Assembly: GCA_024276275.1 (NCBI GenBank)
Contig: JAJRXM010000049.1
Location: forward strand, 62,001 to 126,000
DNA from: Candidatus Zixiibacteriota bacterium
GTDB lineage: Bacteria > Zixibacteria > MSB-5A5 > GN15 > FEB-12
Length of the DNA stretch: 64,000 nt
Direction of reading: 5' to 3'
Shown: positions 1-64,000 of the stretch, piece by piece
How the letters are laid out: each line of letters starts with the position of its first letter
Position numbering within the stretch: position 1 is the stretch's first letter
Made by a program: the position numbers and the translations under genes
Notes under the pieces: generated by a model
The model's input: the letters and a program-made list of their open reading frames with translations, nothing else
Databases searched by the model: none
Told to the model about the DNA's origin: nothing

Positions 1-618
1 GGGCATTATCTTACCGAAGATATTCCCTCTGACTATATCGCTTCAGCAATTCCCTCAGGCGGGCATCTGGCTCTGCTTCCTGGGTCACGCAGACAAGAGA
101 TTGAGCGAATGCTTCCGGTTATGATACAGGCCGCAGAAAAAATATATGAGAACTATAAAATCAAATCTGTCATTGCGGGAGTAAACGGAATTTTTGATTA
201 TGAATCTCTTACACAAAATAAAGAGTTTGTCGCAGTCACTTATGATAATCCAAGAAAAGTAATCTATGACTCCCGTTTAGTTTTGACAGCATCGGGTACC
301 GCTACTCTTGAAATCGGTATTATCGGACGACCTATGGTTATAATCTATAAAACAGGAATGCTTACTTATCAGATAGCTAAGAGACTTGTGACCCTGGAAT
401 CTATCGGACTGGTAAACTTAGTTTTAGGCGAAAAACTTCTTCCCGAACTTATTCAGCACGAAGCAAACGAAAATCAGATAGCGGCAGAGTTAGCTAAATT
501 TCTTGATGATGGTTTAATACTCAAAGAGACCGTAGAAAAGTTAAATAAACTTCCTATGTTGTTAGGGAATAAAAATGTATCTGAAAATATAGCCTCTTTT
601 ATTGGAGAATACCTGTAA
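1..618 (+). CDS. lpxB: Lipid-A-disaccharide synthase, C-terminal part (5' end outside window)
   Basis: The reading frame is open from base 1, so the gene begins upstream of the window and about 205 C-terminal residues are visible. LpxB is a peripheral inner-membrane GT19 glycosyltransferase that joins UDP-diacylglucosamine and lipid X to make the lipid A disaccharide. The LLPGSRRQEIERMLPVM segment is the family's LPGSR motif. The later TASGTATLEIGIIGRPMVIIYK segment matches the nucleotide-sugar binding region (SGTATLE...P.VV.Y). It sits 3 nt upstream of waaA and in series with lpxK, so this is a lipid A/Kdo operon. The family is normally near 380 residues, so roughly half is missing only because of the window edge. 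Confidence 0.93.
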   Translation, partial: GHYLTEDIPSDYIASAIPSGGHLALLPGSRRQEIERMLPVMIQAAEKIYENYKIKSVIAGVNGIFDYESLTQNKEFVAVTYDNPRKVIYDSRLVLTASGTATLEIGIIGRPMVIIYKTGMLTYQIAKRLVTLESIGLVNLVLGEKLLPELIQHEANENQIAAELAKFLDDGLILKETVEKLNKLPMLLGNKNVSENIASFIGEYL

Positions 619-621
619 CCG

Positions 622-1848
622 ATGCTATTTATATATAATATCCTCATACAAATTGTTGCTTTTGTGATTTATCTTATGAAACAAAGCAGTATCGAGTCTG
701 ATCCGCAATGGAGGGGACGGTTTGCTAAAATCAAACAAGTATCTCCGGTAGACTTTTGGATACATGCTGCCTCGGTAGGTGAAGTCAAAGTTATCGGACA
801 TCTGACAGACCTGCTGCATGCTCAGAAAAAAAATGTCAGGATACATATCACCACTATGACCCGAACAGGTTATAATACAGCTCTTGACAGATACTGTTCT
901 GAAAATGTATCGGTTACACAATTTCCCTTTGATACGAAACAATTAATACAAAAAACTTTTGATAAGATAAACCCCAAGGTTTTAGTTATAGCAGAAACAG
1001 AAATCTGGCCGAATATGATTTTAGAGGCTGCTAAAAGAAACATTCCGATTGTTTTAATAAACGGGCGTATGTCAGCCAAGGCATTTAACAAATACAAACT
1101 ATTTCAAAAATCTTTTCAAATGCTTTTAACAAAATATACAAAACTTTTTTTAAAAACAGAAAATGACTATAATCGGTATTTGCACTTTACCAAAAAAGAG
1201 CTCGTCCAAGTTATCGGTGATATGAAATTTGATGCTCCCATGCTGGAACGCACTCAACAAAAAGTAGACGGTATCAGATTAGTGTGCGGTATAGATTCAG
1301 ACTCATTTATTCTTACAGCAGGTTCAACCAGACCGGGTGAGGAAGAACTTCTAGCCGATATGTTTCTGAAAATCATAAAAGAACATAAAACATTTAACCT
1401 TATTATTGCTCCCCGTCATATTGAGCGAGTTAATGAAATTAAAAATATGCTGCTCAAAAAATCTATTCAATTCAAATTATACGGCTCTTCCAGTAAACAT
1501 GAATCGGTTATTTTAGTTGATAAAGTAGGGTTGCTTCAAAACTTATATCTAGCCTCAGATATCGCATTTGTCGGCGGGACACTTGTTGATGTCGGTGGAC
1601 ATAATCTTTTAGAACCTGTTTGGGCGGGAGTGCCGGTTATTTTTGGGCAGTCGACTTACAATGTAAATGAATCTAAAGAACATATACTCTCAAATAACTA
1701 CGGAATTCAGGTAGATAATGTAAATGATTTATATGAAAAAATTGTACAGTCTATCAATAAAGAATTACAGTTTAAGATAAAGAAAACAGATGATTTAAAA
1801 CATTCAGCGACTCAAAAAATCGCTGATTATCTTTTAGAAATGATATAG
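622..1848 (+). CDS. waaA: 3-deoxy-D-manno-octulosonic acid (Kdo) transferase
   Basis: This 408-residue protein is close to the usual WaaA/KdtA length (about 420). It transfers Kdo from CMP-Kdo to lipid IVA at the inner membrane. It has one N-terminal hydrophobic segment (IYNILIQIVAFVIYLM). The WIHAASVGEV motif near residue 47 is diagnostic of the GT30 Kdo-transferase N-terminal domain. Further family segments are ETEIWPN, LINGRMS, AGSTRPGEEE and FVGGTLVDVGGHNLLEPVWAGVPVIFG near the C-terminus, the last being the CMP-Kdo binding half. The catalytic Glu is in the SVGE region. It lies between lpxB and lpxK with gaps of 3 and 1 nt, indicating co-transcription. Confidence 0.96.
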   Translation: MLFIYNILIQIVAFVIYLMKQSSIESDPQWRGRFAKIKQVSPVDFWIHAASVGEVKVIGHLTDLLHAQKKNVRIHITTMTRTGYNTALDRYCSENVSVTQFPFDTKQLIQKTFDKINPKVLVIAETEIWPNMILEAAKRNIPIVLINGRMSAKAFNKYKLFQKSFQMLLTKYTKLFLKTENDYNRYLHFTKKELVQVIGDMKFDAPMLERTQQKVDGIRLVCGIDSDSFILTAGSTRPGEEELLADMFLKIIKEHKTFNLIIAPRHIERVNEIKNMLLKKSIQFKLYGSSSKHESVILVDKVGLLQNLYLASDIAFVGGTLVDVGGHNLLEPVWAGVPVIFGQSTYNVNESKEHILSNNYGIQVDNVNDLYEKIVQSINKELQFKIKKTDDLKHSATQKIADYLLEMI

Positions 1849-1849
1849 T

Positions 1850-2935
1850 ATGTTTGAAAAACTTTGGAAAAAAATAATACGTAGGAAACGGTTATCACTA
1901 CTATCCCTGCTTGCATTCATATTATGGATTCTCTCTTTATTTTACAGAATTATTCTTACATTTTATCGACAATTTCAAAAAATAGAAGTGACAACAAAAA
2001 CTCCGTTGATTTCAATCGGTAACATTACGGTCGGTGGCACCGGTAAAACTCCGATAGTTTCTTTTATTGCTCAGTTTCTTTTGAATGAAAATTATAGGGT
2101 CGGAATTGTTTCATCAGGTTACGGTCGAAAATCAACCGAAAGCTACATTCTTCCCGGGTACAAAATAGCACGACTTGATAGCTCAGAAATAGGTGACGAG
2201 GTAAAACATCTTGCCGGAATACTTCCTAACGCTCTCTTTTCAATACACTCTGTCAAAGCAGAGGCAGCACGATTACTTGATAAAACTGGCGATGTTGATA
2301 TCATACTTGTAGACGACGGATTTCAACACAGAAAATTACACCGAGATATGAATATTGTTACTATCGACGCCTCGCTACAGGAAAAACATTTAAAACTGTT
2401 CCCGTATGGTCTACTACGTGAACCTGAAAAGCGACTTTCCGAAGCTGACTTATTTATTTTTACCCGTACCGAATTTGCCCGGGAGTTATCAGTTTTGGTT
2501 CAAAAAATCTCAAAGTATAACCATGAAGCAGACCGATATTTTGCCCGTTTTAAAGCAACTGAGATAATCGGCTGTAAAAGGTCATTTCCTATTAAATATT
2601 TAGAAGATAAATCTGTTTTATTATTTGCGGGAATAGGTAATTTTCAGGCTCTTAATAAGCAAGTTTTCCATCTTTGTACCGATATCGATTTTGCTCTTGA
2701 GTTTTCAGACCATCAGGAGTATACTAAAGAACTTTTAGAGAAGATAAAACAGTTGGCCGAAAAATATGATTCCGATTTAATTCTGACAACCGGAAAAGAT
2801 TTTGTCAAAATAGAAGATTTTGATTTTGGTCGGGACTTTTATTATCTTAACCAAACGATAGACTTAGACCCGGGTGAAGAAAAATTGATTGAACATATCC
2901 AGAAAGAACTCAAATTGAAAAAAGAGCAGCCATAG
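1850..2935 (+). CDS. lpxK: Tetraacyldisaccharide 4'-kinase
   Basis: LpxK phosphorylates the 4' position of the tetraacyl disaccharide to form lipid IVA. The 361-residue protein has an N-terminal membrane segment (residues 14-40) and the characteristic P-loop ISIGNITVGGTGKTP near residue 60. The family motifs SSGYGRKS, GDE and VDDGFQHRKLHRDMNIV follow, then LFPYGLLREP. The length fits the family (about 330-360). The gene starts 1 nt after waaA, and its TAG stop shares its last base with the GTG start of nadB, so translation of the four genes is probably coupled. Confidence 0.96.
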   Translation: MFEKLWKKIIRRKRLSLLSLLAFILWILSLFYRIILTFYRQFQKIEVTTKTPLISIGNITVGGTGKTPIVSFIAQFLLNENYRVGIVSSGYGRKSTESYILPGYKIARLDSSEIGDEVKHLAGILPNALFSIHSVKAEAARLLDKTGDVDIILVDDGFQHRKLHRDMNIVTIDASLQEKHLKLFPYGLLREPEKRLSEADLFIFTRTEFARELSVLVQKISKYNHEADRYFARFKATEIIGCKRSFPIKYLEDKSVLLFAGIGNFQALNKQVFHLCTDIDFALEFSDHQEYTKELLEKIKQLAEKYDSDLILTTGKDFVKIEDFDFGRDFYYLNQTIDLDPGEEKLIEHIQKELKLKKEQP

Positions 2936-4530
2936 TGGAACAGAGATATGATTTCCTTGTCATCGGTACCGGTATTGCCGGCTTGTTCTATTCATTAAAA
3001 ATTGCTGAACTTAACCGAGATGCCAAAATAGCAATTGTAACTAAAAAATCTGAGCAAGATACCAGCACCAACAAAGCTCAAGGAGGTATCGCTGCTGTTT
3101 TATCAAAAACCGATTCATTCGATTCGCATATCTCCGACACATTAAAAACAGGTCAGGGACTTTGTGATGAAGATATAGTATCCAAAATAGTCAGCGACGG
3201 TCCGATAGTTATTGAAGAGCTTATGAAATATGGAGTCAAGTTTTCATCTGACGGCGATACACTTTCTATGGGACGTGAAGGCGGACACTCGCACAGCCGT
3301 GTGGTTCACGCTGCCGATTTTACCGGACAGGAAATTGAGCGGGGTCTTTTAGAGGCATGTCGGGCAATTGAAAATATAAAAATATTCAGAGACCATATCG
3401 TGCTTGATTTAATAACTAATAAATCGGGAGATACTACTGCCTGTTACGGTGCTTTTGTTTTCTCAGAACATGAACGGTCTTTCTGTTCATTCTTTGCTCC
3501 GGTCACTATGCTTGCTTCGGGTGGTTTAGGGCAGATATATTATCACAATACGAACCCTAAAATAGCTACAGGTGACGGTGTCGCTATTGCCTATCGAGCA
3601 GGCTGTTCAGTTGCAAATCTTGAATTTATCCAGTTTCATCCGACAACACTTTATAATCCGGGACGTTGGCCGTTTTTAATTTCCGAAGCTGTTCGTGGTG
3701 AAGGGGGAAGACTTCTGACAGTTGACGGACGGTATGTTATGGATAAGGCCCACGAATTAAAAGATCTTGCACCGCGTGATATTGTAGCCCGTGCTATTGA
3801 CAAAGAATTAAAAGAGAGCGGCGAAGAATATGTCTTGCTCGATATTAGTCATTTAAAAAAAGAATTTATCCTGGAGCGGTTTCCGACTATTTATCAGGAG
3901 TGTCTCAACCGCGGATTTGATATTACCACCCGTGATATTCCGGTTGTGCCTGCGGCACATTATTCCTGTGGCGGTGTCGTAGCAACTATTGCCGGAGAAA
4001 CTGATATCCCGGGTCTGTTTGTAGCAGGCGAGGTAGCCCATACCGGCATGCATGGAGCCAACCGTCTTGCCTCAAATTCTCTTCTGGAAGCTGTTGTCAT
4101 GGCAAAGAGAGCGGCGGAAAATTCTACACATTTTTATAAAAATTCTGACTATGAAAAATCAGCAATAGCGAACGAAACATTTTTCTCATCATTAAAATAT
4201 CCGCGTAATAAAATTCTGATAGCTCATGACCGTCGGGAACTTTCACGAGTGATGTCTGACTTTGTAGGTATTGTCCGCAGTAAAGACAGATTGCTATTGG
4301 CACAGGAAAAAATCCAAACAATTCTTGATGCGATAGAGCAATACTATCTTGCTACTCCTGCGACCTATAGTATAGTAGAACTGCGAAACATGGCGACTGT
4401 TGCAGGGCTTGTTATTAAATCGGCTTTACTGCGGATGGAGTCACGTGGGTTGCATTATATGGAAGATTTTCCAAAAACTGATGATAAACTGCAAACAAAT
4501 ACTATTTTAAAAAAAAATAGAGTAATGTAG
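2935..4530 (+). CDS. nadB: L-aspartate oxidase
   Basis: This enzyme oxidises L-aspartate to iminoaspartate, the first step of de novo NAD synthesis, with FAD as cofactor. At 531 residues it has family length. The FAD-binding GTGIAGLFYSLK dinucleotide fold is at residues 10-20. TNKAQGGIAAV, GREGGHSHSRVVHAADFTG and QFHPTTLY follow, then the catalytic-loop sequence SEAVRGEGG and the C-terminal MHGANRLASNSLLE. The PAAHYSCGG motif is typical of NadB rather than succinate dehydrogenase flavoprotein. The start is GTG overlapping the lpxK stop. No nadA or nadC is in this window. Confidence 0.95.
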   Translation: MEQRYDFLVIGTGIAGLFYSLKIAELNRDAKIAIVTKKSEQDTSTNKAQGGIAAVLSKTDSFDSHISDTLKTGQGLCDEDIVSKIVSDGPIVIEELMKYGVKFSSDGDTLSMGREGGHSHSRVVHAADFTGQEIERGLLEACRAIENIKIFRDHIVLDLITNKSGDTTACYGAFVFSEHERSFCSFFAPVTMLASGGLGQIYYHNTNPKIATGDGVAIAYRAGCSVANLEFIQFHPTTLYNPGRWPFLISEAVRGEGGRLLTVDGRYVMDKAHELKDLAPRDIVARAIDKELKESGEEYVLLDISHLKKEFILERFPTIYQECLNRGFDITTRDIPVVPAAHYSCGGVVATIAGETDIPGLFVAGEVAHTGMHGANRLASNSLLEAVVMAKRAAENSTHFYKNSDYEKSAIANETFFSSLKYPRNKILIAHDRRELSRVMSDFVGIVRSKDRLLLAQEKIQTILDAIEQYYLATPATYSIVELRNMATVAGLVIKSALLRMESRGLHYMEDFPKTDDKLQTNTILKKNRVM

Positions 4531-4540
4531 GAAATACTGA

Positions 4541-6082
4541 ATGTCTACTCAACATGAAATGATTTTGATATTAGATTTTGGCTCTCAATATACGCAATTA
4601 ATTGCCCGTAGAGTTCGAGAGGCAAAAGTCTATTGTGAAATTGTACCGTTTAATTCTGATTTGTCAAAGTATGCCGATAAAAATATAAAGGGGTACATTC
4701 TTTCCGGTGGTCCTTCGTCAATTAAAGATGATAAAGCTCCTCGGTTAGACAAATCATTCTTTGATACTGATATTCCTATCTTAGGAGTTTGCTACGGTAT
4801 GCAGTTAATGGCGGATATTTTTGGAGCAAAACTTGAGCGTTCTTAAACAAGAGAATATGGTCGGGCAAAATTCATAGTGAAAGATGGTTCCTCTTTATTT
4901 GACGGGATACCTAAATCATCTCAAGTATGGATGTCGCACGGTGATTCTATAAAATCTTTACCTGAAGGGTTTGAGATTATCGGATCAACCGATTCACTGG
5001 AAGTGGCAGCGATTGAAAACAAAAGTGATAAAATGTATGGTATTCAGTTTCATGCTGAAGTACATCATACTGAAGAAGGTAAAAATATCTTACAAAATTT
5101 CATCTCTGATATTTGTAAACTGAAAGGTGATTGGACAACAGAGTCATTTATCGGTAGTTCTATTGAATTAATTCGGAATCAAGTCGGTGATAAAAAAGTT
5201 ATTTTAGGTATCTCAGGTGGTGTCGACTCTACCGTTGCCGCCGTGCTTTTAGATAGAGCTATCGGAAAAAATCTGCATGCGGTTTTTGTAAACAACGGTC
5301 TTCTTCGGAAAAATGAATATGAAACAGTCATAGAAATGTTGACCAAACTTAATATCAATTTACATCCGGTCGATGCATCCGATCTCTTTTTAGACAGACT
5401 TACCGGAGTAACAGACCCTGAAAAAAAACGAAAAATTATCGGAACAACATTTATTGATGTATTTGAAAAGTCTGCCGAGGAAATCGGAGATATTGAATTT
5501 CTTGCTCAAGGAACATTATATCCCGATGTAATCGAATCGGTATCTTTTAAAGGTCCTTCGGCAACTATAAAATCTCATCATAATGTCGGCGGACTGAAAG
5601 ACAAGATGAAACTCAAACTTGTTGAACCGCTTCGGGAATTGTTCAAAGATGAAGTTCGTGTACTTGGACGCACGCTTGGACTATCCGATGAATTTATCGG
5701 TCGGCACCCATTCCCTGGACCCGGATTAGCAGTACGTATTTCAGGAGATTTAACTGTAGAACGATGTGATTTACTCAGGGAAGTTGATGCTGTATTTATC
5801 GAAGAACTACATAACCATAATATTTATAATGACATTTGGCAGGCATTTGCGGTACTGCTTCCGATTAATGCGGTCGGAGTTATGGGTGATGAACGGACGT
5901 ATGAAAATGTTGTTGCTTTAAGAGCGGTATCATCGGTAGACGGTATGACTGCTGACTGGTCTCGTATTGACTATGATATTTTAGCACATATTTCCAACCG
6001 TATAATCCGTAATGTCCGAGGCGTGAACAGAGTGACCTATGATATTTCATCAAAACCACCCGCAACAATCGAGTGGGAATAA
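4541..6082 (+). CDS. guaA: GMP synthase (glutamine-hydrolysing), interrupted by one in-frame TAA
   Basis: GuaA amidates XMP to GMP. The class I glutamine amidotransferase domain starts at the N-terminus ([15 protein letters not shown]; nucleophile Cys in GVCYGMQ). The ATP pyrophosphatase domain has the P-loop [12 protein letters not shown], and the dimerisation domain ends with the family terminus [12 protein letters not shown] at 4844-4846, in the same frame, splits the glutaminase domain after KLERS. Translation resumes directly as TREYGRAKF, which is the expected continuation, with no lost or gained bases. The catalytic Cys lies before the stop and the His-Glu pair (QFHAEVHHT) after it, so two separate polypeptides would not each be functional. 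No Shine-Dalgarno restart is visible at 4877. It could be a consensus error, a mutation or readthrough of a single codon. Confidence 0.9.
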
Positions 6083-6093
6083 TTATAATATAG

Positions 6094-6942
6094 ATGATGA
6101 AAGCTCTTAAAATGCTTCTTTGGATTCCGATTATTATTATTGGCGTATACCTGGCCCTCATGATTTATATTTATTTGAATCAGGATAAGATGGTGTTTTA
6201 TCCGACAGATGATTTTAGTTTACAGCCGGAACAGCTCGGACTAACCTATGAAAATATACAAATTGAAATTCATAAAGATACTATCATCCACGGCTGGTTT
6301 TTTCCGTCTAAAGATTCAACTGACTCAAAAGCAGTTCTTTTTTGTCATGGAAATGCCGGAAATATCTCGCACCGCCTTGAAACAGCCCAATATTTACATG
6401 ATTTAGGTGTGGCGGTTTTTATGTTTGATTATCGGGGATATGGCTATTCGACAGGCGAACCGTCTGAAGAGGGTGTCTATAATGACGCTGAAAACTCTTT
6501 GGATTGGTTAGTCCAAACTAAAAATTATAAACCTGAAGATATTATTATTTTTGGTCGCTCGTTAGGCGGTGCAGTTGCTGTTGAACTTGCAGGTAGAGTG
6601 CAGTCCGGCGGACTTATTGTAGAATCTTCATTTACAACTGTCGGTGATTTAGGAAAAAAAATGTTTCCGATCTTTCCTATAAAATCATTAATTCGGTATT
6701 CGTTTAATTCTCTGGACAAAATTGCTAAAATTAGCACAAATAAACTTATTACCCATTCTCCTGATGATGAAATGATACCCTTTCAGATGGGAAAAAAGTT
6801 ATTTGAAGCCGCAAAAGAACCGAAACAATTTGTATCTCTTTCCGGCGGTCATAATTCCAGAGCATATTTTAACGACTCTGCTTATAAAAACGCCTTACTC
6901 AAGCTGTTTTATGGCGAGAATTCAGGGCAACCCGAAAAGTAA
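6094..6942 (+). CDS. Membrane-anchored alpha/beta hydrolase (BEM46-like)
   Basis: This 282-residue serine hydrolase has an N-terminal uncleaved membrane anchor (LLWIPIIIIGVYLALMIYIYL). The oxyanion segment FCHGNAGNISHR is near residue 84, followed by DYRGYGYSTGEPSEEG. The nucleophile elbow is GRSLGGAVA (Ser near residue 151). A likely acid is in HSPDDEMIPF and the catalytic His in SGGHNS. The order and spacing match the BEM46/YfhR/ABHD13-like family of lipases or thioesterases of unknown substrate. It starts 11 nt after guaA. The fold is certain from motifs; the substrate is unknown. Confidence 0.85.
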   Translation: MMKALKMLLWIPIIIIGVYLALMIYIYLNQDKMVFYPTDDFSLQPEQLGLTYENIQIEIHKDTIIHGWFFPSKDSTDSKAVLFCHGNAGNISHRLETAQYLHDLGVAVFMFDYRGYGYSTGEPSEEGVYNDAENSLDWLVQTKNYKPEDIIIFGRSLGGAVAVELAGRVQSGGLIVESSFTTVGDLGKKMFPIFPIKSLIRYSFNSLDKIAKISTNKLITHSPDDEMIPFQMGKKLFEAAKEPKQFVSLSGGHNSRAYFNDSAYKNALLKLFYGENSGQPEK

Positions 6943-6958
6943 CTTTCTATTCGTCTGC

Positions 6959-6987
6959 TTGACATTTTTGACTAATAGTTTTATGTT
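6959..6987 (+). promoter_or_regulatory. Sigma70-type promoter before the polyprenyl synthase gene
   Basis: TTGACA at 6959-6964 and TATGTT at 6982-6987 are separated by 17 bp. The start codon follows at 7018, so the untranslated leader would be about 25 nt. This fits a separate transcript for the polyprenyl synthase gene. Confidence 0.55.
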
Positions 6988-7017
6988 CTCTCTTCAAATG
7001 AGGAATGTATAGAAATT

Positions 7018-7998
7018 ATGCTTGATTTAGAAAAAATGACTGAATACACATCTCCGATTCAAGAAGACTTGGATTTGTTCAGTCAAAGATTAAATGACCA
7101 CTTACAGGGTGACTCCCCACTTATTTCCTCAATAGCCAAACATCTATTAAAATCCCGTGGAAAAAGAATCCGTCCTGTCTTTCTCTTTTTATCCTCCAGA
7201 GCGGGTGATAACTATACTGATTTTTCTGTAGATGCATCACTTTCTATTGAACTTATCCATACTGCGACATTGCTTCATGATGATGTCGTTGATGAGTCCG
7301 AAATGCGTCGAGGTCAGGAAACTGTAAATTCGCAATGGACCAACATTATTTCAGTTCTGATGGGTGACTATCTTTTTGCCAAAGCGTTTCGGATTATGGT
7401 CGAGGCAAACTCGATTGAACTTATGCGTTCAATTTCCAGAGCAACTGAACGAGTTGCGGTCGGAGAATTACGGCAAATTGAAGAAACTGCCAACTACGAT
7501 CTTTCTGAAGATGAATACTTGACTATAATAGCAGATAAAACAGCCTCGTTATTTGCGGTATCCTGTGAAGCAGGACCGATTCTAAATAATCGGGGTGAAA
7601 AAGATAGAAATAAGTTCGCAAGTTTTGGTGAAAAAATCGGTGCAGCTTTTAAAATTGCCGATGATTTACTTGATTTTGTAGGAGATGCCGAAACAACAGG
7701 AAAAGAACCGGGGATTGATGTTTTAACAGGTCAAATGACTCTACCTCTTATTTACGGATTACAAAAGTCTAATACTCAGAGTAGAAATGAGATAGTGAAA
7801 CTGCTCAAATCCAAAGATGAAAACTCATTTCAAAAAGTTTATAACTTTGTGTTAGAGAGTGGTGGAATTGACTATGCCTATAAAAAAGCAAATTCATTAG
7901 CACAGGAAGGTCTTGATTCTATTTCTTCATGCCAGCATAATATCTATTATGAACGTCTTGAAGATATGGTGAGATTTACAACAGCAAGAGCTTCTTAA
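7018..7998 (+). CDS. Trans-isoprenyl diphosphate synthase (octaprenyl/heptaprenyl type)
   Basis: This 326-residue all-helical prenyl chain elongation enzyme condenses IPP onto allylic diphosphates. The chain probably serves the quinone side chain. Visible are KSRGKRIRP (IPP binding), the first Asp-rich motif LLHDDVVDESEMRRG near residue 85, the GDYLFAKAF segment, the QIEE region and the second Asp-rich motif FKIADDLLDFVGD near residue 215. The small residues upstream of the first Asp motif suggest a long-chain product, in keeping with IspB/HepT, but product length cannot be fixed by eye. A consensus-like promoter lies just upstream. Confidence 0.88.
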   Translation: MLDLEKMTEYTSPIQEDLDLFSQRLNDHLQGDSPLISSIAKHLLKSRGKRIRPVFLFLSSRAGDNYTDFSVDASLSIELIHTATLLHDDVVDESEMRRGQETVNSQWTNIISVLMGDYLFAKAFRIMVEANSIELMRSISRATERVAVGELRQIEETANYDLSEDEYLTIIADKTASLFAVSCEAGPILNNRGEKDRNKFASFGEKIGAAFKIADDLLDFVGDAETTGKEPGIDVLTGQMTLPLIYGLQKSNTQSRNEIVKLLKSKDENSFQKVYNFVLESGGIDYAYKKANSLAQEGLDSISSCQHNIYYERLEDMVRFTTARAS

Positions 7999-8063
7999 TT
8001 TTAATGACTGTTTTTTTAGTTCCTTTTAATCGAAAATATCATTTTATCGTATAAGAGTTATCT

Positions 8064-10235
8064 ATGTTTGGACTAAACAATATATCAATAGAATTCTTAT
8101 CCGATACAATTTGGTTAAATATATTCGCATGTATTATTTTGGTTGTACTTGCTGTTTATTTGTATCTCAGAACCAACCCGCCAATTCCTACCTATCTCAA
8201 AGTAATTTTTATTTCTCTACGTGTTCTTGCGGTTCTTGCATTATTCTGTGCATTGTTTGAACCTATTTTATCTTATGAACGAATTTTTAGCCGAAAACCG
8301 CATATTGCAATTCTATTGGATGAATCAAAAAGTACTGAAAAGATTGAGGAAAATGCTTCACGGAAAACTCGTCGGGATTCATTGCTATCAAGTCCTGCCT
8401 TTGAATTTATTGCGGACAAAGCGGATATCTCTACTTTTTTCTTTGGTGAAAATGTTTCAGAGAATAGAAGTGAAATAAACAGTGATGCTACATCACTTGC
8501 TGAAGCAGTTATGTTTGCGGACAGCCGTCAAACAGATGATGTTTATGATTACCAGTTAGTTTTTTCCGATGGGAACAGTAATGCCGGAAGAAAACTGTCG
8601 GACATATCATCATTGCTCAAAACTAAAACTATAGCAGTTGATTTATCGTTGGGGGGAAATCAGTTTGATGTAAGTATTCATGATGTGGAATATAATCCGG
8701 TTCTGTTTGCTGACAGAACTACAGAAATAAAATTAAAATTAGCGTGGAAAAATTCTGAGAACAGAACCGTTCCGATTCAGTTAATAGATTCAAAAAAAGT
8801 TGTCGCTCAATCAACTTTTGTTATTAATCAATCCGAAGGTTTTGGCGAACTGACACTCAAATACAAACCCCGGGAATCAGGACAGAAAATTCTGACACTC
8901 AAAGTCGGAACAACTGAAACAGAAGAAAACAAAAGCAACAACTCAGAATCGTTTTCTGTTAAAGTTTTAAAAAGTAAACTTTCTATATTAATTTTATCTG
9001 AAAAACCTGATTATGAAATTAGCTTTCTAAAAAAATATCTACACAATGCTGATAAATATGATATTGAACTGCGATTGTTAGGGAAAAACGGAGGAAACCT
9101 GAGCGGTACAATTCCGACAAGACAAACCGAACTAAACAAATATGATTTGATTATTATCCATGATATTACTCCTTCTATATTAGAAAGCAAAAAAGAACTG
9201 TTTGACTCTTACTTGCAAGATAAGGGAGGAGCATTATGGGTTCTGCTCGGAGAAAATTATTCTCAGTCATCTCTGTCGCCATGGTTTAATTCTTTACTTC
9301 CATTTTCGCAGTCAAAAAAATCAAGAATTGTTTATAAATCTTTTCATGCAGAACTTTCAGAGGGAAATCTTTACCATCCTTCTATTCGTTTAGCCGACAA
9401 CCAATCATCAATCAGACAAACTTGGGCAGAATTACCGCCGTTTGAATTACTCATACCGTGTGACAGTAAATCTCCCAATGCTACTATTTTAGCTTATGCA
9501 TCACGTCTTAGAAATATAGATAATTCTCAAATCCCGATTATCGGTTTCACAAGAAAAGGACCCGGGAAAGTATTTGCTGTATCAGCACAACCCTTTTGGA
9601 ATTTCGGATTTATAAATATCGGGTTTGGTGATACCGATAATGCTTATAAAATGTTTATAGAAGGAACCGCTAATTGGCTGACTGTTGATGATGATTTAGA
9701 CCCTATAAGAATTTTCCCACAAAAAGATATCTATTCTAGGGGTGAGCCTGTTCGGTTTGACGGATTTGCCTATGATTTAGGCTATCGTCCGATTCCTGAT
9801 ATCTCCGGTACTATCTCTTTGCATTCTGCTGACAGCAACAAGTATCAAGCTGATTTAATCTTGATTGACGGTGGTAAATATAGAGCTGATTTTCAAAATG
9901 TTAAACCGGGAAGATACAGATACAAGGCATCGTTTAGTAAAGACAACCGACTTTTAAAAGAAACTTCAGGACAAATTGAGGTTACATCTTTTTCACTTGA
10001 AGAATTTAATACAGACGGTAACCAATCTAATCTGCAATTGATAGCTTCGATGTCGGGTGGTAGCTATTACAAATTATCAAATTTTGATAATCTTGTGCAG
10101 GCAATTGATTTAAATCCAAAAGAAGTCATAAAAACAACAGAAGTTAATCTCTGGGATAAACTTCTGTTGTTAATTCTATTTATTTCAGCACTATCACTTG
10201 AGTGGTTATTAAGAAAACTAAATCAATTAATCTAA
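8064..10235 (+). CDS. Large membrane protein with vWA-like domain
   Basis: This 723-residue protein starts with two membrane helices (IWLNIFACIILVVLAVYLYL and FISLRVLAVLALFCALF). A domain follows whose first strand ends HIAILLDESKSTE, a DxSxS MIDAS-type motif of von Willebrand factor A domains. LVFSDGNSNAG (near residue 170) fits a later vWA strand. The middle contains Ig-like segments and a region with DLIIIHDITPS and GGALWVLLGEN resembling the glutamine amidotransferase-like fold found in such proteins. The C-terminus is a final helix (LLLLILFISALSLEWLL). This is the architecture of BatA-neighbour/VWA membrane proteins in the FCB group. Its function is not known. No MoxR or BatB partner is in the window. 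Confidence 0.7.
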   Translation: MFGLNNISIEFLSDTIWLNIFACIILVVLAVYLYLRTNPPIPTYLKVIFISLRVLAVLALFCALFEPILSYERIFSRKPHIAILLDESKSTEKIEENASRKTRRDSLLSSPAFEFIADKADISTFFFGENVSENRSEINSDATSLAEAVMFADSRQTDDVYDYQLVFSDGNSNAGRKLSDISSLLKTKTIAVDLSLGGNQFDVSIHDVEYNPVLFADRTTEIKLKLAWKNSENRTVPIQLIDSKKVVAQSTFVINQSEGFGELTLKYKPRESGQKILTLKVGTTETEENKSNNSESFSVKVLKSKLSILILSEKPDYEISFLKKYLHNADKYDIELRLLGKNGGNLSGTIPTRQTELNKYDLIIIHDITPSILESKKELFDSYLQDKGGALWVLLGENYSQSSLSPWFNSLLPFSQSKKSRIVYKSFHAELSEGNLYHPSIRLADNQSSIRQTWAELPPFELLIPCDSKSPNATILAYASRLRNIDNSQIPIIGFTRKGPGKVFAVSAQPFWNFGFINIGFGDTDNAYKMFIEGTANWLTVDDDLDPIRIFPQKDIYSRGEPVRFDGFAYDLGYRPIPDISGTISLHSADSNKYQADLILIDGGKYRADFQNVKPGRYRYKASFSKDNRLLKETSGQIEVTSFSLEEFNTDGNQSNLQLIASMSGGSYYKLSNFDNLVQAIDLNPKEVIKTTEVNLWDKLLLLILFISALSLEWLLRKLNQLI

Positions 10236-10556
10236 ATCTTTTGCTATTTTTTGATACGAATCAATTATAGAACCTAAATCAATATTTTCTTCTAACTCAA
10301 TTTTTTCTTTACAAAGTGAACCGATCATTTTTTGCATTCTTTAAGCAGACTTTAAAATCTGTTTGACTGAAGAACGCAATTCATCAGAAATTGTTTCATC
10401 GTCAATAAGAAATTCAGAATAACCGATTATCCCGGTTAAGGGATTATTTAAATCATGATTTAAAACAAGACAATGACCAATATATGGTCTTAAAGATTGG
10501 TAAATTTCGAATTCTTTAAGCTCTTCTTCAGATAATTCTTTTTTTACGGTTGTCAT
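10227..10556 (-). CDS. Small histidine-phosphoacceptor (HisKA-type) protein with an in-frame TAA
   Basis: The first 71 codons encode an acidic start and an H-box HDLNNPLTGIIGYSEFLI, as in the dimerisation/phosphoacceptor domain of histidine kinases (phospho-His in NHDLNNPL). After KQILKSA a TAA stop occurs at 10341-10343. In the same frame the sequence continues RMQKMIGSLCKEK..., which is exactly what the second helix of a HisKA domain should look like (KSAxRMQKMI), and ends at TAA 10227-10229. The intact protein would be about 109 residues and would contain no ATP-binding (HATPase) domain. It would be a phosphotransfer-like or decayed kinase piece. Its end overlaps the stop of the convergent vWA gene. 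Confidence 0.55.
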
Positions 10557-10697
10557 ATTTGATCCATTTCTTAAGTTTAGCCCCTTAATCTATTATCGGC
10601 TTTTTTACAATTATCTACATTTGTATCAATGAAAAAAAAATTAGTAATTTATTGAAAAAGTTGTATGTTTGATTGATTTTAAAATAGAAAGGTGTTT

Positions 10698-11840
10698 ATG
10701 AAAATAGCAGTAATTGGAGCCGGACTGATGGGTAGAGCGGCTTTATACGATATAATCTCAGCTGAGGGTGTCGAAGGAAGCGGTATTTTTGATATTGACT
10801 CTGATTTAGCAACGGAAATAGCCTCTAAATACGGCAATAATAAGACTATTACAGGGAAATTGGACGCTTCTTCTGAAGAAGCGGTATACGATGTTTTAAA
10901 AGATTTTGATGCGGCTGTTTCTTGTGTTACATACAAATATAACCCGATTATCACCAAAGCTGCGATACGGGCAAAATGTCATCTGGTCGATTTAGGCGGT
11001 AATAATGATGTTGTAAATAGCCAGTTAGAACTTGATGCTGAAGCAAAAGATGCAGGAGTTATAATAATTCCCGATTGCGGATTAGCACCCGGGATGGTGT
11101 CTGTCTTAACAGCTGACGGAATCTCTAAATTGGACTCAGTCGACTCTGTCAAGATTCGGGTCGGTGGTTTACCCCAGTCTCCAAGACCTCCTTTAAATTA
11201 TCAAATGGTATTTTCCGCAGAGGGTCTTATTAACGAATACTGGGAACCTTGTGTAATTTTAGAAGAAGGCCAAAAAAAAATTGTCAATCCGATGACAGCA
11301 ATCGAAGATTTATCTTTTGAAGGTATCGGTGATTTGGAAGCGTTTTATACCTCGGGGGGAACATCGACTCTTCCTGATACATACGAAAATAAATTAAACT
11401 TCTTAGACTACAAAACAATTCGTTATCCCGGACATTGTGATATGTTTAAACCGATGCTTGAAATCGGGTTGGCATCTCGACAAGCTATTGATATAGGCGG
11501 TCAAAAAGTAGAACCCCGGATGCTTTTAAAAACAGTCTTGGATAAAAATCTTTCTTATAATGACCTCGACATGGTCTTAGTACGTGTTACCGTAGAGGGA
11601 ACCAAAGATAAAACCGATAAAAAAGTTATTTATGAAATTATCGACCGTCAGGCAAGCAAAGAAAGCTTAACGGCTATGATGCGTACTACTGCATTTCCTG
11701 CTGCAATAATAGCATGGATGGCAGCTGCCGGACATATTGAGCAACGCGGATGTAAACCGCAAGAGGTAGTCGTGAATCCGTCTGTCTTTTTACCTCAACT
11801 CAAAAAACGCGGTATCAATCTTGTAATTACTGAGTCATAA
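10698..11840 (+). CDS. Saccharopine dehydrogenase family oxidoreductase
   Basis: This 380-residue protein opens with a Rossmann nucleotide-binding fold (MKIAVIGAGLMGRAALYDI). It continues through AVSCVTYKYNPIITKAAIRAKCHLVDLGG and PDCGLAPGMVSVL, hallmarks of the saccharopine dehydrogenase/lysine 6-dehydrogenase/carboxynorspermidine dehydrogenase group. FYTSGGTSTLPDTY and RYPGHCDMF are also typical of the lysine dehydrogenase-like subfamily. I chose the ATG at 10698, preceded by AAAGGTG, over the GTG six bases upstream. Exact substrate (lysine, saccharopine or another amino acid) is not decided by the sequence. Confidence 0.8.
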   Translation: MKIAVIGAGLMGRAALYDIISAEGVEGSGIFDIDSDLATEIASKYGNNKTITGKLDASSEEAVYDVLKDFDAAVSCVTYKYNPIITKAAIRAKCHLVDLGGNNDVVNSQLELDAEAKDAGVIIIPDCGLAPGMVSVLTADGISKLDSVDSVKIRVGGLPQSPRPPLNYQMVFSAEGLINEYWEPCVILEEGQKKIVNPMTAIEDLSFEGIGDLEAFYTSGGTSTLPDTYENKLNFLDYKTIRYPGHCDMFKPMLEIGLASRQAIDIGGQKVEPRMLLKTVLDKNLSYNDLDMVLVRVTVEGTKDKTDKKVIYEIIDRQASKESLTAMMRTTAFPAAIIAWMAAAGHIEQRGCKPQEVVVNPSVFLPQLKKRGINLVITES

Positions 11841-11870
11841 ATTCATAACTAAGTTTAGTATATATCTATA

Positions 11871-11901
11871 CAAGGGTTGTTTTGTTAAAGAACAACCCTT
11901 G
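11871..11901. terminator. Perfect 11-bp hairpin between convergent genes
   Basis: CAAGGGTTGTT and AACAACCCTTG pair perfectly around a 9-nt loop (11882-11890). It lies between the + saccharopine dehydrogenase gene and the end of the - SnoaL-like gene, as a bidirectional terminator would. Neither side has a clear T-run. Confidence 0.5.
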
Positions 11902-11930
11902 TGTAATATCTTTAAGAAAAATAATTCTCA

Positions 11931-12461
11931 CTATTCTTTCTTTGGTTGCGGAGGTGGGAAAAAACCGAGTTGTGAAAGCACCGCTACATTATCCCATGTC
12001 ACCCATGTCTCAGCGATTTTCCCATTTTCAAACCGATGCATAACTAAATTAACAACTTCAAAATCTTTTCCGCTTGGGGGTAAACCTCCCATAGAACCCG
12101 AATTTGTTGCACGCATTGTACTAACATAAGCAACAATGTTACTATCAGCGATTATCGGACCGACAGAATCAGTATAATTAGTAACAGATCCTATAAAATC
12201 TTCTATAAAAAGTTTTAACTGTTTGCTGCCGTGCATCTCTTGTAACTCAGGCGGCATAGCTTGACAATGACGCACATAATCCGGTGAAAGTACTTTGTCG
12301 AAAATATCGACATTTCCTTTTACCAATTCAGCATGAATCATTTTAACTGTTGCTTTGTTTGATTTTTCCAGTTCTTGAATAGTATTATTATTTGAACAAC
12401 CTATGATAGTGAAAATAAAAACAGTGAGACACATTGAAATAGCAAGAATTGTCTTATACAT
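11931..12461 (-). CDS. SnoaL-like lipoprotein
   Basis: The 176-residue product has a lipoprotein signal peptide (ISMCLTVFIFTIIGC) with a Cys at about residue 22 for lipid attachment. The rest looks like the SnoaL/ester-cyclase branch of the NTF2-like fold: LSPDYVRHCQAMPPELQ, a central GLPPSGKDFEV segment and the C-terminal FENGKIAETWVTWDNVAVLSQLG, which is highly typical of SnoaL-like proteins. It is therefore a periplasm- or outer-membrane-facing small-molecule binding protein or isomerase. The substrate is unknown. The start ATG has an AGGAGAAAA Shine-Dalgarno on the minus strand. Confidence 0.8.
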   Translation of the reverse strand: MYKTILAISMCLTVFIFTIIGCSNNNTIQELEKSNKATVKMIHAELVKGNVDIFDKVLSPDYVRHCQAMPPELQEMHGSKQLKLFIEDFIGSVTNYTDSVGPIIADSNIVAYVSTMRATNSGSMGGLPPSGKDFEVVNLVMHRFENGKIAETWVTWDNVAVLSQLGFFPPPQPKKE

Positions 12462-12730
12462 ATTTTCTCCTAAGGATTATAATTGATTGATTTCAATAAA
12501 AGATAATAAAGTCCGAGATAATGTCAACTTTTAAGATGTTTTTTAGACATACAGAGAAGTGAATAAGTCGTTTACTTGCTTAACTTATTATGGTTGATTA
12601 TACGTTTTTCTCATGGTAAGTTTAGTCTATCTTTATAAAGGTTATGAAGATAATACCGATTAATCCTGTAAAGAAATAAACAGAGTACATTATAATGGAA
12701 AATATTAACAGAGTTAACAAGGAGAGTAAC

Positions 12731-14884
12731 TTGAAAAGCAAACTAAACAGGAAGTTTTCAACAAAAGCCTTAGGAATTATCTTAGGTGTTTTTTTACTAT
12801 TATCTGTATTTACACCTCAATCTGCCCAAGCAGGGTTTAATTACATGTTCTTCTCTGTCAATGGAGATACAACAGTATCAGTTATGACTCAAGGTGATGC
12901 TATCGGTTGGGGGTCAAATAGTGAGTTAGGTGCCACGATGCAGTGGGAGATTTGGTATGATGTAAATACAAACTCTATTATCGACCCAGCTACAGATGTT
13001 TTGGTTTTATCTGAACATTGGACAGACGGTAGTTTAATTTCAGACGATAATTCTACACCAGACGGTTGGATAATAGGGCAGCCGTTTAACTTTGGGTTGG
13101 AACCGGGTGACTATATTTTTAAAGTAACAGATTTAGATACAGATTCTTCGTTACAAAAAATAGCTACTTCGATAGCTTTAGCTTCTCCGGCAAATCAGTT
13201 TACCGGACAAATCATACTTCCTGGTGTTACACCGCCGAGTACACAACTGGCAAACATTATAGTAACAGCAGTATCTGATACTCTTCCATTGATGGGAGGA
13301 ATGGGGATAACAGATAATAATGGAAATTACACAATAAATTTTGATACTTCGGCAACCGGTATTGGTTTTATGCTTGAGACTGAAGCTGCTGCCGGCTTTG
13401 TTGTCCCGAATGAATTAAATGTGACGGCAACCGGCGGTATTATTAATAATGACTTTACTTATATCACACCTGTCGACTCTGTCTGGGGGTTTGTAAAAGA
13501 TGAAAACGGTACTGTTATTCCTTTTGAATCTGATGTACGAGCATCATCAAGCAATTTCTTGGAAATGGTTACGACTCAAAACGGAAGATATGTTATTTAT
13601 TTCTCTAGTGCTACCAAAGGTGATTGGAAGCTCAATCATGATTCAAGAAACAGTCCTTATTATTTAACCGAACTCGGACTTAGTTTCAGCCATGATACCG
13701 TAGGCAGTTTTCAACATGATATAACACTTACCAAGTCAGATGCTTTTATATATGCCAAAATCTCTGAAAATGGCGGATTACCTTCAGCAAATTATCGTAT
13801 TAACGCAAGTTCATCAGCTCAAAATATGTGGGCTGAGTCTGTATCGGGAATCGGTGCCGATAATGTGGTGAAAATTTCTGTTTCTACATTAGATGCTACC
13901 GGATGGGATGTAGAAATTTCATTATGGGATTTTGAATACCCTACTCCGACAGGACTTATATTAACTACCGATAAATTCTCAAACGTTTCACTCGGTGATA
14001 CCGTTTTATTCGATTTTATTAGCGGACATTTAGTCAGCGGAATTATTACTTTAGACCCGGGAGACGGTGCAATTACATGGGATAGTATTAATGTTAATGC
14101 CGGCAACGGTAGTTCCAGTTTTTCAGGAATGGTACAACCGGGTGGAGCATATTCACTATTTACTTCTACAGGAACTTTCAGTTTAAGTCCATTTGGAAAG
14201 GGCTATATTACAAATCCTACATGGAGAGATATTACTGTAACTGCTGACACAACAGGAGCCGGACTTGGTTTTGAAATTAATGCTGCTCATTCAACAGTAA
14301 GCGGAACGTTGACAAACGTATCTCTTCCGTTAGATAATTCATTCTATCAAGTATTTGCACGTACAGGTACTGACGGTACAAACGGCTATTATGTTTCTGC
14401 TTTTGTCGATTCTGTAACAGGGAAATATACTTTTGATTTATGTGACGGCAACTGGACAATTGTGCCTCCGGGAGGTCTTCCGGATGTAAAAGCTCCTGAT
14501 TCTGCGGTAATAGCAATTGCAGAAGCACCTGTTGATACTTCCGTAACGGTAGATTTTGTCTATTCAATTATTACAGGCATTGAAGATGAAACAAAAAATA
14601 TTCCAGCAAGTTTTGCTTTAAATCAAAACTATCCTAATCCGTTTAACCCCTCAACTGTTATTCCTTTTGCATTACCGACCAAGAGTACTGTTAAAATTAT
14701 CGTGTATAATGCATTAGGGCAAAAAGTTAAAAATTTGGTGAACGCTGAACTGAGTGCCGGAATTCATTCGATAACATGGGATGGTACAAACGAAGCTGGA
14801 AAAACTGTTTCGACCGGAATGTATTTATATAAAATCATAGCAAATGACTTTGTCGCATCGAAGAAAATGTTATTGATGAAATAA
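12731..14884 (+). CDS. Large secreted protein with FCB-type C-terminal sorting domain
   Basis: The product has a signal peptide (GIILGVFLLLSVFTPQSAQA) followed by about 600 residues of Ig-like and carboxypeptidase-regulatory-like repeats, such as SVWGFVKDENGTVIPFESDV and IVTAVSDTLP. A C-terminal domain of about 90 residues begins FALNQNYPNPFNPSTVIPF and continues through VYNALGQKVK, WDGTNEAGKTVSTGMYLYKI to KKMLLMK. That tail is the por/type IX-like sorting domain common in the FCB group. I chose the TTG at 12731 because it follows AAGGAGAG at good spacing and gives a standard signal peptide. An ATG at 12695 in the same frame would add 12 residues but has no ribosome binding site. Enzymatic activity is not evident. 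Confidence 0.82.
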   Translation: MKSKLNRKFSTKALGIILGVFLLLSVFTPQSAQAGFNYMFFSVNGDTTVSVMTQGDAIGWGSNSELGATMQWEIWYDVNTNSIIDPATDVLVLSEHWTDGSLISDDNSTPDGWIIGQPFNFGLEPGDYIFKVTDLDTDSSLQKIATSIALASPANQFTGQIILPGVTPPSTQLANIIVTAVSDTLPLMGGMGITDNNGNYTINFDTSATGIGFMLETEAAAGFVVPNELNVTATGGIINNDFTYITPVDSVWGFVKDENGTVIPFESDVRASSSNFLEMVTTQNGRYVIYFSSATKGDWKLNHDSRNSPYYLTELGLSFSHDTVGSFQHDITLTKSDAFIYAKISENGGLPSANYRINASSSAQNMWAESVSGIGADNVVKISVSTLDATGWDVEISLWDFEYPTPTGLILTTDKFSNVSLGDTVLFDFISGHLVSGIITLDPGDGAITWDSINVNAGNGSSSFSGMVQPGGAYSLFTSTGTFSLSPFGKGYITNPTWRDITVTADTTGAGLGFEINAAHSTVSGTLTNVSLPLDNSFYQVFARTGTDGTNGYYVSAFVDSVTGKYTFDLCDGNWTIVPPGGLPDVKAPDSAVIAIAEAPVDTSVTVDFVYSIITGIEDETKNIPASFALNQNYPNPFNPSTVIPFALPTKSTVKIIVYNALGQKVKNLVNAELSAGIHSITWDGTNEAGKTVSTGMYLYKIIANDFVASKKMLLMK

Positions 14885-14906
14885 TTATTATAATCTTTAT
14901 TCTACT

Positions 14907-14936
14907 AACCCCCCCATACATGCTATGGGGGGTTTT
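14907..14936. terminator. Intrinsic terminator
   Basis: CCCCCCATA and TATGGGGGG pair around CATGC and are followed by TTTT. It ends the secreted-protein gene and abuts the convergent NTF2-like gene. Confidence 0.8.
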
Positions 14937-15318
14937 ATATATAATCTTTTGTCGTGGGAGTACCTTGATGAAACAGCATCCGCCATCTTTCATCTAAATA
15001 TTTCCAAATAGAACTTCGCATCGAATAGGTTGCTTGCCTCTTTAATTCATTATGGCTAATAATTTGATATGTAGCTAGCACAATATCGTTTGCTAATTTC
15101 TTAATTTGAAAATTCTTGATTGTCATTTGAATAGTAGATTCCTGTTGCAATGCATCAATAATTTGTTCTCTTGAATATATTATTCCTGAACTTCCAAACT
15201 CAATAAAATCTTCAGAAAGAATATTTGATAATTCCTCAGGAGATTTTCGTATCTTTGGTTGCAACAATAACTCTTCAAGTTTCAAGAGTTGTTCTTTTAT
15301 TGAATTTTGAGTTTCCAT
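14935..15318 (-). CDS. DUF4440/NTF2-like protein
   Basis: This 127-residue cytoplasmic protein has no signal peptide. It begins with a coiled, Leu-rich helix (KEQLLKLEELLLQP), then ILSEDFIEFGSSGIIYSREQIIDAL. It ends with SSIWKYLDERWRMLFHQGTPT, the signature C-terminal strand pair of DUF4440 proteins in the NTF2-like superfamily. Such proteins are often stand-alone and of unknown function, near other NTF2-like or acetyltransferase genes. Here another NTF2-like gene (11931-12461) lies on the other side of the large secreted protein. The fold assignment is good; the role is unknown. Confidence 0.78.
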   Translation of the reverse strand: METQNSIKEQLLKLEELLLQPKIRKSPEELSNILSEDFIEFGSSGIIYSREQIIDALQQESTIQMTIKNFQIKKLANDIVLATYQIISHNELKRQATYSMRSSIWKYLDERWRMLFHQGTPTTKDYI

Positions 15319-15423
15319 TTTTTTACCTATTGAGAATGGAATTTATTTAATAAAAGAACATTGAACGAGTTGTAATGTCAACATATTTGTAAAGTGTGAT
15401 TAGATGTTTTGTTAAATCTTCTC

Positions 15424-16155
15424 TTAAAATAAATCGGCAGGGAATAAAATAGATATTTTGTTGTCTGATTCAGGAGAGATAGAAACCGAATAGGTAACTG
15501 TATCTGAATCAGGATTATAAATAACAGTTAAAGTATGAATACCTATCGGGAGTGACGAAAACGAAAAATTACCGCTTTGATCAGGGATAGTAGATATCGT
15601 GTTATATCCACCTGAACCGTTCGGATATTTCATTTGTACAGTAAGAGAATCTTTATATATAGTTCCGGGAGCTTGTCCCGAGGCATCTATAATGTATCCG
15701 AATAAGTTATTTGAAAGAAGGGCAGCTGATGATGGACTGAATTCTTTGTCTATTGTAGAACCCGACCCTGTCGAGCTAATTGAAGTAGCCCCTAATACAT
15801 AAGCAACATTCCAGGCATCTTTTGTGTAGTCATTGTCGGTAGTACCGTTGGTAATATATGGACCGTTCCAACTTGTATATCCTCCAGGATTTTGAAAAAG
15901 TCCCTCTAAAGTAGGAGGGAGAGCTCCGACATCGCCGACATATCCAAAATCTGTTCTGGAACCGTTTGTATAAACATGAGGATTGCCGACTAACGCATAC
16001 GCTAGTTGGTCAAGCTCTTGTTTTGTATGTTCATACTGAGCAGTATTGACCGAGGAAGACATATTCCGAACGGCAACCGATGCTATTATTCCTATAAGCA
16101 GTATTATTAATACTAATTCTATAAGTGTAAAACCTTTTTGATTATTCGATTCCAA
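15424..16155 (-). CDS. Pilin-like protein 4 of a paralogous operon, short form
   Basis: This is a type IV pilin/pseudopilin-like protein. The prepilin leader MESNNQKG is followed by FTLIELVLIILLIGIIASVAV, with Glu at +5 and the long hydrophobic helix expected of a prepilin peptidase substrate. The next block (DFGYVGDVGALPPTLEGL, NGPYI) is shared with the three upstream paralogues, as is the regulatory-like domain (APGTIYKDSLTV, FSFSSLPIG, YNPDSDTV). Unlike them, it ends after that domain at about 243 residues and lacks the Gly-rich linker and the C-terminal domain. I chose TTG at 16155 because AGGAG precedes it and it gives a short leader. A longer ATG start would add an unlikely 10 residues. 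Confidence 0.8.
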   Translation of the reverse strand: MESNNQKGFTLIELVLIILLIGIIASVAVRNMSSSVNTAQYEHTKQELDQLAYALVGNPHVYTNGSRTDFGYVGDVGALPPTLEGLFQNPGGYTSWNGPYITNGTTDNDYTKDAWNVAYVLGATSISSTGSGSTIDKEFSPSSAALLSNNLFGYIIDASGQAPGTIYKDSLTVQMKYPNGSGGYNTISTIPDQSGNFSFSSLPIGIHTLTVIYNPDSDTVTYSVSISPESDNKISILFPADLF

Positions 16156-16156
16156 T

Positions 16157-17305
16157 TTAACAAGCTCCTGTATTAAATGTAACAACCGAACCGTCAGAGA
16201 AAGTAACAGTAAAATCTATGTTACTCATATTTACTTTATTCCCACCGGTCGGTTGATCTCTAAAACCTTTTATCTCGATATTAACAGTTTGACCGGCGTT
16301 TATAGTTTTAGAGCTTGTAAAAGTAGCAGTTGTACCTGTTCCTACTCTTGGATTTTCTTCCTCATACACTTTATCTCCGTCGTATTCAACCTCTTTGAAG
16401 TAAGCAGTAGGAGATGCCCATACCGGAGTGATACTTGTTATTGTGATAGTACTGCCGGATGTATTTACAATATCAAAATTTATTTTATCACAATTTCCAC
16501 CTGTCGTTTGGCCGGTACCGTTTACATATTGAATTGCACCTGAACCTCCACCACCACCTGAAGCAGTATTCCAGTAATTTGTCGGGAATAAGTACTCATC
16601 ATATACGGTTGACTTAGGTGTTACTGAAACAAATCGTTTTAGAGTATCACTACCCGGAATATACACAATCTGGATATCCTGATTACCGATAGGTATAGAA
16701 TCAAAAGAAAAGTACCCACCGTAATCGGGAATAACTCCTTTTGTTGTCATAGCTCCGGCTCCATTAGGTATAGTCAATAATACAGTAATTGAATCTTTAT
16801 ATACAGTTCCAGGAGGAGTCCCATCTGAGTCGTAAATATTACCGCTAACTTTATTTAATACAAAATCAGTTGTCGCTTCACCTATTTTATGTACAATCGT
16901 AGTTCCCGAACCGGTTGATGTTATGTCTACTCCTGAGAATGTATATGCAATACCCCAAGCATCTTGTGCATAGTCATTAGATGTTTGAGAAAACCTATTT
17001 TTTATATAAGGACCGTTCCATGTTGAGTAACCTCCGGGGTTTGTCATCAGGGCATTTAAATCTGCAGGCATAGCACCTACATCTCCAACATAACCAAAAT
17101 CGTTTCGGATATTATTGTTCTGCAAGTTATTATTTCCAACTATAGCAAAGGCAATGTCTGCCATCTCAGTCTTAGTAATTTCGGTTCTTCCGGTTTCTGT
17201 AATTGAAACTGTTGAACGCATTGCTACTGCTGCCAAAATACCTGCAATGACTATAGCCATGACTACTTCGATTAGGGTAATGCCTTTATTATTTAAATAT
17301 TTCAT
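16157..17305 (-). CDS. Pilin-like protein 3 of a paralogous operon
   Basis: The leader MKYLNNKG precedes ITLIEVVMAIVIAGILAAVAM (Glu at +5, pilin N-terminal helix). Next come DFGYVGDVGAMPADLNAL and NGPYIKNR, then a regulatory-like beta domain (PPGTVYKDSITV, GYFSFDSIPIGNQD, GSDTLKRFVSV). A Gly/Ser linker follows, then a C-terminal domain of about 115 residues with GGNCDKINFDI, WASPTAYFKEVEYDG, RDQPTGGNKVNMSN and the terminal TFNTGAC. The two Cys could form a disulphide. The ATG at 17305 overlaps the upstream gene's stop as TAATG. In the group to which this protein belongs, such proteins are exported and assembled by type II/IV pilus-type machinery; no such machinery genes are in the window. Confidence 0.85.
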   Translation of the reverse strand: MKYLNNKGITLIEVVMAIVIAGILAAVAMRSTVSITETGRTEITKTEMADIAFAIVGNNNLQNNNIRNDFGYVGDVGAMPADLNALMTNPGGYSTWNGPYIKNRFSQTSNDYAQDAWGIAYTFSGVDITSTGSGTTIVHKIGEATTDFVLNKVSGNIYDSDGTPPGTVYKDSITVLLTIPNGAGAMTTKGVIPDYGGYFSFDSIPIGNQDIQIVYIPGSDTLKRFVSVTPKSTVYDEYLFPTNYWNTASGGGGGSGAIQYVNGTGQTTGGNCDKINFDIVNTSGSTITITSITPVWASPTAYFKEVEYDGDKVYEEENPRVGTGTTATFTSSKTINAGQTVNIEIKGFRDQPTGGNKVNMSNIDFTVTFSDGSVVTFNTGAC

Positions 17306-18474
17306 TAATTGCAATTACCTGTGTTAAACGTTATAACTGAACCGTCTGAAAATGTAATAGTAAAATCAGTATTACTTATATTTACTTTATTCCCACCGGT
17401 TGGTTGGTCTCTAAATCCTTCGATTTGTAAATTCACCGTTTCACCGGCATTTATAATTTGTGGACTATCAAATGTTGCCGTACCCCCTGAACCTATCCTG
17501 GGATTATCGACTTCATACACATCATTACCGTTAAATTCGACTTCCTTGTAATATGCCGTTGGGGAACCCCACTGTGGAGTGATGCCCGTTATGGTAATAG
17601 CACTACCGGATGTATTGATTACATCAAAATTAAATTTATCACAATTGCCGCCGGAAGTTTGTGCTGTACTATTTACATACTTTATTGATCCCGAACCGCT
17701 ATAACCGCCGCCTCCACCACCACCTCCCCCCGAGGTAAAGTATGAAGATGCAAATTTGAAAGTTTTAGGGCTTTTATGACGAGGAAGAATTGTTAATATA
17801 GAATAAAGAGTATCAACATTCGGAGTGTAAATAACTCTTAGCGGATGCTGTCCGACCGGAATTGAATCCAAAGTAAATTCTCCGATTGATGATACAGCAT
17901 ACGTTTTGATAGTTGTACCTCCTGAACCGTTTGGGATAGTAATATTGACATTTATTGAATCAAGGTAAGTAGCACCCGGTGTTGTACCCGAGGCATCTAA
18001 AATCGTTCCGTTAAATTGATTTAATGTATAGTCCGATGTTGCATCGGCAATTTTTTTGGTCAGTGCCGTTCCGCTACCGTTAGAAGTAATTGTCAGCCCG
18101 CCGGTATAATTATAAGCGGCTCCCCATTCATCAGTTTTAAACCCGTCTGTATCTTGAGAGAATTTCCGAGAAATATAGGGACCGTCCCAAGTTGTATATC
18201 CGCCCGGGTTTGTAATAAGAGCATCTAGGTTGGGGGGGAAAGAACCGACATCACCGATATATCCGAAATCACCACGATTTGTTCCAGATGCTATATCGGA
18301 ATTTCCTATGATAGCATCGGCAAGCAGTTCCATCTCACGTTCTGTTTTTACCTGTCTGGCATCTGTCATAAGAGCTGTCATCGACTGCATTGCAATAGAA
18401 GCAAGAATACCGATTGTAATTATAATAATCGTAATTTCAATTAATCCGAATCCTTTTTGTTTTTGTAATCTCAT
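17305..18474 (-). CDS. Pilin-like protein 2 of a paralogous operon
   Basis: The 389-residue protein has the leader MRLQKQKG and the pilin helix FGLIEITIIIITIGILASIAM with Glu at +5. The shared block is DFGYIGDVGSFPPNLDAL, TTWDGPYI. The regulatory-like domain carries TPGATYLDSINV, GEFTLDSIPVGQ and NVDTLYSI. A run of about nine glycines forms the linker. The C-terminal domain is very close to that of copy 3 (GGNCDKFNFDV, WGSPTAYYKEVEFNG, FRDQPTGGNKVNIS, TFNTGNC), suggesting recent duplication or gene conversion. Start and stop both use the TAATG overlap, so translation of the operon is coupled. GspG is the closest family by the N-terminal half. Confidence 0.85.
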   Translation of the reverse strand: MRLQKQKGFGLIEITIIIITIGILASIAMQSMTALMTDARQVKTEREMELLADAIIGNSDIASGTNRGDFGYIGDVGSFPPNLDALITNPGGYTTWDGPYISRKFSQDTDGFKTDEWGAAYNYTGGLTITSNGSGTALTKKIADATSDYTLNQFNGTILDASGTTPGATYLDSINVNITIPNGSGGTTIKTYAVSSIGEFTLDSIPVGQHPLRVIYTPNVDTLYSILTILPRHKSPKTFKFASSYFTSGGGGGGGGGYSGSGSIKYVNSTAQTSGGNCDKFNFDVINTSGSAITITGITPQWGSPTAYYKEVEFNGNDVYEVDNPRIGSGGTATFDSPQIINAGETVNLQIEGFRDQPTGGNKVNISNTDFTITFSDGSVITFNTGNCN

Positions 18475-19646
18475 TAGTTACAAGCTCCCGAATTAAATGT
18501 CAAAACTGAACCGTCAGAAAATGTAACTGTCATATCTGTATTAGTCATATCTACTTTACTACCGCCGTTTGCAGAACTTTCAAATTTATCTAATCTAATT
18601 GTTACTGTCTGACCACTTGTAATTGTCTGTGAGTTACTAAAAGTAGCCAGTTCACCGGATGCTACTTGTGGATTTTTCTGATCCACTACAGTAGGTCCGT
18701 CATATTTTACTTTACGATAGAAAGCAGTAGGTGAAACCCACGAAACTGTTATATTCGTTAAAGTGATAGAACTGCCACTAGTATTTGTAATATCAAACTC
18801 TATTCTGTCACAATTCCCCGATTTCGTTTGAGCAGTTCCGGATACATAAGTAATGCCACCACCACCGCCTCCGGCAGCCGTCGTGTCACACCATATAGAA
18901 ACAGGCAGTTGTACTGTAGAATGAAATAAGCTGTTCGGATTGACATGGATTTTTCTTATAAGAGTATCACTATTTTTCATTTCAATGACAGCAAGAGTTT
19001 GCTGACCAATAGGAATAGAATCAAAACTGATATACCCGTCAGCAAACGGAGATTTTGAAATAGTTTGATAACTACCTAAACCGTTTGGATAGGTAAGATT
19101 AAATAAAACAGAATCTTTATCTACCGTACCGGGTGGACAGTTTGCTAAATCAACAATATTAAAAGAGACTGAATTATATAGAAGGTTGGAAGATGCGTTT
19201 GCTATCGTTCTCGTAATTGTTGTAGAGCCTCCGGTTGAGTTGATTGTAGTCCCACCGGTATATGTATATGCTTTTCCCCATCCGTCTACCAGATACTCTG
19301 ATTCAACAGAGCCGGATGATGTATAAAAATCATCTTTCAGATACGGGCCGTCCCATGTTGCAAATCCGGGGTTAGTTACTAAGTCACTCAGAGTAGTCGG
19401 CAAAGCCCCGATATCACCGACATAACCATAATCAGTTCTATGACTGCCGGATATAAGAGCTTCGTTTCCAACAATACTAAAAGCGAGTTGGTCTAATTCT
19501 TCTTTAGTCTCTTCAGTTTTGGATACGTCAACTGAATTTCCCATATATCTCGTCGAAACTGCCATAAGAATCGAAATTATAATCATAACGACAATTAGTT
19601 CAAAAAGAGAATATCCTCGATGATTTGTAAGCTTATATCTGTTCAT
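18474..19646 (-). CDS. Pilin-like protein 1 of a paralogous operon (first gene)
   Basis: The leader MNRYKLTNHRG is followed by YSLFELIVVMIIISILMAVST, with Glu at +5. The same block order as in copies 2 and 3 follows: YGYVGDIGALPTTLSDL, TWDGPYL; CPPGTVDKDSVLF, GYISFDSIPIGQQ, NSDTLIRKI; a Gly-rich linker; GNCDRIEFDI, WVSPTAFYRKVKYDG and TFNSGAC. It is the most divergent of the three long copies. I chose ATG 19646, which has AAGGA six bases upstream on the minus strand, over a start 36 bases further out. As first gene it defines the operon promoter region, just after a terminator at 19724-19753. Confidence 0.85.
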   Translation of the reverse strand: MNRYKLTNHRGYSLFELIVVMIIISILMAVSTRYMGNSVDVSKTEETKEELDQLAFSIVGNEALISGSHRTDYGYVGDIGALPTTLSDLVTNPGFATWDGPYLKDDFYTSSGSVESEYLVDGWGKAYTYTGGTTINSTGGSTTITRTIANASSNLLYNSVSFNIVDLANCPPGTVDKDSVLFNLTYPNGLGSYQTISKSPFADGYISFDSIPIGQQTLAVIEMKNSDTLIRKIHVNPNSLFHSTVQLPVSIWCDTTAAGGGGGGITYVSGTAQTKSGNCDRIEFDITNTSGSSITLTNITVSWVSPTAFYRKVKYDGPTVVDQKNPQVASGELATFSNSQTITSGQTVTIRLDKFESSANGGSKVDMTNTDMTVTFSDGSVLTFNSGACN

Positions 19647-19723
19647 ATTTTCCTTATATCTATTCAAGTTATATATCGGCAAAAAATGAACATTTCTGAG
19701 AATGGTTGGAAATCAATAGTCAT

Positions 19724-19753
19724 AAAAAAACCCGCTCTGAAAGCGGGTTTTTT
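19724..19753. terminator. Bidirectional intrinsic terminator
   Basis: AAAAAACCCGCT and AGCGGGTTTTTT form a hairpin with a short CTGAA loop. The A-run and T-run on either side let it work in both directions. On the minus strand it ends the ferredoxin operon just before the pilin operon. Confidence 0.9.
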
Positions 19754-19773
19754 AAAAAATTAGCACTAAATTA

Positions 19774-20091
19774 CTAAAAAGTGTCATCTTCCCAATCGGA
19801 ATCTTTAGGTGGAATTTTGACAATCATGTCTGTTGTTACAACACATTGGCAGGCAAGACGGGAAGTCTCAGTTAGATTCTCAGCTTCATCAAGCATATCT
19901 TCTTCATCCTCAGACATTTTCCCTAATGATTCAAATCCTTTATCGATGATAACATGACAGGTAGAGCAGGCACAATTACCACCGCAATTGTGGTCAATCT
20001 GCACATTGTTATCTAAAGCAGCATCTAGAAGGTTAGTTCCTTCTGAAACTTCGACTTCAGTACCTGACGGTAAGAATGTTACTTTTGGCAT
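19774..20091 (-). CDS. 2Fe-2S ferredoxin, adrenodoxin type
   Basis: This 105-residue electron carrier has the adrenodoxin-type cluster ligands in NCGGNCACSTCHV (C-x5-C-x2-C), with the fourth Cys in SRLACQCVV. The acidic helix EDEEDMLDEAENLTETS is typical of ISC-system ferredoxins that supply electrons for Fe-S cluster assembly. It is the third gene of a minus-strand set with an IscA-type protein and a DUF2480 protein. It therefore probably serves cluster biogenesis, although a role with other acceptors is possible. Confidence 0.9.
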   Translation of the reverse strand: MPKVTFLPSGTEVEVSEGTNLLDAALDNNVQIDHNCGGNCACSTCHVIIDKGFESLGKMSEDEEDMLDEAENLTETSRLACQCVVTTDMIVKIPPKDSDWEDDTF

Positions 20092-20165
20092 ATATTATAT
20101 CCTTATTAATTTAATCATTATTATTTTGACAGAGGGATTATAGATATTTCTGAAAAGAATTCCAA

Positions 20166-20420
20166 CTATTTTTTATTGCGATGAACCAAAATATGGTCAT
20201 GTTCGTTACCAAACCGAATTGATTGTGCTATAACAGCAAGTTTCCCAGTTAAGATCATATAGGCCCAAGGCGGAATAATTGAAGAGCTACAGCCCCGTAT
20301 AAGCACTTTTTTATCTGTGTACCGGATCCAGTCAATCTTTTCAACTTGTGTTAAAAAGGCATCTTCTTTGAAGATGCCTTCTTCGAGCAGGTCTTGTATA
20401 TCTAGTATTGTAAAATTCAT
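20166..20420 (-). CDS. DUF2480 family protein
   Basis: With the ATG at 20420 the product is 84 residues. MNFTILDIQDLLEEGIFKED is followed by YTDKKVLIRGCSSSIIPPWAYMIL, the core motif of DUF2480, a small protein family seen mainly in FCB bacteria. The conserved Cys lies in RGCSSS. The family's function is not established. The start is one base after the iscA-type stop (TAA A ATG), so the two are co-translated. That places this family with Fe-S assembly and suggests a role in it. A start 69 bases upstream would overlap the IscA C-terminal Cys motif and is less likely. Confidence 0.8.
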   Translation of the reverse strand: MNFTILDIQDLLEEGIFKEDAFLTQVEKIDWIRYTDKKVLIRGCSSSIIPPWAYMILTGKLAVIAQSIRFGNEHDHILVHRNKK

Positions 20421-20421
20421 T

Positions 20422-20778
20422 TTAACAGCTAAACGAAGTTCCGCAGCCGCAAGAGCGTTTTGCGTTTGGGTTTTCAAATGCAAATCCACCTCCCAGCATA
20501 CCGCCTTTGTAATCTAACACAGTACCTTTTAAAAATGGTGCTGCTTTTTTATCAATAACAACAGAGACATCTTGTATCGAAATGTTGAAATCGTTTTCTG
20601 TCATTTCACTGTCAAATCCCATACTGTAAGACATTCCCGAACAACCACCTGCAGCAACCCCTAACCTGAGATATAGTGTTTCTTCTTTTTCTTTTGTGGC
20701 TAATCGTTTAATTTCGGTAATAGCCGAGTCGGTAATTGTCACAACAGTGTCATTGTTGTTTTGGTCAAAATCATTCAT
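20422..20778 (-). CDS. IscA/ErpA-type iron-sulphur cluster assembly protein
   Basis: This 118-residue A-type carrier protein delivers Fe-S clusters to apo-proteins. It has the family strand order with AITEIKRLA, LRLGVAAGGCSGMSYSMGFD and the C-terminal CGCGTSFSC. Together these supply the three conserved Cys (C..C-x-C). Length and motifs match the IscA/ErpA/SufA family, and the sub-type cannot be decided. It is first in the minus-strand operon and divergent from an Rrf2 regulator at 21081. This is the usual arrangement when the regulator senses Fe-S status. Confidence 0.92.
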   Translation of the reverse strand: MNDFDQNNNDTVVTITDSAITEIKRLATKEKEETLYLRLGVAAGGCSGMSYSMGFDSEMTENDFNISIQDVSVVIDKKAAPFLKGTVLDYKGGMLGGGFAFENPNAKRSCGCGTSFSC

Positions 20779-21080
20779 TTATCTAATTCCTTTCATTTCC
20801 AAACTAAATGTAAATACGAACTAACATAACGGTTTCGTTGAGTAAAAAGTTCCATAAGTCGATTTTAACTGAAAATATTGTTAAAAAAGACCTTTATGAA
20901 GCTATTCTTGCTTTTCTAGGAGAACTATTTACGCATATTATGTCCTAATATATAAAAAGATTACGATTTGTAAACTTTTTTATGGACTAACACAATCTTT
21001 TTTAGTATAATCATAGACAAAATGGAAGCAATTATAAATGATTGTTCTTTTAAACTTTTTAAATACAGGAAAATAAGTAC
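20779..21080. other. Divergent intergenic region between the iscA-type gene and the Rrf2 regulator
   Basis: These 302 bases are very AT-rich and hold no ORF worth calling. They must contain the divergent promoters of the Fe-S operon (leftward) and the regulator (rightward). I do not see an unambiguous Rrf2/IscR operator. Confidence 0.5.
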
Positions 21081-21491
21081 ATGAGACTTTCTCGCAAATC
21101 TGATTATGCTCTCCGGGCGGTTCGTCACCTTTCCACTTTACCTAAAGGTAAGCTAGGCTCAATTAATTCTGTCAGCGAAGCTGAAGAAATTCCTAGAGAA
21201 TTTTTAGCAAAAATTCTAAAAGATTTAACTCGTAGCGGTATATTAGTTTCTTTTCAGGGAGTTACCGGTGGATATCGTTTAGCTAAACTCCCCAAAGAAG
21301 TTACTTTCTTAAATGTTATTGAAGCTATTGACGGTCCGGTTCATTTGAATCTCTGCACAGAGACAGCAAATTGTAGTTGTGAAAAATTTGACAACTGTCA
21401 GATGAAAGGTTTCTGGGAAATACAAGAAGTATCATTCAAGAAATCTCTCCAACGCGAACATTTTGGCAAATATAAGAAAATTAAGAAATAA
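21081..21491 (+). CDS. Rrf2 family transcriptional regulator
   Basis: This 136-residue winged-helix regulator begins MRLSRKSDYALRAVRHL, the standard Rrf2 start. ISC-like recognition helices follow in EAEEIPREFLAKILKDLTRSGIL and SFQGVTGGYRLAK. Cysteines in CTETANCSCEKFDNC match the cluster-ligand loop that binds a 2Fe-2S cluster in IscR, NsrR and RsrR. It probably senses iron-sulphur status or nitric oxide. The divergent Fe-S operon (20778 to 19774) is the likely target. A terminator follows at 21523-21549. Confidence 0.88.
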   Translation: MRLSRKSDYALRAVRHLSTLPKGKLGSINSVSEAEEIPREFLAKILKDLTRSGILVSFQGVTGGYRLAKLPKEVTFLNVIEAIDGPVHLNLCTETANCSCEKFDNCQMKGFWEIQEVSFKKSLQREHFGKYKKIKK

Positions 21492-21522
21492 TATTCTGCC
21501 GAATTTGTTACCAAATTATTTT

Positions 21523-21549
21523 GGGGCTTGTGTTCAAGCCCCTTTTTTT
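21523..21549 (+). terminator. Intrinsic terminator after the Rrf2 gene
   Basis: GGGGCTTG pairs with CAAGCCCC around TGTT, followed by seven T. Confidence 0.92.
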
Positions 21550-21633
21550 GTTATATTCTATAGACACAATTAATACTTAAAATTTGTTTTAAGGTCTATA
21601 AATATAGTTTTATGAACAAAGGAGCAGTCTGAA

Positions 21634-22518
21634 GTGATAGATTATTCAAATAAAGAATACAAAGTAAAAGTCGGCTTGGCAGAAATGCTCAAGGGTGGAG
21701 TTATTATGGATGTTATCAACCCTGAGCAAGCAAAAATTGCCGAAGATGCCGGTGCCTCTGCTGTAATGGCACTTGAAAGGGTACCGTCCGATATTCGTTC
21801 CCAGGGTGGTGTAGCTCGCATGTCTGATCCTGATATGATTGAAGGTATCAAAAATATTGTTACAATTCCGGTTATGGCTAAATGCAGAATAGGGCATATC
21901 TCCGAGGCTCGGATTCTTGAGTCTCTTGAAGTTGACTTTATCGATGAATCCGAAGTTTTAACACCGGCTGATGAAGTATACCATATTAACAAATGGAATT
22001 ACAAAGTTCCGTTTGTCTGTGGATGTCGTAATTTAGGTGAAGCTCTCCGCAGGATTTCAGAAGGTGCCGCAATGATTCGAACTAAAGGTGAGGCAGGTAC
22101 CGGCGATGTATCACATGCTGTAAAACATTTGCGTGAAATAAATTCAATTATGAAATCTCTGACAATCATGACCGATGAAGAACTGTTTGGAGTTGCTAAA
22201 AATTTTCAAGTCCCAATTGACTTAGTTCGAGGAGTTGCCAAAACAGGTAAACTTCCTGTACCGAATTTTGCTGCCGGTGGAGTTGCGACTCCTGCCGATG
22301 CTGCTCTTTGTATGGAACTTGGTGCCGAGGCTGTTTTTGTAGGTTCGGGTATCTTTAAATCTGACAACCCTTCTCAACGCGCTAAAGCAATTGTCGCAGC
22401 TACAACTCATTGGCAGGATTATAAGATTGTCGCCGATGCATCCCGTGGTCTCGGTGAGGCTATGAAAGGTATTCAGGCATCGGATATCCCCGATGAGGAG
22501 CTTCTACAGACACGGTAG
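21634..22518 (+). CDS. pdxS: Pyridoxal 5'-phosphate synthase subunit PdxS
   Basis: PdxS makes PLP from ribose 5-phosphate, glyceraldehyde 3-phosphate and ammonia supplied by PdxT. The 294-residue protein has [16 protein letters not shown] (catalytic Asp), [29 protein letters not shown] (Schiff-base Lys) and TKGEAGTG. The family C-terminus has [18 protein letters not shown]. The GTG start has AAAGGAG 9 nt upstream. The partner pdxT is about 830 bases downstream, separated by an opposite-strand gene, and has its own promoter. An intrinsic terminator ends this transcript. Confidence 0.97.
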
Positions 22519-22569
22519 TGTTGTGTAAACAGGGTTGTAGTCATTCAACGACTCTGTTCTATAAATATT

Positions 22570-22600
22570 AGGCGGAACTTATAAAAGTTCCGCCTTTTTT
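22570..22600 (+). terminator. Intrinsic terminator after pdxS
   Basis: AGGCGGAACTT pairs with AAGTTCCGCCT around ATAA, followed by a T-run. Confidence 0.93.
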
Positions 22601-22650
22601 GTAGCTTGTATCTGAATAGTTATATAAAAAAGATTTGTTTGTTTGAGGGA

Positions 22651-23040
22651 TTACTTCAAGTCATCCAAATTAATTGGGGTTGTTTCCAAAATCCTTTGAG
22701 ACCGATTAAATCCTTCATACGCAGGTATGTCTAATTTCTTTTTATTTATTAGTTCATTTATATATCTAAATGCTTGTTCTTTAGTTTTGAAAAATCTCTT
22801 TTCTTTGTCGTTAATTTCTTTAAGAGTCATTTTAAATGTCAACCTGCTGATGCTATTTCCGTAAGCAACGGCACCTTTAGGAGATAAATATTTATTTATT
22901 AATTTTTCAAAAAATGGTGCAATTTGCTTGTTAAAATCAAATTCGAAAAGAATCGAATTAAAATCTATGACCATAAATAAGCGTTTGTTTATGCTCAGTT
23001 CCTCTAATATAGAATCAACTTTTTTATACATGTATTTCAT
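22651..23040 (-). CDS. Small protein of unknown function, STAS (SpoIIAA)-like pattern
   Basis: I do not recognise this 129-residue protein with certainty. The strand-helix pattern RLFMVIDFNSILFEFDFN, GAVAYGNSISRLTFKM and KRFFKTKEQAFRYINELI resembles the SpoIIAA-like STAS fold, in which a late strand runs into a 'FF.t..eA..wl' helix. There is no signal peptide or membrane segment. It is transcribed against both pdxS and pdxT and splits the two. The C-terminal tail (RSQRILETTPINLDDLK) looks disordered. Confidence 0.5.
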   Translation of the reverse strand: MKYMYKKVDSILEELSINKRLFMVIDFNSILFEFDFNKQIAPFFEKLINKYLSPKGAVAYGNSISRLTFKMTLKEINDKEKRFFKTKEQAFRYINELINKKKLDIPAYEGFNRSQRILETTPINLDDLK

Positions 23041-23349
23041 TTTTCGTTCTGTATTGATATTTAGTTTACTATTTGATGTAAAGTGAACAATCCCTTTTCT
23101 TTCATCAAATTCAGTAATTAGATGTTTAGTTTTTTTATTTTTTGTAATTAACCCCTAAATCCTTGTCAATTTGATTAGTGTTATTAAATTTATCGGCTGT
23201 ATGTTGTTTTTATTGAGCAATTCGCCTTAACTCGTAAAAAAACTAATTGAAATAGATTCTTATGCAATTTGGTAGATAAATTCCGGCTTGATTATTAGAA
23301 TAATTCTCATATACTTTGACACAATTAAATTTTAAAGCGTATATGAGAT
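23041..23349. other. Intergenic region upstream of pdxT
   Basis: These 309 AT-rich bases have no supportable ORF. The rightmost part holds a promoter-like pair at 23316-23345, described separately. I see nothing else. Confidence 0.5.
23316..23345 (+). promoter_or_regulatory. Promoter giving a possibly leaderless pdxT transcript
   Basis: TTGACA at 23316-23321 and TATATG at 23340-23345 are 18 bp apart. The pdxT ATG is at 23350, only 4 bases after the -10 hexamer, so initiation would occur at or very near the start codon. There is no Shine-Dalgarno sequence. Confidence 0.5.
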
Positions 23350-23958
23350 ATGGAAAAATATAAGAATCTGCAAATCGGTATTTTAGCTCTCCAAGGTGAT
23401 TATGAGTGTCACAAAAAACAATTAAATCTGCTTGGAGTAAAAAACAGCTATGTCAAACTACCTGAACATCTTAAAAAGATAGATGGTCTTATAATCCCCG
23501 GCGGTGAATCAACAGCTATAATTAAACTTATAGATCGCTTTGATTTACGTGATGCAATAGTCAAATTTAGCCAAACAAAACCTATTTGGGGAACTTGTGC
23601 CGGGATGATTTTGTTATCGAAAGAAATTGAGGATAATCAAGCTGAAGTGCAGCCTCTGCAATTATTGGATATCGATATAGCTCGTACTGCTTACGGCAGG
23701 CAGGTTTTTTCTTTTGAAACGCAATTGATCCTTGATTTAAACGGCAGCCAAACAGAGTGTCCCGCAACATTTATACGGGCACCGAGAATTAAAAGAGTGG
23801 GTGAAAAAGTAAAAATACTTGCTTCTTATAATGATGATGCCGTATTGGTAGAGAAAGATAATATAATGGCAAGTTCATTCCATACCGAGCTTGAAAATAA
23901 CACTAAATTATTAGAGTATTTTTTAGATAATTTTTTGGTGGATAAAGTAAACATTTAA
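23350..23958 (+). CDS. pdxT: Pyridoxal 5'-phosphate synthase glutaminase subunit PdxT
   Basis: PdxT hydrolyses glutamine and channels ammonia to PdxS. The 202-residue class I amidotransferase has GILALQGDYECHK at the start and the oxyanion loop IPGGESTAI. The nucleophile is in WGTCAGMI (near residue 82), the RTAYGRQ family motif follows, and the catalytic His-Glu pair is in SSFHTELEN. Length and motifs match PdxT well. It probably starts the pdxT-lipA-ispH(-ccmF) transcript, with 15 nt between pdxT and lipA. Confidence 0.95.
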   Translation: MEKYKNLQIGILALQGDYECHKKQLNLLGVKNSYVKLPEHLKKIDGLIIPGGESTAIIKLIDRFDLRDAIVKFSQTKPIWGTCAGMILLSKEIEDNQAEVQPLQLLDIDIARTAYGRQVFSFETQLILDLNGSQTECPATFIRAPRIKRVGEKVKILASYNDDAVLVEKDNIMASSFHTELENNTKLLEYFLDNFLVDKVNI

Positions 23959-23973
23959 ACGTATATTAGATGG

Positions 23974-24936
23974 ATGTATAAAGTCTTATTTACACAGTCA
24001 GTCGGTGAGCATTCGGCTCATGGGGTAAATCCGAAAGCCCCAAAGAAAAACGAACGCAGAATGGTACCTAATAGTAAACTACCGTCATGGATGAAAACTA
24101 CCGCTCTGCATGGTCCGAATTTTAAACGTGTTAAAAGTATATTAGATGAACACGGTCTGCATTCTGTTTGTCAGGAAGCTGCCTGTCCGAATATTAGAGA
24201 ATGTTGGGATGAAGGTACTGCGACCTTTATGATTTTAGGGAAGTATTGTACGAGAACCTGCAATTTTTGCGATGTGTTAAAAGGTTATCCGAAAGGTCTA
24301 GATGAAGATGAACCGAGACGTCTTGCTAATGTTGTGGCATTATTGAAATTAAAACAAATTGTAATTACATCTGTAACAAGAGATGATCTGCCGGATGGGG
24401 GAGCTACTATTTTTGCCCGGACTATAGAGCTCCTCCGAAGGCAGGATAAAAAAGTACAGGTTGAATTTTTAATTTCCGATTTAGGTGGAAATTACGATTC
24501 ATTAAAAATTGTACTCGACTCGGGTATGGATGTTTTAGCTCACAATGTCGAAACAGTCGGTAGGCTACATAAAAGAGTACGAGGTGCCGCTAAATTAGAC
24601 AGGTCACTACAAATGCTCAGATGGATGCACGAATATCCACTACGACCGATAGTAAAAACAGGGATAATGGTCGGGCTTGGTGAAACCGTCGATGAAGTAG
24701 TAGAGCTGCTTCAACAAATTCATGCTACCGGATGCGATATTGTGACAATCGGACAGTATTTACGACCGTCACCCGAACATCTTCCTGTAGAGCGTTATTA
24801 TAGACCGGAAGAATTTGATGAACTAGCTCGGATTGGTATGGAAATAGGTTTGGGACATGTTGAAGCAGGTCCTATGGTGCGGTCATCATATAAAGCATTT
24901 AATCCAACACAAAAATTATTGGATAAAGCATGTTAA
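23974..24936 (+). CDS. lipA: Lipoyl synthase
   Basis: LipA is a radical SAM enzyme that inserts two sulphurs into protein-bound octanoyl groups. The auxiliary 4Fe-4S ligands are in CQEAACPNIRECW, the radical SAM cluster in KYCTRTCNFCDV (C-x3-C-x2-C). TSVTRDDLPDGGA, KTGIMVGLGE and the C-terminal RSSYKA Ser ligand are all present. The family core starts near NSKLPSWMKT, so the first 29 residues are an unusual extension. An internal ATG at 24061 is an alternative start, but neither has a strong ribosome binding site. The stop overlaps the start of ispH by 7 nt. Confidence 0.95.
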   Translation: MYKVLFTQSVGEHSAHGVNPKAPKKNERRMVPNSKLPSWMKTTALHGPNFKRVKSILDEHGLHSVCQEAACPNIRECWDEGTATFMILGKYCTRTCNFCDVLKGYPKGLDEDEPRRLANVVALLKLKQIVITSVTRDDLPDGGATIFARTIELLRRQDKKVQVEFLISDLGGNYDSLKIVLDSGMDVLAHNVETVGRLHKRVRGAAKLDRSLQMLRWMHEYPLRPIVKTGIMVGLGETVDEVVELLQQIHATGCDIVTIGQYLRPSPEHLPVERYYRPEEFDELARIGMEIGLGHVEAGPMVRSSYKAFNPTQKLLDKAC

Positions 24937-25850
24937 AGAAAATTCACATAGCATCACATCACGGGTTTTGTATGGGAGTAAAAAGAGCTATACAGTTTGC
25001 TGAAGAAACTTCTGAAAATGCTGTCGGTAAAGTTACAATCCTTAATGAAATAGTACATAACGAAGCAGTTGTAGAAAAGTTTAAACAGAGGGGAGTTGAA
25101 CAGGCATCATCTGTAGATGATGTTACCGAAGGAACTCTTATTATCTCTGCTCATGGAATTGCACCGGATATTATAGAAAAAGCTGAAAATAAAGGGCTTT
25201 CTGTTGTTGACGCAACTTGTCCTCTGGTAACCAATATTTATGATATTATTACTGAGGCTGTGAAAGATGATTATTATATTATCCATTTTGGAAATTTACA
25301 TCATGAAGAGACTCTTGGAATTGTCGGCTATGCTCCTGATCGTATAACTGTTGCGGGTAGTGAAGAAGAGTTACTTAGTTTACCGGAATGGAAAGATAGA
25401 AAACTTGGTTTAACTGTTCAAACAACGGCTCATATTGAAGATTTTGCTATAGTAGAACATAAAGCTCTTGCTAAATGGCCTCATTTAAAAGTATTTCATA
25501 CTATCTGTAACGCTACAACTAAACGTCAGACTGCTATTTTAGAACTAGCCCCAAAAGTTGACATGGTATTAGTTGTCGGTTCACAGTCTTCGGCTAATTC
25601 AAAACGGTTAGCATCAATTTCAAATGATATTTGCGGTAATGGCAAATTAATCGGTTCTGCCGATGATATACTAAGTAGTTGGTTCGAAAATTCAGCAATT
25701 GAATCAGTCGGAATTTCCGCAGGTGCATCGACCCCTGATTTTCTTGTTGAAGATGTTATCAAGAAGTTAGTAGAAATATCAAACGGACATGCGGAAGTAA
25801 TTCAACTGGAATCTAAACGAAAAAACAATATTTCCCGTACAGCCGGGTAA
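24930..25850 (+). CDS. ispH: 4-hydroxy-3-methylbut-2-enyl diphosphate reductase
   Basis: IspH makes IPP and DMAPP in the last step of the MEP pathway, so isoprenoids (including the chain made by the synthase at 7018) come from this route. The 306-residue protein has the three cluster Cys in HHGFCMGVKRA, VDATCPLVTN and TICNATTKRQ. His and substrate motifs are NEIVHNEAVVE, ISAHGIAP, HFGNLHHEETLG and SAGASTPDFLVE. The C-terminal tail after VEISNG is a little longer than usual. It overlaps lipA by 7 nt. Confidence 0.96.
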   Translation: MLKKIHIASHHGFCMGVKRAIQFAEETSENAVGKVTILNEIVHNEAVVEKFKQRGVEQASSVDDVTEGTLIISAHGIAPDIIEKAENKGLSVVDATCPLVTNIYDIITEAVKDDYYIIHFGNLHHEETLGIVGYAPDRITVAGSEEELLSLPEWKDRKLGLTVQTTAHIEDFAIVEHKALAKWPHLKVFHTICNATTKRQTAILELAPKVDMVLVVGSQSSANSKRLASISNDICGNGKLIGSADDILSSWFENSAIESVGISAGASTPDFLVEDVIKKLVEISNGHAEVIQLESKRKNNISRTAG

Positions 25851-25891
25851 AAACAGAAAAAAACATTTTTTTTTGCGTAAAGGTGTATAAC

Positions 25892-28132
25892 ATGGGTCTA
25901 AGTTTAGCATATATTGGCGATGTTTTAATATTTGCCACCGCCGTTTCACTAGTTTTATCATTAATATTTTATTTGGTTTCTTGGAGAGGGAAAGAGGGAT
26001 ATCTTAATTTAGCCCGTAATTTTTATTATGCCTCAACCGGACTGATTACGGTCACAATTGCTATCTTATTTTATCTGATTCTGACTCACGATTTTACGGT
26101 TTCCTATGTTTATTCATACTCATCGACCGATTTACCTCTGGGTTACCTTATATCAACTCTATGGGGTGGACAAGAGGGAACTTTCCTGCTCTGGATTTTC
26201 TTTACCTCGATTCTTGGAATCATAATGCTTCGTACTGCGGGCTCATTTGAAAAGGGAAATATGTTTTTTGTAAATCTCTTTTTACTTTCAATAATTATAA
26301 TTCTTATTAAAAAATCACCTTTTGAGCTTATGCCTGTTTTTCGCACGGAAGGTGCAGGGCTCAATCCGCTGCTTCAGAATTTTTGGATGCAGATTCATCC
26401 ACCGATAATGTTTGTCGGTTTTTCCGGCGTGGTCATTCCATTTGCTTTTGCTATGACAGGATTAATTGAAAAAAAATATGATCAATGGGCTGAATCGGCA
26501 CGCAAATGGACTGTATTCGCATGGCTCAGTTTAGGCGTTTCATTGGTAATGGGTGGATACTGGGCATATATAACTTTAGGATGGGGTGGATTTTGGGCAT
26601 GGGACCCGGTCGAAAACTCTTCTTTTATTCCGTGGATATTTTTAGCGGCTCAGATTCATGTTTTATTTATCAATAGACTCAAGAAAGGGTTAATGAGGTT
26701 TTCGCTCTTCATGGTTTGTCTTTCGTTTTGGTCTGTTTTGTACGGTACGTTCTTAACCCGCTCGGGAGTACTTGCTGATTTTTCTGTTCATTCGTTTGTT
26801 GATTTAGGATTAAATAACTATTTAATCAGCGGGTTAATGCTTTTTGTTGTAATCGGATTATTTTTAATTGCTCTACGTTGGAAGCATATTCGTCCAAATC
26901 CGGCTTTTTCACAAGTCGCATCCAAATCGTATATGGTTACTTTAGGGATATTAATTCTGTTTGTCGGTGGAGTTCTAACGCTTATAGGTACTTCGGCTCC
27001 TTTGTTGACCCGATTTAACGACGACCCGTCTGCCGTAGGTCTGCATTATTATTTTGTTACAATGACGCCGATAGCAATAGGATTAATGTTCCTGCTGGGT
27101 CTTTTCCCGGCTTTTAAATGGAACAAAGGATTGTCAAAATCTAAATTACTTATGACAGGCATCTCGGCAGGGCTACTCACAATTGCAGGACTACTTATTT
27201 CCGGTTTTACCTATGAGTTAATGTATTTACTGTTTTTTGGAACTGCTGTGATGGCAATTGTGTCAAATTTATCAGCTCTCTACTTATCTTATAAAGAAAA
27301 AAACTTTGTCCCAGGATACCTTGCCCATATCGGTATTGCTTTAGCAATGATTGGAGCAGGGCTCTCAGCCGGATTTGAAACAAAAAAGACTATTGTATTA
27401 CCCCAAAATCAAGTAGTCTCTGAGATGGGCTATACAATGAAATTTACAAGAATTGTTGACAATGCAAAAGGGTTTGACTGTCATGTAGAGATATCATCAG
27501 ATAAAGGTACTTTTGTTGCCCGACTTCCTCATGAATTCCCCAAAAATCAAGAAGGGGTGATGCGAAAACCTTTTGTAAAAAAATATCTTACGTATGATGT
27601 CTATGTCGCACCGGTCGGTATGGAACAGACAGCAGAAGAAGACCCGACTATTTTTGAATTTAAAAAAGGGGAAACTATTCAAATTGATCAATATGCTGTT
27701 ACTTTTTATGACTATGAAATGTCATCACACGGTGAAGCAGGAGGGGCTACCGCAGGTGCTAAAATGTCTGTTGCCTATGACGGTAAAACAGAAGAAATTA
27801 CTCCTATGATTCAGGTGATTGGTGATTCGGTATCTACCAAAGATGCTGTTTTTGATTACAATAAAGGGCGAGTATTTATAGCAGGTATTTCGCCGGAAAG
27901 CGGTTCTGTAATGCTGAAAATTATCGGTGACTTTATTCCGAAAGGTGAAATATCACAGGCTAATCTTGTAATTGAATTGTCAGAAAAACCGTTTATAAAT
28001 CTGTTCTGGTTTGGTACTTTTTTATGCTTTTTCTCCGGTGGGCTTTCTTTACGGAAACGAGGCAGACGTAAGACTACAAAGCAATTGCAATCTGTTGAAA
28101 AAACTGATGATAAAAAAGAGATGGTTTCTTAA
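25892..28132 (+). CDS. ccmF: Cytochrome c-type biogenesis protein CcmF-like
   Basis: This 746-residue polytopic inner-membrane protein is of the CcmF/NrfE/CcsA haem-handling superfamily. The WWD motif is WGGFWAWDPVENSSFIPW near residue 230, preceded by QIHPPIMFVGF and LGYLISTLWGGQEGTFLLW. FLTRSGVLADFSVHSF is also typical. A large periplasmic domain (from about residue 505, KKTIVLPQNQVVSEMGY) precedes the last helix. The predicted role is haem ligation to apocytochrome c. I chose ATG 25892 after AAAGG instead of the GTG nine bases upstream. No ccmE, ccmG or ccmH gene is nearby. Confidence 0.92.
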   Translation: MGLSLAYIGDVLIFATAVSLVLSLIFYLVSWRGKEGYLNLARNFYYASTGLITVTIAILFYLILTHDFTVSYVYSYSSTDLPLGYLISTLWGGQEGTFLLWIFFTSILGIIMLRTAGSFEKGNMFFVNLFLLSIIIILIKKSPFELMPVFRTEGAGLNPLLQNFWMQIHPPIMFVGFSGVVIPFAFAMTGLIEKKYDQWAESARKWTVFAWLSLGVSLVMGGYWAYITLGWGGFWAWDPVENSSFIPWIFLAAQIHVLFINRLKKGLMRFSLFMVCLSFWSVLYGTFLTRSGVLADFSVHSFVDLGLNNYLISGLMLFVVIGLFLIALRWKHIRPNPAFSQVASKSYMVTLGILILFVGGVLTLIGTSAPLLTRFNDDPSAVGLHYYFVTMTPIAIGLMFLLGLFPAFKWNKGLSKSKLLMTGISAGLLTIAGLLISGFTYELMYLLFFGTAVMAIVSNLSALYLSYKEKNFVPGYLAHIGIALAMIGAGLSAGFETKKTIVLPQNQVVSEMGYTMKFTRIVDNAKGFDCHVEISSDKGTFVARLPHEFPKNQEGVMRKPFVKKYLTYDVYVAPVGMEQTAEEDPTIFEFKKGETIQIDQYAVTFYDYEMSSHGEAGGATAGAKMSVAYDGKTEEITPMIQVIGDSVSTKDAVFDYNKGRVFIAGISPESGSVMLKIIGDFIPKGEISQANLVIELSEKPFINLFWFGTFLCFFSGGLSLRKRGRRKTTKQLQSVEKTDDKKEMVS

Positions 28133-28318
28133 AGTTTCGGATTGCTTTTTTTGAATTATTTCTTACATTCCCTAAGCGGTGAATGCTTTTATGGGAAGAG
28201 TTTCATTGCAGGTTATAAATCGAATATATAACTGATTAATATCAGTTTGTCGGAATGGAAATTATCAGACAGATTTAGAAAAATAATATACTGCTTGGTA
28301 AGTACGTAAAAGGTAATT

Positions 28319-28627
28319 GTGCAGAAGATTAAGTTTTGTAAGGTTGAAGAACTACCGGAGGGGAAGTCTCTTGATAAGAAAATACTTGCTCGTAAAATAG
28401 CTGTTTTTAATGATAACGGTGTTATTTCAGCTATGGAGTCTGAGTGCAAACATATGAAAGCACCGCTCAATATGGGTAAAGTTGAAAATGGGGTTGTTAC
28501 TTGTCACTGGCATGATTGGAAATATGATTTAAAAAGCGGCAAATGTCTCACTCATGAAAAGATGGATTTAAAAAAATTTGAAATCGAAATTTCAGACGGG
28601 TATATTTTTATCCTGTTTGATTTTTGA
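28319..28627 (+). CDS. Rieske-type 2Fe-2S protein
   Basis: This 102-residue soluble protein has the two Rieske ligand pairs: C-x-H in SECKHMKAPLNMG and C-x2-H in VVTCHWHDWKYDLKSGKC. The flanking GVVTCHWHDWKYDLKSG pattern is that of bacterial ferredoxin-type Rieske proteins and nitrite reductase small subunits. There is no membrane anchor. The GTG start follows AAAAGG. It probably moves electrons in the cytoplasm; the partner is unknown. An O-methyltransferase gene follows 18 nt later. Confidence 0.9.
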   Translation: MQKIKFCKVEELPEGKSLDKKILARKIAVFNDNGVISAMESECKHMKAPLNMGKVENGVVTCHWHDWKYDLKSGKCLTHEKMDLKKFEIEISDGYIFILFDF

Positions 28628-28645
28628 TTTATTTGAAAGGTCTCT

Positions 28646-29263
28646 ATGTTTCAAAAGATTCACAAGTATCTAGAAAATAAAATTCCTGAACGTCCACCTA
28701 TTTTACGCGAAATGGAAGATCATGCAACAGAAAATGACTTCCCTATTATCGGACCCTTAGTCGGACGCTACCTATACCAAACAGCACATATGATGAAAGC
28801 ACGAAAAATCCTTGAACTAGGTTCAGGATTCGGCTATTCAGCCTTTTGGTTTTCTTTGGCAGTAAAGGGCAAGGGGCATATCACTATGACTGACTCATCA
28901 ACTGCTAACAAACGTACTGCTTTTAACTTTTTTAAACGCGCCGGCTTACAGACACAGTTTGATTTCAAAGTTGGCGATGCTCTCAAATCAATTAAAAAAA
29001 TCGACGGACCTTTTGATATTATATTAAATGATATTGATAAAAAGGATTACCCGGAAACAATTGATTTAGCAGCGACTCGATTAAAAAAAGGTGGTTTATT
29101 TATTACCGATAATTTAATTTGGTCAGGCAAAGTTTGTGATAAGAATCAAGATAACGATACCAAAGCTATCGTAGACTTTACCGAGAATTTGTATCGTGAC
29201 AGTAGGTTTTTTACTACTATTATGCCAATTCGTGACGGAATTGCTATAGCAGTTCGTTTATAG
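28646..29263 (+). CDS. O-methyltransferase family 3 (SAM-dependent)
   Basis: This 205-residue protein has the class I SAM-binding motif KILELGSGFGYSAFWFSLA near residue 52. It also has TDSSTANKRTA and the acidic metal/active-site segment DIILNDIDKKDYPE, and ends with IMPIRDGIAIAVR, typical of caffeoyl-CoA/catechol O-methyltransferase-like proteins. Many members methylate small phenolics or act on tRNA (TrmR type), and the substrate here cannot be inferred. The start has GAAAGG upstream and the gene probably shares a transcript with the Rieske gene. Confidence 0.88.
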   Translation: MFQKIHKYLENKIPERPPILREMEDHATENDFPIIGPLVGRYLYQTAHMMKARKILELGSGFGYSAFWFSLAVKGKGHITMTDSSTANKRTAFNFFKRAGLQTQFDFKVGDALKSIKKIDGPFDIILNDIDKKDYPETIDLAATRLKKGGLFITDNLIWSGKVCDKNQDNDTKAIVDFTENLYRDSRFFTTIMPIRDGIAIAVRL

Positions 29264-29614
29264 GAGAAAAAATAGATTATTTGTTAATGTTTTTATTTGA
29301 TTTTGGAACAAATCGACTTTACATTCGTTTTAGAATATAGAACTCAGAATGTTAAATTTTGCTCTATAATTCCGATAATAATCTTAGAATCTACAAGAAC
29401 CTCTCTAAGCAGTTTTAAAAAGTATTTTTTTGAGTTCTAAGAAATTTCAAGGAACAAATAGTAAAAAAGAATTGTACAATATTTATGTTGACAATTATGT
29501 AGATATTTAATACATGATATATATCAAAAATATAACTGGGTATCTTAATAACAATTTAAACTGAAAAATTAAAAATAGATAAAGAATTTTTCGAATCTTA
29601 TTATTGGAGGATTT
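29264..29614. other. AT-rich intergenic region
   Basis: These 351 bases have no supportable ORF. TTGACA at 29488-29493 followed 17 bp later by TACATG is a weak promoter candidate for the ArsC/Spx-like gene. I see no repeat or structured RNA. Confidence 0.4.
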
Positions 29615-30100
29615 ATGGCTCCCAAAAGAGCAACGTTTTATACATTCAGTAACGATACGGCTTGCGATAGTGCAAAAAAGTTTGTAGAAGATGCCGGTGT
29701 ATTACTTACTGTACGGAATATCGAAGAAAAACCGCTTACTGTCAGAGAATTAAAAGGGTTAATCGGTCATATTAGTGTTAAGCATTTTCTCAATACTGCT
29801 TCACCGGAATATACGAAGTTTAATATCGATGAAAAATTAAATGACCGAGATGAAGTTTTTGAAATAATTTCAGAAAATAACTCATTACTTCGACGTCCGA
29901 TTGTAACTACCGCAAGGTTAGTAACCGTTGGATGCGATAAAAGAAAACTTGCTGATATGTTACAAATTGCCGGTGGCAATGGACAACAGCAGGATGATTC
30001 AAAAGGGAATTTAAAAAACAGTAAATATGTTACTCGGAGAACAACTTCGAGAAGTTCTGATACTAAAACAACCACAACGTCAGTAAGAGCAGCAAAGTAA
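29615..30100 (+). CDS. ArsC/Spx-like protein with basic Ser/Thr-rich tail
   Basis: Residues 1-115 follow the ArsC/Spx thioredoxin-like pattern: FYTFSNDTACDSAKKFVEDAGV with a single Cys where ArsC has its active-site Cys. NIEEKPLTVRELKGLI, FLNTASPEYTK, NNSLLRRPIVTTARLVTVG and a final helix DKRKLADML follow. This LLRRPI... segment is typical of YffB/Spx/ArsC proteins. The family usually ends there. The last 45 residues are a low-complexity tail rich in Ser, Thr, Lys and Arg, which is unusual. The start has GGAGG upstream. A role as a reductase or a redox-linked regulator is possible; neither is shown. Confidence 0.75.
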   Translation: MAPKRATFYTFSNDTACDSAKKFVEDAGVLLTVRNIEEKPLTVRELKGLIGHISVKHFLNTASPEYTKFNIDEKLNDRDEVFEIISENNSLLRRPIVTTARLVTVGCDKRKLADMLQIAGGNGQQQDDSKGNLKNSKYVTRRTTSRSSDTKTTTTSVRAAK

Positions 30101-30178
30101 TCTGAATATTTCTTGCATTTCAAAACTCTGCAACCTATCTTTTCTCGGTAATATTAATGTAAATAAGAGGCAAAAGGT

Positions 30179-31843
30179 ATGGATATTGACAGAGAAATTC
30201 TAGAGACAGATATATTAATAGTTGGAGCAGGTCCGGCCGGATTAGCTGCTGCATATAAAATTACAAAATTAGTAGAATCAAAATCTTTAGAAATGCCTGA
30301 AATTCTATTGATTGACAAAGCTGCCTACGCAGGAGCTCATTATCTTTCAGGTGCTGTAATGGACCCAAAAGGAATCGCAGAACTAATCCCCGACTTTAAA
30401 GAAAAAGGGGCACCGCTTGAAGCTGAAGTTTCTGCTGATTCTATGCATTACCTTTCTCAAAACGGTTCAATGAAATTTCCGTTCATGCCGCCATCATTAA
30501 ATAATCACGGTAACTATATAATTTCACTCAATAAATTTACAGTTTGGTTGGCAGAACAAGTTGAAGCACTTGGTGTAGATATTTACGCAGGTCTTGCCGG
30601 ATATGATTTACTTCTTGATGACGGCAAGGTAACCGGAATACAAACTGTCGATATGGGGCTTGATAAAGAAGGTAACAAACGCTCTAACTTTGAACCGGGT
30701 TCTATAATTCAGGCAAAAGTTACAATACTCTGCGAGGGTGTCCATGGCTCTCTTACCAGACATGCCTTTGAAAAAATTCCTGAACTGCTTAGTGATTCTT
30801 TACCTCAAGCATACTTAACAGGTGTGAAAGAAGTATGGGAAGTTCCTGAAGGACGCATAAAACCGGGTGAAGTTATTCATACAATCGGATTTCCGCAATC
30901 ATCGAATGAGTATGGTGGTGGTTGGATTTATGGAATGGCTGAGAATAAAGTCTCTGTCGGACTTGCGGTCGGTTTGAATTCTGCGAATCCTATGAATGAC
31001 CCGCACGGTAAATTTCAGCAGTACAAGTCTCATCCGGTTGTAAAGATAATTTTAGACGGTGGTACTATGCTTCACTATGGGGCAAAAACAATGCCTGATA
31101 ACGGTTACTACTCGATGCGAAAATTATATCATGACGGCTTATTACTATGTGGCGATTCAGCAGGATTTTTAAACCCTTCCAAATTAAAGGGTGTACATCT
31201 GGCTATCAAATCAGGTATCATGGCTGCCGAAACAGTTGTTGAAGCATTACAAGCAGATGATTTCACGGAAACAACATTAGCAAACTATAAATCAAAATTT
31301 GACAACAGCTGGGCAAAAATAGAATTGTATAAATCACGGAATTTTCATGCAGGTTTCAAGGGTGGACTATTTGCCGGGATGTTTCATGCAGGACTTCAAA
31401 TTGTTACAGGAGGCAGAGGTCTCTTTGATAAAAGAATTACAAAACGTGACCATGAATATATGCTGACAATGAGGGAATATAAAAATAAGTTTGGATCAGA
31501 ACCTTCTAAACCTACTCAAAAGTTTGATAACAGCTTTCTGTTTGACAAACTTACCGATGTATATAAATCCGGGACTATGCACGAAGAAGAACAACCGTCT
31601 CATTTACAAATTGCTGATTTTGATATTTGTAATACAAAATGTACCGAAGAGTACGGCAATCCCTGTCAGCATTTCTGCCCGGCACATGTCTATGAAATGA
31701 TAGATGATGGTTCTGCAAAAAAATTACAGTTAACACCGTCAAATTGTGTGCATTGTAAAACGTGTGATATCGCTGACCCATATCAGGTGATAAGATGGGT
31801 GACGCCACAGGGCGGAGAAGGTCCAAACTATACAAATTGTTAG
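30179..31843 (+). CDS. Electron transfer flavoprotein-ubiquinone oxidoreductase
   Basis: ETF-QO moves electrons from ETF to the quinone pool. The 554-residue protein has the FAD motif ILIVGAGPAGLAAAYK, the GAHYLSGAVMDP segment, and GGWIYGMAENKVSVGL. LCGDSAGFLNPSKLKGVHLAIKSG is its second FAD motif. The C-terminal 4Fe-4S domain has Cys ligands in CQHFCPA and NCVHCKTCDI and ends GGEGPNY. All four cluster Cys are present. It implies use of fatty or amino acid oxidation or a similar dehydrogenase route. No etfAB genes are in the window. An intrinsic terminator follows. Confidence 0.96.
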   Translation: MDIDREILETDILIVGAGPAGLAAAYKITKLVESKSLEMPEILLIDKAAYAGAHYLSGAVMDPKGIAELIPDFKEKGAPLEAEVSADSMHYLSQNGSMKFPFMPPSLNNHGNYIISLNKFTVWLAEQVEALGVDIYAGLAGYDLLLDDGKVTGIQTVDMGLDKEGNKRSNFEPGSIIQAKVTILCEGVHGSLTRHAFEKIPELLSDSLPQAYLTGVKEVWEVPEGRIKPGEVIHTIGFPQSSNEYGGGWIYGMAENKVSVGLAVGLNSANPMNDPHGKFQQYKSHPVVKIILDGGTMLHYGAKTMPDNGYYSMRKLYHDGLLLCGDSAGFLNPSKLKGVHLAIKSGIMAAETVVEALQADDFTETTLANYKSKFDNSWAKIELYKSRNFHAGFKGGLFAGMFHAGLQIVTGGRGLFDKRITKRDHEYMLTMREYKNKFGSEPSKPTQKFDNSFLFDKLTDVYKSGTMHEEEQPSHLQIADFDICNTKCTEEYGNPCQHFCPAHVYEMIDDGSAKKLQLTPSNCVHCKTCDIADPYQVIRWVTPQGGEGPNYTNC

Positions 31844-31863
31844 ACTATCAGAAATATATTTGT

Positions 31864-31895
31864 AAGCGGGTCTTGAAAAAGTCCCGCTTTTTTTT
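31864..31895 (+). terminator. Intrinsic terminator after the ETF-QO gene
   Basis: AAGCGGG pairs with CCCGCTT around a 12-nt loop and is followed by a run of T. Confidence 0.9.
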
Positions 31896-31922
31896 GAATT
31901 TGTTTATGAAAAGGAGTGCAGT

Positions 31923-32168
31923 ATGATTGCTATGATAATTGGTACTATTGGTGTTGCGATTTTACTTATAGGTTTTGGATTGAATATCTCAAACAGATTA
32001 TCGGAAACATCGAAAACATATCTGATTTTAAATATTGTAGGTTCTCTGATGGCAGCATGGTATGCCTACGAGGGGAAGGTTTATCCGTTTATAGTTTTAG
32101 AAATTGTATGGGCACTGGTTGCGTTTATACGATTGATTAATATAGGTAGGATAAAAATAGAGGCGTAA
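31923..32168 (+). CDS. Small membrane protein, CBU_0592-like
   Basis: The 81-residue product has three hydrophobic segments (MIAMIIGTIGVAILLIGFGL, YLILNIVGSLMAAWYAY, PFIVLEIVWALVAFIRLI). The arrangement GFGLN, NIVGS...AWYAY, P...LE.VWA is that of the CBU_0592 family of small inner-membrane proteins of unknown function. ATG follows AAAAGGAG. It follows the ETF-QO terminator, so it has its own transcript. A terminator lies directly after it. Confidence 0.8.
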   Translation: MIAMIIGTIGVAILLIGFGLNISNRLSETSKTYLILNIVGSLMAAWYAYEGKVYPFIVLEIVWALVAFIRLINIGRIKIEA

Positions 32169-32170
32169 AA

Positions 32171-32199
32171 AAACCCGCTTACTGAAGCAGGTTTCTTTT
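32171..32199. terminator. Intrinsic terminator
   Basis: AAACCCGCTT and AAGCAGGTTT pair (one mismatch) around ACTG, followed by CTTTTA. It separates the small membrane protein gene from the convergent PEP-CTERM gene. Confidence 0.8.
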
Positions 32200-32219
32200 A
32201 ATTTTGATATCTAAATTTG

Positions 32220-32573
32220 TTATGCTTTGTTTTTGAATTTCTTACGGGCGAATCCGCCGGCAAGACCTAAAGCAAAAAGAATCAATGAAGCAGGTTCAGG
32301 TACCTGTGGAAGACCGCTCATTTTACCTGAACCGTATGTACGGCCCGAGTAATCGGAATTACTATTATAATTATCATTTGAAAACACCCAGTTGTCTACA
32401 ACAACACTCTTGATGGAAAAAGTGTTTGAGGATACACTTGAAACATTATCAGATACTAAATCTTGATTTAGATTAGACATTTCAGTAGGAGAAGAGGTGT
32501 ATTGATTTACTCCGGCAGAGACTGCTCCAAAAGCAAAAAGTGATAGACTTACTATGAGAACTATTTTTTTCAT
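32220..32573 (-). CDS. PEP-CTERM sorting-domain protein
   Basis: This 117-residue exported protein has a signal peptide (IVLIVSLSLFAFGAVSAG) and a C-terminal PEP-CTERM anchor: VPEPASLILFALGLAGGFARKK. That tail is cut by exosortase/EpsH. The 60-residue middle is Ser/Asn/Tyr-rich and not recognisable. Such small PEP-CTERM proteins are usually linked to exopolysaccharide or biofilm matrix, and no exosortase is in this window. Assignment of the tail is sure; role is inferred. Confidence 0.9.
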   Translation of the reverse strand: MKKIVLIVSLSLFAFGAVSAGVNQYTSSPTEMSNLNQDLVSDNVSSVSSNTFSIKSVVVDNWVFSNDNYNSNSDYSGRTYGSGKMSGLPQVPEPASLILFALGLAGGFARKKFKNKA

Positions 32574-32830
32574 TTTATGATCCTATTTTATACTAATTTT
32601 ACGCATTTATATATGATATTATAATAGCAATTAATAAGCCAAAAATCAGTTGAAAATATAAAACAATCAAATATAATGTATATTGTTGTTATTAAACAGA
32701 TTAACACAAAAACAGGACAAAAAAATCTGCTTAACAAGCTAAGAACATAAAATAAAAATACCGATTATATGCAAACTGAAATAACTAAATATGATGTACT
32801 ATGCAAACACATGCAACTTATTGAACTGAA

Positions 32831-33250
32831 CTAAGTTCCACAGGTCGCACAACCTGAACACGCTTTAATCTCGTCACTCATTCCCTCGGCAGATAATTCC
32901 GCTAAAAGAGTTATACCGTCAGATGTATATTCGACAGAATCGACAGTACAGAAATCTTTGATACCGCCTGAGTTTTCACCGATTATGATAGCCAGCCCGC
33001 TTTTGATAGCGATAAAATGTTTAAGATACAGATATTCCCAGGTCTTACTTTTAGTCGGGAACTTATCAAAAAGTGCTTGAGGGGATAGTTCTAAAATTTC
33101 ATTGATAGATTTGTTTTTAAGCCACTCGGTGAGCATAGCACGACGACCGACATCACCTCCACAGGTTTTTTTACGTAGAGTGTAGCGAATGAATTTGTCA
33201 TTTTGGTCTACTAATATCTTGAGTAAATCTGTAATATCATTGCATGGCAT
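32831..33250 (-). CDS. Hypothetical protein with NifU-like features and a C-terminal Cys cluster
   Basis: The 139-residue product starts at ATG 33250 (a TTG nine bases upstream is an alternative). The stretch KKTCGGDVGRRAMLTEWLKNKSINEI recalls the CGD and 'TEWIKGKT..E' parts of NifU/IscU scaffold proteins, but the order and spacing are not canonical. The end carries ACSGCATCGT, three Cys spaced C-x2-C-x2-C. There is no signal peptide. I do not recognise a defined family. A metal- or cluster-binding role is only a guess from the Cys. Confidence 0.5.
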   Translation of the reverse strand: MPCNDITDLLKILVDQNDKFIRYTLRKKTCGGDVGRRAMLTEWLKNKSINEILELSPQALFDKFPTKSKTWEYLYLKHFIAIKSGLAIIIGENSGGIKDFCTVDSVEYTSDGITLLAELSAEGMSDEIKACSGCATCGT

Positions 33251-33300
33251 AATAATCAATATACGAAAAAAATGGGAGAGGTGTGAGGGATTATTTTTAA

Positions 33301-33753
33301 TGTTTTATCTATTTAATTCTTTGTCGAGGTGTTCTAAATGATATTATCGATAATAAATTAAGACTAAACATATTTAAAATTTTTAAATCGTTACTGATAA
33401 CCGATGGAATTTCACTATTTGACGTAAGAGACTGGGATAATTCCTGTAAATTCAAAAGTGCTAATCCAATTTTCAGGAAAACAATAACAATAGATAATGC
33501 CGAACTGTTTTTTAAGTCTGAAACAAAGTTTAACAAAGAGCTAAAACAGCTTCTAATAAAAGAAACACATACTTATAAAAGTGATATTGCGGATTATGTC
33601 GATGAATATGACTTCATAATGCAATGTTGGACAACAAATGAGTTAAAAAATAAACTTGAGAATGCCGGTTTTAGTCAATATAAGTTTTATGGCGACTATA
33701 GTTTTGATACAGAATTAGGTAAGACAGATAAAAATATTGTAATTGCACGTTAA
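33301..33753 (+). pseudogene. C-terminal remnant of a SAM-dependent methyltransferase
   Basis: Frame 1 is open for 150 codons and reads as the C-terminal half of a class I methyltransferase: YLILCRGVLND (post-motif LCRGVLND) and ISLFDVRDWDNS. Then comes a methyltransferase end with FIMQCWTTNELKNKLENAGFSQYKFYGDY. There is no suitable start codon, and the SAM-binding N-terminal half (the GxGxG region) is absent: upstream is a stop at 33298-33300 and a different gene on the other strand. It abuts the PAP2 gene end at 33755. Most likely a truncated, inactive gene. Confidence 0.65.
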
Positions 33754-33754
33754 A

Positions 33755-34291
33755 TTAAAACGGAAATTTTAACTGAAGCAAATATGAATCATCAGATTTT
33801 GCCAACGCTATTTTTACTTTTTTCTTTAAAGGTTTAGCAAAAAGATATACAGATCCGACTCCTACCATTGCTCCTGCAAAGACATCCCAATAATCATGTT
33901 TATTAGAATAGACTCGAGTCCAACCGACATAGCTTGCTAACATATATGCAGGAACACCTATTTTTAAACCGTATCGCCTTTCCAAACAGGCAGCACCGGT
34001 AAAAGCACTTGCTGTATGACCCGAGGGAAAGCTATAAGTTCCTCCGCCATAAGGACGAGGTTTATTGATTAATCTTTTAAGTGTATGTGTGATGACCAGC
34101 GATGTTGCCATTGTTTCTACAAATTGTAAAGTTCCTTTTTTGTCACGAAAGATTAATTGAGTTGATAAAAAAGTAACCGGGAGTGCTATCTGTATTATAT
34201 CACCGGAGTATCTTATATCTATATTTTGTGCCGAAGCAGAATTTGTACTTATAAGGACAATACATAGTATGAGTAATTTAAGTATTTTCAT
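33755..34291 (-). CDS. PAP2 superfamily lipid phosphatase
   Basis: This 178-residue protein has an N-terminal signal sequence or helix (LLILCIVLISTNSASA) and the three PAP2 motifs. They are KRLINKPRPYG (K-x6-RP), FPSGHTASAF (PSGH) and GWTRVYSNKHDYWDV (R-x5-H-x3-D). All catalytic residues are intact. Its likely substrate is a lipid pyrophosphate or phosphate such as undecaprenyl diphosphate or phosphatidic acid, on the outer face of the inner membrane. The fold is certain; the substrate is not. It ends 2 nt from the methyltransferase remnant on the + strand. Confidence 0.88.
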   Translation of the reverse strand: MKILKLLILCIVLISTNSASAQNIDIRYSGDIIQIALPVTFLSTQLIFRDKKGTLQFVETMATSLVITHTLKRLINKPRPYGGGTYSFPSGHTASAFTGAACLERRYGLKIGVPAYMLASYVGWTRVYSNKHDYWDVFAGAMVGVGSVYLFAKPLKKKVKIALAKSDDSYLLQLKFPF

Positions 34292-34603
34292 TTATTTCTT
34301 ATGTATCTATTCTACTATTTTTATACGTTGCTTGAATGTTATATAACTATGAGTCTTTAGCGATAGAACTTTCCTTATTGCACAAGCTATAGCAGTCTAA
34401 GTTTTTATATATCTCTTGATACTATTGAGTTATATAGTATACAAATTATTAGCCGAGTAAGTGCATAAAAAGACTTTGACAAAAGTATCGGTAGAAATGG
34501 CTGGAAATTTACAGATAATAAAAAAGATAAATTATCTCTATTTTTAAACGCTAACCCGCAATATTGCTTCAATTGTTAGTGTTTTGTATTTCTATATAAA
34601 CCC
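34292..34603. other. Intergenic region
   Basis: These 312 AT-rich bases carry no supportable ORF. They lie between the outer membrane protein pseudogene (ends 34604) and the PAP2 gene start. I see nothing else in them. Confidence 0.5.
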
Positions 34604-35295
34604 TTACAATTTATACGCAATACCAATCATAAAACGTAGTTCTAATTTTGGTTGGTTAATAGCATTATCGGCATCGGCATAGGTATATGTGTCTCGCTCA
34701 AGTCCGGTTGTGCCGTTTGGGTCATAAGCTGTGTCGTGGCCATGCAGTCTATTTTCTTTCATATAATTAACACCGGATGTTAAAATTAAATTGAATTTTT
34801 GATTTACAGTTAAATGTGATTCTAAACCGGAACCGATTCCCCATTGGTTTGAACGAATATCGAAATCTTCATTGCCACCTATAAAGTTAAAGTTTGCGGT
34901 AAATCTTTTATATCTTGGCCCTACATATAAATATGACTGTTCCAAGGAAAAAAGCTTGAAGGGTTTAGAAAATCTAATTTATAATCATATATACGACCCT
35001 TTTCTTCCGGTACACCGTTTGTTGCATCATTGATAAATATTCGTCTGGCGTCTGCCGGAATACCCGGCTTTAATGATGTATACCCAACTGCAAAGCGAAG
35101 ATTTATCGAAGATTCAGACGTTAGATTTGAAACCATTCCATGAATTTCTCCTCCAAACCCTCCGTTGCTTCCTAAAGAGAAGCCTATAGTAACAGATGGC
35201 TTGTCAAGAGAACTGTATATTTTAGCAGTTTCTGCTTGAATTACTGTAACTGTCAGAAAAAAAATCAAAATTAAACCCGATAACATCTTTTTCAT
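34604..35295 (-). pseudogene. Outer membrane beta-barrel-like protein, frameshifted
   Basis: The first frame (35295 down to 34921) starts with a signal peptide (GLILIFFLTVTVIQAET) and has beta-strand patterns (SVTIGFSLGSNGGFGGEIHG). It ends in a stop right after the overlap. A second frame (34945 down to 34604) continues YVGPRYKRFTANFNFIGG and ends with LELRFMIGIAYKL, a typical last strand of an outer membrane barrel. The two frames meet near 34920 in the AT-rich stretch TCATATTTATATGTAG. A single frameshift joins them into about 230 residues. Either a frameshift mutation or a sequencing error. Confidence 0.65.
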
Positions 35296-35331
35296 TGCTA
35301 TCTCCTTTAATTTGTTAACATGCTGTTAATT

Positions 35332-35356
35332 AACAAAATAGGCGGAATGACCGCCT
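35332..35356 (-). terminator. Hairpin terminator after the 4Fe-4S gene
   Basis: On the minus strand AGGCGG pairs with CCGCCT around TCATT and is followed by ATTTTGTT. It lies about 170 bases past the 4Fe-4S protein's stop and just ahead of the beta-barrel gene. Confidence 0.6.
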
Positions 35357-35522
35357 TTGTTCCCGATATTTCATGTATAGATTAAATCGACCGCTAAAAT
35401 CTGATTCTTTAAAGAAATAAACTTTTTTATTTTTACATGTAATAATAAATCAGCTCTTTATGAAGACACGACCTGTATAGCTTATAACAAATTAGTGATT
35501 ATTGGAGTTCTCGTGCTCTTAA

Positions 35523-36620
35523 CTAAAAATCAAATACTTTTCGATTTTCGGAATCCGCGGTTTTTCTGAAGTCCCATTTGTTTTCCAGCCGCAGAACTCC
35601 ACGAGGGCAGACATGGGCACACATTCCACAACCGACACAAGATGCTCGTTTGAAAGATTGGTTGGTTTGTGCATACGCACGTACATCAATACCCATCTCG
35701 CAGTATGTTGAACAGTTACCGCATGAAATGCACATTTCATCTTTGACAGTTATACGGAACCGTCCGAATTTCTGTATTAATCCGAGCAAGGCAGCCATCG
35801 GGCAGAAGAACCTGCACCAGACTCTGCTTCCCATAAGAGGATAGAGTCCAACCCCAAGGACACCCGAGAGCATAGCAACAACTAAAAACTGATAGGTTCC
35901 TTGCACTTTCGAGGCAATCAAATCAAATGTTGCATAGTCTGTCACCCACTCACCTGCTGTATTTTCATAGTGCATACCCCAGTTTATAATTACTAAGGCT
36001 GTCGAAAGAATTGCCAACACAAGAACCGTATGGATTGAAACTTGTTCAAACTTCCATGCTTTGACTCGTTTGTCAGAAAGCTGTCGAAATGAATCTCCTG
36101 CTGTCTCGGCAAGTCCGCCGCAACCGCAGACCCAAGAACAATACCATCGTTTGCCGTAAAGAAGAGTTAAAATCGGAACTGCGATTAATGAACCGACAAA
36201 AGCATAGACAATTATTAAAATTGGGTAATCAAAAATATACTTTGGATTAAACAGCTCAATACCCAACGGCCAGAACTTGGCAAAATTGAATCCCTTGGAC
36301 TCAAACATCCCCATAATTTCAGGGATTGAAAAGGCAAAAACAACCTGCATAAATATAAGTGTAAAAGTTCGAAATTTTTGATAGCGACTGTTGCCGTGAG
36401 TGTTAATGAAATATAACCCACCGGCTATGATAGCAATTGTATAAAGAACTCCGTACAGATTCCATTTACTTTCAAGGCCGACCAGATGAGCCCAACTGTC
36501 GGGGATATTTGTAAAATATATCAGCAGATAAAATGCGAATAACAATAAAGAAAGCACCCAGGCAATGATACCTTTTGATTTAAGAGAGCTTTTATATGTA
36601 GACATTAATCCGGTTTGCAT
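35523..36620 (-). CDS. Membrane 4Fe-4S ferredoxin protein (NapH/CcoG-like)
   Basis: This 365-residue protein has about five N-terminal to central membrane helices and the NapH-type cytoplasmic Cys motif GKRWYCSWVCGCGGLAE. A second CxxxC-type element is VWCRFFCPM. The C-terminal domain holds two 4Fe-4S clusters: MCISCGNCSTYCEMG and SCVGCGMCAHVCPRG. This is the NapH/RdxA/CcoG-like polyferredoxin design, moving electrons between quinol/NADH and periplasmic reductases. It is 13 nt downstream of an FAD/NAD oxidoreductase gene, with which it probably works. Confidence 0.88.
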   Translation of the reverse strand: MQTGLMSTYKSSLKSKGIIAWVLSLLLFAFYLLIYFTNIPDSWAHLVGLESKWNLYGVLYTIAIIAGGLYFINTHGNSRYQKFRTFTLIFMQVVFAFSIPEIMGMFESKGFNFAKFWPLGIELFNPKYIFDYPILIIVYAFVGSLIAVPILTLLYGKRWYCSWVCGCGGLAETAGDSFRQLSDKRVKAWKFEQVSIHTVLVLAILSTALVIINWGMHYENTAGEWVTDYATFDLIASKVQGTYQFLVVAMLSGVLGVGLYPLMGSRVWCRFFCPMAALLGLIQKFGRFRITVKDEMCISCGNCSTYCEMGIDVRAYAQTNQSFKRASCVGCGMCAHVCPRGVLRLENKWDFRKTADSENRKVFDF

Positions 36621-36633
36621 ATATTTTCCTCCC

Positions 36634-37890
36634 TTAAGATACTTGTTTATTCAGTTTGAATTGCGGCATAAACTCTTCATCATAAAGAGCCTTATGCAGA
36701 TGGTCCAGCACCCAAGACAAAGTTCGTTTCTCATCTATCCATTGCACAAGTATCCGATGGTCCCACCTTCGCCCAAGCATGTTAAATCCTACGACTTTGT
36801 TATCAGGAAGATACGTTATACGAACGGTGTTGTGAGTTCCTTCTTCTTGAGAGTAGAAATTTTTCTCTCCATCTAAATTAAAATTTACAAGTCCCGCAGT
36901 TGTGTATTCAATATCAAAAAACTTTGCCGAGTTATAGAAAGTTCCTCTTTTATATATTTTTTCCATCCCAAATAAATTTGCGGCAGCGATTTTTCCTTGG
37001 TCACGACCGGTATACCAAAGTTGTTCGGGACGACGGACATTGTTGAACCATATTACCGAGGCACAATCACCGGCAGAATAAATATCGGTACAGTTCGTTT
37101 GCAAATACTCATCAACTATTATCCCACCACGTTCATCCATGGTAACTCCCGAATCTTTTAACCAATCGGTTTGAGGTCGCACACCAACTGCAATAACCAC
37201 TAATTCACAATCAATAATTTCTCCGTCACCTGTTTTAACACCGACAACTTTACCGTCTTTACCTAGTATCTCTGCAAATGCAGTTTTGAGTCTGAGATCA
37301 ACTTTATGATGCTTCATATGTTCTGCTATTATCGTGCTTTCAGTCTTATCAAGAGCAATCGGCCAGTAGTAATCTTCACGAACCAAAAATGTTACATCAA
37401 TCCCTGCTTGTAGAAGAACTTCGACAGTTTCAATTCCTATTAAGCCGCCACCTACAACGACTGCTTTTTTTGCTGTTTTTGATTTTTCTTGGAGCCATTG
37501 TAAGTTTTGCCAAGTAACAAAATTGCCGACACCGTCTAAATCTTGTCCCGGCCAATTATACATAGCAGGAACAGCCCCACAGGCGATTAATAATTTATCA
37601 AAAGAAATAGTTTCGCCTTTTTCCAAATAGAGCTTATTTGAGTTGGTGTCTAATTTCGTTACTTTATCATTTACTCGTTTGAAACCCATTTTTTCATAAT
37701 GGTCTCGTTCAAACGGTTCAACACATTGTTCACTTAATTGCCCGCAAAAAACATACATAAGGGCTGTGCGACTGAAATGATGTTCTGATTCATAAGAGAT
37801 AATTGTAATTTCGGCATCTTCGTCATAGTTCCGAAGAGAGTTGGCAGCATTTATTCCTGCCACCCCGTTACCGATTATGACATAGTGCAT
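36634..37890 (-). CDS. FAD/NAD(P)-dependent oxidoreductase (pyridine nucleotide-disulphide class)
   Basis: This 418-residue protein has MHYVIIGNGVAGINAANSL (FAD Rossmann), KAVVVGGGLIGIETVEVLL (NAD motif, near residue 142), RPQTDWLK and IYSAGDCASVIW. The last is the second FAD motif. It resembles rubredoxin/ferredoxin reductases and the N-terminal domain of nitrite reductase large subunits; there is no redox-active CxxC. Together with the downstream membrane 4Fe-4S protein it makes an NAD(P)H-to-membrane electron route. It starts 75 bases after the DUF3179 gene on the same strand. Confidence 0.86.
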   Translation of the reverse strand: MHYVIIGNGVAGINAANSLRNYDEDAEITIISYESEHHFSRTALMYVFCGQLSEQCVEPFERDHYEKMGFKRVNDKVTKLDTNSNKLYLEKGETISFDKLLIACGAVPAMYNWPGQDLDGVGNFVTWQNLQWLQEKSKTAKKAVVVGGGLIGIETVEVLLQAGIDVTFLVREDYYWPIALDKTESTIIAEHMKHHKVDLRLKTAFAEILGKDGKVVGVKTGDGEIIDCELVVIAVGVRPQTDWLKDSGVTMDERGGIIVDEYLQTNCTDIYSAGDCASVIWFNNVRRPEQLWYTGRDQGKIAAANLFGMEKIYKRGTFYNSAKFFDIEYTTAGLVNFNLDGEKNFYSQEEGTHNTVRITYLPDNKVVGFNMLGRRWDHRILVQWIDEKRTLSWVLDHLHKALYDEEFMPQFKLNKQVS

Positions 37891-37965
37891 ATAAAACTCC
37901 TTTGCGAATATTTAGAAAGTATCATAAAGGAGCATTTGTTTTCTCTTGTAGTAAAGTATAAAATA

Positions 37966-38937
37966 TTAATGAATTAGCTCCGTGTCTGAGAAAAAGGAAA
38001 TCCAGGCAAACCAAAATGAAGTAACAACAGGTACGGAACTAAATGTATATAACTTACTTTTGTTCACTTTGTCAGAAAGTTTCCCATCTATTAGTTTATA
38101 ATCTGTTTCATAAGCTGCTATAGTTTCACTTTTATTGTCGTATACAACTAGTATTGTTGAAGCACCTGATTTAAAAGCATATTGACCGTTCTTAATCAGA
38201 TAGTCTTTGGAAACAGCTACAATTTTATCACCGTGTCTTATTCCAAAAACCAACTCTTTACCACCAAGTTTATTGAATGTATCGGCTCGGTTAAAGATTC
38301 CAAACTTCGTACTGTCTTCCATATATTTTTTATAATACGAACCGGCAATTCCGATAGTATCTTTTTTCAACATAAGTCCTTTAGGATATTGTTTTTTGAA
38401 TTCAGAAAATGTCGAATGTGAAAAATTATTAAACATCGTAAGTTTTTTACTTTTCAAATCCCCTTGAATTGCTTCGCCGGTTATTTGAGCCCAGAGAGAT
38501 TGGCTTTCAATATCTTGCATGACTAAGGCATCCTGCCATAGAGAACCCGATGCTTGGAAAGTGTGACGAACAGAGTCAACCGTTGCGGTATACACGATAC
38601 CGGTATAACAAAGCGGTCACCATGTGACAGTAATTGCTTTACCGTTGATATAATCATTTACAACTTCATGTTGGTCTAAATGCCAAATAGAATATGCTTT
38701 GGCTTTATTGCCGTCAGCTACAACAATAAGCGGTTCGTTATCATAGTAAAGAGACTCTGCCTCTTTTATTGAAATAAACTGAGGATCAAAAATCGCAGGT
38801 ATATCTCCCGGTTTTAACAGAGTATACATAGTATGCCCCATGATTTCAGTCTTTTTCGGTTCCGGACGTTGAGCAAAAACCGATGATGATACAACCGTGA
38901 TGATACAGAATGCTGTTAATAACTTTTTTGCAAACAT
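37966..38937 (-). CDS. DUF3179 protein with in-frame TGA at a conserved Cys codon (selenoprotein candidate)
   Basis: This secreted or periplasmic protein has a signal peptide (LTAFCIITVVSSSVFAQ). Up to codon 106 it matches DUF3179: GDIPAIFDPQFISIKEAE, then IWHLDQHEVVNDYINGKAITVTW. Codon 107 (38617-38619) is TGA. The same frame continues PLCYTGIVYT... and QASGSLWQDALVMQDIESQS, LWAQITGEAIQG, all in register with the family. DUF3179 proteins normally have VTYCPLC here, so TGA replaces the first Cys of the CxxC. A stem-loop lies 15 nt downstream. Total 323 residues. Its function is not known in the family. The selenocysteine reading is an inference, and a plain nonsense mutation is the alternative. 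Confidence 0.75.
38580..38616 (-). promoter_or_regulatory. SECIS-like stem-loop directly after the TGA codon
   Basis: On the minus strand GGTAT (38601-38597) and ATACC (38591-38587) pair perfectly around the loop CGTGT. The lower stem pairs CCG/CGG and TTG/CAA with small bulges. The loop starts about 20 nt after the TGA, inside the 16-37 nt range known for bacterial SECIS elements. The pairing is visible; activity is not shown. Confidence 0.45.
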
Positions 38938-39006
38938 AATTATACCTTTTATATAAGTGAGTTATACTCAATAAACATTAAAAATTATAAAATTGTTCCG
39001 CTGTAG

Positions 39007-40119
39007 TTAATATAATGTAAAATCTAGTGATGCGAAGGTATTGCCGTTGATAACAAGCTCTATAGAATGCTTTCCCGGGTAATGTTTGCGGGTAGACATC
39101 TCTTTGAATGAATGTTTTGTAGAGAGAGAGATTTGTTGATTACTTTTTATCTTTTTTTCAGAAAGCTTGAAAACCTTTGGTGATTGCTTCCCGTTCTTTT
39201 TCATATAGTACACTTTGTAATCAATCGCAAGTTTTTGAGGTTGTGATGACTTGGAAAGTAAATCAAATGTCAAGAGTCCTGATTCGCCAATCTGAATTCT
39301 TTTTTTGTGTAATATAAAGTTATCTATCGCAACTTTTGGGTTTTCGGTAAATCCAAAAAGAGGGAAGACGCTCGGGTTGTCCTTTTTCAACAAAGTACGA
39401 CAGGCATGTTTTACAATCCAATTTGTTTCAGGACAATTTGTCCTCAGCCACTTTTTTCCTACTTGTATAACCAGTTCAGGATGATCTTTTGAAATATCAT
39501 TGAGATTGTTAGCAACTGCCTTACGAACATACAAAGAACTGTCCGCTTTAAGTTTCTCAAGTATCTTCAATACTTCGGTTGGGTCTTTTTTAAACTCTTC
39601 AACATGAGCCATCCAAACACCTCTCGGACGGGTACCTTCGGCGGCAAGTCTTCGCACATGTTCATTCTCATCTGTTACCCAACGATGTAAAATCGGCATC
39701 ATCTTCTTTCTGTTCTGAATCAAATACGGACGGATTGCAAATTCGGCAGTACTATACCTGGTTAGGATTTCTAACGCTTCTACCGATTCATCAAAATTCT
39801 CCAAGCCAAACTTTTCGACAAAGGTTAGCAATGCCCAATTCTCAAAAGTTCCGGCAACAGGAGCAGTTTTTTTAATTATCTTTATTGCCTGTGTGTAATT
39901 TTTAGGAAGGAATTGTTTTAATGCTTCCGCTATCACGTAGATACGTTCTTTAAGCTCAAGGTCGAAAAACTTTTCTGTAAGAATATATCTGCCGAAGCCA
40001 CTTTGGTCGAACTTTTTTGAAGCTCGACCAAGTTGCTCGGCTAGTATTTCAACTGCTTTTCTATCGATTGAATCTTTCCAAAGACCTGACTCCGGTCTTA
40101 TCTCAATATCTGGAGCCAT
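39007..40119 (-). CDS. DNA alkylation repair protein, AlkC-like HEAT-repeat glycosylase
   Basis: This 370-residue helical-repeat protein has the AlkC/AlkD pattern of short HEAT helices, including FENWALLTFVEKFGLENF, DENEHVRRLAAEGTRPRGVWM, DSSLYVRKAVANNLNDISKDHP and TNWIVKHACRTLLKK. The last 100 residues (FGFTENPKVAIDNFILHKKRI..., ending LVINGNTFASLDFTLY) are beta-rich, like the C-terminal Ig-like domain described in AlkC and absent from AlkD. It probably removes N3-alkylpurines from DNA. It begins 3 nt after pepF stops, so the two are co-transcribed. Confidence 0.85.
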   Translation of the reverse strand: MAPDIEIRPESGLWKDSIDRKAVEILAEQLGRASKKFDQSGFGRYILTEKFFDLELKERIYVIAEALKQFLPKNYTQAIKIIKKTAPVAGTFENWALLTFVEKFGLENFDESVEALEILTRYSTAEFAIRPYLIQNRKKMMPILHRWVTDENEHVRRLAAEGTRPRGVWMAHVEEFKKDPTEVLKILEKLKADSSLYVRKAVANNLNDISKDHPELVIQVGKKWLRTNCPETNWIVKHACRTLLKKDNPSVFPLFGFTENPKVAIDNFILHKKRIQIGESGLLTFDLLSKSSQPQKLAIDYKVYYMKKNGKQSPKVFKLSEKKIKSNQQISLSTKHSFKEMSTRKHYPGKHSIELVINGNTFASLDFTLY

Positions 40120-40122
40120 GCT

Positions 40123-41949
40123 TTATGAAAGTTCGTCTACTAATCTAACAAATTCATCTACATCTGCCAATGCCGTATCAATAGCACCTTTCCAGAATGC
40201 TTCATCGGTTAAGTCAACGCCAAGATGCTTTTGTGTGACTGCCTCGGTTGTCATTGAACCGGTATCAGAAAGTAAGGCATCATATTTAGCAGCAAATGAC
40301 GGACCTTCTTTTTTAGCTTGTTCATATAAGCCACCTGGATACATAAATCCGAATGTATAAGCAAAGTTATAAAATGGTGCACCGGTAAAGAAGAAATGTA
40401 ATTTTGTACACCAGAAAAGCGGATGATACCCGGATTCGTCTAAGAGATCTCCGAACGCTTCTTTTTGAGCTTCAACCATTAAATCTTTAAGTTGTTCCGT
40501 AGAAAGAACTCCGTTTTTACGTTTTTCGTAGAAATTTTTATCAAATAGATAGCGACTGTGAATATCACACATAAAGGTATAAGCACCCTGTAACTTCTGT
40601 TCAATAAGCATCAGCTTTTCTTGAGCGTCATCTGTTTGTGCCAAGGCTGCATCGGTAACAACAGCTTCAGCAAATGTCGAGGCAGTTTCGGCAAGGTTCA
40701 TCGGGTAATGTTGAGCAAACGGCTGTTTCTCTTTTAAAACCCAACTATGATATGCATGTCCAAGTTCATGAGCAAGAGTCAACAGGTTTTCATAGGAACC
40801 GGCATACGTCATAAATATTCGAGATTGATTATGTTTACCCATTCCGGTACAGAACCCGCCGCCGCGTTTGTTCGGACGGTCTTCTGCTTCAATCCAATTT
40901 TTATCAAAGGCAAGTTTACAAAATGCTGCCATGTCGGGAGAAAATGATTTTATATTTTCATAGATAAAATCAGATGCTTCATCATAAGCATACAGTTTTT
41001 CGGTATTTCCGCAAGGAGCAAACTGATCATACCATCTGAACTTGTCAATGTTTAGAAGTTTTTTCTTAGCATCAATGTACGGTTTCAAGCGGTGCAGATT
41101 ATCTTTAATAACTTTCCACATAGTATCAAGCGTTTTTTGTTCCATACGTGCCTGTTTGAGCGGTTCAAAAGTAGCCGATTCCCATCCGCGTCGTTCATAC
41201 AACGAAAGTCTGAAACCTGCCATAGAGTTCAACATCATAGATGCCAGATTTTGATTTGACTCCCAGGCAGTAACCATTTTTTCAAATGCCTGTTTACGTA
41301 CATCACGGTTACCGTCGGACATTTTTGTGGCAAGCTGTCCTAATGACATTGTTGTAGTTTTTCCGTTTTCTTCAAAGTCAACTTTCATTTCACCGGACAT
41401 TTTACCGTAGAGTTGGTCCCAGGCGTGGTATCCGTTTACAGAAAGTTCTAATGCCAGTGATTCCATTTCAACAGGCATTTTACTTTTTGCTAAATCACGC
41501 ATTTCGTTTAAGTAAAATTCAATTTCTTTCAAGCGGTCATCGGCAAGAAGTTTATTCCAGTTTTCATCGGACTGTTGTAATGCAAGCGATTCAAGTGTTG
41601 CTTTGATTTTTTCCCAACGTGAATAAGAAACCATCCCGTCACTCTCAATAGCATCAGCAGCGGAGTCGGTTGTATCTTGCGATGTCAAGCAACCGGCAAA
41701 AGAAAGTATCAATTCAATATCTTCTCCCAAAGATTGCCATTCCAAAATAAAGTCAGCCCAAGTGCTTATAGATGAATCATCTATTCCTGTTTGGAGTTGA
41801 TTGATTCCTTTTTCTGCTTTTACGAGCCGTTCTTTTACGTCATCACGATGTTTTTTGAATTCAGCAGAACTGCTTCCTCCTTTAAAGATTGAATCTAAAT
41901 CCCATTTTGGTGCAGGTGGTATTTTGGTTGTTACTTCTGCGGTAGTCAT
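40123..41949 (-). CDS. Oligoendopeptidase, M3 family (PepF type)
   Basis: This 608-residue cytoplasmic zinc metallopeptidase has the M3 motif LTLAHELGHAYHSWVL (HExGH) near residue 390, with the third ligand Glu expected in NLAETASTFAE. The N-terminal helical domain with WDLDSIFKGG and the C-terminal TFGFMYPGGLYEQAKKEG match clostridial/FCB oligoendopeptidase F-like proteins. It degrades short peptides. Length and motif positions are normal. The AlkC-like gene follows 3 nt later. Confidence 0.93.
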   Translation of the reverse strand: MTTAEVTTKIPPAPKWDLDSIFKGGSSSAEFKKHRDDVKERLVKAEKGINQLQTGIDDSSISTWADFILEWQSLGEDIELILSFAGCLTSQDTTDSAADAIESDGMVSYSRWEKIKATLESLALQQSDENWNKLLADDRLKEIEFYLNEMRDLAKSKMPVEMESLALELSVNGYHAWDQLYGKMSGEMKVDFEENGKTTTMSLGQLATKMSDGNRDVRKQAFEKMVTAWESNQNLASMMLNSMAGFRLSLYERRGWESATFEPLKQARMEQKTLDTMWKVIKDNLHRLKPYIDAKKKLLNIDKFRWYDQFAPCGNTEKLYAYDEASDFIYENIKSFSPDMAAFCKLAFDKNWIEAEDRPNKRGGGFCTGMGKHNQSRIFMTYAGSYENLLTLAHELGHAYHSWVLKEKQPFAQHYPMNLAETASTFAEAVVTDAALAQTDDAQEKLMLIEQKLQGAYTFMCDIHSRYLFDKNFYEKRKNGVLSTEQLKDLMVEAQKEAFGDLLDESGYHPLFWCTKLHFFFTGAPFYNFAYTFGFMYPGGLYEQAKKEGPSFAAKYDALLSDTGSMTTEAVTQKHLGVDLTDEAFWKGAIDTALADVDEFVRLVDELS

Positions 41950-42107
41950 TTTAATATCTCCATTGATAATTGTTACAAATTTTTAGGCTGTTAATATAGT
42001 ATAATGCGAATCTAAAGGCAATAGTTTCCATATGATCAAAAAAATATGTGAAATGAGTTACAGGCTGAAATTACACACAGGAGCATTGTGGGATATCAAC
42101 TTAATAA

Positions 42108-42136
42108 TTGACAATTTAGCCAATGAATAGTATAAT
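42108..42136 (+). promoter_or_regulatory. Consensus sigma70-type promoter
   Basis: TTGACA (42108-42113), a 17-bp spacer and TATAAT (42131-42136) are all perfect. The dockerin/propeller gene starts 52 bases later, with GGAGG upstream of its ATG. This predicts strong housekeeping expression. Confidence 0.85.
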
Positions 42137-42188
42137 ATATGTAAATATACTGTAAACTGATTCTTTTATATGGAGGAGTACTGTTATA

Positions 42189-43655
42189 ATGAAAATAACT
42201 TTACTACAAAACAAGATTAAAGCTGTAAATCGGTTTAGCGGTAGATATTTTTTCTTTACGCCAGTTCTTATGTTTTTGATGGTATATTTATTTTTGCCAT
42301 CTACAATTTCGGCAGGAAATTTTAATGATAAATCCTTACTTTCTTCTTGTTGTATAGGAATAAGAGGAAATGTTGATAATGATACACTTGAACAAATAAA
42401 TATCTCCGATTTAGTTTCATTTGTTGCTTATATGTTCTCAAGTGGTGATGAACCGTTATGTATGGAGGAAGCCGATGTTGATGTGTCAGGTGGTATCGAT
42501 ATCTCAGACTTAGTTCTATTGGTAGCCTACATGTTCTCGGGAGGAGTAGCTCCGATTGATTGTCCAACTAAAACTTTCGGTGGGACGGGTGAGGATAAAA
42601 GTTTTTCTGTTTGCAAGGCTTCGAATGGTGGTTATATGATAACAGGTCATACTTGGTCATTTGGAATAGGTGGAGCAGTTTACTTGATTAAGACAGATGA
42701 CAATGGAGCTTCTATTTGGGAGAAAACTTATGGTGGTGGATATTTTGACACAGGTTATTCTATTGGTGAGACATCTGATGGTGGTTATATAATAACTGGT
42801 TGGACATGGTCATTTGGTGCTTTATTAAGTGATCTTTACCTAGTTAAAGTTGATAGCAATGGTAATCTTGATTGGGAGAAATCCTTCAGAGGGACAGATT
42901 ATGATTATGGCTATTCTGTAATTGAAACATCAGATGGTGGTTATATAATAACAGGTAGTACCAGTTCATTTGGAACAGGTTCTGTAGATCTTTATCTTGT
43001 TAAGGTAGATAATAGTGGAGCTCTTATTTGGGAGAAAAATTTTGGTGGACCAGATATTGATAAAGGTTTTTCTATAGTCGAAACAGTCGATAGCTGTTTT
43101 ATTATAACTGGTTTAACTCGTTCATTTGGAACAGGTTCTGAAGATGTTTACCTTATTAAAGTAGATAATAGTGGAACTTTAATTTGGGAGAAAACTTTTG
43201 GCGGTACAAGTTCTGATTATGGTTCTTCTATAATTACAACATCTGATAGTGGGTTTATAGTTGTAGGTGAAACACATTCTTTTGGGTTAGGTTCTTCTGA
43301 TGTCTATCTTCTGAAGATAGATATCAATGGCAATCTTTCTTGGGAGAAAACCTTTGGTGGAACAGGTGAAGATTTTGGCTTGTCCGTAATTGAAACATCT
43401 GATAATAATTATATATTAGCTGGTATGAAATCTTCAGGAGGAGTTAGTGGGGGGGATGTTTACCTTATTAAAACCGATAATGATGGAACTTTATTATGGG
43501 AGCAAACTATAGGTGGGGCAGGTTATGAATATGGTTACTCTTTACTTGAAACACCAACAGGTGGTTATATCATAACTGGTTCTACTACTTCATCTGGAGC
43601 CGGTTCTTTTGATGTTTACTTCATTAAGACAGATTCTGAAGGGAATGTTTATTAG
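42189..43655 (+). CDS. Secreted dockerin-like protein with seven-repeat propeller
   Basis: This 488-residue protein has an N-terminal signal or anchor (TPVLMFLMVYLFLPSTISAG). A dockerin-like double repeat follows: INISDLVSFVAYMFSSGDEP and then DVSGGIDISDLVLLVAYMFSGG with Ca-binding-type Asp. From about residue 128 to the end come seven repeats of about 51 residues, each of the form GG...D.G.S...T.DGGYIITG.T.SFG.G..D.YL.K.D..G...WEK. Seven such blades suggest a beta-propeller or similar beta-repeat. The sequence is Thr/Ser/Gly-rich and acidic. No enzyme motif is seen. A cell-surface or matrix role is inferred. Confidence 0.82.
   Translation: MKITLLQNKIKAVNRFSGRYFFFTPVLMFLMVYLFLPSTISAGNFNDKSLLSSCCIGIRGNVDNDTLEQINISDLVSFVAYMFSSGDEPLCMEEADVDVSGGIDISDLVLLVAYMFSGGVAPIDCPTKTFGGTGEDKSFSVCKASNGGYMITGHTWSFGIGGAVYLIKTDDNGASIWEKTYGGGYFDTGYSIGETSDGGYIITGWTWSFGALLSDLYLVKVDSNGNLDWEKSFRGTDYDYGYSVIETSDGGYIITGSTSSFGTGSVDLYLVKVDNSGALIWEKNFGGPDIDKGFSIVETVDSCFIITGLTRSFGTGSEDVYLIKVDNSGTLIWEKTFGGTSSDYGSSIITTSDSGFIVVGETHSFGLGSSDVYLLKIDINGNLSWEKTFGGTGEDFGLSVIETSDNNYILAGMKSSGGVSGGDVYLIKTDNDGTLLWEQTIGGAGYEYGYSLLETPTGGYIITGSTTSSGAGSFDVYFIKTDSEGNVY
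42573..43652 (+). repeat. Seven tandem 51-53-codon repeats
   Basis: Each unit of about 155 bases encodes a block starting FGG or an equivalent (TFGG, TYGG, SFRG, NFGG, TFGG, TFGG, TIGG) and ending in WEK, WEQ or the protein terminus. Protein-level similarity is high. Repeats 3 and 4 are closest to each other in DNA (shared stretch around GATAATAGTGGAGCT). Confidence 0.8.
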
Positions 43656-43787
43656 TGGTATGTAAATAAACAGAAGAAACCTTTTACATAAGACTTTTAA
43701 AAGCACACTCTGTTTTTTATGTTATGTGTATATCTTCTTGGTAGAATAATTTATAATACTTTTTGATTCGGTTTAACTGGCAAAAAA

Positions 43788-44510
43788 TTACCAGTTCATG
43801 CGGTAGACTCGTTGTCTGTTCCCTCGTGATGAACCGCCTCCACGACCGAAGAATTTGACAAGAAATTTTAAGACTAGCCAACCGAAAATAAAACCGCCGA
43901 CATGTGCTAGATAAGCAGTTCCTCCACCGGAAGAATTGCCGGTAAATGACATAAACAGCTGAATGGCAAACCAAATTCCTATAACAACTTTGGCGGGTAG
44001 ATGTACAAATTGAATGAAAAAATAAACAATTAAGACTGTTATTTTAGCTTTAGGATGTAATATCATATAAGAGCCCATCAGTCCTGCTATCGCACCTGAG
44101 GCTCCGACAAGAGGAATTTGTAAGTTAGGCCCAAAAAGAGTAAACAATGCTATCGCTGCTAATCCGGAAGCAAGGTAGAAGATAATAAATTTTATCGGTC
44201 CAAAATAATCCTCAATATTATTTCCGAATATCCATAAGAATAACATGTTGCCTATCAAATGCATCCATCCTCCATGCATAAACATTGATGTGAACATAGT
44301 GAGATATGTTGATGCGGGCAGTTGCGGGGTTAATTCGACCGCTTGGGTCAACTCAAAAGGAATAAAGCCGAATTGAAAAGTCATCAAATTAAATGAATTT
44401 ATCCCCTGCATATAAGAAAAAAGAAAAACCAAGCTGTTAATCGCAATTAATCCAATAGTGACATAGGGAGTGCAAACAGTAGGGGCATCATCTCGAATAG
44501 GTATGAACAA
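43788..44510 (-). CDS. Rhomboid family intramembrane serine protease
   Basis: This 240-residue polytopic protein has PYVTIGLIAINSLVFLFS at the start. The L1 loop with FTSMFMHGGWMHLIGNMLFLWIFG carries the conserved His/Asn region, and the catalytic Ser is in GASGAIAGLMGSY (GxSG). The catalytic His is in AYLAHVGGFIFGW. All catalytic elements are intact. It has a small basic Gly/Arg-rich tail. It starts 17 nt after the M23 peptidase stop on the same strand. Confidence 0.93.
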   Translation of the reverse strand: MFIPIRDDAPTVCTPYVTIGLIAINSLVFLFSYMQGINSFNLMTFQFGFIPFELTQAVELTPQLPASTYLTMFTSMFMHGGWMHLIGNMLFLWIFGNNIEDYFGPIKFIIFYLASGLAAIALFTLFGPNLQIPLVGASGAIAGLMGSYMILHPKAKITVLIVYFFIQFVHLPAKVVIGIWFAIQLFMSFTGNSSGGGTAYLAHVGGFIFGWLVLKFLVKFFGRGGGSSRGNRQRVYRMNW

Positions 44511-44527
44511 GTTTTATTCCTTTTAAT

Positions 44528-46807
44528 TTATTTTCTACTTAATTTAACGAAAAAATTGAGATATTGTTCGAACTTGTTTCCTACTTGATCAAAAACTTCA
44601 ATAGCCAAATAATGTTTTCCGTGTGTGAGAGGTTTTTCAGGTATTGCAATAAAATGTTTTGATTCCGGGTCGTATTCAGGTATTAACCACTCTCTATCAA
44701 TTTTTACAATAAAAGCCTGATCATCGGCAATACCCGATAATGGGTCGTCTACGTAAAATGTAAACTTAATTTTATTATTTGTATAAGTTCTACCGTTAAT
44801 GATATTTATGCGGTTGACAACCGGCGGAAGTAAATCATATAGCACTACAAATGAACCGCCTCCTGATGACTCCGATGTTAGTGAACGTTTTTCTCGTTCA
44901 TTGTTAAGCCATATCCATTTCTTTTTACTTTCATCAAACCATCCAAACCCTGTTCGTTCATAAAAAGGGTCGCTCTTTTTCACTGTATACTTCATTTTGA
45001 AATTTGATTTACATAAAAATGCTTTTGGTTTTATTTCTACAATTGCCGAAACTAATCTTTCTTTACTATCTTTTAAATAAAATCGTTTTTCTATTTCTAT
45101 AAAACGTGGCTTATAAAAATTATCTTTCTCAAACTCAAAAGAGATTCCTTCAGCTACAATCTTTTGATTATTTTTATGACCGACAAGATGAATTTTCAAT
45201 GAATCTCTATACTGAAGCAAATAAACAGAATCTTTTGACATAGAGAATCCGATTTTATCAATATGTTCATACTTTTCTAACGGAGGAATAAAGCATCGGT
45301 AGTTGGTCATGTTATATAACTTCGGATATAAAATATCAAGTAGTGAATCTTTATAATATAGTTCAATACGAGACTCCGATGATTTACGAGCTTTTACATT
45401 TAGATTAACTAAAATACCGTCATCTAAAATCTCGTAATCAAGCTTGACACTCATCTTACCTTTCGGAGTAATTACGCTGAATATATTATCTCTTATAATA
45501 GCATTCTTGGAGAAAACAAATAATCTGACAGTAGTCGATGATACACCGTTCCCGATTAACTTACATCGTATTTGACCGTTTTCCAGTTGTTCAACAGATG
45601 CACTTTTAACTTTGCCCCATAAATCAGCTCGATTAAGATAGGGTATAACGGAATCAACCAGCATAGGATTCATATCTACTGTCGGAGTAAAATAGTAGAA
45701 ATGATTTTGCTTATCTACAACCGTATGTGAATCTAACTGATAAAGCTCTTGTTCGGGACCGTATATAAAACTAAAAAGTAATGAGCGTTTGTTTCCAAAA
45801 CAATCTTCAGCAATTATTTTTCCTTTATGATGACCATAGGTGATAGTATTAAAATCAATTATACCGTTACTATTGTTTTTTGATTTACTTCCTTTAAAAT
45901 CCAGACCGAGTGCATTGTATAGTCGCTGTACTCTTGTTTCTTTATTTACAGCTTTGATATATTCATATCTAAAATTTACTAAAGGTTGTGTTTCAAAATC
46001 AAGTTGGTCGAATGTGACTGCATAAAATTCTTTGTCATCAATTTCGAGCGTGAGTTTATAAACTGACTGGTGCATACCGTTATCACGCATTTGGTCAGAT
46101 ACTCCCGTAAATAACCCAAACGGTTTATTCAAATAAATAGTTGTATCCAGATAATAATTTTGTGTCACAGAGTCGAATCGGGGACTATACTCAAGTTCCC
46201 TGAGGCCGTTATCAAAAAGAGCATAATCATCGAGCATTTTAAAACCGATTTTTGAAAAAACCGGTTTTGTCTTATCATCAAGACTAAATCCGTTGGTAAG
46301 AGGATTTAAAGGTAAATTGTCAGAAGTTCTTTTTTCAAAATGTAAATGAGGTGCTCCGGCACCGGTTTGCCCGGTATAACCTATGAAATCACCCTTTTTA
46401 ACTTTAATTTGGTTTTTAGAGAGAGTGATATCCTGGAAATATCTTTTTGATTTTCGTTGTTCTGTTTTTAAAAGTGAATCAACTTGAAGTCCAAAATTTA
46501 ATAAATGTGCGAAAACATACACAAAACCGTCATTTCCTTTTAAATAAAGTCCTTTTCCATAACCGGTATAGGATGTTCTGACTCTTAATATATAGCCGGA
46601 AACAGGTGCGTAGATAGGTGACCCGGTTTTTCCTCCGGTTCTGATATCTACCCCGGTATGAAACCTATTTGCCCGAAAATCTCCAAATCCGCTCGAAAGA
46701 TCAATTTTTCTTTGTAAAGGCCAATCAGCAGCAGACAGAGGTTGAAAGCTAAGTATAAGCAGGGTAATAGCTAACAGTTTAATGAGTTTCGCCGACAATG
46801 TATTCAT
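44528..46807 (-). CDS. Exported M23 family metallopeptidase (LytM-type)
   Basis: With ATG 46807 (AAGGAA upstream; an open frame extends 50 codons farther without a ribosome binding site) the product is 759 residues. It begins with a signal peptide (KLLAITLLILSFQPLSAA). The M23 domain is at the N-terminus: LSSGFGDFRANRFHTGVDI (first His/Asp ligands), GYGKGLYLKG, YVFAHLLNF and GAPHLHFEKR (HxH). It probably cuts or regulates peptidoglycan in the periplasm. The remaining 500 residues are beta-rich Ig-like domains with no known name to me. The M23 ligands are all visible. The rhomboid gene follows. Confidence 0.88.
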   Translation of the reverse strand: MNTLSAKLIKLLAITLLILSFQPLSAADWPLQRKIDLSSGFGDFRANRFHTGVDIRTGGKTGSPIYAPVSGYILRVRTSYTGYGKGLYLKGNDGFVYVFAHLLNFGLQVDSLLKTEQRKSKRYFQDITLSKNQIKVKKGDFIGYTGQTGAGAPHLHFEKRTSDNLPLNPLTNGFSLDDKTKPVFSKIGFKMLDDYALFDNGLRELEYSPRFDSVTQNYYLDTTIYLNKPFGLFTGVSDQMRDNGMHQSVYKLTLEIDDKEFYAVTFDQLDFETQPLVNFRYEYIKAVNKETRVQRLYNALGLDFKGSKSKNNSNGIIDFNTITYGHHKGKIIAEDCFGNKRSLLFSFIYGPEQELYQLDSHTVVDKQNHFYYFTPTVDMNPMLVDSVIPYLNRADLWGKVKSASVEQLENGQIRCKLIGNGVSSTTVRLFVFSKNAIIRDNIFSVITPKGKMSVKLDYEILDDGILVNLNVKARKSSESRIELYYKDSLLDILYPKLYNMTNYRCFIPPLEKYEHIDKIGFSMSKDSVYLLQYRDSLKIHLVGHKNNQKIVAEGISFEFEKDNFYKPRFIEIEKRFYLKDSKERLVSAIVEIKPKAFLCKSNFKMKYTVKKSDPFYERTGFGWFDESKKKWIWLNNEREKRSLTSESSGGGSFVVLYDLLPPVVNRINIINGRTYTNNKIKFTFYVDDPLSGIADDQAFIVKIDREWLIPEYDPESKHFIAIPEKPLTHGKHYLAIEVFDQVGNKFEQYLNFFVKLSRK

Positions 46808-47050
46808 ATTATTTATTTTCCTTATTTTCATAATTAAACAAAGAAAGTAGTATATGGATGCAGAAAAACAAACTTTTAAATGATATAAAAATAAAGTTTT
46901 CTTTTTAATATGCTTGAATTTGCAAGTATTTTGAAAAGTTATGTTGCCAAATTCCAATATTAAATTATATTCTAAGACTTCGGTCTTATTGAGAATCGGA
47001 TTTAATTTTAGAAGAAAAATAATTTTATATACGTATAGGAGAAATACCCG

Positions 47051-48889
47051 ATGTTTGATTTTTTTAGAAGGATGATAGTTCCAATCATTATGATTGCACT
47101 TATTGGATTCTTAGCTACTATTATCTTTTCGTGGGGTGCTGATATTACCAGTCGTGCTAAGTACGAAAGTAGTAATCTAGCGGCTGTGATCAACGGTGAA
47201 GAAGTTTCGTGGAATACATATCAAAGAGTGTATGATAATCTTTATAAAACTGAACAACAAAAAACCGATGATGACCTTACTGAAGCTAAACAAAATGAAC
47301 TGCATGATGCTGCCTGGTCACAAATTCAATACGACCGTTTAATAATGCAGGAAGTAGCCAAATATAATATTACTGTTTCTGATGATGAATTATATGATTA
47401 CTTAAAATACTCTCCTCCTCAAGAATTTATCAATGCTCCGACTTTCCAGACGAATGGACAGTTTGACTATCAAAAATATATGAATGCATTAGCTGACCCG
47501 AGCTATACTTCGTTATGGGCTAGTTATGACACCTATTTAAGAACTGAAATTCAAAAACTCAAACTGCAGGAAATTATTATTCAATCTGCTCATGTGACAG
47601 AAAATGAAGTTAAAGACTATTTTGTTTCTTTGAATGAAAAAATAAAGATAGGAACTATCAATGTCGGTTTTGGTGTCTATTCTCGCCCGGGTCCGGTTAT
47701 TACAGAGGAAGCAACAAAAGCATATTACGATTCACATAAAGAAGATTTTCAAATTGAAGAACGTGCAGTTATCAAGTTAGTTACTATTGAGAAAAAACCT
47801 TCTCGTGAAGATTGGGTCGAAGGTAAAAATCAAATTGATGTTATTTATGACTCTATTTTAGGTGGTGCCGATTTCGCCGAAATGGCAAAAGTTTACTCGC
47901 AAGATAATACTGCTGCCAAAGGCGGTGATTTAGGGTGGTTCCCACAAGGGCAAATGGTTCCGGCATTTGACAGAATGGTATTCACTATGAAAAAGGGAGA
48001 TATATCCCCACCTGTCAAAACTAAATTTGGATGGCATATTATAAAGCACTTTGGTTACAAAGAAGAAGCTAAAGACAAAACAAGTAAAAATAAAATTAGA
48101 AAAGCTAAAGCCTCACATATTCTTATCAAAGTTGTTGCTTCTCAGCGAACTATTGATATCGCAAACAATAAATTAAATCAGTTCAGAAAAGATGCTTTAG
48201 AAATTGGTTTTAACGAAGCGGCTGTTAAAAATGAGTTGCGACATGTAAAGCTTGAACCGTTTGTACGAGGTGCTAATATACAAATCCTCGGCCGAGATGT
48301 TGCAGCATCTGACTTTGCCTTTGAAAGTGAAGTAAATGCAATCTCTCAGGTGTTCGAAAATCCTTCTGGACTATATGTCGAACAGTTAGTTGAAAAACTT
48401 CCGTCTGGTGTTGCTCCTTATGAAGTTGCCAAGAGAAAGGTGAACCGTGCCTTAAAGAAAGAATTAGTTGCCAAGATGTGTTCTGACACGGCTGCGGTGA
48501 TATGGTCTGAAATTGAAGCAGGAACATCGTTTGAAAAAGCAGCTAAAAAGCATAATATTGAATATGAAGAGACAAAAGAGTTCGTTCGCGGTGAATATGT
48601 CAAAGGTTTAAATAATGCTCCTAGAGCTATCGGAGCAGCCTTCGGACTTGAAAACATCGGTGATATGTCGGGCCCTGTTGATTATGAACAGGGGACTATC
48701 ATTATAAAGTTACTGAAAAAAACTCCTCTGGATTTAAATGTGTTTACTACCCAAAAAGATTCTTTGACTAATACGATTCTTATAAATAAACAACAAGATT
48801 TATTCCGTGGTTGGTATGAGAACTTGGTAGCAAGTTCCGAAATTGTCAATAATATCAGTACTTTGCGATCTGAGAATAAAAATTACTAA
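47051..48889 (+). CDS. PpiD/SurA-like periplasmic peptidyl-prolyl isomerase, membrane-anchored
   Basis: The 612-residue protein has an N-terminal anchor (RRMIVPIIMIALIGFLATIIFSWG) as in PpiD. A SurA-like N-terminal domain (AAVINGEEVSWNTYQRVYDNL, LIMQEVAKYNITVSDDELYDYL) precedes a parvulin domain with IYDSILGGADFAEMAKVYSQDNTAAKGGDLGWFPQGQMVPAFD and KTKFGWHIIK. These are the parvulin active-site features. A partial second parvulin-like start (KASHILIKV) follows. It is a chaperone/isomerase for outer membrane or exported proteins. A terminator follows at 48914. Confidence 0.92.
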   Translation: MFDFFRRMIVPIIMIALIGFLATIIFSWGADITSRAKYESSNLAAVINGEEVSWNTYQRVYDNLYKTEQQKTDDDLTEAKQNELHDAAWSQIQYDRLIMQEVAKYNITVSDDELYDYLKYSPPQEFINAPTFQTNGQFDYQKYMNALADPSYTSLWASYDTYLRTEIQKLKLQEIIIQSAHVTENEVKDYFVSLNEKIKIGTINVGFGVYSRPGPVITEEATKAYYDSHKEDFQIEERAVIKLVTIEKKPSREDWVEGKNQIDVIYDSILGGADFAEMAKVYSQDNTAAKGGDLGWFPQGQMVPAFDRMVFTMKKGDISPPVKTKFGWHIIKHFGYKEEAKDKTSKNKIRKAKASHILIKVVASQRTIDIANNKLNQFRKDALEIGFNEAAVKNELRHVKLEPFVRGANIQILGRDVAASDFAFESEVNAISQVFENPSGLYVEQLVEKLPSGVAPYEVAKRKVNRALKKELVAKMCSDTAAVIWSEIEAGTSFEKAAKKHNIEYEETKEFVRGEYVKGLNNAPRAIGAAFGLENIGDMSGPVDYEQGTIIIKLLKKTPLDLNVFTTQKDSLTNTILINKQQDLFRGWYENLVASSEIVNNISTLRSENKNY

Positions 48890-48913
48890 TTACAACAGAT
48901 AGTAGATTATATT

Positions 48914-48946
48914 ACGGAGTCCTTATTTAGGGACTCCGTTTTTTTA
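48914..48946 (+). terminator. Intrinsic terminator
   Basis: ACGGAGTCC pairs with GGACTCCGT around an AT-rich loop, then a T-run. Confidence 0.93.
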
Positions 48947-49015
48947 TCTCAAAGATTCCATACAAATTTGGTTGATTTTTATATACTAAAATCGATACAT
49001 TGTTCTTGAAACAGC

Positions 49016-49045
49016 TTGACTATTATTATATTTACTATATATAAT
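49016..49045 (+). promoter_or_regulatory. Promoter upstream of the malic enzyme gene
   Basis: TTGACT (49016-49021), an 18-bp spacer and TATAAT (49040-49045). The ATG follows at 49138 with a GTAGGAG ribosome binding site, giving a leader of about 85 nt. Confidence 0.65.
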
Positions 49046-49137
49046 CTTTGTGAAAAAAATAACAATTACTGCCTTTTGCAATTAACGTATTGTGAATTCC
49101 TTAGTTGTTTGAGATGAAAATTGTAGGAGTTTGATAA

Positions 49138-51378
49138 ATGATTACCAAACAACAAGCATTAGAATTTCATAGTCGGGGACGACGTGGAAAAATAGAAGTT
49201 ACACCGACAAAACCGTGTTCTACACAAATAGACTTATCCTTAGCGTACACACCGGGTGTTGCCGAGCCCTGTATGGAAATCTATCATAACCCTGAAGATA
49301 TTTATAAATATACGGCAAAAAGCAACTTAGTTGCTGTAGTTACAAACGGTTCAGCAGTTTTAGGTTTAGGCAATATTGGAGCCGCTGCCGGAAAACCGGT
49401 CATGGAAGGTAAAGGCGTTCTTTTTAAACGCTTTGCTGATATCGATGTCTTTGATATTGAACTGGATACTCAGGACCCTGATGAAATTATTAGAACATGT
49501 CAATTAATGGAACCTACATTCGGTGGAATTAATTTAGAAGATATCAAAGGACCGGAATGTTTTTATATTGAAGAAGAGTTGAAAAAAACTTTGAGTATTC
49601 CGGTTTTTCATGATGACCAACACGGTACCGCTATTATATCAGCAGCAGCACTAGTCAATGCTTTGGAAATTGTTAAAAAAGATATAAAAAAAATCAGAGT
49701 AGTTTACTCAGGTGCTGGAGCTGCTGGAATTGCCTGTGCGAAATTATACCTGTCTTTAGGAGTTGCTCCTGAAAATATCTTAATGGTAGACTCAAAAGGG
49801 GTTATGTATGAGGGACGCGGCGACACATTCAATAAATATAAACAGGAATTTGTCCGTAAAACCGATATTCATACTTTAGAAGAAGCTATGGTCGATGCTG
49901 ATGTATTCGTCGGTGTTTCTGTCAAAGATATAGTAACACAAAAAATGGTAAAATCGATGGCAAAGGATCCTATTATTCTGGCAATGGCAAACCCGGACCC
50001 TGAAATAATGTATCCCGATGCGTTAGCTGCTCGTAAAGATGTAATAGTAGCAACAGGTCGTTCAGACTTTCCAAATCAGGTTAATAATGTTTTAGGATTT
50101 CCTTTTATTTTCCGTGGAGCCTTAGATGTCTGTGCCAAGTCGATTAACGAGGAAATGAAAATTGCTGCGGTAAACGCATTAGCTTCTTTGGCAAAGGAAG
50201 ATGTACCGCAAGAAGTCGCCGAGGCTTATGGTGTTGAGCATTTTAAATTCGGGAGAGAGTATTTAATTCCCAAACCTTTTGACCCGAGAATTTTAGTATG
50301 GGAATCTGTTGCCGTAGCTAAAGCAGCGATGGAAACAGGTGTAGCTAGAATTGATATCGATTTAGACGCTTACAGAGAAGAACTCAAAAATAAAATTGGC
50401 AAAGGCCGTACTATTATGAGAGTGATGATTGAAAAAGCTAAACTGAATCCAAAAAGAATTGTTTTTCCTGAAGGAGACTCAAAAAGAATTCTTCGAGCTG
50501 CCCAAATTATTAAAGCCCAAAAAATAGCACATCCGATAGTAATCGGAAAACGAAAAGTGATTGAAGTTCTTGCTGAAAAACATGATATAGACTTAGACGG
50601 AATCGAAATTGTTAATCCTGCTAAATCCGATAAAACAAATGAATATGCTCAAAAATTGTTTGATAAACGCTATAGAAAAGGCATGACTCAGGAAAAAGCA
50701 GCTTCAAAAATTAAAGATCCTATTTATTTCGGACTGATGATGCTTGAAAGCGGTGATTGTGATACTGTTCTGTCAGGGGTTACTTCTGATTATCATACAA
50801 CAGTACGACCTGCTTTGGAAATTATTGATTTAGAGGAAGGTGTCTCAAGAGTTTCAGGTCTGTTTGCGATGATTGCCAAAGATAAAGTCTATATGTTTGC
50901 CGATACAACTGTAAATATTGACCCGACAGCTGAAGAGCTTGCTGAAATTGCTATCGAATCGGCTAAAGTGGCAGAACGATTTAATATAGAACCTCGGGTT
51001 GCTATGCTTTCATTTTCAAATTTTGGTTCAGCTCTGTACCCACAATCATTAAAAGTTGCCAAAGCGGTAGCTATTGTAAAAGAGAAAGCTCCTCATTTGA
51101 TTGTGGAAGGTGAAATGCAGGCTGATACTGCATGAGTTTCAGAATATAGGCAACGATGGTATCCATTTTCACAACTCAAGAAAAATGCAAATGTCTTAAT
51201 TTTCCCCGATTTAAATTCCGGGAATATTGCCTATAAACTGGCACAAAGACTAGGCGGCTTAGACGCTATCGGACCTATTTTAGTGGGACTCAGTAAACCT
51301 GTCCATGTTCTGCATTCAATTCATACTGTAGATGAGATAGTTGATATGGCATCAATTGCTGTTGTTGACGCTCAATAA
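49138..51378 (+). CDS. maeB: NADP-dependent malic enzyme-phosphotransacetylase fusion, interrupted by one in-frame TGA
   Basis: The intact form would be 746 residues. The N-terminal malic enzyme domain has [83 protein letters not shown] (NADP) and MANPDPEI. The C-terminal half is a phosphotransacetylase-like domain. A TGA at 51133-51135 follows [10 protein letters not shown]; the frame then continues ...[33 protein letters not shown] up to TAA 51376-51378, exactly as in MaeB proteins. The final 80 residues would be lost if the TGA acts as a stop. No Cys is expected at this site, so it is not a Sec candidate. Confidence 0.88.
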
Positions 51379-51384
51379 AATAAA

Positions 51385-51412
51385 AAACGGAGATGCATAC
51401 ACATCTCCGTTT
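51385..51412. terminator. Bidirectional intrinsic terminator
   Basis: AAACGGAGATG and CATCTCCGTTT pair perfectly around CATACA, with A and T flanks. It separates the malic enzyme gene from the convergent hemerythrin gene. Confidence 0.9.
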
Positions 51413-51432
51413 ATCTTTATACAAAAACAAAA

Positions 51433-51831
51433 TTAAGCAGGTTCGGGAGCTGTTGCATATTTCATATCTTCTTTCATGATATGATCAACTAACCAGCTTT
51501 TCAAGAAATTCATAACTTCCATTACAGGTAACGGTTCGTCATTATCAAAACGTTTGATTAACTGTACAACTTGTTGAATAAGTTTTGTATGCTCAGCCTT
51601 ATGAGAAGCAAATTCATTAAACTGTATCGATTTTAACATTTTTTCTTCAGCATCAAAATGTGTCTGAGTGTAATCAGCAAGAGATTTTAATACTGTTCCG
51701 ATTTCTTCTTTTGCTTTACCGGTTTTCATTGCATCGTGTAGTTGATTTACCAATTCAATCAACTTTTTGTGTTGGTGATCCATTTCAGGGTTTTTTACAG
51801 AGTATTTTTCATCCCAATTCATAAAAGCCAT
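51433..51831 (-). CDS. Bacteriohemerythrin
   Basis: This 132-residue O2-binding di-iron protein has the ligands in order: DHQHKKLIEL (His), YTQTHFDAEEKML (His and Glu), SHKAEHTKL (two His) and LVDHIMKEDMKY (His and Asp). All seven iron ligands are visible. There is no signal peptide, so it is cytoplasmic, for O2 storage, delivery or sensing. The start has AGGAGG on the minus strand. It suggests the cell meets oxygen or lives near an oxic boundary. Confidence 0.95.
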   Translation of the reverse strand: MAFMNWDEKYSVKNPEMDHQHKKLIELVNQLHDAMKTGKAKEEIGTVLKSLADYTQTHFDAEEKMLKSIQFNEFASHKAEHTKLIQQVVQLIKRFDNDEPLPVMEVMNFLKSWLVDHIMKEDMKYATAPEPA

Positions 51832-52264
51832 ACAACCTCCTTTTGTTTTATAACATTAAAGTTGACTTCTTCTATAATATCGGAAAATCAGCACTTCCCT
51901 TTAAGAAATTACATGATTATAGCGTACTTTACATTATTTTTCAGGACGGTAAAGTGTTCTTGTCCTTCTTGTAACGTATTAAATTTCATACAGATACCAA
52001 ACTCTACACAGACATAAAAAGATTTTCGACCTGAAAAAGAAAAGATAAATTAGTCAGGAAATTTTATAGTATTATGAACCCTGTGAAACTATATAATAAG
52101 CTCATTTTCAATTAGAAAAAATAATCGAATACCTATAACAATAACATTTTTCAATCTTTTTATTTGCTCTTTATACTTTAAAACAGTAAACTTGTACAAT
52201 GTGTATATCTATGAATAGTATAGATATAGTTTAAAGTAGATTATTTTAGTTAAAAGGATTTGAC
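51832..52264. other. Intergenic region upstream of mreB
   Basis: These 433 AT-rich bases hold no ORF that looks coding. They probably contain the hemerythrin promoter (leftward) and the mreB promoter (rightward). A weak -35-like TTGTAC lies at 52192. I see no structured element. Confidence 0.45.
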
Positions 52265-53293
52265 TTGGGAATTTTTGATTCATTATCAAATGATATAGGG
52301 ATAGATTTAGGAACAGCAAATACCTTAGTGTATGTCAAAGGACAGGGGATTGTTTTAAATGAACCTTCTGTGGTTGCTATCGAAAAATCAACCGGCAAAG
52401 TATTGGCTATCGGTTCTGCCGCCAAAGAAATGATGGGGCGGACACCTGGTTCTATTGCTGCTATCAGACCGCTCAAAGATGGCGTAATTGCTGATTTTGA
52501 TATTTCTGAAAGACTCATTGCTGATTTTATCAGGCGAGTCGTGAAACATAAATTTTTGATGAAGCCGCGAGTTGTTATCTCGGTTCCATCCGGTATTACC
52601 GAAGTAGAAAAAAGAGCTGTACGTGATTCGGCAGAAAATGCCGGTGCCAGAGAAGTATATCTTATTCAAGAGCCGATGGCAGCTGCTATAGGTGTCGGAC
52701 TTCCGGTAGATCAACCCTCAGGCAGTATGGTTATTGATATCGGAGGAGGTACATCAGAAATTGCGGTAATCGCCTTAAATGGAATTATCAATGATACTTC
52801 TGTACGAATTGCAGGTGATGAATTTAACGACGCTATCATAATGTATCTTAAAAAAAATTACAATCTTCTTATCGGTGAACTAACAGCAGAAGAAATAAAA
52901 ATTCAAATCGGTTCCGCCTTTCCTCTTGATGAAGAACTCTCTATGGAAATCAAAGGGCGTGACCTTGTTGCCGGAGTTCCTAAAAATCTTACTTTATCCT
53001 CTGTACAAGTCCGAGAAGCTATTTCTGAAACTGTAGATAGTATTGTCGAAGCAGTCAGGCAGGCTCTTGAGCAAACCCCTCCCGAATTAGCCTCAGATAT
53101 CTTGGAACGAGGTATTATCTTAACCGGCGGTGGAGCTTTACTTCGTGGATTGGACAAACGCCTCAGGCAGGAAACCAATCTTCCGGTGAATATAGCCGAT
53201 GACCCTCTTACTTGTGTTGTACGCGGTTCAGGCAAGGTTTTATCCGATTTTGCAGGGTATTCCAAGGTTTTAGAAAAAAGTCGTAGAGATTAA
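52265..53293 (+). CDS. mreB: Rod shape-determining protein MreB
   Basis: This actin-like cytoskeletal ATPase directs lateral wall synthesis and is bound to the inner membrane. The 342-residue protein has [18 protein letters not shown] (phosphate 1), [31 protein letters not shown] (phosphate 2) and [14 protein letters not shown] (adenosine motif). The TTG start follows AAAAGGA by 6 nt. The family normally has mreC and mreD next to it; here only an ECF sigma operon follows, after a terminator. Cells are probably rod-shaped or curved. Confidence 0.97.
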
Positions 53294-53311
53294 AAAATAG
53301 TTAAGTCGTTG

Positions 53312-53337
53312 AGCCGGAGTTATATCCGGCTTTTTTT
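53312..53337 (+). terminator. Intrinsic terminator after mreB
   Basis: AGCCGGA pairs with TCCGGCT around a 6-nt loop, followed by six T. Confidence 0.92.
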
Positions 53338-53398
53338 ATGACTTGTATATAATGATTAATCTTTTTATCGTTTCTGTTGTCTTATAAGCGAACAAAAT

Positions 53399-53956
53399 AT
53401 GATGAAAATAGAAAGCCACATATCGGTTGATGACTTAGTGAGACAAGCCCAGAAAGGCGACCGGCAGGCATTTTCTGAGATAGTGAGAGTACTTATGAAT
53501 AGAATTTCAGCCCTAACATATAAAATGACTTCAGATAAAGAAATGGCTGTTGATATAGCTCAGGATTCATTTATTTCTGCTTGGCAGAATTTACATACTT
53601 TTAAGTTTGAGGCTAAATTTGAAAGTTGGCTGTATCGGATTGCTTACAATAAATCTTTAAATGCTATCAAAAAAGAAGATAGACACACCAATGATTTTGA
53701 TTTTGAAAGTCAGGTATCAAATTCAGACCCCGAACGCGAACTTTACCAAAGAGAATTGAAAGCTAAAGTCTTAACATTTTTAGAAACGCTTCCCAAAGAG
53801 CAAAGGGCTGTCTTTGAATTTAGATTTTATAAAGGCTTATCATTTAAAGAAATTGCCGACACAACCGGAAAAGCATTAGGAACCGTCAAAACTTTATACC
53901 GCGAGGCAGTTAAAAAACTTCGCGATATTGCTATTACACAAAGGTGGACAGCATGA
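53399..53956 (+). CDS. ECF-type RNA polymerase sigma factor
   Basis: This 185-residue protein has region 2 (DRQAFSEIVRVLMNRISALTYKMTSDKEMAVDIAQDSFISAW..., with the core-binding and -10 recognition segments FESWLYRIAYNKSLNAIKKE). A linker follows, then region 4 (LPKEQRAVFEFRFYKGLSFKEIADTTGKALGTVKTLYREAVKKLRDI). Regions 1.1 and 3 are absent, as in ECF sigma factors. Its stop overlaps the start of an anti-sigma gene (ATGA), so the pair is co-translated. Confidence 0.95.
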   Translation: MMKIESHISVDDLVRQAQKGDRQAFSEIVRVLMNRISALTYKMTSDKEMAVDIAQDSFISAWQNLHTFKFEAKFESWLYRIAYNKSLNAIKKEDRHTNDFDFESQVSNSDPERELYQRELKAKVLTFLETLPKEQRAVFEFRFYKGLSFKEIADTTGKALGTVKTLYREAVKKLRDIAITQRWTA

Positions 53957-54489
53957 GCTGTAATAAATATGAACAAGATCTGTTTGAGTCGTTTGGTGTT
54001 GACTCACTCTCTGATGAACTAAAAAAACATATTCAAACTTGTGCATCTTGTAATGACATTTTTAATAACTTACAATCGGTAACATCTGAAATTGGTTCTG
54101 ATGATTTGTTTTATGAATCGGATGAAGTTGTTGCCAAAAGAGTTGATGCCGTTAATACCAAAATTGATGAGCTCGAATTATTTAAGGTAATTGATCCGAA
54201 GACTAGATGGAAATCGTATGTACCTATGGCAGCAGCCCTCTTTTTGATTGTCGGTGTCGGCTTGATTACAAAATTAACATTACATTTTGACGGTTCTATT
54301 CAGTCAGCAGATAATTCCAAACCTGAAATTACATTTGTATCATTAACCGATGATGACACAAAATCACTCGCCGAAATTGATATCTCTGAATTTGTTGATG
54401 ATTACAATACCGAATTTTCTCTTGATGAAATGTCAGAAGAGGAATATAAGTATCTGGAAGAAAATCTTAATATTGGAGAAATTCTCTAA
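53953..54489 (+). CDS. Anti-sigma factor with zinc-finger (ZAS) domain
   Basis: The 178-residue protein begins MSCNKYEQDLFESFGVDSL... and has the ZAS motif HIQTCASC (H-x3-C-x2-C) near residue 30. One membrane helix follows (YVPMAAALFLIVGVGLITKL, residues 92-112), then an acidic periplasmic tail of about 65 residues. This layout is that of a membrane-bound anti-sigma factor for the upstream ECF sigma. I chose ATG 53953, in an ATGA overlap, over a GTG nine bases earlier. The acidic tail (DEMSEEEYKYLEENL) is unusually negative. Confidence 0.88.
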   Translation: MSCNKYEQDLFESFGVDSLSDELKKHIQTCASCNDIFNNLQSVTSEIGSDDLFYESDEVVAKRVDAVNTKIDELELFKVIDPKTRWKSYVPMAAALFLIVGVGLITKLTLHFDGSIQSADNSKPEITFVSLTDDDTKSLAEIDISEFVDDYNTEFSLDEMSEEEYKYLEENLNIGEIL

Positions 54490-55085
54490 TGCGAAAATAT
54501 CTAGTTTTTATACTTTTTATTTTTATTGTATCAGGGATAGATACGCAATTGTTTGCTCAACACAGAGGTGATATAATTATAGCACAACAGGGACAGCGCG
54601 ACATAGGACAACGTGATCAAAGACGCGGTAATAATCCCCGCCAAAGAGACAGGCAGAAAGATCGACCGAATATCAAACAAAGAAGAGCATTGGAAGATTT
54701 AAAAAGATTTGAACGACTTCGTATGCTGAAACTTTTAGACTTGCTCAATCTTGATGAAAATACTGAGGCACGGGTAATTCCGCATATTCGGAAATTTCAT
54801 AAACAGATGTTTGGATTTATTAAAGAACACGAGGTAATGATAAACCAACTGGCTAACGGACTAAAAAAACACAAATTTTCAGACGATGAAATTATTGAAA
54901 GAATTATTGAAATAGACCAATTAGAACGGAAACGCCAGGACAGAATCGGTGAGTTTCACCGACAGGCAAAAGAAGTATTAACAGCTGAGCAATTAGGTAA
55001 GTTGTATGTTTTTCAGGCTCGGTTTGGAGCCGAAGTGCGTGAAAAAATGCGGGACTTTAAAAAAGCTCAAGATAAACGTCCTTAA
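54489..55085 (+). CDS. Periplasmic Spy/CpxP-like helical protein 1
   Basis: This 198-residue exported protein has a signal peptide (FILFIFIVSGIDTQLFAQ), an Arg/Gln/Asp-rich low-complexity stretch (RDQRRGNNPRQRDRQKDR) and a helical domain. That domain reads LLDLLNLDENTEARVIPHIRK... and ends AKEVLTAEQLGKLYVFQARFG, with the LTxxQ motif of the Spy/CpxP/ZraP group. Its start overlaps the anti-sigma stop (TAATG). In related operons such proteins sense metals or misfolded proteins and act on the anti-sigma factor. That role here is an inference. Confidence 0.72.
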   Translation: MRKYLVFILFIFIVSGIDTQLFAQHRGDIIIAQQGQRDIGQRDQRRGNNPRQRDRQKDRPNIKQRRALEDLKRFERLRMLKLLDLLNLDENTEARVIPHIRKFHKQMFGFIKEHEVMINQLANGLKKHKFSDDEIIERIIEIDQLERKRQDRIGEFHRQAKEVLTAEQLGKLYVFQARFGAEVREKMRDFKKAQDKRP

Positions 55086-55131
55086 AATATAACTGATAAC
55101 TATCTTGTAAACTATATACAAAGGAGTAAAC

Positions 55132-55650
55132 ATGAAAAAGGTAATAATCTTAACTCTTTTATCTGCTCTCTTTATAGCAGGCATTGCCTATGCTCTACCG
55201 GGACGGGGAGATCGAGGACACAAACTCGGACAAAAATCAAACGGTTTGATGATGATTTTAAAAATGAAAGATAAGCTAGAACTCAACGACAAACAAACCG
55301 AGCAGCTTGAAAATATGGCTGTTGATTTTAGAATACAACAGATTGATTTACGTGCTGAAATTCAAAAAGAAAAAGTTCTCATGAGATATCTTATGCGTAA
55401 TGACGATGCTGCCGAGAAAGAAGTATTTGATAAAATTGATAAAATTGCAGGACTCAAAGCTGATAGTAAAAAACTTAGATTTAGTCAACGCAAAGCTGTT
55501 CAAAATATCTTAACCGATGAACAGTCTGAAAAACTTCAGGAACTTCGCAAGAAACATCGGTTTATGGGCAAATCGGACGGTGACTGTGAACATCCTCCTG
55601 AGTTTGGACCTCAAGGTAGAAACTTCAAAGGCAATCCTCATAGATTATAG
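55132..55650 (+). CDS. Periplasmic Spy/CpxP-like helical protein 2
   Basis: The 172-residue product has a signal peptide (LTLLSALFIAGIAYALPG). It then has a helical domain with LKMKDKLELNDKQTEQLENMAVDFRI and a second LTDEQSEKLQELRKKHR motif, both of the LTxxQ type (L-N-D-K-Q and L-T-D-E-Q). The C-terminal tail (GDCEHPPEFGPQGR) has a possible metal-binding Cys-Glu-His. It is 46 nt after protein 1, with AAAGGAG upstream of its ATG. The ECF operon ends with an intrinsic terminator. Confidence 0.8.
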   Translation: MKKVIILTLLSALFIAGIAYALPGRGDRGHKLGQKSNGLMMILKMKDKLELNDKQTEQLENMAVDFRIQQIDLRAEIQKEKVLMRYLMRNDDAAEKEVFDKIDKIAGLKADSKKLRFSQRKAVQNILTDEQSEKLQELRKKHRFMGKSDGDCEHPPEFGPQGRNFKGNPHRL

Positions 55651-55689
55651 CAGAGTTAGAATTTAAAGGCAGATAACTGTACTGCCACT

Positions 55690-55720
55690 AAAAGGGAACA
55701 GATTTTTCTGTTCCCTTTTT
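55690..55720 (+). terminator. Intrinsic terminator after the Spy-like gene
   Basis: AAAAGGGAACAG pairs with CTGTTCCCTTTT around ATTTTT, followed by T. Confidence 0.93.
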
Positions 55721-55766
55721 AAACACCTGGAATTCTGCCAAAATGACGGTCGCATGCCGTTTTTGC

Positions 55767-55795
55767 TTGACTATTACATTGTTTTCTGACATATT
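55767..55795 (+). promoter_or_regulatory. Promoter giving a possibly leaderless rnr transcript
   Basis: TTGACT (55767-55772), a 17-bp spacer and CATATT (55790-55795). The ATG at 55802 is only 6 bases beyond the -10 box, and there is no Shine-Dalgarno. Transcription would start at or next to the AUG. Confidence 0.5.
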
Positions 55796-55801
55796 TGTCA
55801 T

Positions 55802-58021
55802 ATGAAAATATCCCCACAAGAAATTATACAATTTATCAAAGCAAAATCAGACCATCCGATGAAAATGAAAGAGCTGTCGCATGCTCTCGGATTAACAAGC
55901 AGTGACTACGCATCGTTTCGCAATGCAGTCAAAAAGCTTATCGCATCAGGCGAACTGATTAAACTGAAACGCGGACGAATTGGCATTGCCGAAGAACTCA
56001 ATGTTCGGGTAGGTACTATATCTGTTGCCAAGGGTGGATTCGGGTTCTTAATGACCGAGGGAATAGACGATGATCTGTTTATTGCTCAGTCAAAACTTCT
56101 AACCGCATTAGACGGCGACAAAGTAATGGCACGCATCGACGGTATCGAAGGCGGGCGACAAACAGGAACAGTTATAAAAATCATTGAAAGAGGAATACGA
56201 AATATTGTCGGACTGTTTCAAAAATCACCGACCTTTTCATTTGTCGTTCCTGATAATAAAAAAATACAGCGTGATATTTATATCCCTACAAAACTTTCGA
56301 TAAAAGCCAAAGACGGTCAGAAGGTCGTTTGTGTCATTACCGAATGGGATGATCCAAACCGAAACCCCGAAGGTGAAATTACCGAGATACTTGGGTTCCC
56401 GGGGCAACCTCGTGTAGATATGTTGGCTGTCATTAAATCGTATGACTTACCCGAGGCATTTCCCGAAGAAGTTTTAGACGAAGCAGAAATAGAATCTGCA
56501 AAACTAGATGAGATTACTGTAGATGAAAGAATTGATTTAACTAAAGAGTGCATTTATACAATAGATCCGGAAGATGCCAAAGATCATGATGACGCTATCT
56601 CAGTAATAAAATTAGAAAAAGGATTTAGACTGTCAGTACATATTGCCGATGTTTCGCATTATGTTACCGAAGGAAGTGAACTTGATAAAGAGGCATTCAA
56701 AAGGGGAAATTCGGTTTATCTGCCCGGGATGGTTGTACCGATGCTTCCGGAGGTTCTTTCTAATAATATCTGCTCATTAAAACTGAATAAAAAACGTCTG
56801 GCTCATTCGGTCTCTATAGATTTTGATAAAAGAGGGAAGATGCTGAATTTTTCATTTTCCGATACTCTTATAAAATCAAATGCAAAATTAAGTTATGAAG
56901 ATGTTCAGGAGTATTTTGATTCGGGTGAAGTAACAGCAAAAATAAGAAAAGTAAAAGAAAATTTAGATACAGCCCGTGAACTGGCAAATATCCTGACCTA
57001 TAAAAGAATTTCCGACGGGTCTTTGGATTTTGATTTACCCGAATCAAATATAATTTTAAATAAAAACGGCGAGGTCATAGACCTTGCGGCTAAAATCCGT
57101 TTGGAATCGCATCGTTTAGTCGAAGAGTTTATGCTGGCAGCAAATCAGGCAGTCGCATTACATTTGTTCCGTAATGCTCAGCCGTTTTTATATCGGGTTC
57201 ATGAAAAACCGGATAGCGATAGACTACAGGAATTTTCTTAATTGATGAAAAGAATCGGCTTTTCATTTCCAATTTCAAAAAATATGTCTCCTAAACTCTT
57301 TTCCCGTTTCTTGGGTAAAGTACAGGATGACCCCAAGGCAGACTATATCAACGAATTGCTTTTGCGTTCAATGAGCAAGGCTGTCTATCAACGGGAGAAC
57401 CTCGGACATTTTGGATTAGCGTTTAAGTATTATACACATTTTACTTCTCCGATACGTCGGTATGCTGATTTGGTAGTGCATAGGCTGCTCAGAAAATTGA
57501 AAAACGGCAAGTATCCACCTGCTTTTGCCAAAAAAGTTCCCACGTATATCGACCGAGTTGCCAAACAATGTTCAGCTACCGAAAGGGTAGCCACAAAAGC
57601 AGAGCGGGATGCGGTCAAAATAAAACAGATTTCCTTTATGGCAAACCATGTCGGAGATGAATATCCGGGTGTTATTACCGGGGTTATGTCTTATGGTTTT
57701 TTTGTACGTCTCGATGAGATGGGTGTCGAGGGGATGGTGCGAATGTCAACGATTGATGATGACTATTATATTTTTGATGAATCGCATTACCGCATAGTCG
57801 GCAGAAGGCGCGGGAAAATCTATCAGCTCGGGGATAAAGTTCAAGTTGGCGTTTTAAAAGTTAATAAAACAGCAGCCGAAATGGACCTGTTTGTTGTTAT
57901 GTCTGAAAAAGAAAAATCTTCAAAAAAACAATCAGCTAAATTTAAAATGGATAAAAAAAATAATTCACAAAAATATCAGACCAAAAAATTTGTAAAACAG
58001 AAACAAAAAAACAAAAAATGA
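55802..58021 (+). CDS. rnr: Ribonuclease R, interrupted by one in-frame TAA
   Basis: RNase R degrades structured RNA 3' to 5'. The full form is 739 codons with an N-terminal winged helix, cold-shock domains (VGTISVAKGGFGFLMTEG) and the RNB catalytic domain. RNB motifs are IDPEDAKDHDDAISVIKL (catalytic Asps), VHIADVSHYV, SNNICSLKLNKKRLAHSV and YTHFTSPIRRYADLVVHRLL. The C-terminal S1 domain (EYPGVITGVMSYGFFVRL) and a Lys-rich tail complete it. TAA at 57239-57241 follows DSDRLQEFS. The same frame goes on LMKRIGFSF, as expected, so no bases are missing. A TTG right after the stop, with AGGA 10 bases upstream, could allow re-initiation. Without readthrough, the final RNB segment and S1 would be missing from the first product. 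Confidence 0.92.
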
Positions 58022-59427
58022 AAAATAATGTAGTCATACTTTCCGGAAATAACATTGCTCTTTCGATGGAATGGGATAAGATAGGGACTGTCGTCAGTGA
58101 GCTATCTGAACTATATCAAATAGTCAAAGAAACCGAGATAGATTTAATTATTGTCGGTCAGGATAGAATTGATCTCCGTTCGCAAGTTGCGGTCAAAATA
58201 AGAAGATATAACGGACTGACTGATATTTGGAAAGTAACCCAAGGTAATTATGATGAGGCAGACTTAGAAAATCATTTTGACGGCTCTTTTTCAATCGAAA
58301 TCGGCAAAACAGGAATCATAAAAAAAGTCAAGCAGATATTGCATTCCAAAGAACTGCTTTCTAAATACAACATAATCGCCCGTTCATCAAAAATGAAACT
58401 GATAGCTGAAACCGTTCATCGTATAGCACCGACAGATGTACCGGTATTAATTGTCGGACCGTCAGGAGCAGGTAAAGAATTAGTCGCAAAAGCAATTCAT
58501 CTTGATTCACTAAGAGAGAACGATTCATTTGTTGCGGTTAATTGCGGTGCTATTGCTGAAGGAATTTTAGAGTCAGAATTGTTTGGACATGAAAAAGGTG
58601 CCTTTACAGGTTCTGTTTCAAAAAGGGAAGGACTGTTTAAAAAAGCTGACAACGGTATTATATTTTTAGATGAAATCGGTGAGACTAAACCTGAGATGCA
58701 GGTAAAACTGCTGCGAGTTTTAGAAGACGGTACCTATTACCCGGTCGGCTCATCAAATGCCCAACATACCAATGTTCGTATTGTATCTGCTACAAATAGA
58801 GATTTGTTAGAAGCTATTGCAGAAAAAAAATTCAGAGAAGATTTATATTTCAGAATCGGTGTTGTAAAAATTACCCTCCCGCCTCTTTTTGAACGCAAGG
58901 CTGATATTCAACCGCTGATAAAACATTTTTGGAGAACAGAAAAACTTGATTATTCCGACTCTGCATTGGAACTGCTTATGCAGTATGATTGGCCGGGTAA
59001 TGTACGGCAGTTGAAAAATTTTACCGATAGAATGATTGCTTTCAGACAAAAAGGGATTGTAGATGAAAAGGATGTCAGGCAATTTATTGAAGAACAGCAT
59101 TCTCAAGGTACAAACCTACCGGTTTCTACGGGGAAAACATCAGAAGAAGCCGGACAGGAGCTCATATATCATGCAATTCTTTCATTAGGTTCTGAAATAA
59201 AAATGCTTCGTGATCTTATACTCTCTCATCTACCTAGTACAAATCCAAATGCAATACAACCCGATTCACCAGAAGCAGTAAAAGGCATGACTGTTGACCA
59301 GATGGAAAAAATGATGATTCGTCAGGTGCTGCTTGAAACTGACGGAAACCGTAAAGAGGCAGCCAAAAAACTGGGAATGGGTGAGCGGACTTTATATAGA
59401 AAATTAAGTAAATATAATTTGAGCTAA
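58018..59427 (+). CDS. Sigma54-dependent transcriptional activator (AAA+, Fis-type HTH)
   Basis: This 469-residue protein has an N-terminal region of about 120 residues resembling a degenerate receiver (IDLIIVGQDRIDLR, without the usual Asp/Lys set). Next is the AAA+ domain: Walker A VGPSGAGKELVAKAIH, the sigma54-contact loop GHEKGAFTGS (one change from GAFTGA), Walker B GIIFLDEIGE and the FREDLYFRIGVVKITLPPL sensor region. A Fis-type HTH ends it (GNRKEAAKKLGMGERTLYRKL). The signal it senses is unknown. Its ATG overlaps the rnr stop (ATGA) and an envelope gene cluster follows 2 nt later. Confidence 0.92.
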   Translation: MKNNVVILSGNNIALSMEWDKIGTVVSELSELYQIVKETEIDLIIVGQDRIDLRSQVAVKIRRYNGLTDIWKVTQGNYDEADLENHFDGSFSIEIGKTGIIKKVKQILHSKELLSKYNIIARSSKMKLIAETVHRIAPTDVPVLIVGPSGAGKELVAKAIHLDSLRENDSFVAVNCGAIAEGILESELFGHEKGAFTGSVSKREGLFKKADNGIIFLDEIGETKPEMQVKLLRVLEDGTYYPVGSSNAQHTNVRIVSATNRDLLEAIAEKKFREDLYFRIGVVKITLPPLFERKADIQPLIKHFWRTEKLDYSDSALELLMQYDWPGNVRQLKNFTDRMIAFRQKGIVDEKDVRQFIEEQHSQGTNLPVSTGKTSEEAGQELIYHAILSLGSEIKMLRDLILSHLPSTNPNAIQPDSPEAVKGMTVDQMEKMMIRQVLLETDGNRKEAAKKLGMGERTLYRKLSKYNLS

Positions 59428-59429
59428 TC

Positions 59430-61055
59430 TTGAAAATCAAATTCACGTTTTTATTTCTTCTTTTTTTATATACAACTGAATTTGTCTGGGGAATACAACA
59501 GATAGAAACAGTTGTATTTCCGTCAGAAGATGAAATAGCCGAGGCTTGTTCTTTGGGTGAAATAAGTTTTGAACAGTTTCTGATTTTGACCGAACTGATT
59601 GCAAATAGAGTGAATCCGTCATCTTTTTTACTTGAAGAAATCCCTCGTGATTTATTACGGTTTGATACTGCAAAGACAACATCAAACAATCTTGAACAAA
59701 TGCAGTATTTTCTTGAAAGTCGTAATCAAAAAAAGGCAAGCGTAACAATTAGAAATCAGTATTCTTCATATCTTAATGAAGAGGCTCGGTCACGTTATCA
59801 ATCGTCTGTAACATTTCAAAAAGAGCAATTTGAATTTAACAGCATTATTAGAAAAGAATTCTCAGGAAGAGAAAGATTTACAATACGATACTTAGCGTAT
59901 ATTTCGCAAGACCGAAAGCGAACCGTTATAGCGGGGAATTTTTCCAAACGGTTTGGTCTCGGTGGAATTATAGGCTATCGCAGTAAAATCTTATCATATT
60001 CAGATAATATAGATACAGAATCATTTTTGTTTCCTGACTATGGCGGGTTTAACGGTCTTTATGCAAAGGTAAATAAGAGCGGGTATGCTTTTCAATCTGT
60101 GATTTCATATCATAGAAACAGCAATTTTTCAATTTTTACAAACGCATTCATGCTAAGCGACAACAATAAAAATTTACCTTCTCTTATTGTCGGGTTGCAT
60201 GCATTAAAAAACAGAAGTCTCAATAATAATTTCTATGACATCAAAACCGGACTCTACAAAAATTTTAAATACACAAATGGGCAAATTTCTACAGAGCTTG
60301 TCGCGGAATTTAATAAACAAAACAACAGCTCTGCTCTTTTAATTGACGGAAAGCATAAGTCTAAAAAACTATATCTTACCTATGCTTTTTGGAACTATGG
60401 GGAAGCATATCTAAATATCGCAGGTGGGAGTAAAACTTCTTTAATCTCTGAATATGTAACGATAGACAATATCAAACAATCAATCCTCAGTAAACGCTCA
60501 AACCAAACCGGTGGACTGATAAAAACCAAACTGCGGGTTAGTACAAATTGGCAAATCGACATAGCATCACTATATGCCTACAAAAATTCTGACACAACCG
60601 AAATGCAACTGTTTACTCAGCTCACCAGAAAACTTTCAGCTTCAGCCAAAATATCAATTGATGTATTACATCGAAATAAAAATAGAAATAAATTAACAGA
60701 CAACACTTCATATAGGAAAAATCAAAGCAGGTTGATGCTCGTTTACAACCCGGATAATCTCTATGTAAGAAGTTATATACAGTACTCCCATAAAACTGAT
60801 AAACCTAGATATGTCGGGTTTTTCTCGGAGATAAAACAGTATTCCAAAAACTACGGCCTCCTGCATCTTTGGTTGAGTCTTAGTGAAATTAACAGCAACA
60901 CAAAACAACTTGATTATTTTTATGGTTTTATAAAGAATGAAATAGATTTGTTTGATTCTCTGTCAGTCAGTTTTAAATTGAGTCACCGATATAAAAGATC
61001 GGCAACCGATAAAAATGTCAATCAATTTTCTCTCAATATGAATTGGCAAATATGA
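59430..61055 (+). CDS. Outer membrane beta-barrel protein with N-terminal helical segment, unknown family
   Basis: The 541-residue product has a signal peptide (FTFLFLLFLYTTEFVWG) and an N-terminal helical segment (SEDEIAEACSLGEISFEQFLILTELIANRV) that may be helix-hairpin-helix-like. About 400 residues of amphipathic beta-strands follow, with repeated 10-residue strand pairs rich in Tyr/Ser/Lys (FTIRYLAYIS, QKKASVTIRNQYSSYL, FGLGGIIGYRS, ISIDVLHRNKN). They end FSLNMNWQI, an aromatic C-terminal strand. It is likely an outer membrane barrel. TTG start, 2 nt after the activator gene. I do not recognise a named family. Confidence 0.65.
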   Translation: MKIKFTFLFLLFLYTTEFVWGIQQIETVVFPSEDEIAEACSLGEISFEQFLILTELIANRVNPSSFLLEEIPRDLLRFDTAKTTSNNLEQMQYFLESRNQKKASVTIRNQYSSYLNEEARSRYQSSVTFQKEQFEFNSIIRKEFSGRERFTIRYLAYISQDRKRTVIAGNFSKRFGLGGIIGYRSKILSYSDNIDTESFLFPDYGGFNGLYAKVNKSGYAFQSVISYHRNSNFSIFTNAFMLSDNNKNLPSLIVGLHALKNRSLNNNFYDIKTGLYKNFKYTNGQISTELVAEFNKQNNSSALLIDGKHKSKKLYLTYAFWNYGEAYLNIAGGSKTSLISEYVTIDNIKQSILSKRSNQTGGLIKTKLRVSTNWQIDIASLYAYKNSDTTEMQLFTQLTRKLSASAKISIDVLHRNKNRNKLTDNTSYRKNQSRLMLVYNPDNLYVRSYIQYSHKTDKPRYVGFFSEIKQYSKNYGLLHLWLSLSEINSNTKQLDYFYGFIKNEIDLFDSLSVSFKLSHRYKRSATDKNVNQFSLNMNWQI

Positions 61056-62668
61056 AATTTTATCTGTTACTATTGATTCTTATAACTAATACTGCTTCAG
61101 CTAATTTAGTTATCAACGAGGTTCTTTCAAATGAACCCGGTTCCTCTACATCGCTTGAGTGGTTTGAGCTTCAGAATAACTCCGATACTACTATGCAATT
61201 GTCTGATTACATTTTAGTAATCAATTCAGACACAATAATTTTACCCTCTAGAATTATTCCACCGAATTCTTATCTTATAATCTGTAAACAACTATTTTGG
61301 GGATCAAATAATAATAGTTTTGAATCTTATTGGGGAAACGGTACAAATGTGTGGGGAGATTCTGAATATGAATTTTTAACTCCTGAACCGATTGAGCTAT
61401 CATTCTCTCTGTCAAACAATTTTGGAACTATCCAACTGTTACAAAATCTGAATATAGTTTCAACTTTCAGTTGGGAAGAGAAAGGGGCAGATGCTTTCTC
61501 GTGGGAGAGAAAATATACCGATTCTTTGCCTATCATGCAGTCAATCTCAAAAATAGGTTCAACCCCGGGTTATCTGAATTCGGTTACACCTGTTGAAAAA
61601 GATTTAGCTGTAGAATTATATTCTCTTGTCATGGAAAATTTCAACCCGATATATAGATTTACTATTACCAACAGAGGTTTGACTGATATTACCGACGGTA
61701 TGTTACATATTTACGATTCATCTTTTACAACATTGACAAACTCGACAAATATTCCTCTTATTCAAAGAGATTCAGTTATAGAAATAGAAACAATTCTTAA
61801 CTATACTCCTGTTCAACTCTATGAAACTCTTACTGCTATTGTAGCAACACCTTTTGATTTACGAACCACCAATGATACTATATATTTTACAGCAGTCTCA
61901 CAACAATACCCGCCGATTATTATTTCAGAATTTTTGGCAAACCCGCAGGGTGACAAACATCCTGAGTGGGTAGAAATCTATAACAGGTCAAACGAGCAGA
62001 TAGACTTGCAAAATTGGTCTATCGGGGATTCTGTTAAGAGCAATCAGGTAACAACTCAATCGTTTTTCGTAGCACCGAATCAATTTATTGTTTTAACAAA
62101 ATCAAAAGTTAATTTTCTGAATGAATATCCTCAGTTTAACGGTATAGTCTTTGAACTCGATAGTTGGGCGGTGCTTAACAACGAATCGGATAAATTAAAA
62201 CTGCTTGATGATAACAATATTGTCGCAGATAATTATTCCTACGATATGTTATACGATGATAACTATACTGTATCCCGAAACCTTGAAAACGGTTTATATG
62301 ACTGGGGAAGGTCATCAGATCAGTATGGAACTCCCGGCTATGAAAACAGTCTCTCTACGGTCAATAACAATTCGTCGGTTGCAATAAATCTCAGTTCAAA
62401 ATATATTTCACCCGACGGTGACGGATTCGAGGATGAATTGAGAATTTCAATCAATGTTCCGCAATCTGATAGTTATACATTAAAACTATATGATATAAAC
62501 GGTAATATCGTTCATACGTTTTATCCAGCTACTGCATATATTTCGAATGAATTTGTTTGGAACGGTCTTTCATCCGATAACGTAAGACTGCCTATCGGTA
62601 TCTATATTCTCTACCTATCAACAGAAGAAGGGTTAAGCACAAAGGAGACAATCGTAATTGCAAGGTAG
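61052..62668 (+). CDS. Exported protein with two lamin-tail domains
   Basis: ATG 61052 sits in an ATGA overlap with the barrel gene. The 538-residue protein has a signal peptide (FYLLLLILITNTASA) and a first lamin-tail-like domain (LVINEVLSNEPGSSTSLEWFELQNNSDTTMQLSDYILVI). A second one is near residue 290 (IISEFLANPQGDKHPEWVEIYNRSNEQIDLQNWSIGD). A C-terminal FlgD-like Ig domain (ISPDGDGFEDELRISINV, WNGLSSDNVRLPIGIYILYL) resembles T9SS-type tails. The domains are typical of FCB secreted proteins with nuclease, protease or adhesive partners. No catalytic motif is present. Confidence 0.8.
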   Translation: MKFYLLLLILITNTASANLVINEVLSNEPGSSTSLEWFELQNNSDTTMQLSDYILVINSDTIILPSRIIPPNSYLIICKQLFWGSNNNSFESYWGNGTNVWGDSEYEFLTPEPIELSFSLSNNFGTIQLLQNLNIVSTFSWEEKGADAFSWERKYTDSLPIMQSISKIGSTPGYLNSVTPVEKDLAVELYSLVMENFNPIYRFTITNRGLTDITDGMLHIYDSSFTTLTNSTNIPLIQRDSVIEIETILNYTPVQLYETLTAIVATPFDLRTTNDTIYFTAVSQQYPPIIISEFLANPQGDKHPEWVEIYNRSNEQIDLQNWSIGDSVKSNQVTTQSFFVAPNQFIVLTKSKVNFLNEYPQFNGIVFELDSWAVLNNESDKLKLLDDNNIVADNYSYDMLYDDNYTVSRNLENGLYDWGRSSDQYGTPGYENSLSTVNNNSSVAINLSSKYISPDGDGFEDELRISINVPQSDSYTLKLYDINGNIVHTFYPATAYISNEFVWNGLSSDNVRLPIGIYILYLSTEEGLSTKETIVIAR

Positions 62669-63470
62669 AATAATAAGTTATCTTTTGTTATCTATATTCT
62701 GTTTCTCAACCGTTATGGCAGAGTTTCCTACATCACGTACTGATGCTTTAGGAGGAACTGTTGTTCTGTCAACACCGACACCATCGGAACAACTTATTAG
62801 CGGTGCTAAGCTATCTCAGACAGAAAAATTGTCCGTTGATTTTGGCTATAAACGGCAATATAATTTAAAAGAGCTGGACCTTATCTATTCGGCAGTTTCT
62901 TATAGATTAAAAAACTATAATTTTATCGCCGGTTTTTCACAACTTGGCGACCCGGAACTCTATACCCAAAAAACTATACGACTCGGTTTTTTGTACTCAA
63001 ATTCATTTTTCACAATCGGTAATTTTCTAACTGGTCAGTTTCATAATTTTAATAATCGGTACAACTCTATTAGTAGAGTTTCTTATGGAATCTCAATGCA
63101 GTATCGTCATAAGTTTTTTATTATCAGTGCTGTTCTAGACAATATCAATCGACCGTCTTTTAACGAAAGTTCAATAAAAGCAAATCGAAAACTTACTTTG
63201 TTTGGAGAAATTTTAGGGAAAGGAAAATATAAAACAACTTTGAAACTTTCTAAATTATCGCAAAATAAAAAAAGTTTCGGAATCGGTGAATCTGTAAAGA
63301 TTTCTAAATATAGCAGTATCCTTTTCGGCTTTTCAACAGCACCGATTGAATTCGGGGGAGGAGTTGATCTGAAATTACATAACAACAGCTTTATTTACAA
63401 CAGTTCCTACCATCCTGTATTAGGATTGACTCACTCAGTCAGTTTTCTTCTGTATATATTTGATAATTGA
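62658..63470 (+). CDS. Putative outer membrane protein, PorV-like
   Basis: The 270-residue product starts at TTG 62658 (AAAGGAG lies 10 nt upstream and overlaps the end of the lamin-tail gene). It has a signal peptide (YLLLSIFCFSTVMA). SRTDALGGTVVLS resembles the 'aDalGGa' motif of the PorV/PorQ/UPF0164 outer membrane proteins. Strand-like segments (RLGFLYSNSFFTIGNFL, YGISMQYRHKFFIISAVLDNI) end in a barrel-like C-terminus, SVSFLLYIF. In Bacteroidetes such proteins aid type IX cargo release. Here that is an inference from the neighbouring lamin-tail/FlgD-Ig gene. Confidence 0.6.
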   Translation: MQGRIISYLLLSIFCFSTVMAEFPTSRTDALGGTVVLSTPTPSEQLISGAKLSQTEKLSVDFGYKRQYNLKELDLIYSAVSYRLKNYNFIAGFSQLGDPELYTQKTIRLGFLYSNSFFTIGNFLTGQFHNFNNRYNSISRVSYGISMQYRHKFFIISAVLDNINRPSFNESSIKANRKLTLFGEILGKGKYKTTLKLSKLSQNKKSFGIGESVKISKYSSILFGFSTAPIEFGGGVDLKLHNNSFIYNSSYHPVLGLTHSVSFLLYIFDN

Positions 63471-63503
63471 TATTTCATATAAAATTGAGTATCTTTTAAA
63501 ACT

Positions 63504-64000
63504 ATGCTGACACGCCAATCAATAGAAAAATTAGAAAAAGAAAATCTGGCACCGTATGCATCATGTGCGGTCGACTCTCGAGGACGGGTCTATCCTATTG
63601 CGGATCATCCTTTGCGGACAGCTTTTCAACGTGACCGTGACAGAATTATTCACTCGGCGGCATTTCGCAGGATGGAATATAAAACACAGGTTTTTATCCC
63701 CCATGAAACAGATCATTATCGCACCCGTCTGACTCATACTATTGAAGTTGCTCAAATCACTCGAACCTTGGCTAGAACCTTGAGGTTAAACGAAGATTTA
63801 TCCGAGGCAATCGCATTGGTACATGATGTCGGGCATACTCCTTTCGGACATTCCGGTGAGGATGTTCTAGATGAACTCCTAAAAGATTTCGGCGGGTTTA
63901 ATCATAACCGTCAATCTTTGCGGATTGTCGACTTGCTTGAACAAAGATACAATGACCATCCCGGATTAAACCTTTCTTATGAAGTTCGCGAGGGGATTGT
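63504..64000 (+). CDS. dGTP triphosphohydrolase-like HD protein, N-terminal part (cut by window end)
   Basis: ATG 63504 opens a frame that runs to the end of the window. The visible 165 residues have [47 protein letters not shown] (first His) and [18 protein letters not shown] (HD motif). They match the dGTPase/dNTPase family (Dgt type 2), which removes triphosphate from dGTP and other dNTPs. The family is about 350-400 residues, so more than half is missing. There is no typical ribosome binding site. Confidence 0.93.

Follow-up and report, generated by a model that had tools for sequence, protein, structure and literature searches.

The SECIS element of Escherichia coli fdhF has a small loop that starts with G and then U, an N1-N2 pair, and a position about 20 nt after the UGA. 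The model of bacterial SECIS elements (bSECIS) has a loop of 3 to 9 nt, an upper stem of 4 to 16 bp, a spacing of 16 to 37 nt from the UGA, and a minimum free energy (MFE) of -7.5 kcal/mol or lower (PMC13188914, Fig. 2), with a G at the first or second position of the loop and a loop mostly of the form N1-G-[G/U]-N-N2, in which N1 and N2 are paired (PMC13188914). As far as the available text of two reviews from 2022 and 2026 goes, both include DUF3179 (pfam11376/PF11376, motif UxxC/T) among the predicted selenoprotein families and credit its discovery as a selenoprotein to Zhang and Gladyshev 2007, in the delta symbiont of Olavius algarvensis (PMC9312934, PMC13188914). The initial annotation of the locus reported here, which was aware of no earlier description of a DUF3179 selenoprotein, is corrected by these listings (DUF3179, PF11376, UxxC/T; PMC9312934 and PMC13188914).

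The locus lies in the window, by which we mean the whole analyzed stretch of 64,000 nucleotides from a Candidatus Zixiibacteriota bacterium, and comprises the following features.

38937..37966, minus strand: candidate DUF3179 selenoprotein gene, ATG (38937) to TAA (37966), translated with TGA as U
38869..38937, minus strand: signal-peptide-like N-terminus, MFAKKLLTAFCIITVVSSSVFAQ, read from the sequence
38619..38617, minus strand: in-frame TGA, codon 107, first position of U-P-L-C
38602..38586, minus strand: core of the putative SECIS hairpin, six-pair stem CGGTAT/ATACCG, loop CGTGT (38596..38592)
35526-37890, same strand, after the selenoprotein gene: genes for a membrane 4Fe-4S protein and a pyridine-nucleotide-disulphide oxidoreductase

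With the TGA translated as one residue, the gene encodes a protein of 323 amino acids with Sec at residue 107. The minus-strand translation agrees with the earlier description of one DUF3179 gene in frame on either side of a single TGA, and the TGA does replace the first Cys of the CPLC motif (VTW-U-PLC in the window). Both flanks, which had been described as matching DUF3179 in register, were recovered in one PF11376 match (E=2.8e-59, residues 45-319, profile positions 3-292 of 292) that runs across codon 107; its score of 201.4 bits against a gathering cutoff of 27 places the protein in DUF3179 across the domain. An NCBIfam scan of the protein gave no real match. Leaders like its signal-peptide-like N-terminus occur in orthologues, and the protein is probably exported or secreted.

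When 133 genomes of the phylum were searched, 28 of them yielded strong matches, 29 in all, and every match contained exactly one TGA. The 30 orthologous genes that were read comprise the 27 loci read first, in which the TGA stands in T-W-U-P-L-C, a second copy in one genome (L079, with the TGA also in U-P-L-C), a locus with the motif A-W-U-P-L-C (L048), and the orthologue of an Acidobacteria metagenome-assembled genome (MAG) with the same TGA in U-P-L-C (L083). The alignment of homologues called for in the initial annotation gave a uniform answer: a TGA stands at exactly the position of codon 107 in 30 of 30 orthologues, Cys is found there in none, and U-P-L-C is retained throughout. These genes span several families of the phylum Candidatus Zixiibacteriota in addition to the Acidobacteria MAG, TGA-bearing homologues elsewhere having been found in 28 phylum genomes and that MAG.

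The stem-loop noted downstream of the TGA is present as CGGTAT-CGTGT-ATACCG, with GGTAT beginning 15 nt and the loop 20 nt past the TGA. Its geometry agrees with that of the bSECIS model (loop of 5 nt, stem of 6 bp, G at loop position 2, spacing of 20 nt), and model and hairpin alike have G then U at the start of the loop and a flanking N1-N2 pair. Compared with the fdhF element and the bSECIS model, the stem sequence differs, and the upper stem in the window is without a bulge. Among 29 sequences, 98.5% of the cells in the six-pair stem and the loop pair N1-N2 are paired, and the hairpin has a covariation score of 0.298, compared with a mean of 0.122 for shuffled data; none of 500 shuffles reached 0.298, and slid registers all scored far below it. 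RNAalifold, unaided, recovered the same six stem pairs. In nearly all 29 sequences the loop reads C-GU-G-U or A-GU-U-U, the bases at N1 and N2 varying in concert (16 CG, 11 AU, 2 unpaired), and across orthologues the hairpin sits at a fixed distance from the TGA. The addition of six lectin-type genes (see below) gave a covariation score of 0.650, with five of seven pairs changing on both sides. Synonymous constraint is strongest in the gene at codons 112-117, which is exactly the hairpin, and nowhere else in the gene are synonymous sites frozen. The covarying loops, CGUGU and AGUUU, provide naturally occurring SECIS variants with which SelB binding could be tested.

The window hairpin is among the thermodynamically weaker ones of the orthologues, its core having -4.6 kcal/mol. 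The MFE is -5.3 kcal/mol for nt 12-45 and -11.6 kcal/mol for the first 48 nt after the TGA, the latter in another fold, which is the structure preferred when these 48 nt are folded alone (z = -1.25). The threshold of -7.5 kcal/mol is reached by many orthologues and missed by some. We weighed the comparative evidence for a SECIS element above the weak folding of the single sequence. At the gathering threshold, Rfam had no match in the window, which is uninformative for so short a hairpin.

The selenocysteine machinery that the initial annotation had proposed to look for was found in the genome to which the window belongs, which encodes tRNA-Sec, SelB, SelA, and SelD. SelA scored above the cutoff in 117 of the 133 phylum genomes, and selenocysteine use looks nearly universal in Zixibacteriota; with SelA in nearly every genome of the phylum, finding it is uninformative as regards the DUF3179 gene. 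With the machinery in the genome, the TGA invariant in 30 orthologues, and the hairpin conserved and covarying, the original call of a selenoprotein is upheld, and those proposed refutations that could be run (machinery, codon in relatives, stem-loop conservation) all favored it. From these sequence comparisons we estimate a probability of about 95% that UGA codon 107 of the window DUF3179 gene is recoded to selenocysteine. SelB and tRNA-Sec would decode this codon as Sec, and the hairpin inside the coding sequence, with its loop from 20 nt downstream, would direct the decoding. With this clade of orthologues, the prediction of DUF3179 as a selenoprotein family is well supported.

The initial annotation had also cautioned that four other genes in the window have in-frame stops that are not at Cys, a count that calls for correction. 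Stops within genes were borne out for guaA, rnr, and maeB (names assigned by reading their protein sequences), and the other same-frame junctions, at 616, 23956, and 40123, each separate two neighboring genes. The in-gene stops are located as follows.

4844: in-gene TAA of guaA
57239: in-gene TAA of rnr
51133: in-gene TGA of maeB

The selD gene, on another contig (L018), has an in-frame TGA of its own that is common to three congeners and also an in-frame TAA that is private to this assembly. Because the orthologues found in the same genus do not have the guaA, maeB, and selD stops, these are probably assembly base errors or strain lesions. Other genes of the genus have stops as well, namely, a TAG in the gene for an Fe-S membrane protein (L062, 7538-8632), a TGA in selA of G059 (G059:C64:9741-11075), and a TGA plus a TAG in a glutaminase-like gene (G000:C28:20501-21064).

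Given that its own assembly does hold private stops (the TAA of guaA, the TGA of maeB, and the TAA of selD), the TGA of the DUF3179 gene might itself be thought to have arisen in an ordinary Cys gene, through a mistake in sequencing or assembly or through a nonsense mutation of the strain. Whereas those stops are private, the DUF3179 TGA occurs in every orthologue read, 30 of 30 from many independent assemblies, together with a covarying hairpin; because all orthologues share the TGA, this reading is refuted, and we regard it as exceedingly improbable. Mechanical open reading frame finding, on the other hand, splits the gene into a 106-amino-acid exported peptide and a 209-amino-acid fragment from an internal GTG, and where UGA is taken as a stop, such genes appear truncated or split, as the plain list of open reading frames here shows. 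That there are in fact two genes, or a pseudogene, is very improbable, given that a single Pfam domain spans both halves, that distant relatives are split at this very codon, in each case where paralogues have Cys, and that dN/dS is low on both sides of the TGA. Downstream of the TGA, dN/dS is about 0.10-0.12 against two congeners, at a dS that is high and near saturation, and by this measure purifying selection acts on the part beyond the TGA.

Within the wider family, all 47 sequences have either Cys or Sec at the TGA column, Cys being found in the paralogues and in L084. The tree groups these sequences into a Sec clade of 30 genes (support, 0.99), a lectin-type clade of 7 (1.0), and a Cys clade of 10 (0.94). 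Residues kept in all 47 include, besides C/U itself, the P that follows it and, in window numbering, E91, S130, G131, D142, and W149. Some of the same genomes also carry Cys-form DUF3179 paralogues, mostly with CPLT, as does the genome of the window (L058). These paralogues share with the Sec form the domain and the conserved residues around the site but differ in having a Cys codon, Thr at the second position, about 30% identity, and a separate branch in the tree. In the genus g15 (L059, L073, L077, and L079), Sec-form and Cys-form (CPLT) DUF3179 genes occur side by side.

Seven more genes in five genomes (L051-L056 and L089; genomes G045, G079, G088, G018, and G094) encode DUF3179 with a TGA at the same column within longer Lectin_C and/or dockerin proteins, three of the seven having been scanned against Pfam. 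Their hairpins differ in stem sequence and have the same loop at the same distance from the TGA. In contrast to the window protein, these are long multidomain proteins that match the DUF3179 profile over its first half only; none of these genes was found in the window genome. The motif in this clade is UPLQ, UPLK, UPLR, or UPIA, with no second Cys, forms that are not covered by the reviews' UxxC/T motif. Because the second Cys is absent here (UxxQ/K/R/A), the first position of the motif appears to be the essential one.

The initial annotation took the motif for the usual UxxC design of bacterial selenoproteins; the motif itself stands, whereas the mechanism it implies became doubtful, with the second Cys dispensable elsewhere in the family. 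A UxxC selenenyl-sulphide/dithiol redox switch fed by the neighboring FAD-disulphide-type oxidoreductase would fit the retention of U-P-L-C in all 30 clade genes and the pyridine-nucleotide-disulphide oxidoreductase that adjoins in the window and in close relatives, and in the available text of one review, thiol oxidoreductases account for many of the predicted UxxC selenoproteins (PMC9312934). We consider such a switch possible at somewhat less than an even chance, since the Cys paralogues are mostly CPLT and the lectin/dockerin proteins also lack the second Cys, which makes that position dispensable in the family, the modeled fold is predicted to be mostly beta and not thioredoxin-like, and the oxidoreductase neighbor is not kept in more distant relatives. 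Elsewhere in the family T, Q, K, R, or A can stand in for the second Cys, whereas every sequence read has Cys or Sec at the first position; for this reason, single-residue chemistry or a metal-ligand role seems somewhat likelier than a CxxC dithiol switch, at close to even odds. In our reading, the protein would be exported, and its Sec selenol would act as the reactive moiety of a redox or nucleophilic site outside the cytoplasm, perhaps with reductase- or peroxidase-like chemistry. Strict conservation of Sec and a dispensable second Cys single out the residue to test.

The redox genes that had been noted beside the selenoprotein gene are present in the window, but the trio of selenoprotein, 4Fe-4S protein, and oxidoreductase is kept only in close relatives (two congeners, L061 and L062, and also L081) and not in more distant ones; the neighbors say little on function and were set aside as a functional clue. 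The AlphaFold model of the window protein is fairly confident (pLDDT, 84; pTM, 0.81) and mostly beta. A profile search of solved structures found no relative of the protein, and Foldseek against the PDB returned nothing at an E value of 0.001 or below. A NirD/Rieske likeness was partial and of low probability (3c0d; probability, 0.57; TM score by target, 0.43), and some Rieske oxygenases appeared in Foldseek at a TM score of about 0.2; neither was taken as evidence.

As far as the review tables describe it, the DUF3179 protein of the Olavius algarvensis delta symbiont belongs to the same Pfam family and has Sec at the same motif position in the UxxC form. The family was thus already known as a predicted selenoprotein family, of which the window gene is an unusually well-supported further member. 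The genes described here come from Zixibacteriota and one Acidobacteria MAG, and they have a covarying SECIS element. In the available text of one paper that names both Zixibacteria and selenocysteine, no mention of this DUF3179 protein was found. What is added here is the occurrence in Zixibacteriota, the evidence from covariation, and a lectin/dockerin clade that has Sec and lacks the second Cys; this clade lies outside the window and is the addition likeliest to be new. We tentatively propose, as a conjecture that is more doubtful than not, that DUF3179 is an extracytoplasmic family with a single selenol or a Sec-ligated metal, one Zixibacteriota branch of which has placed the domain in large lectin/dockerin proteins with Sec and no partner Cys; if so, this branch would add a new class of selenoproteins, secreted or at the cell surface.
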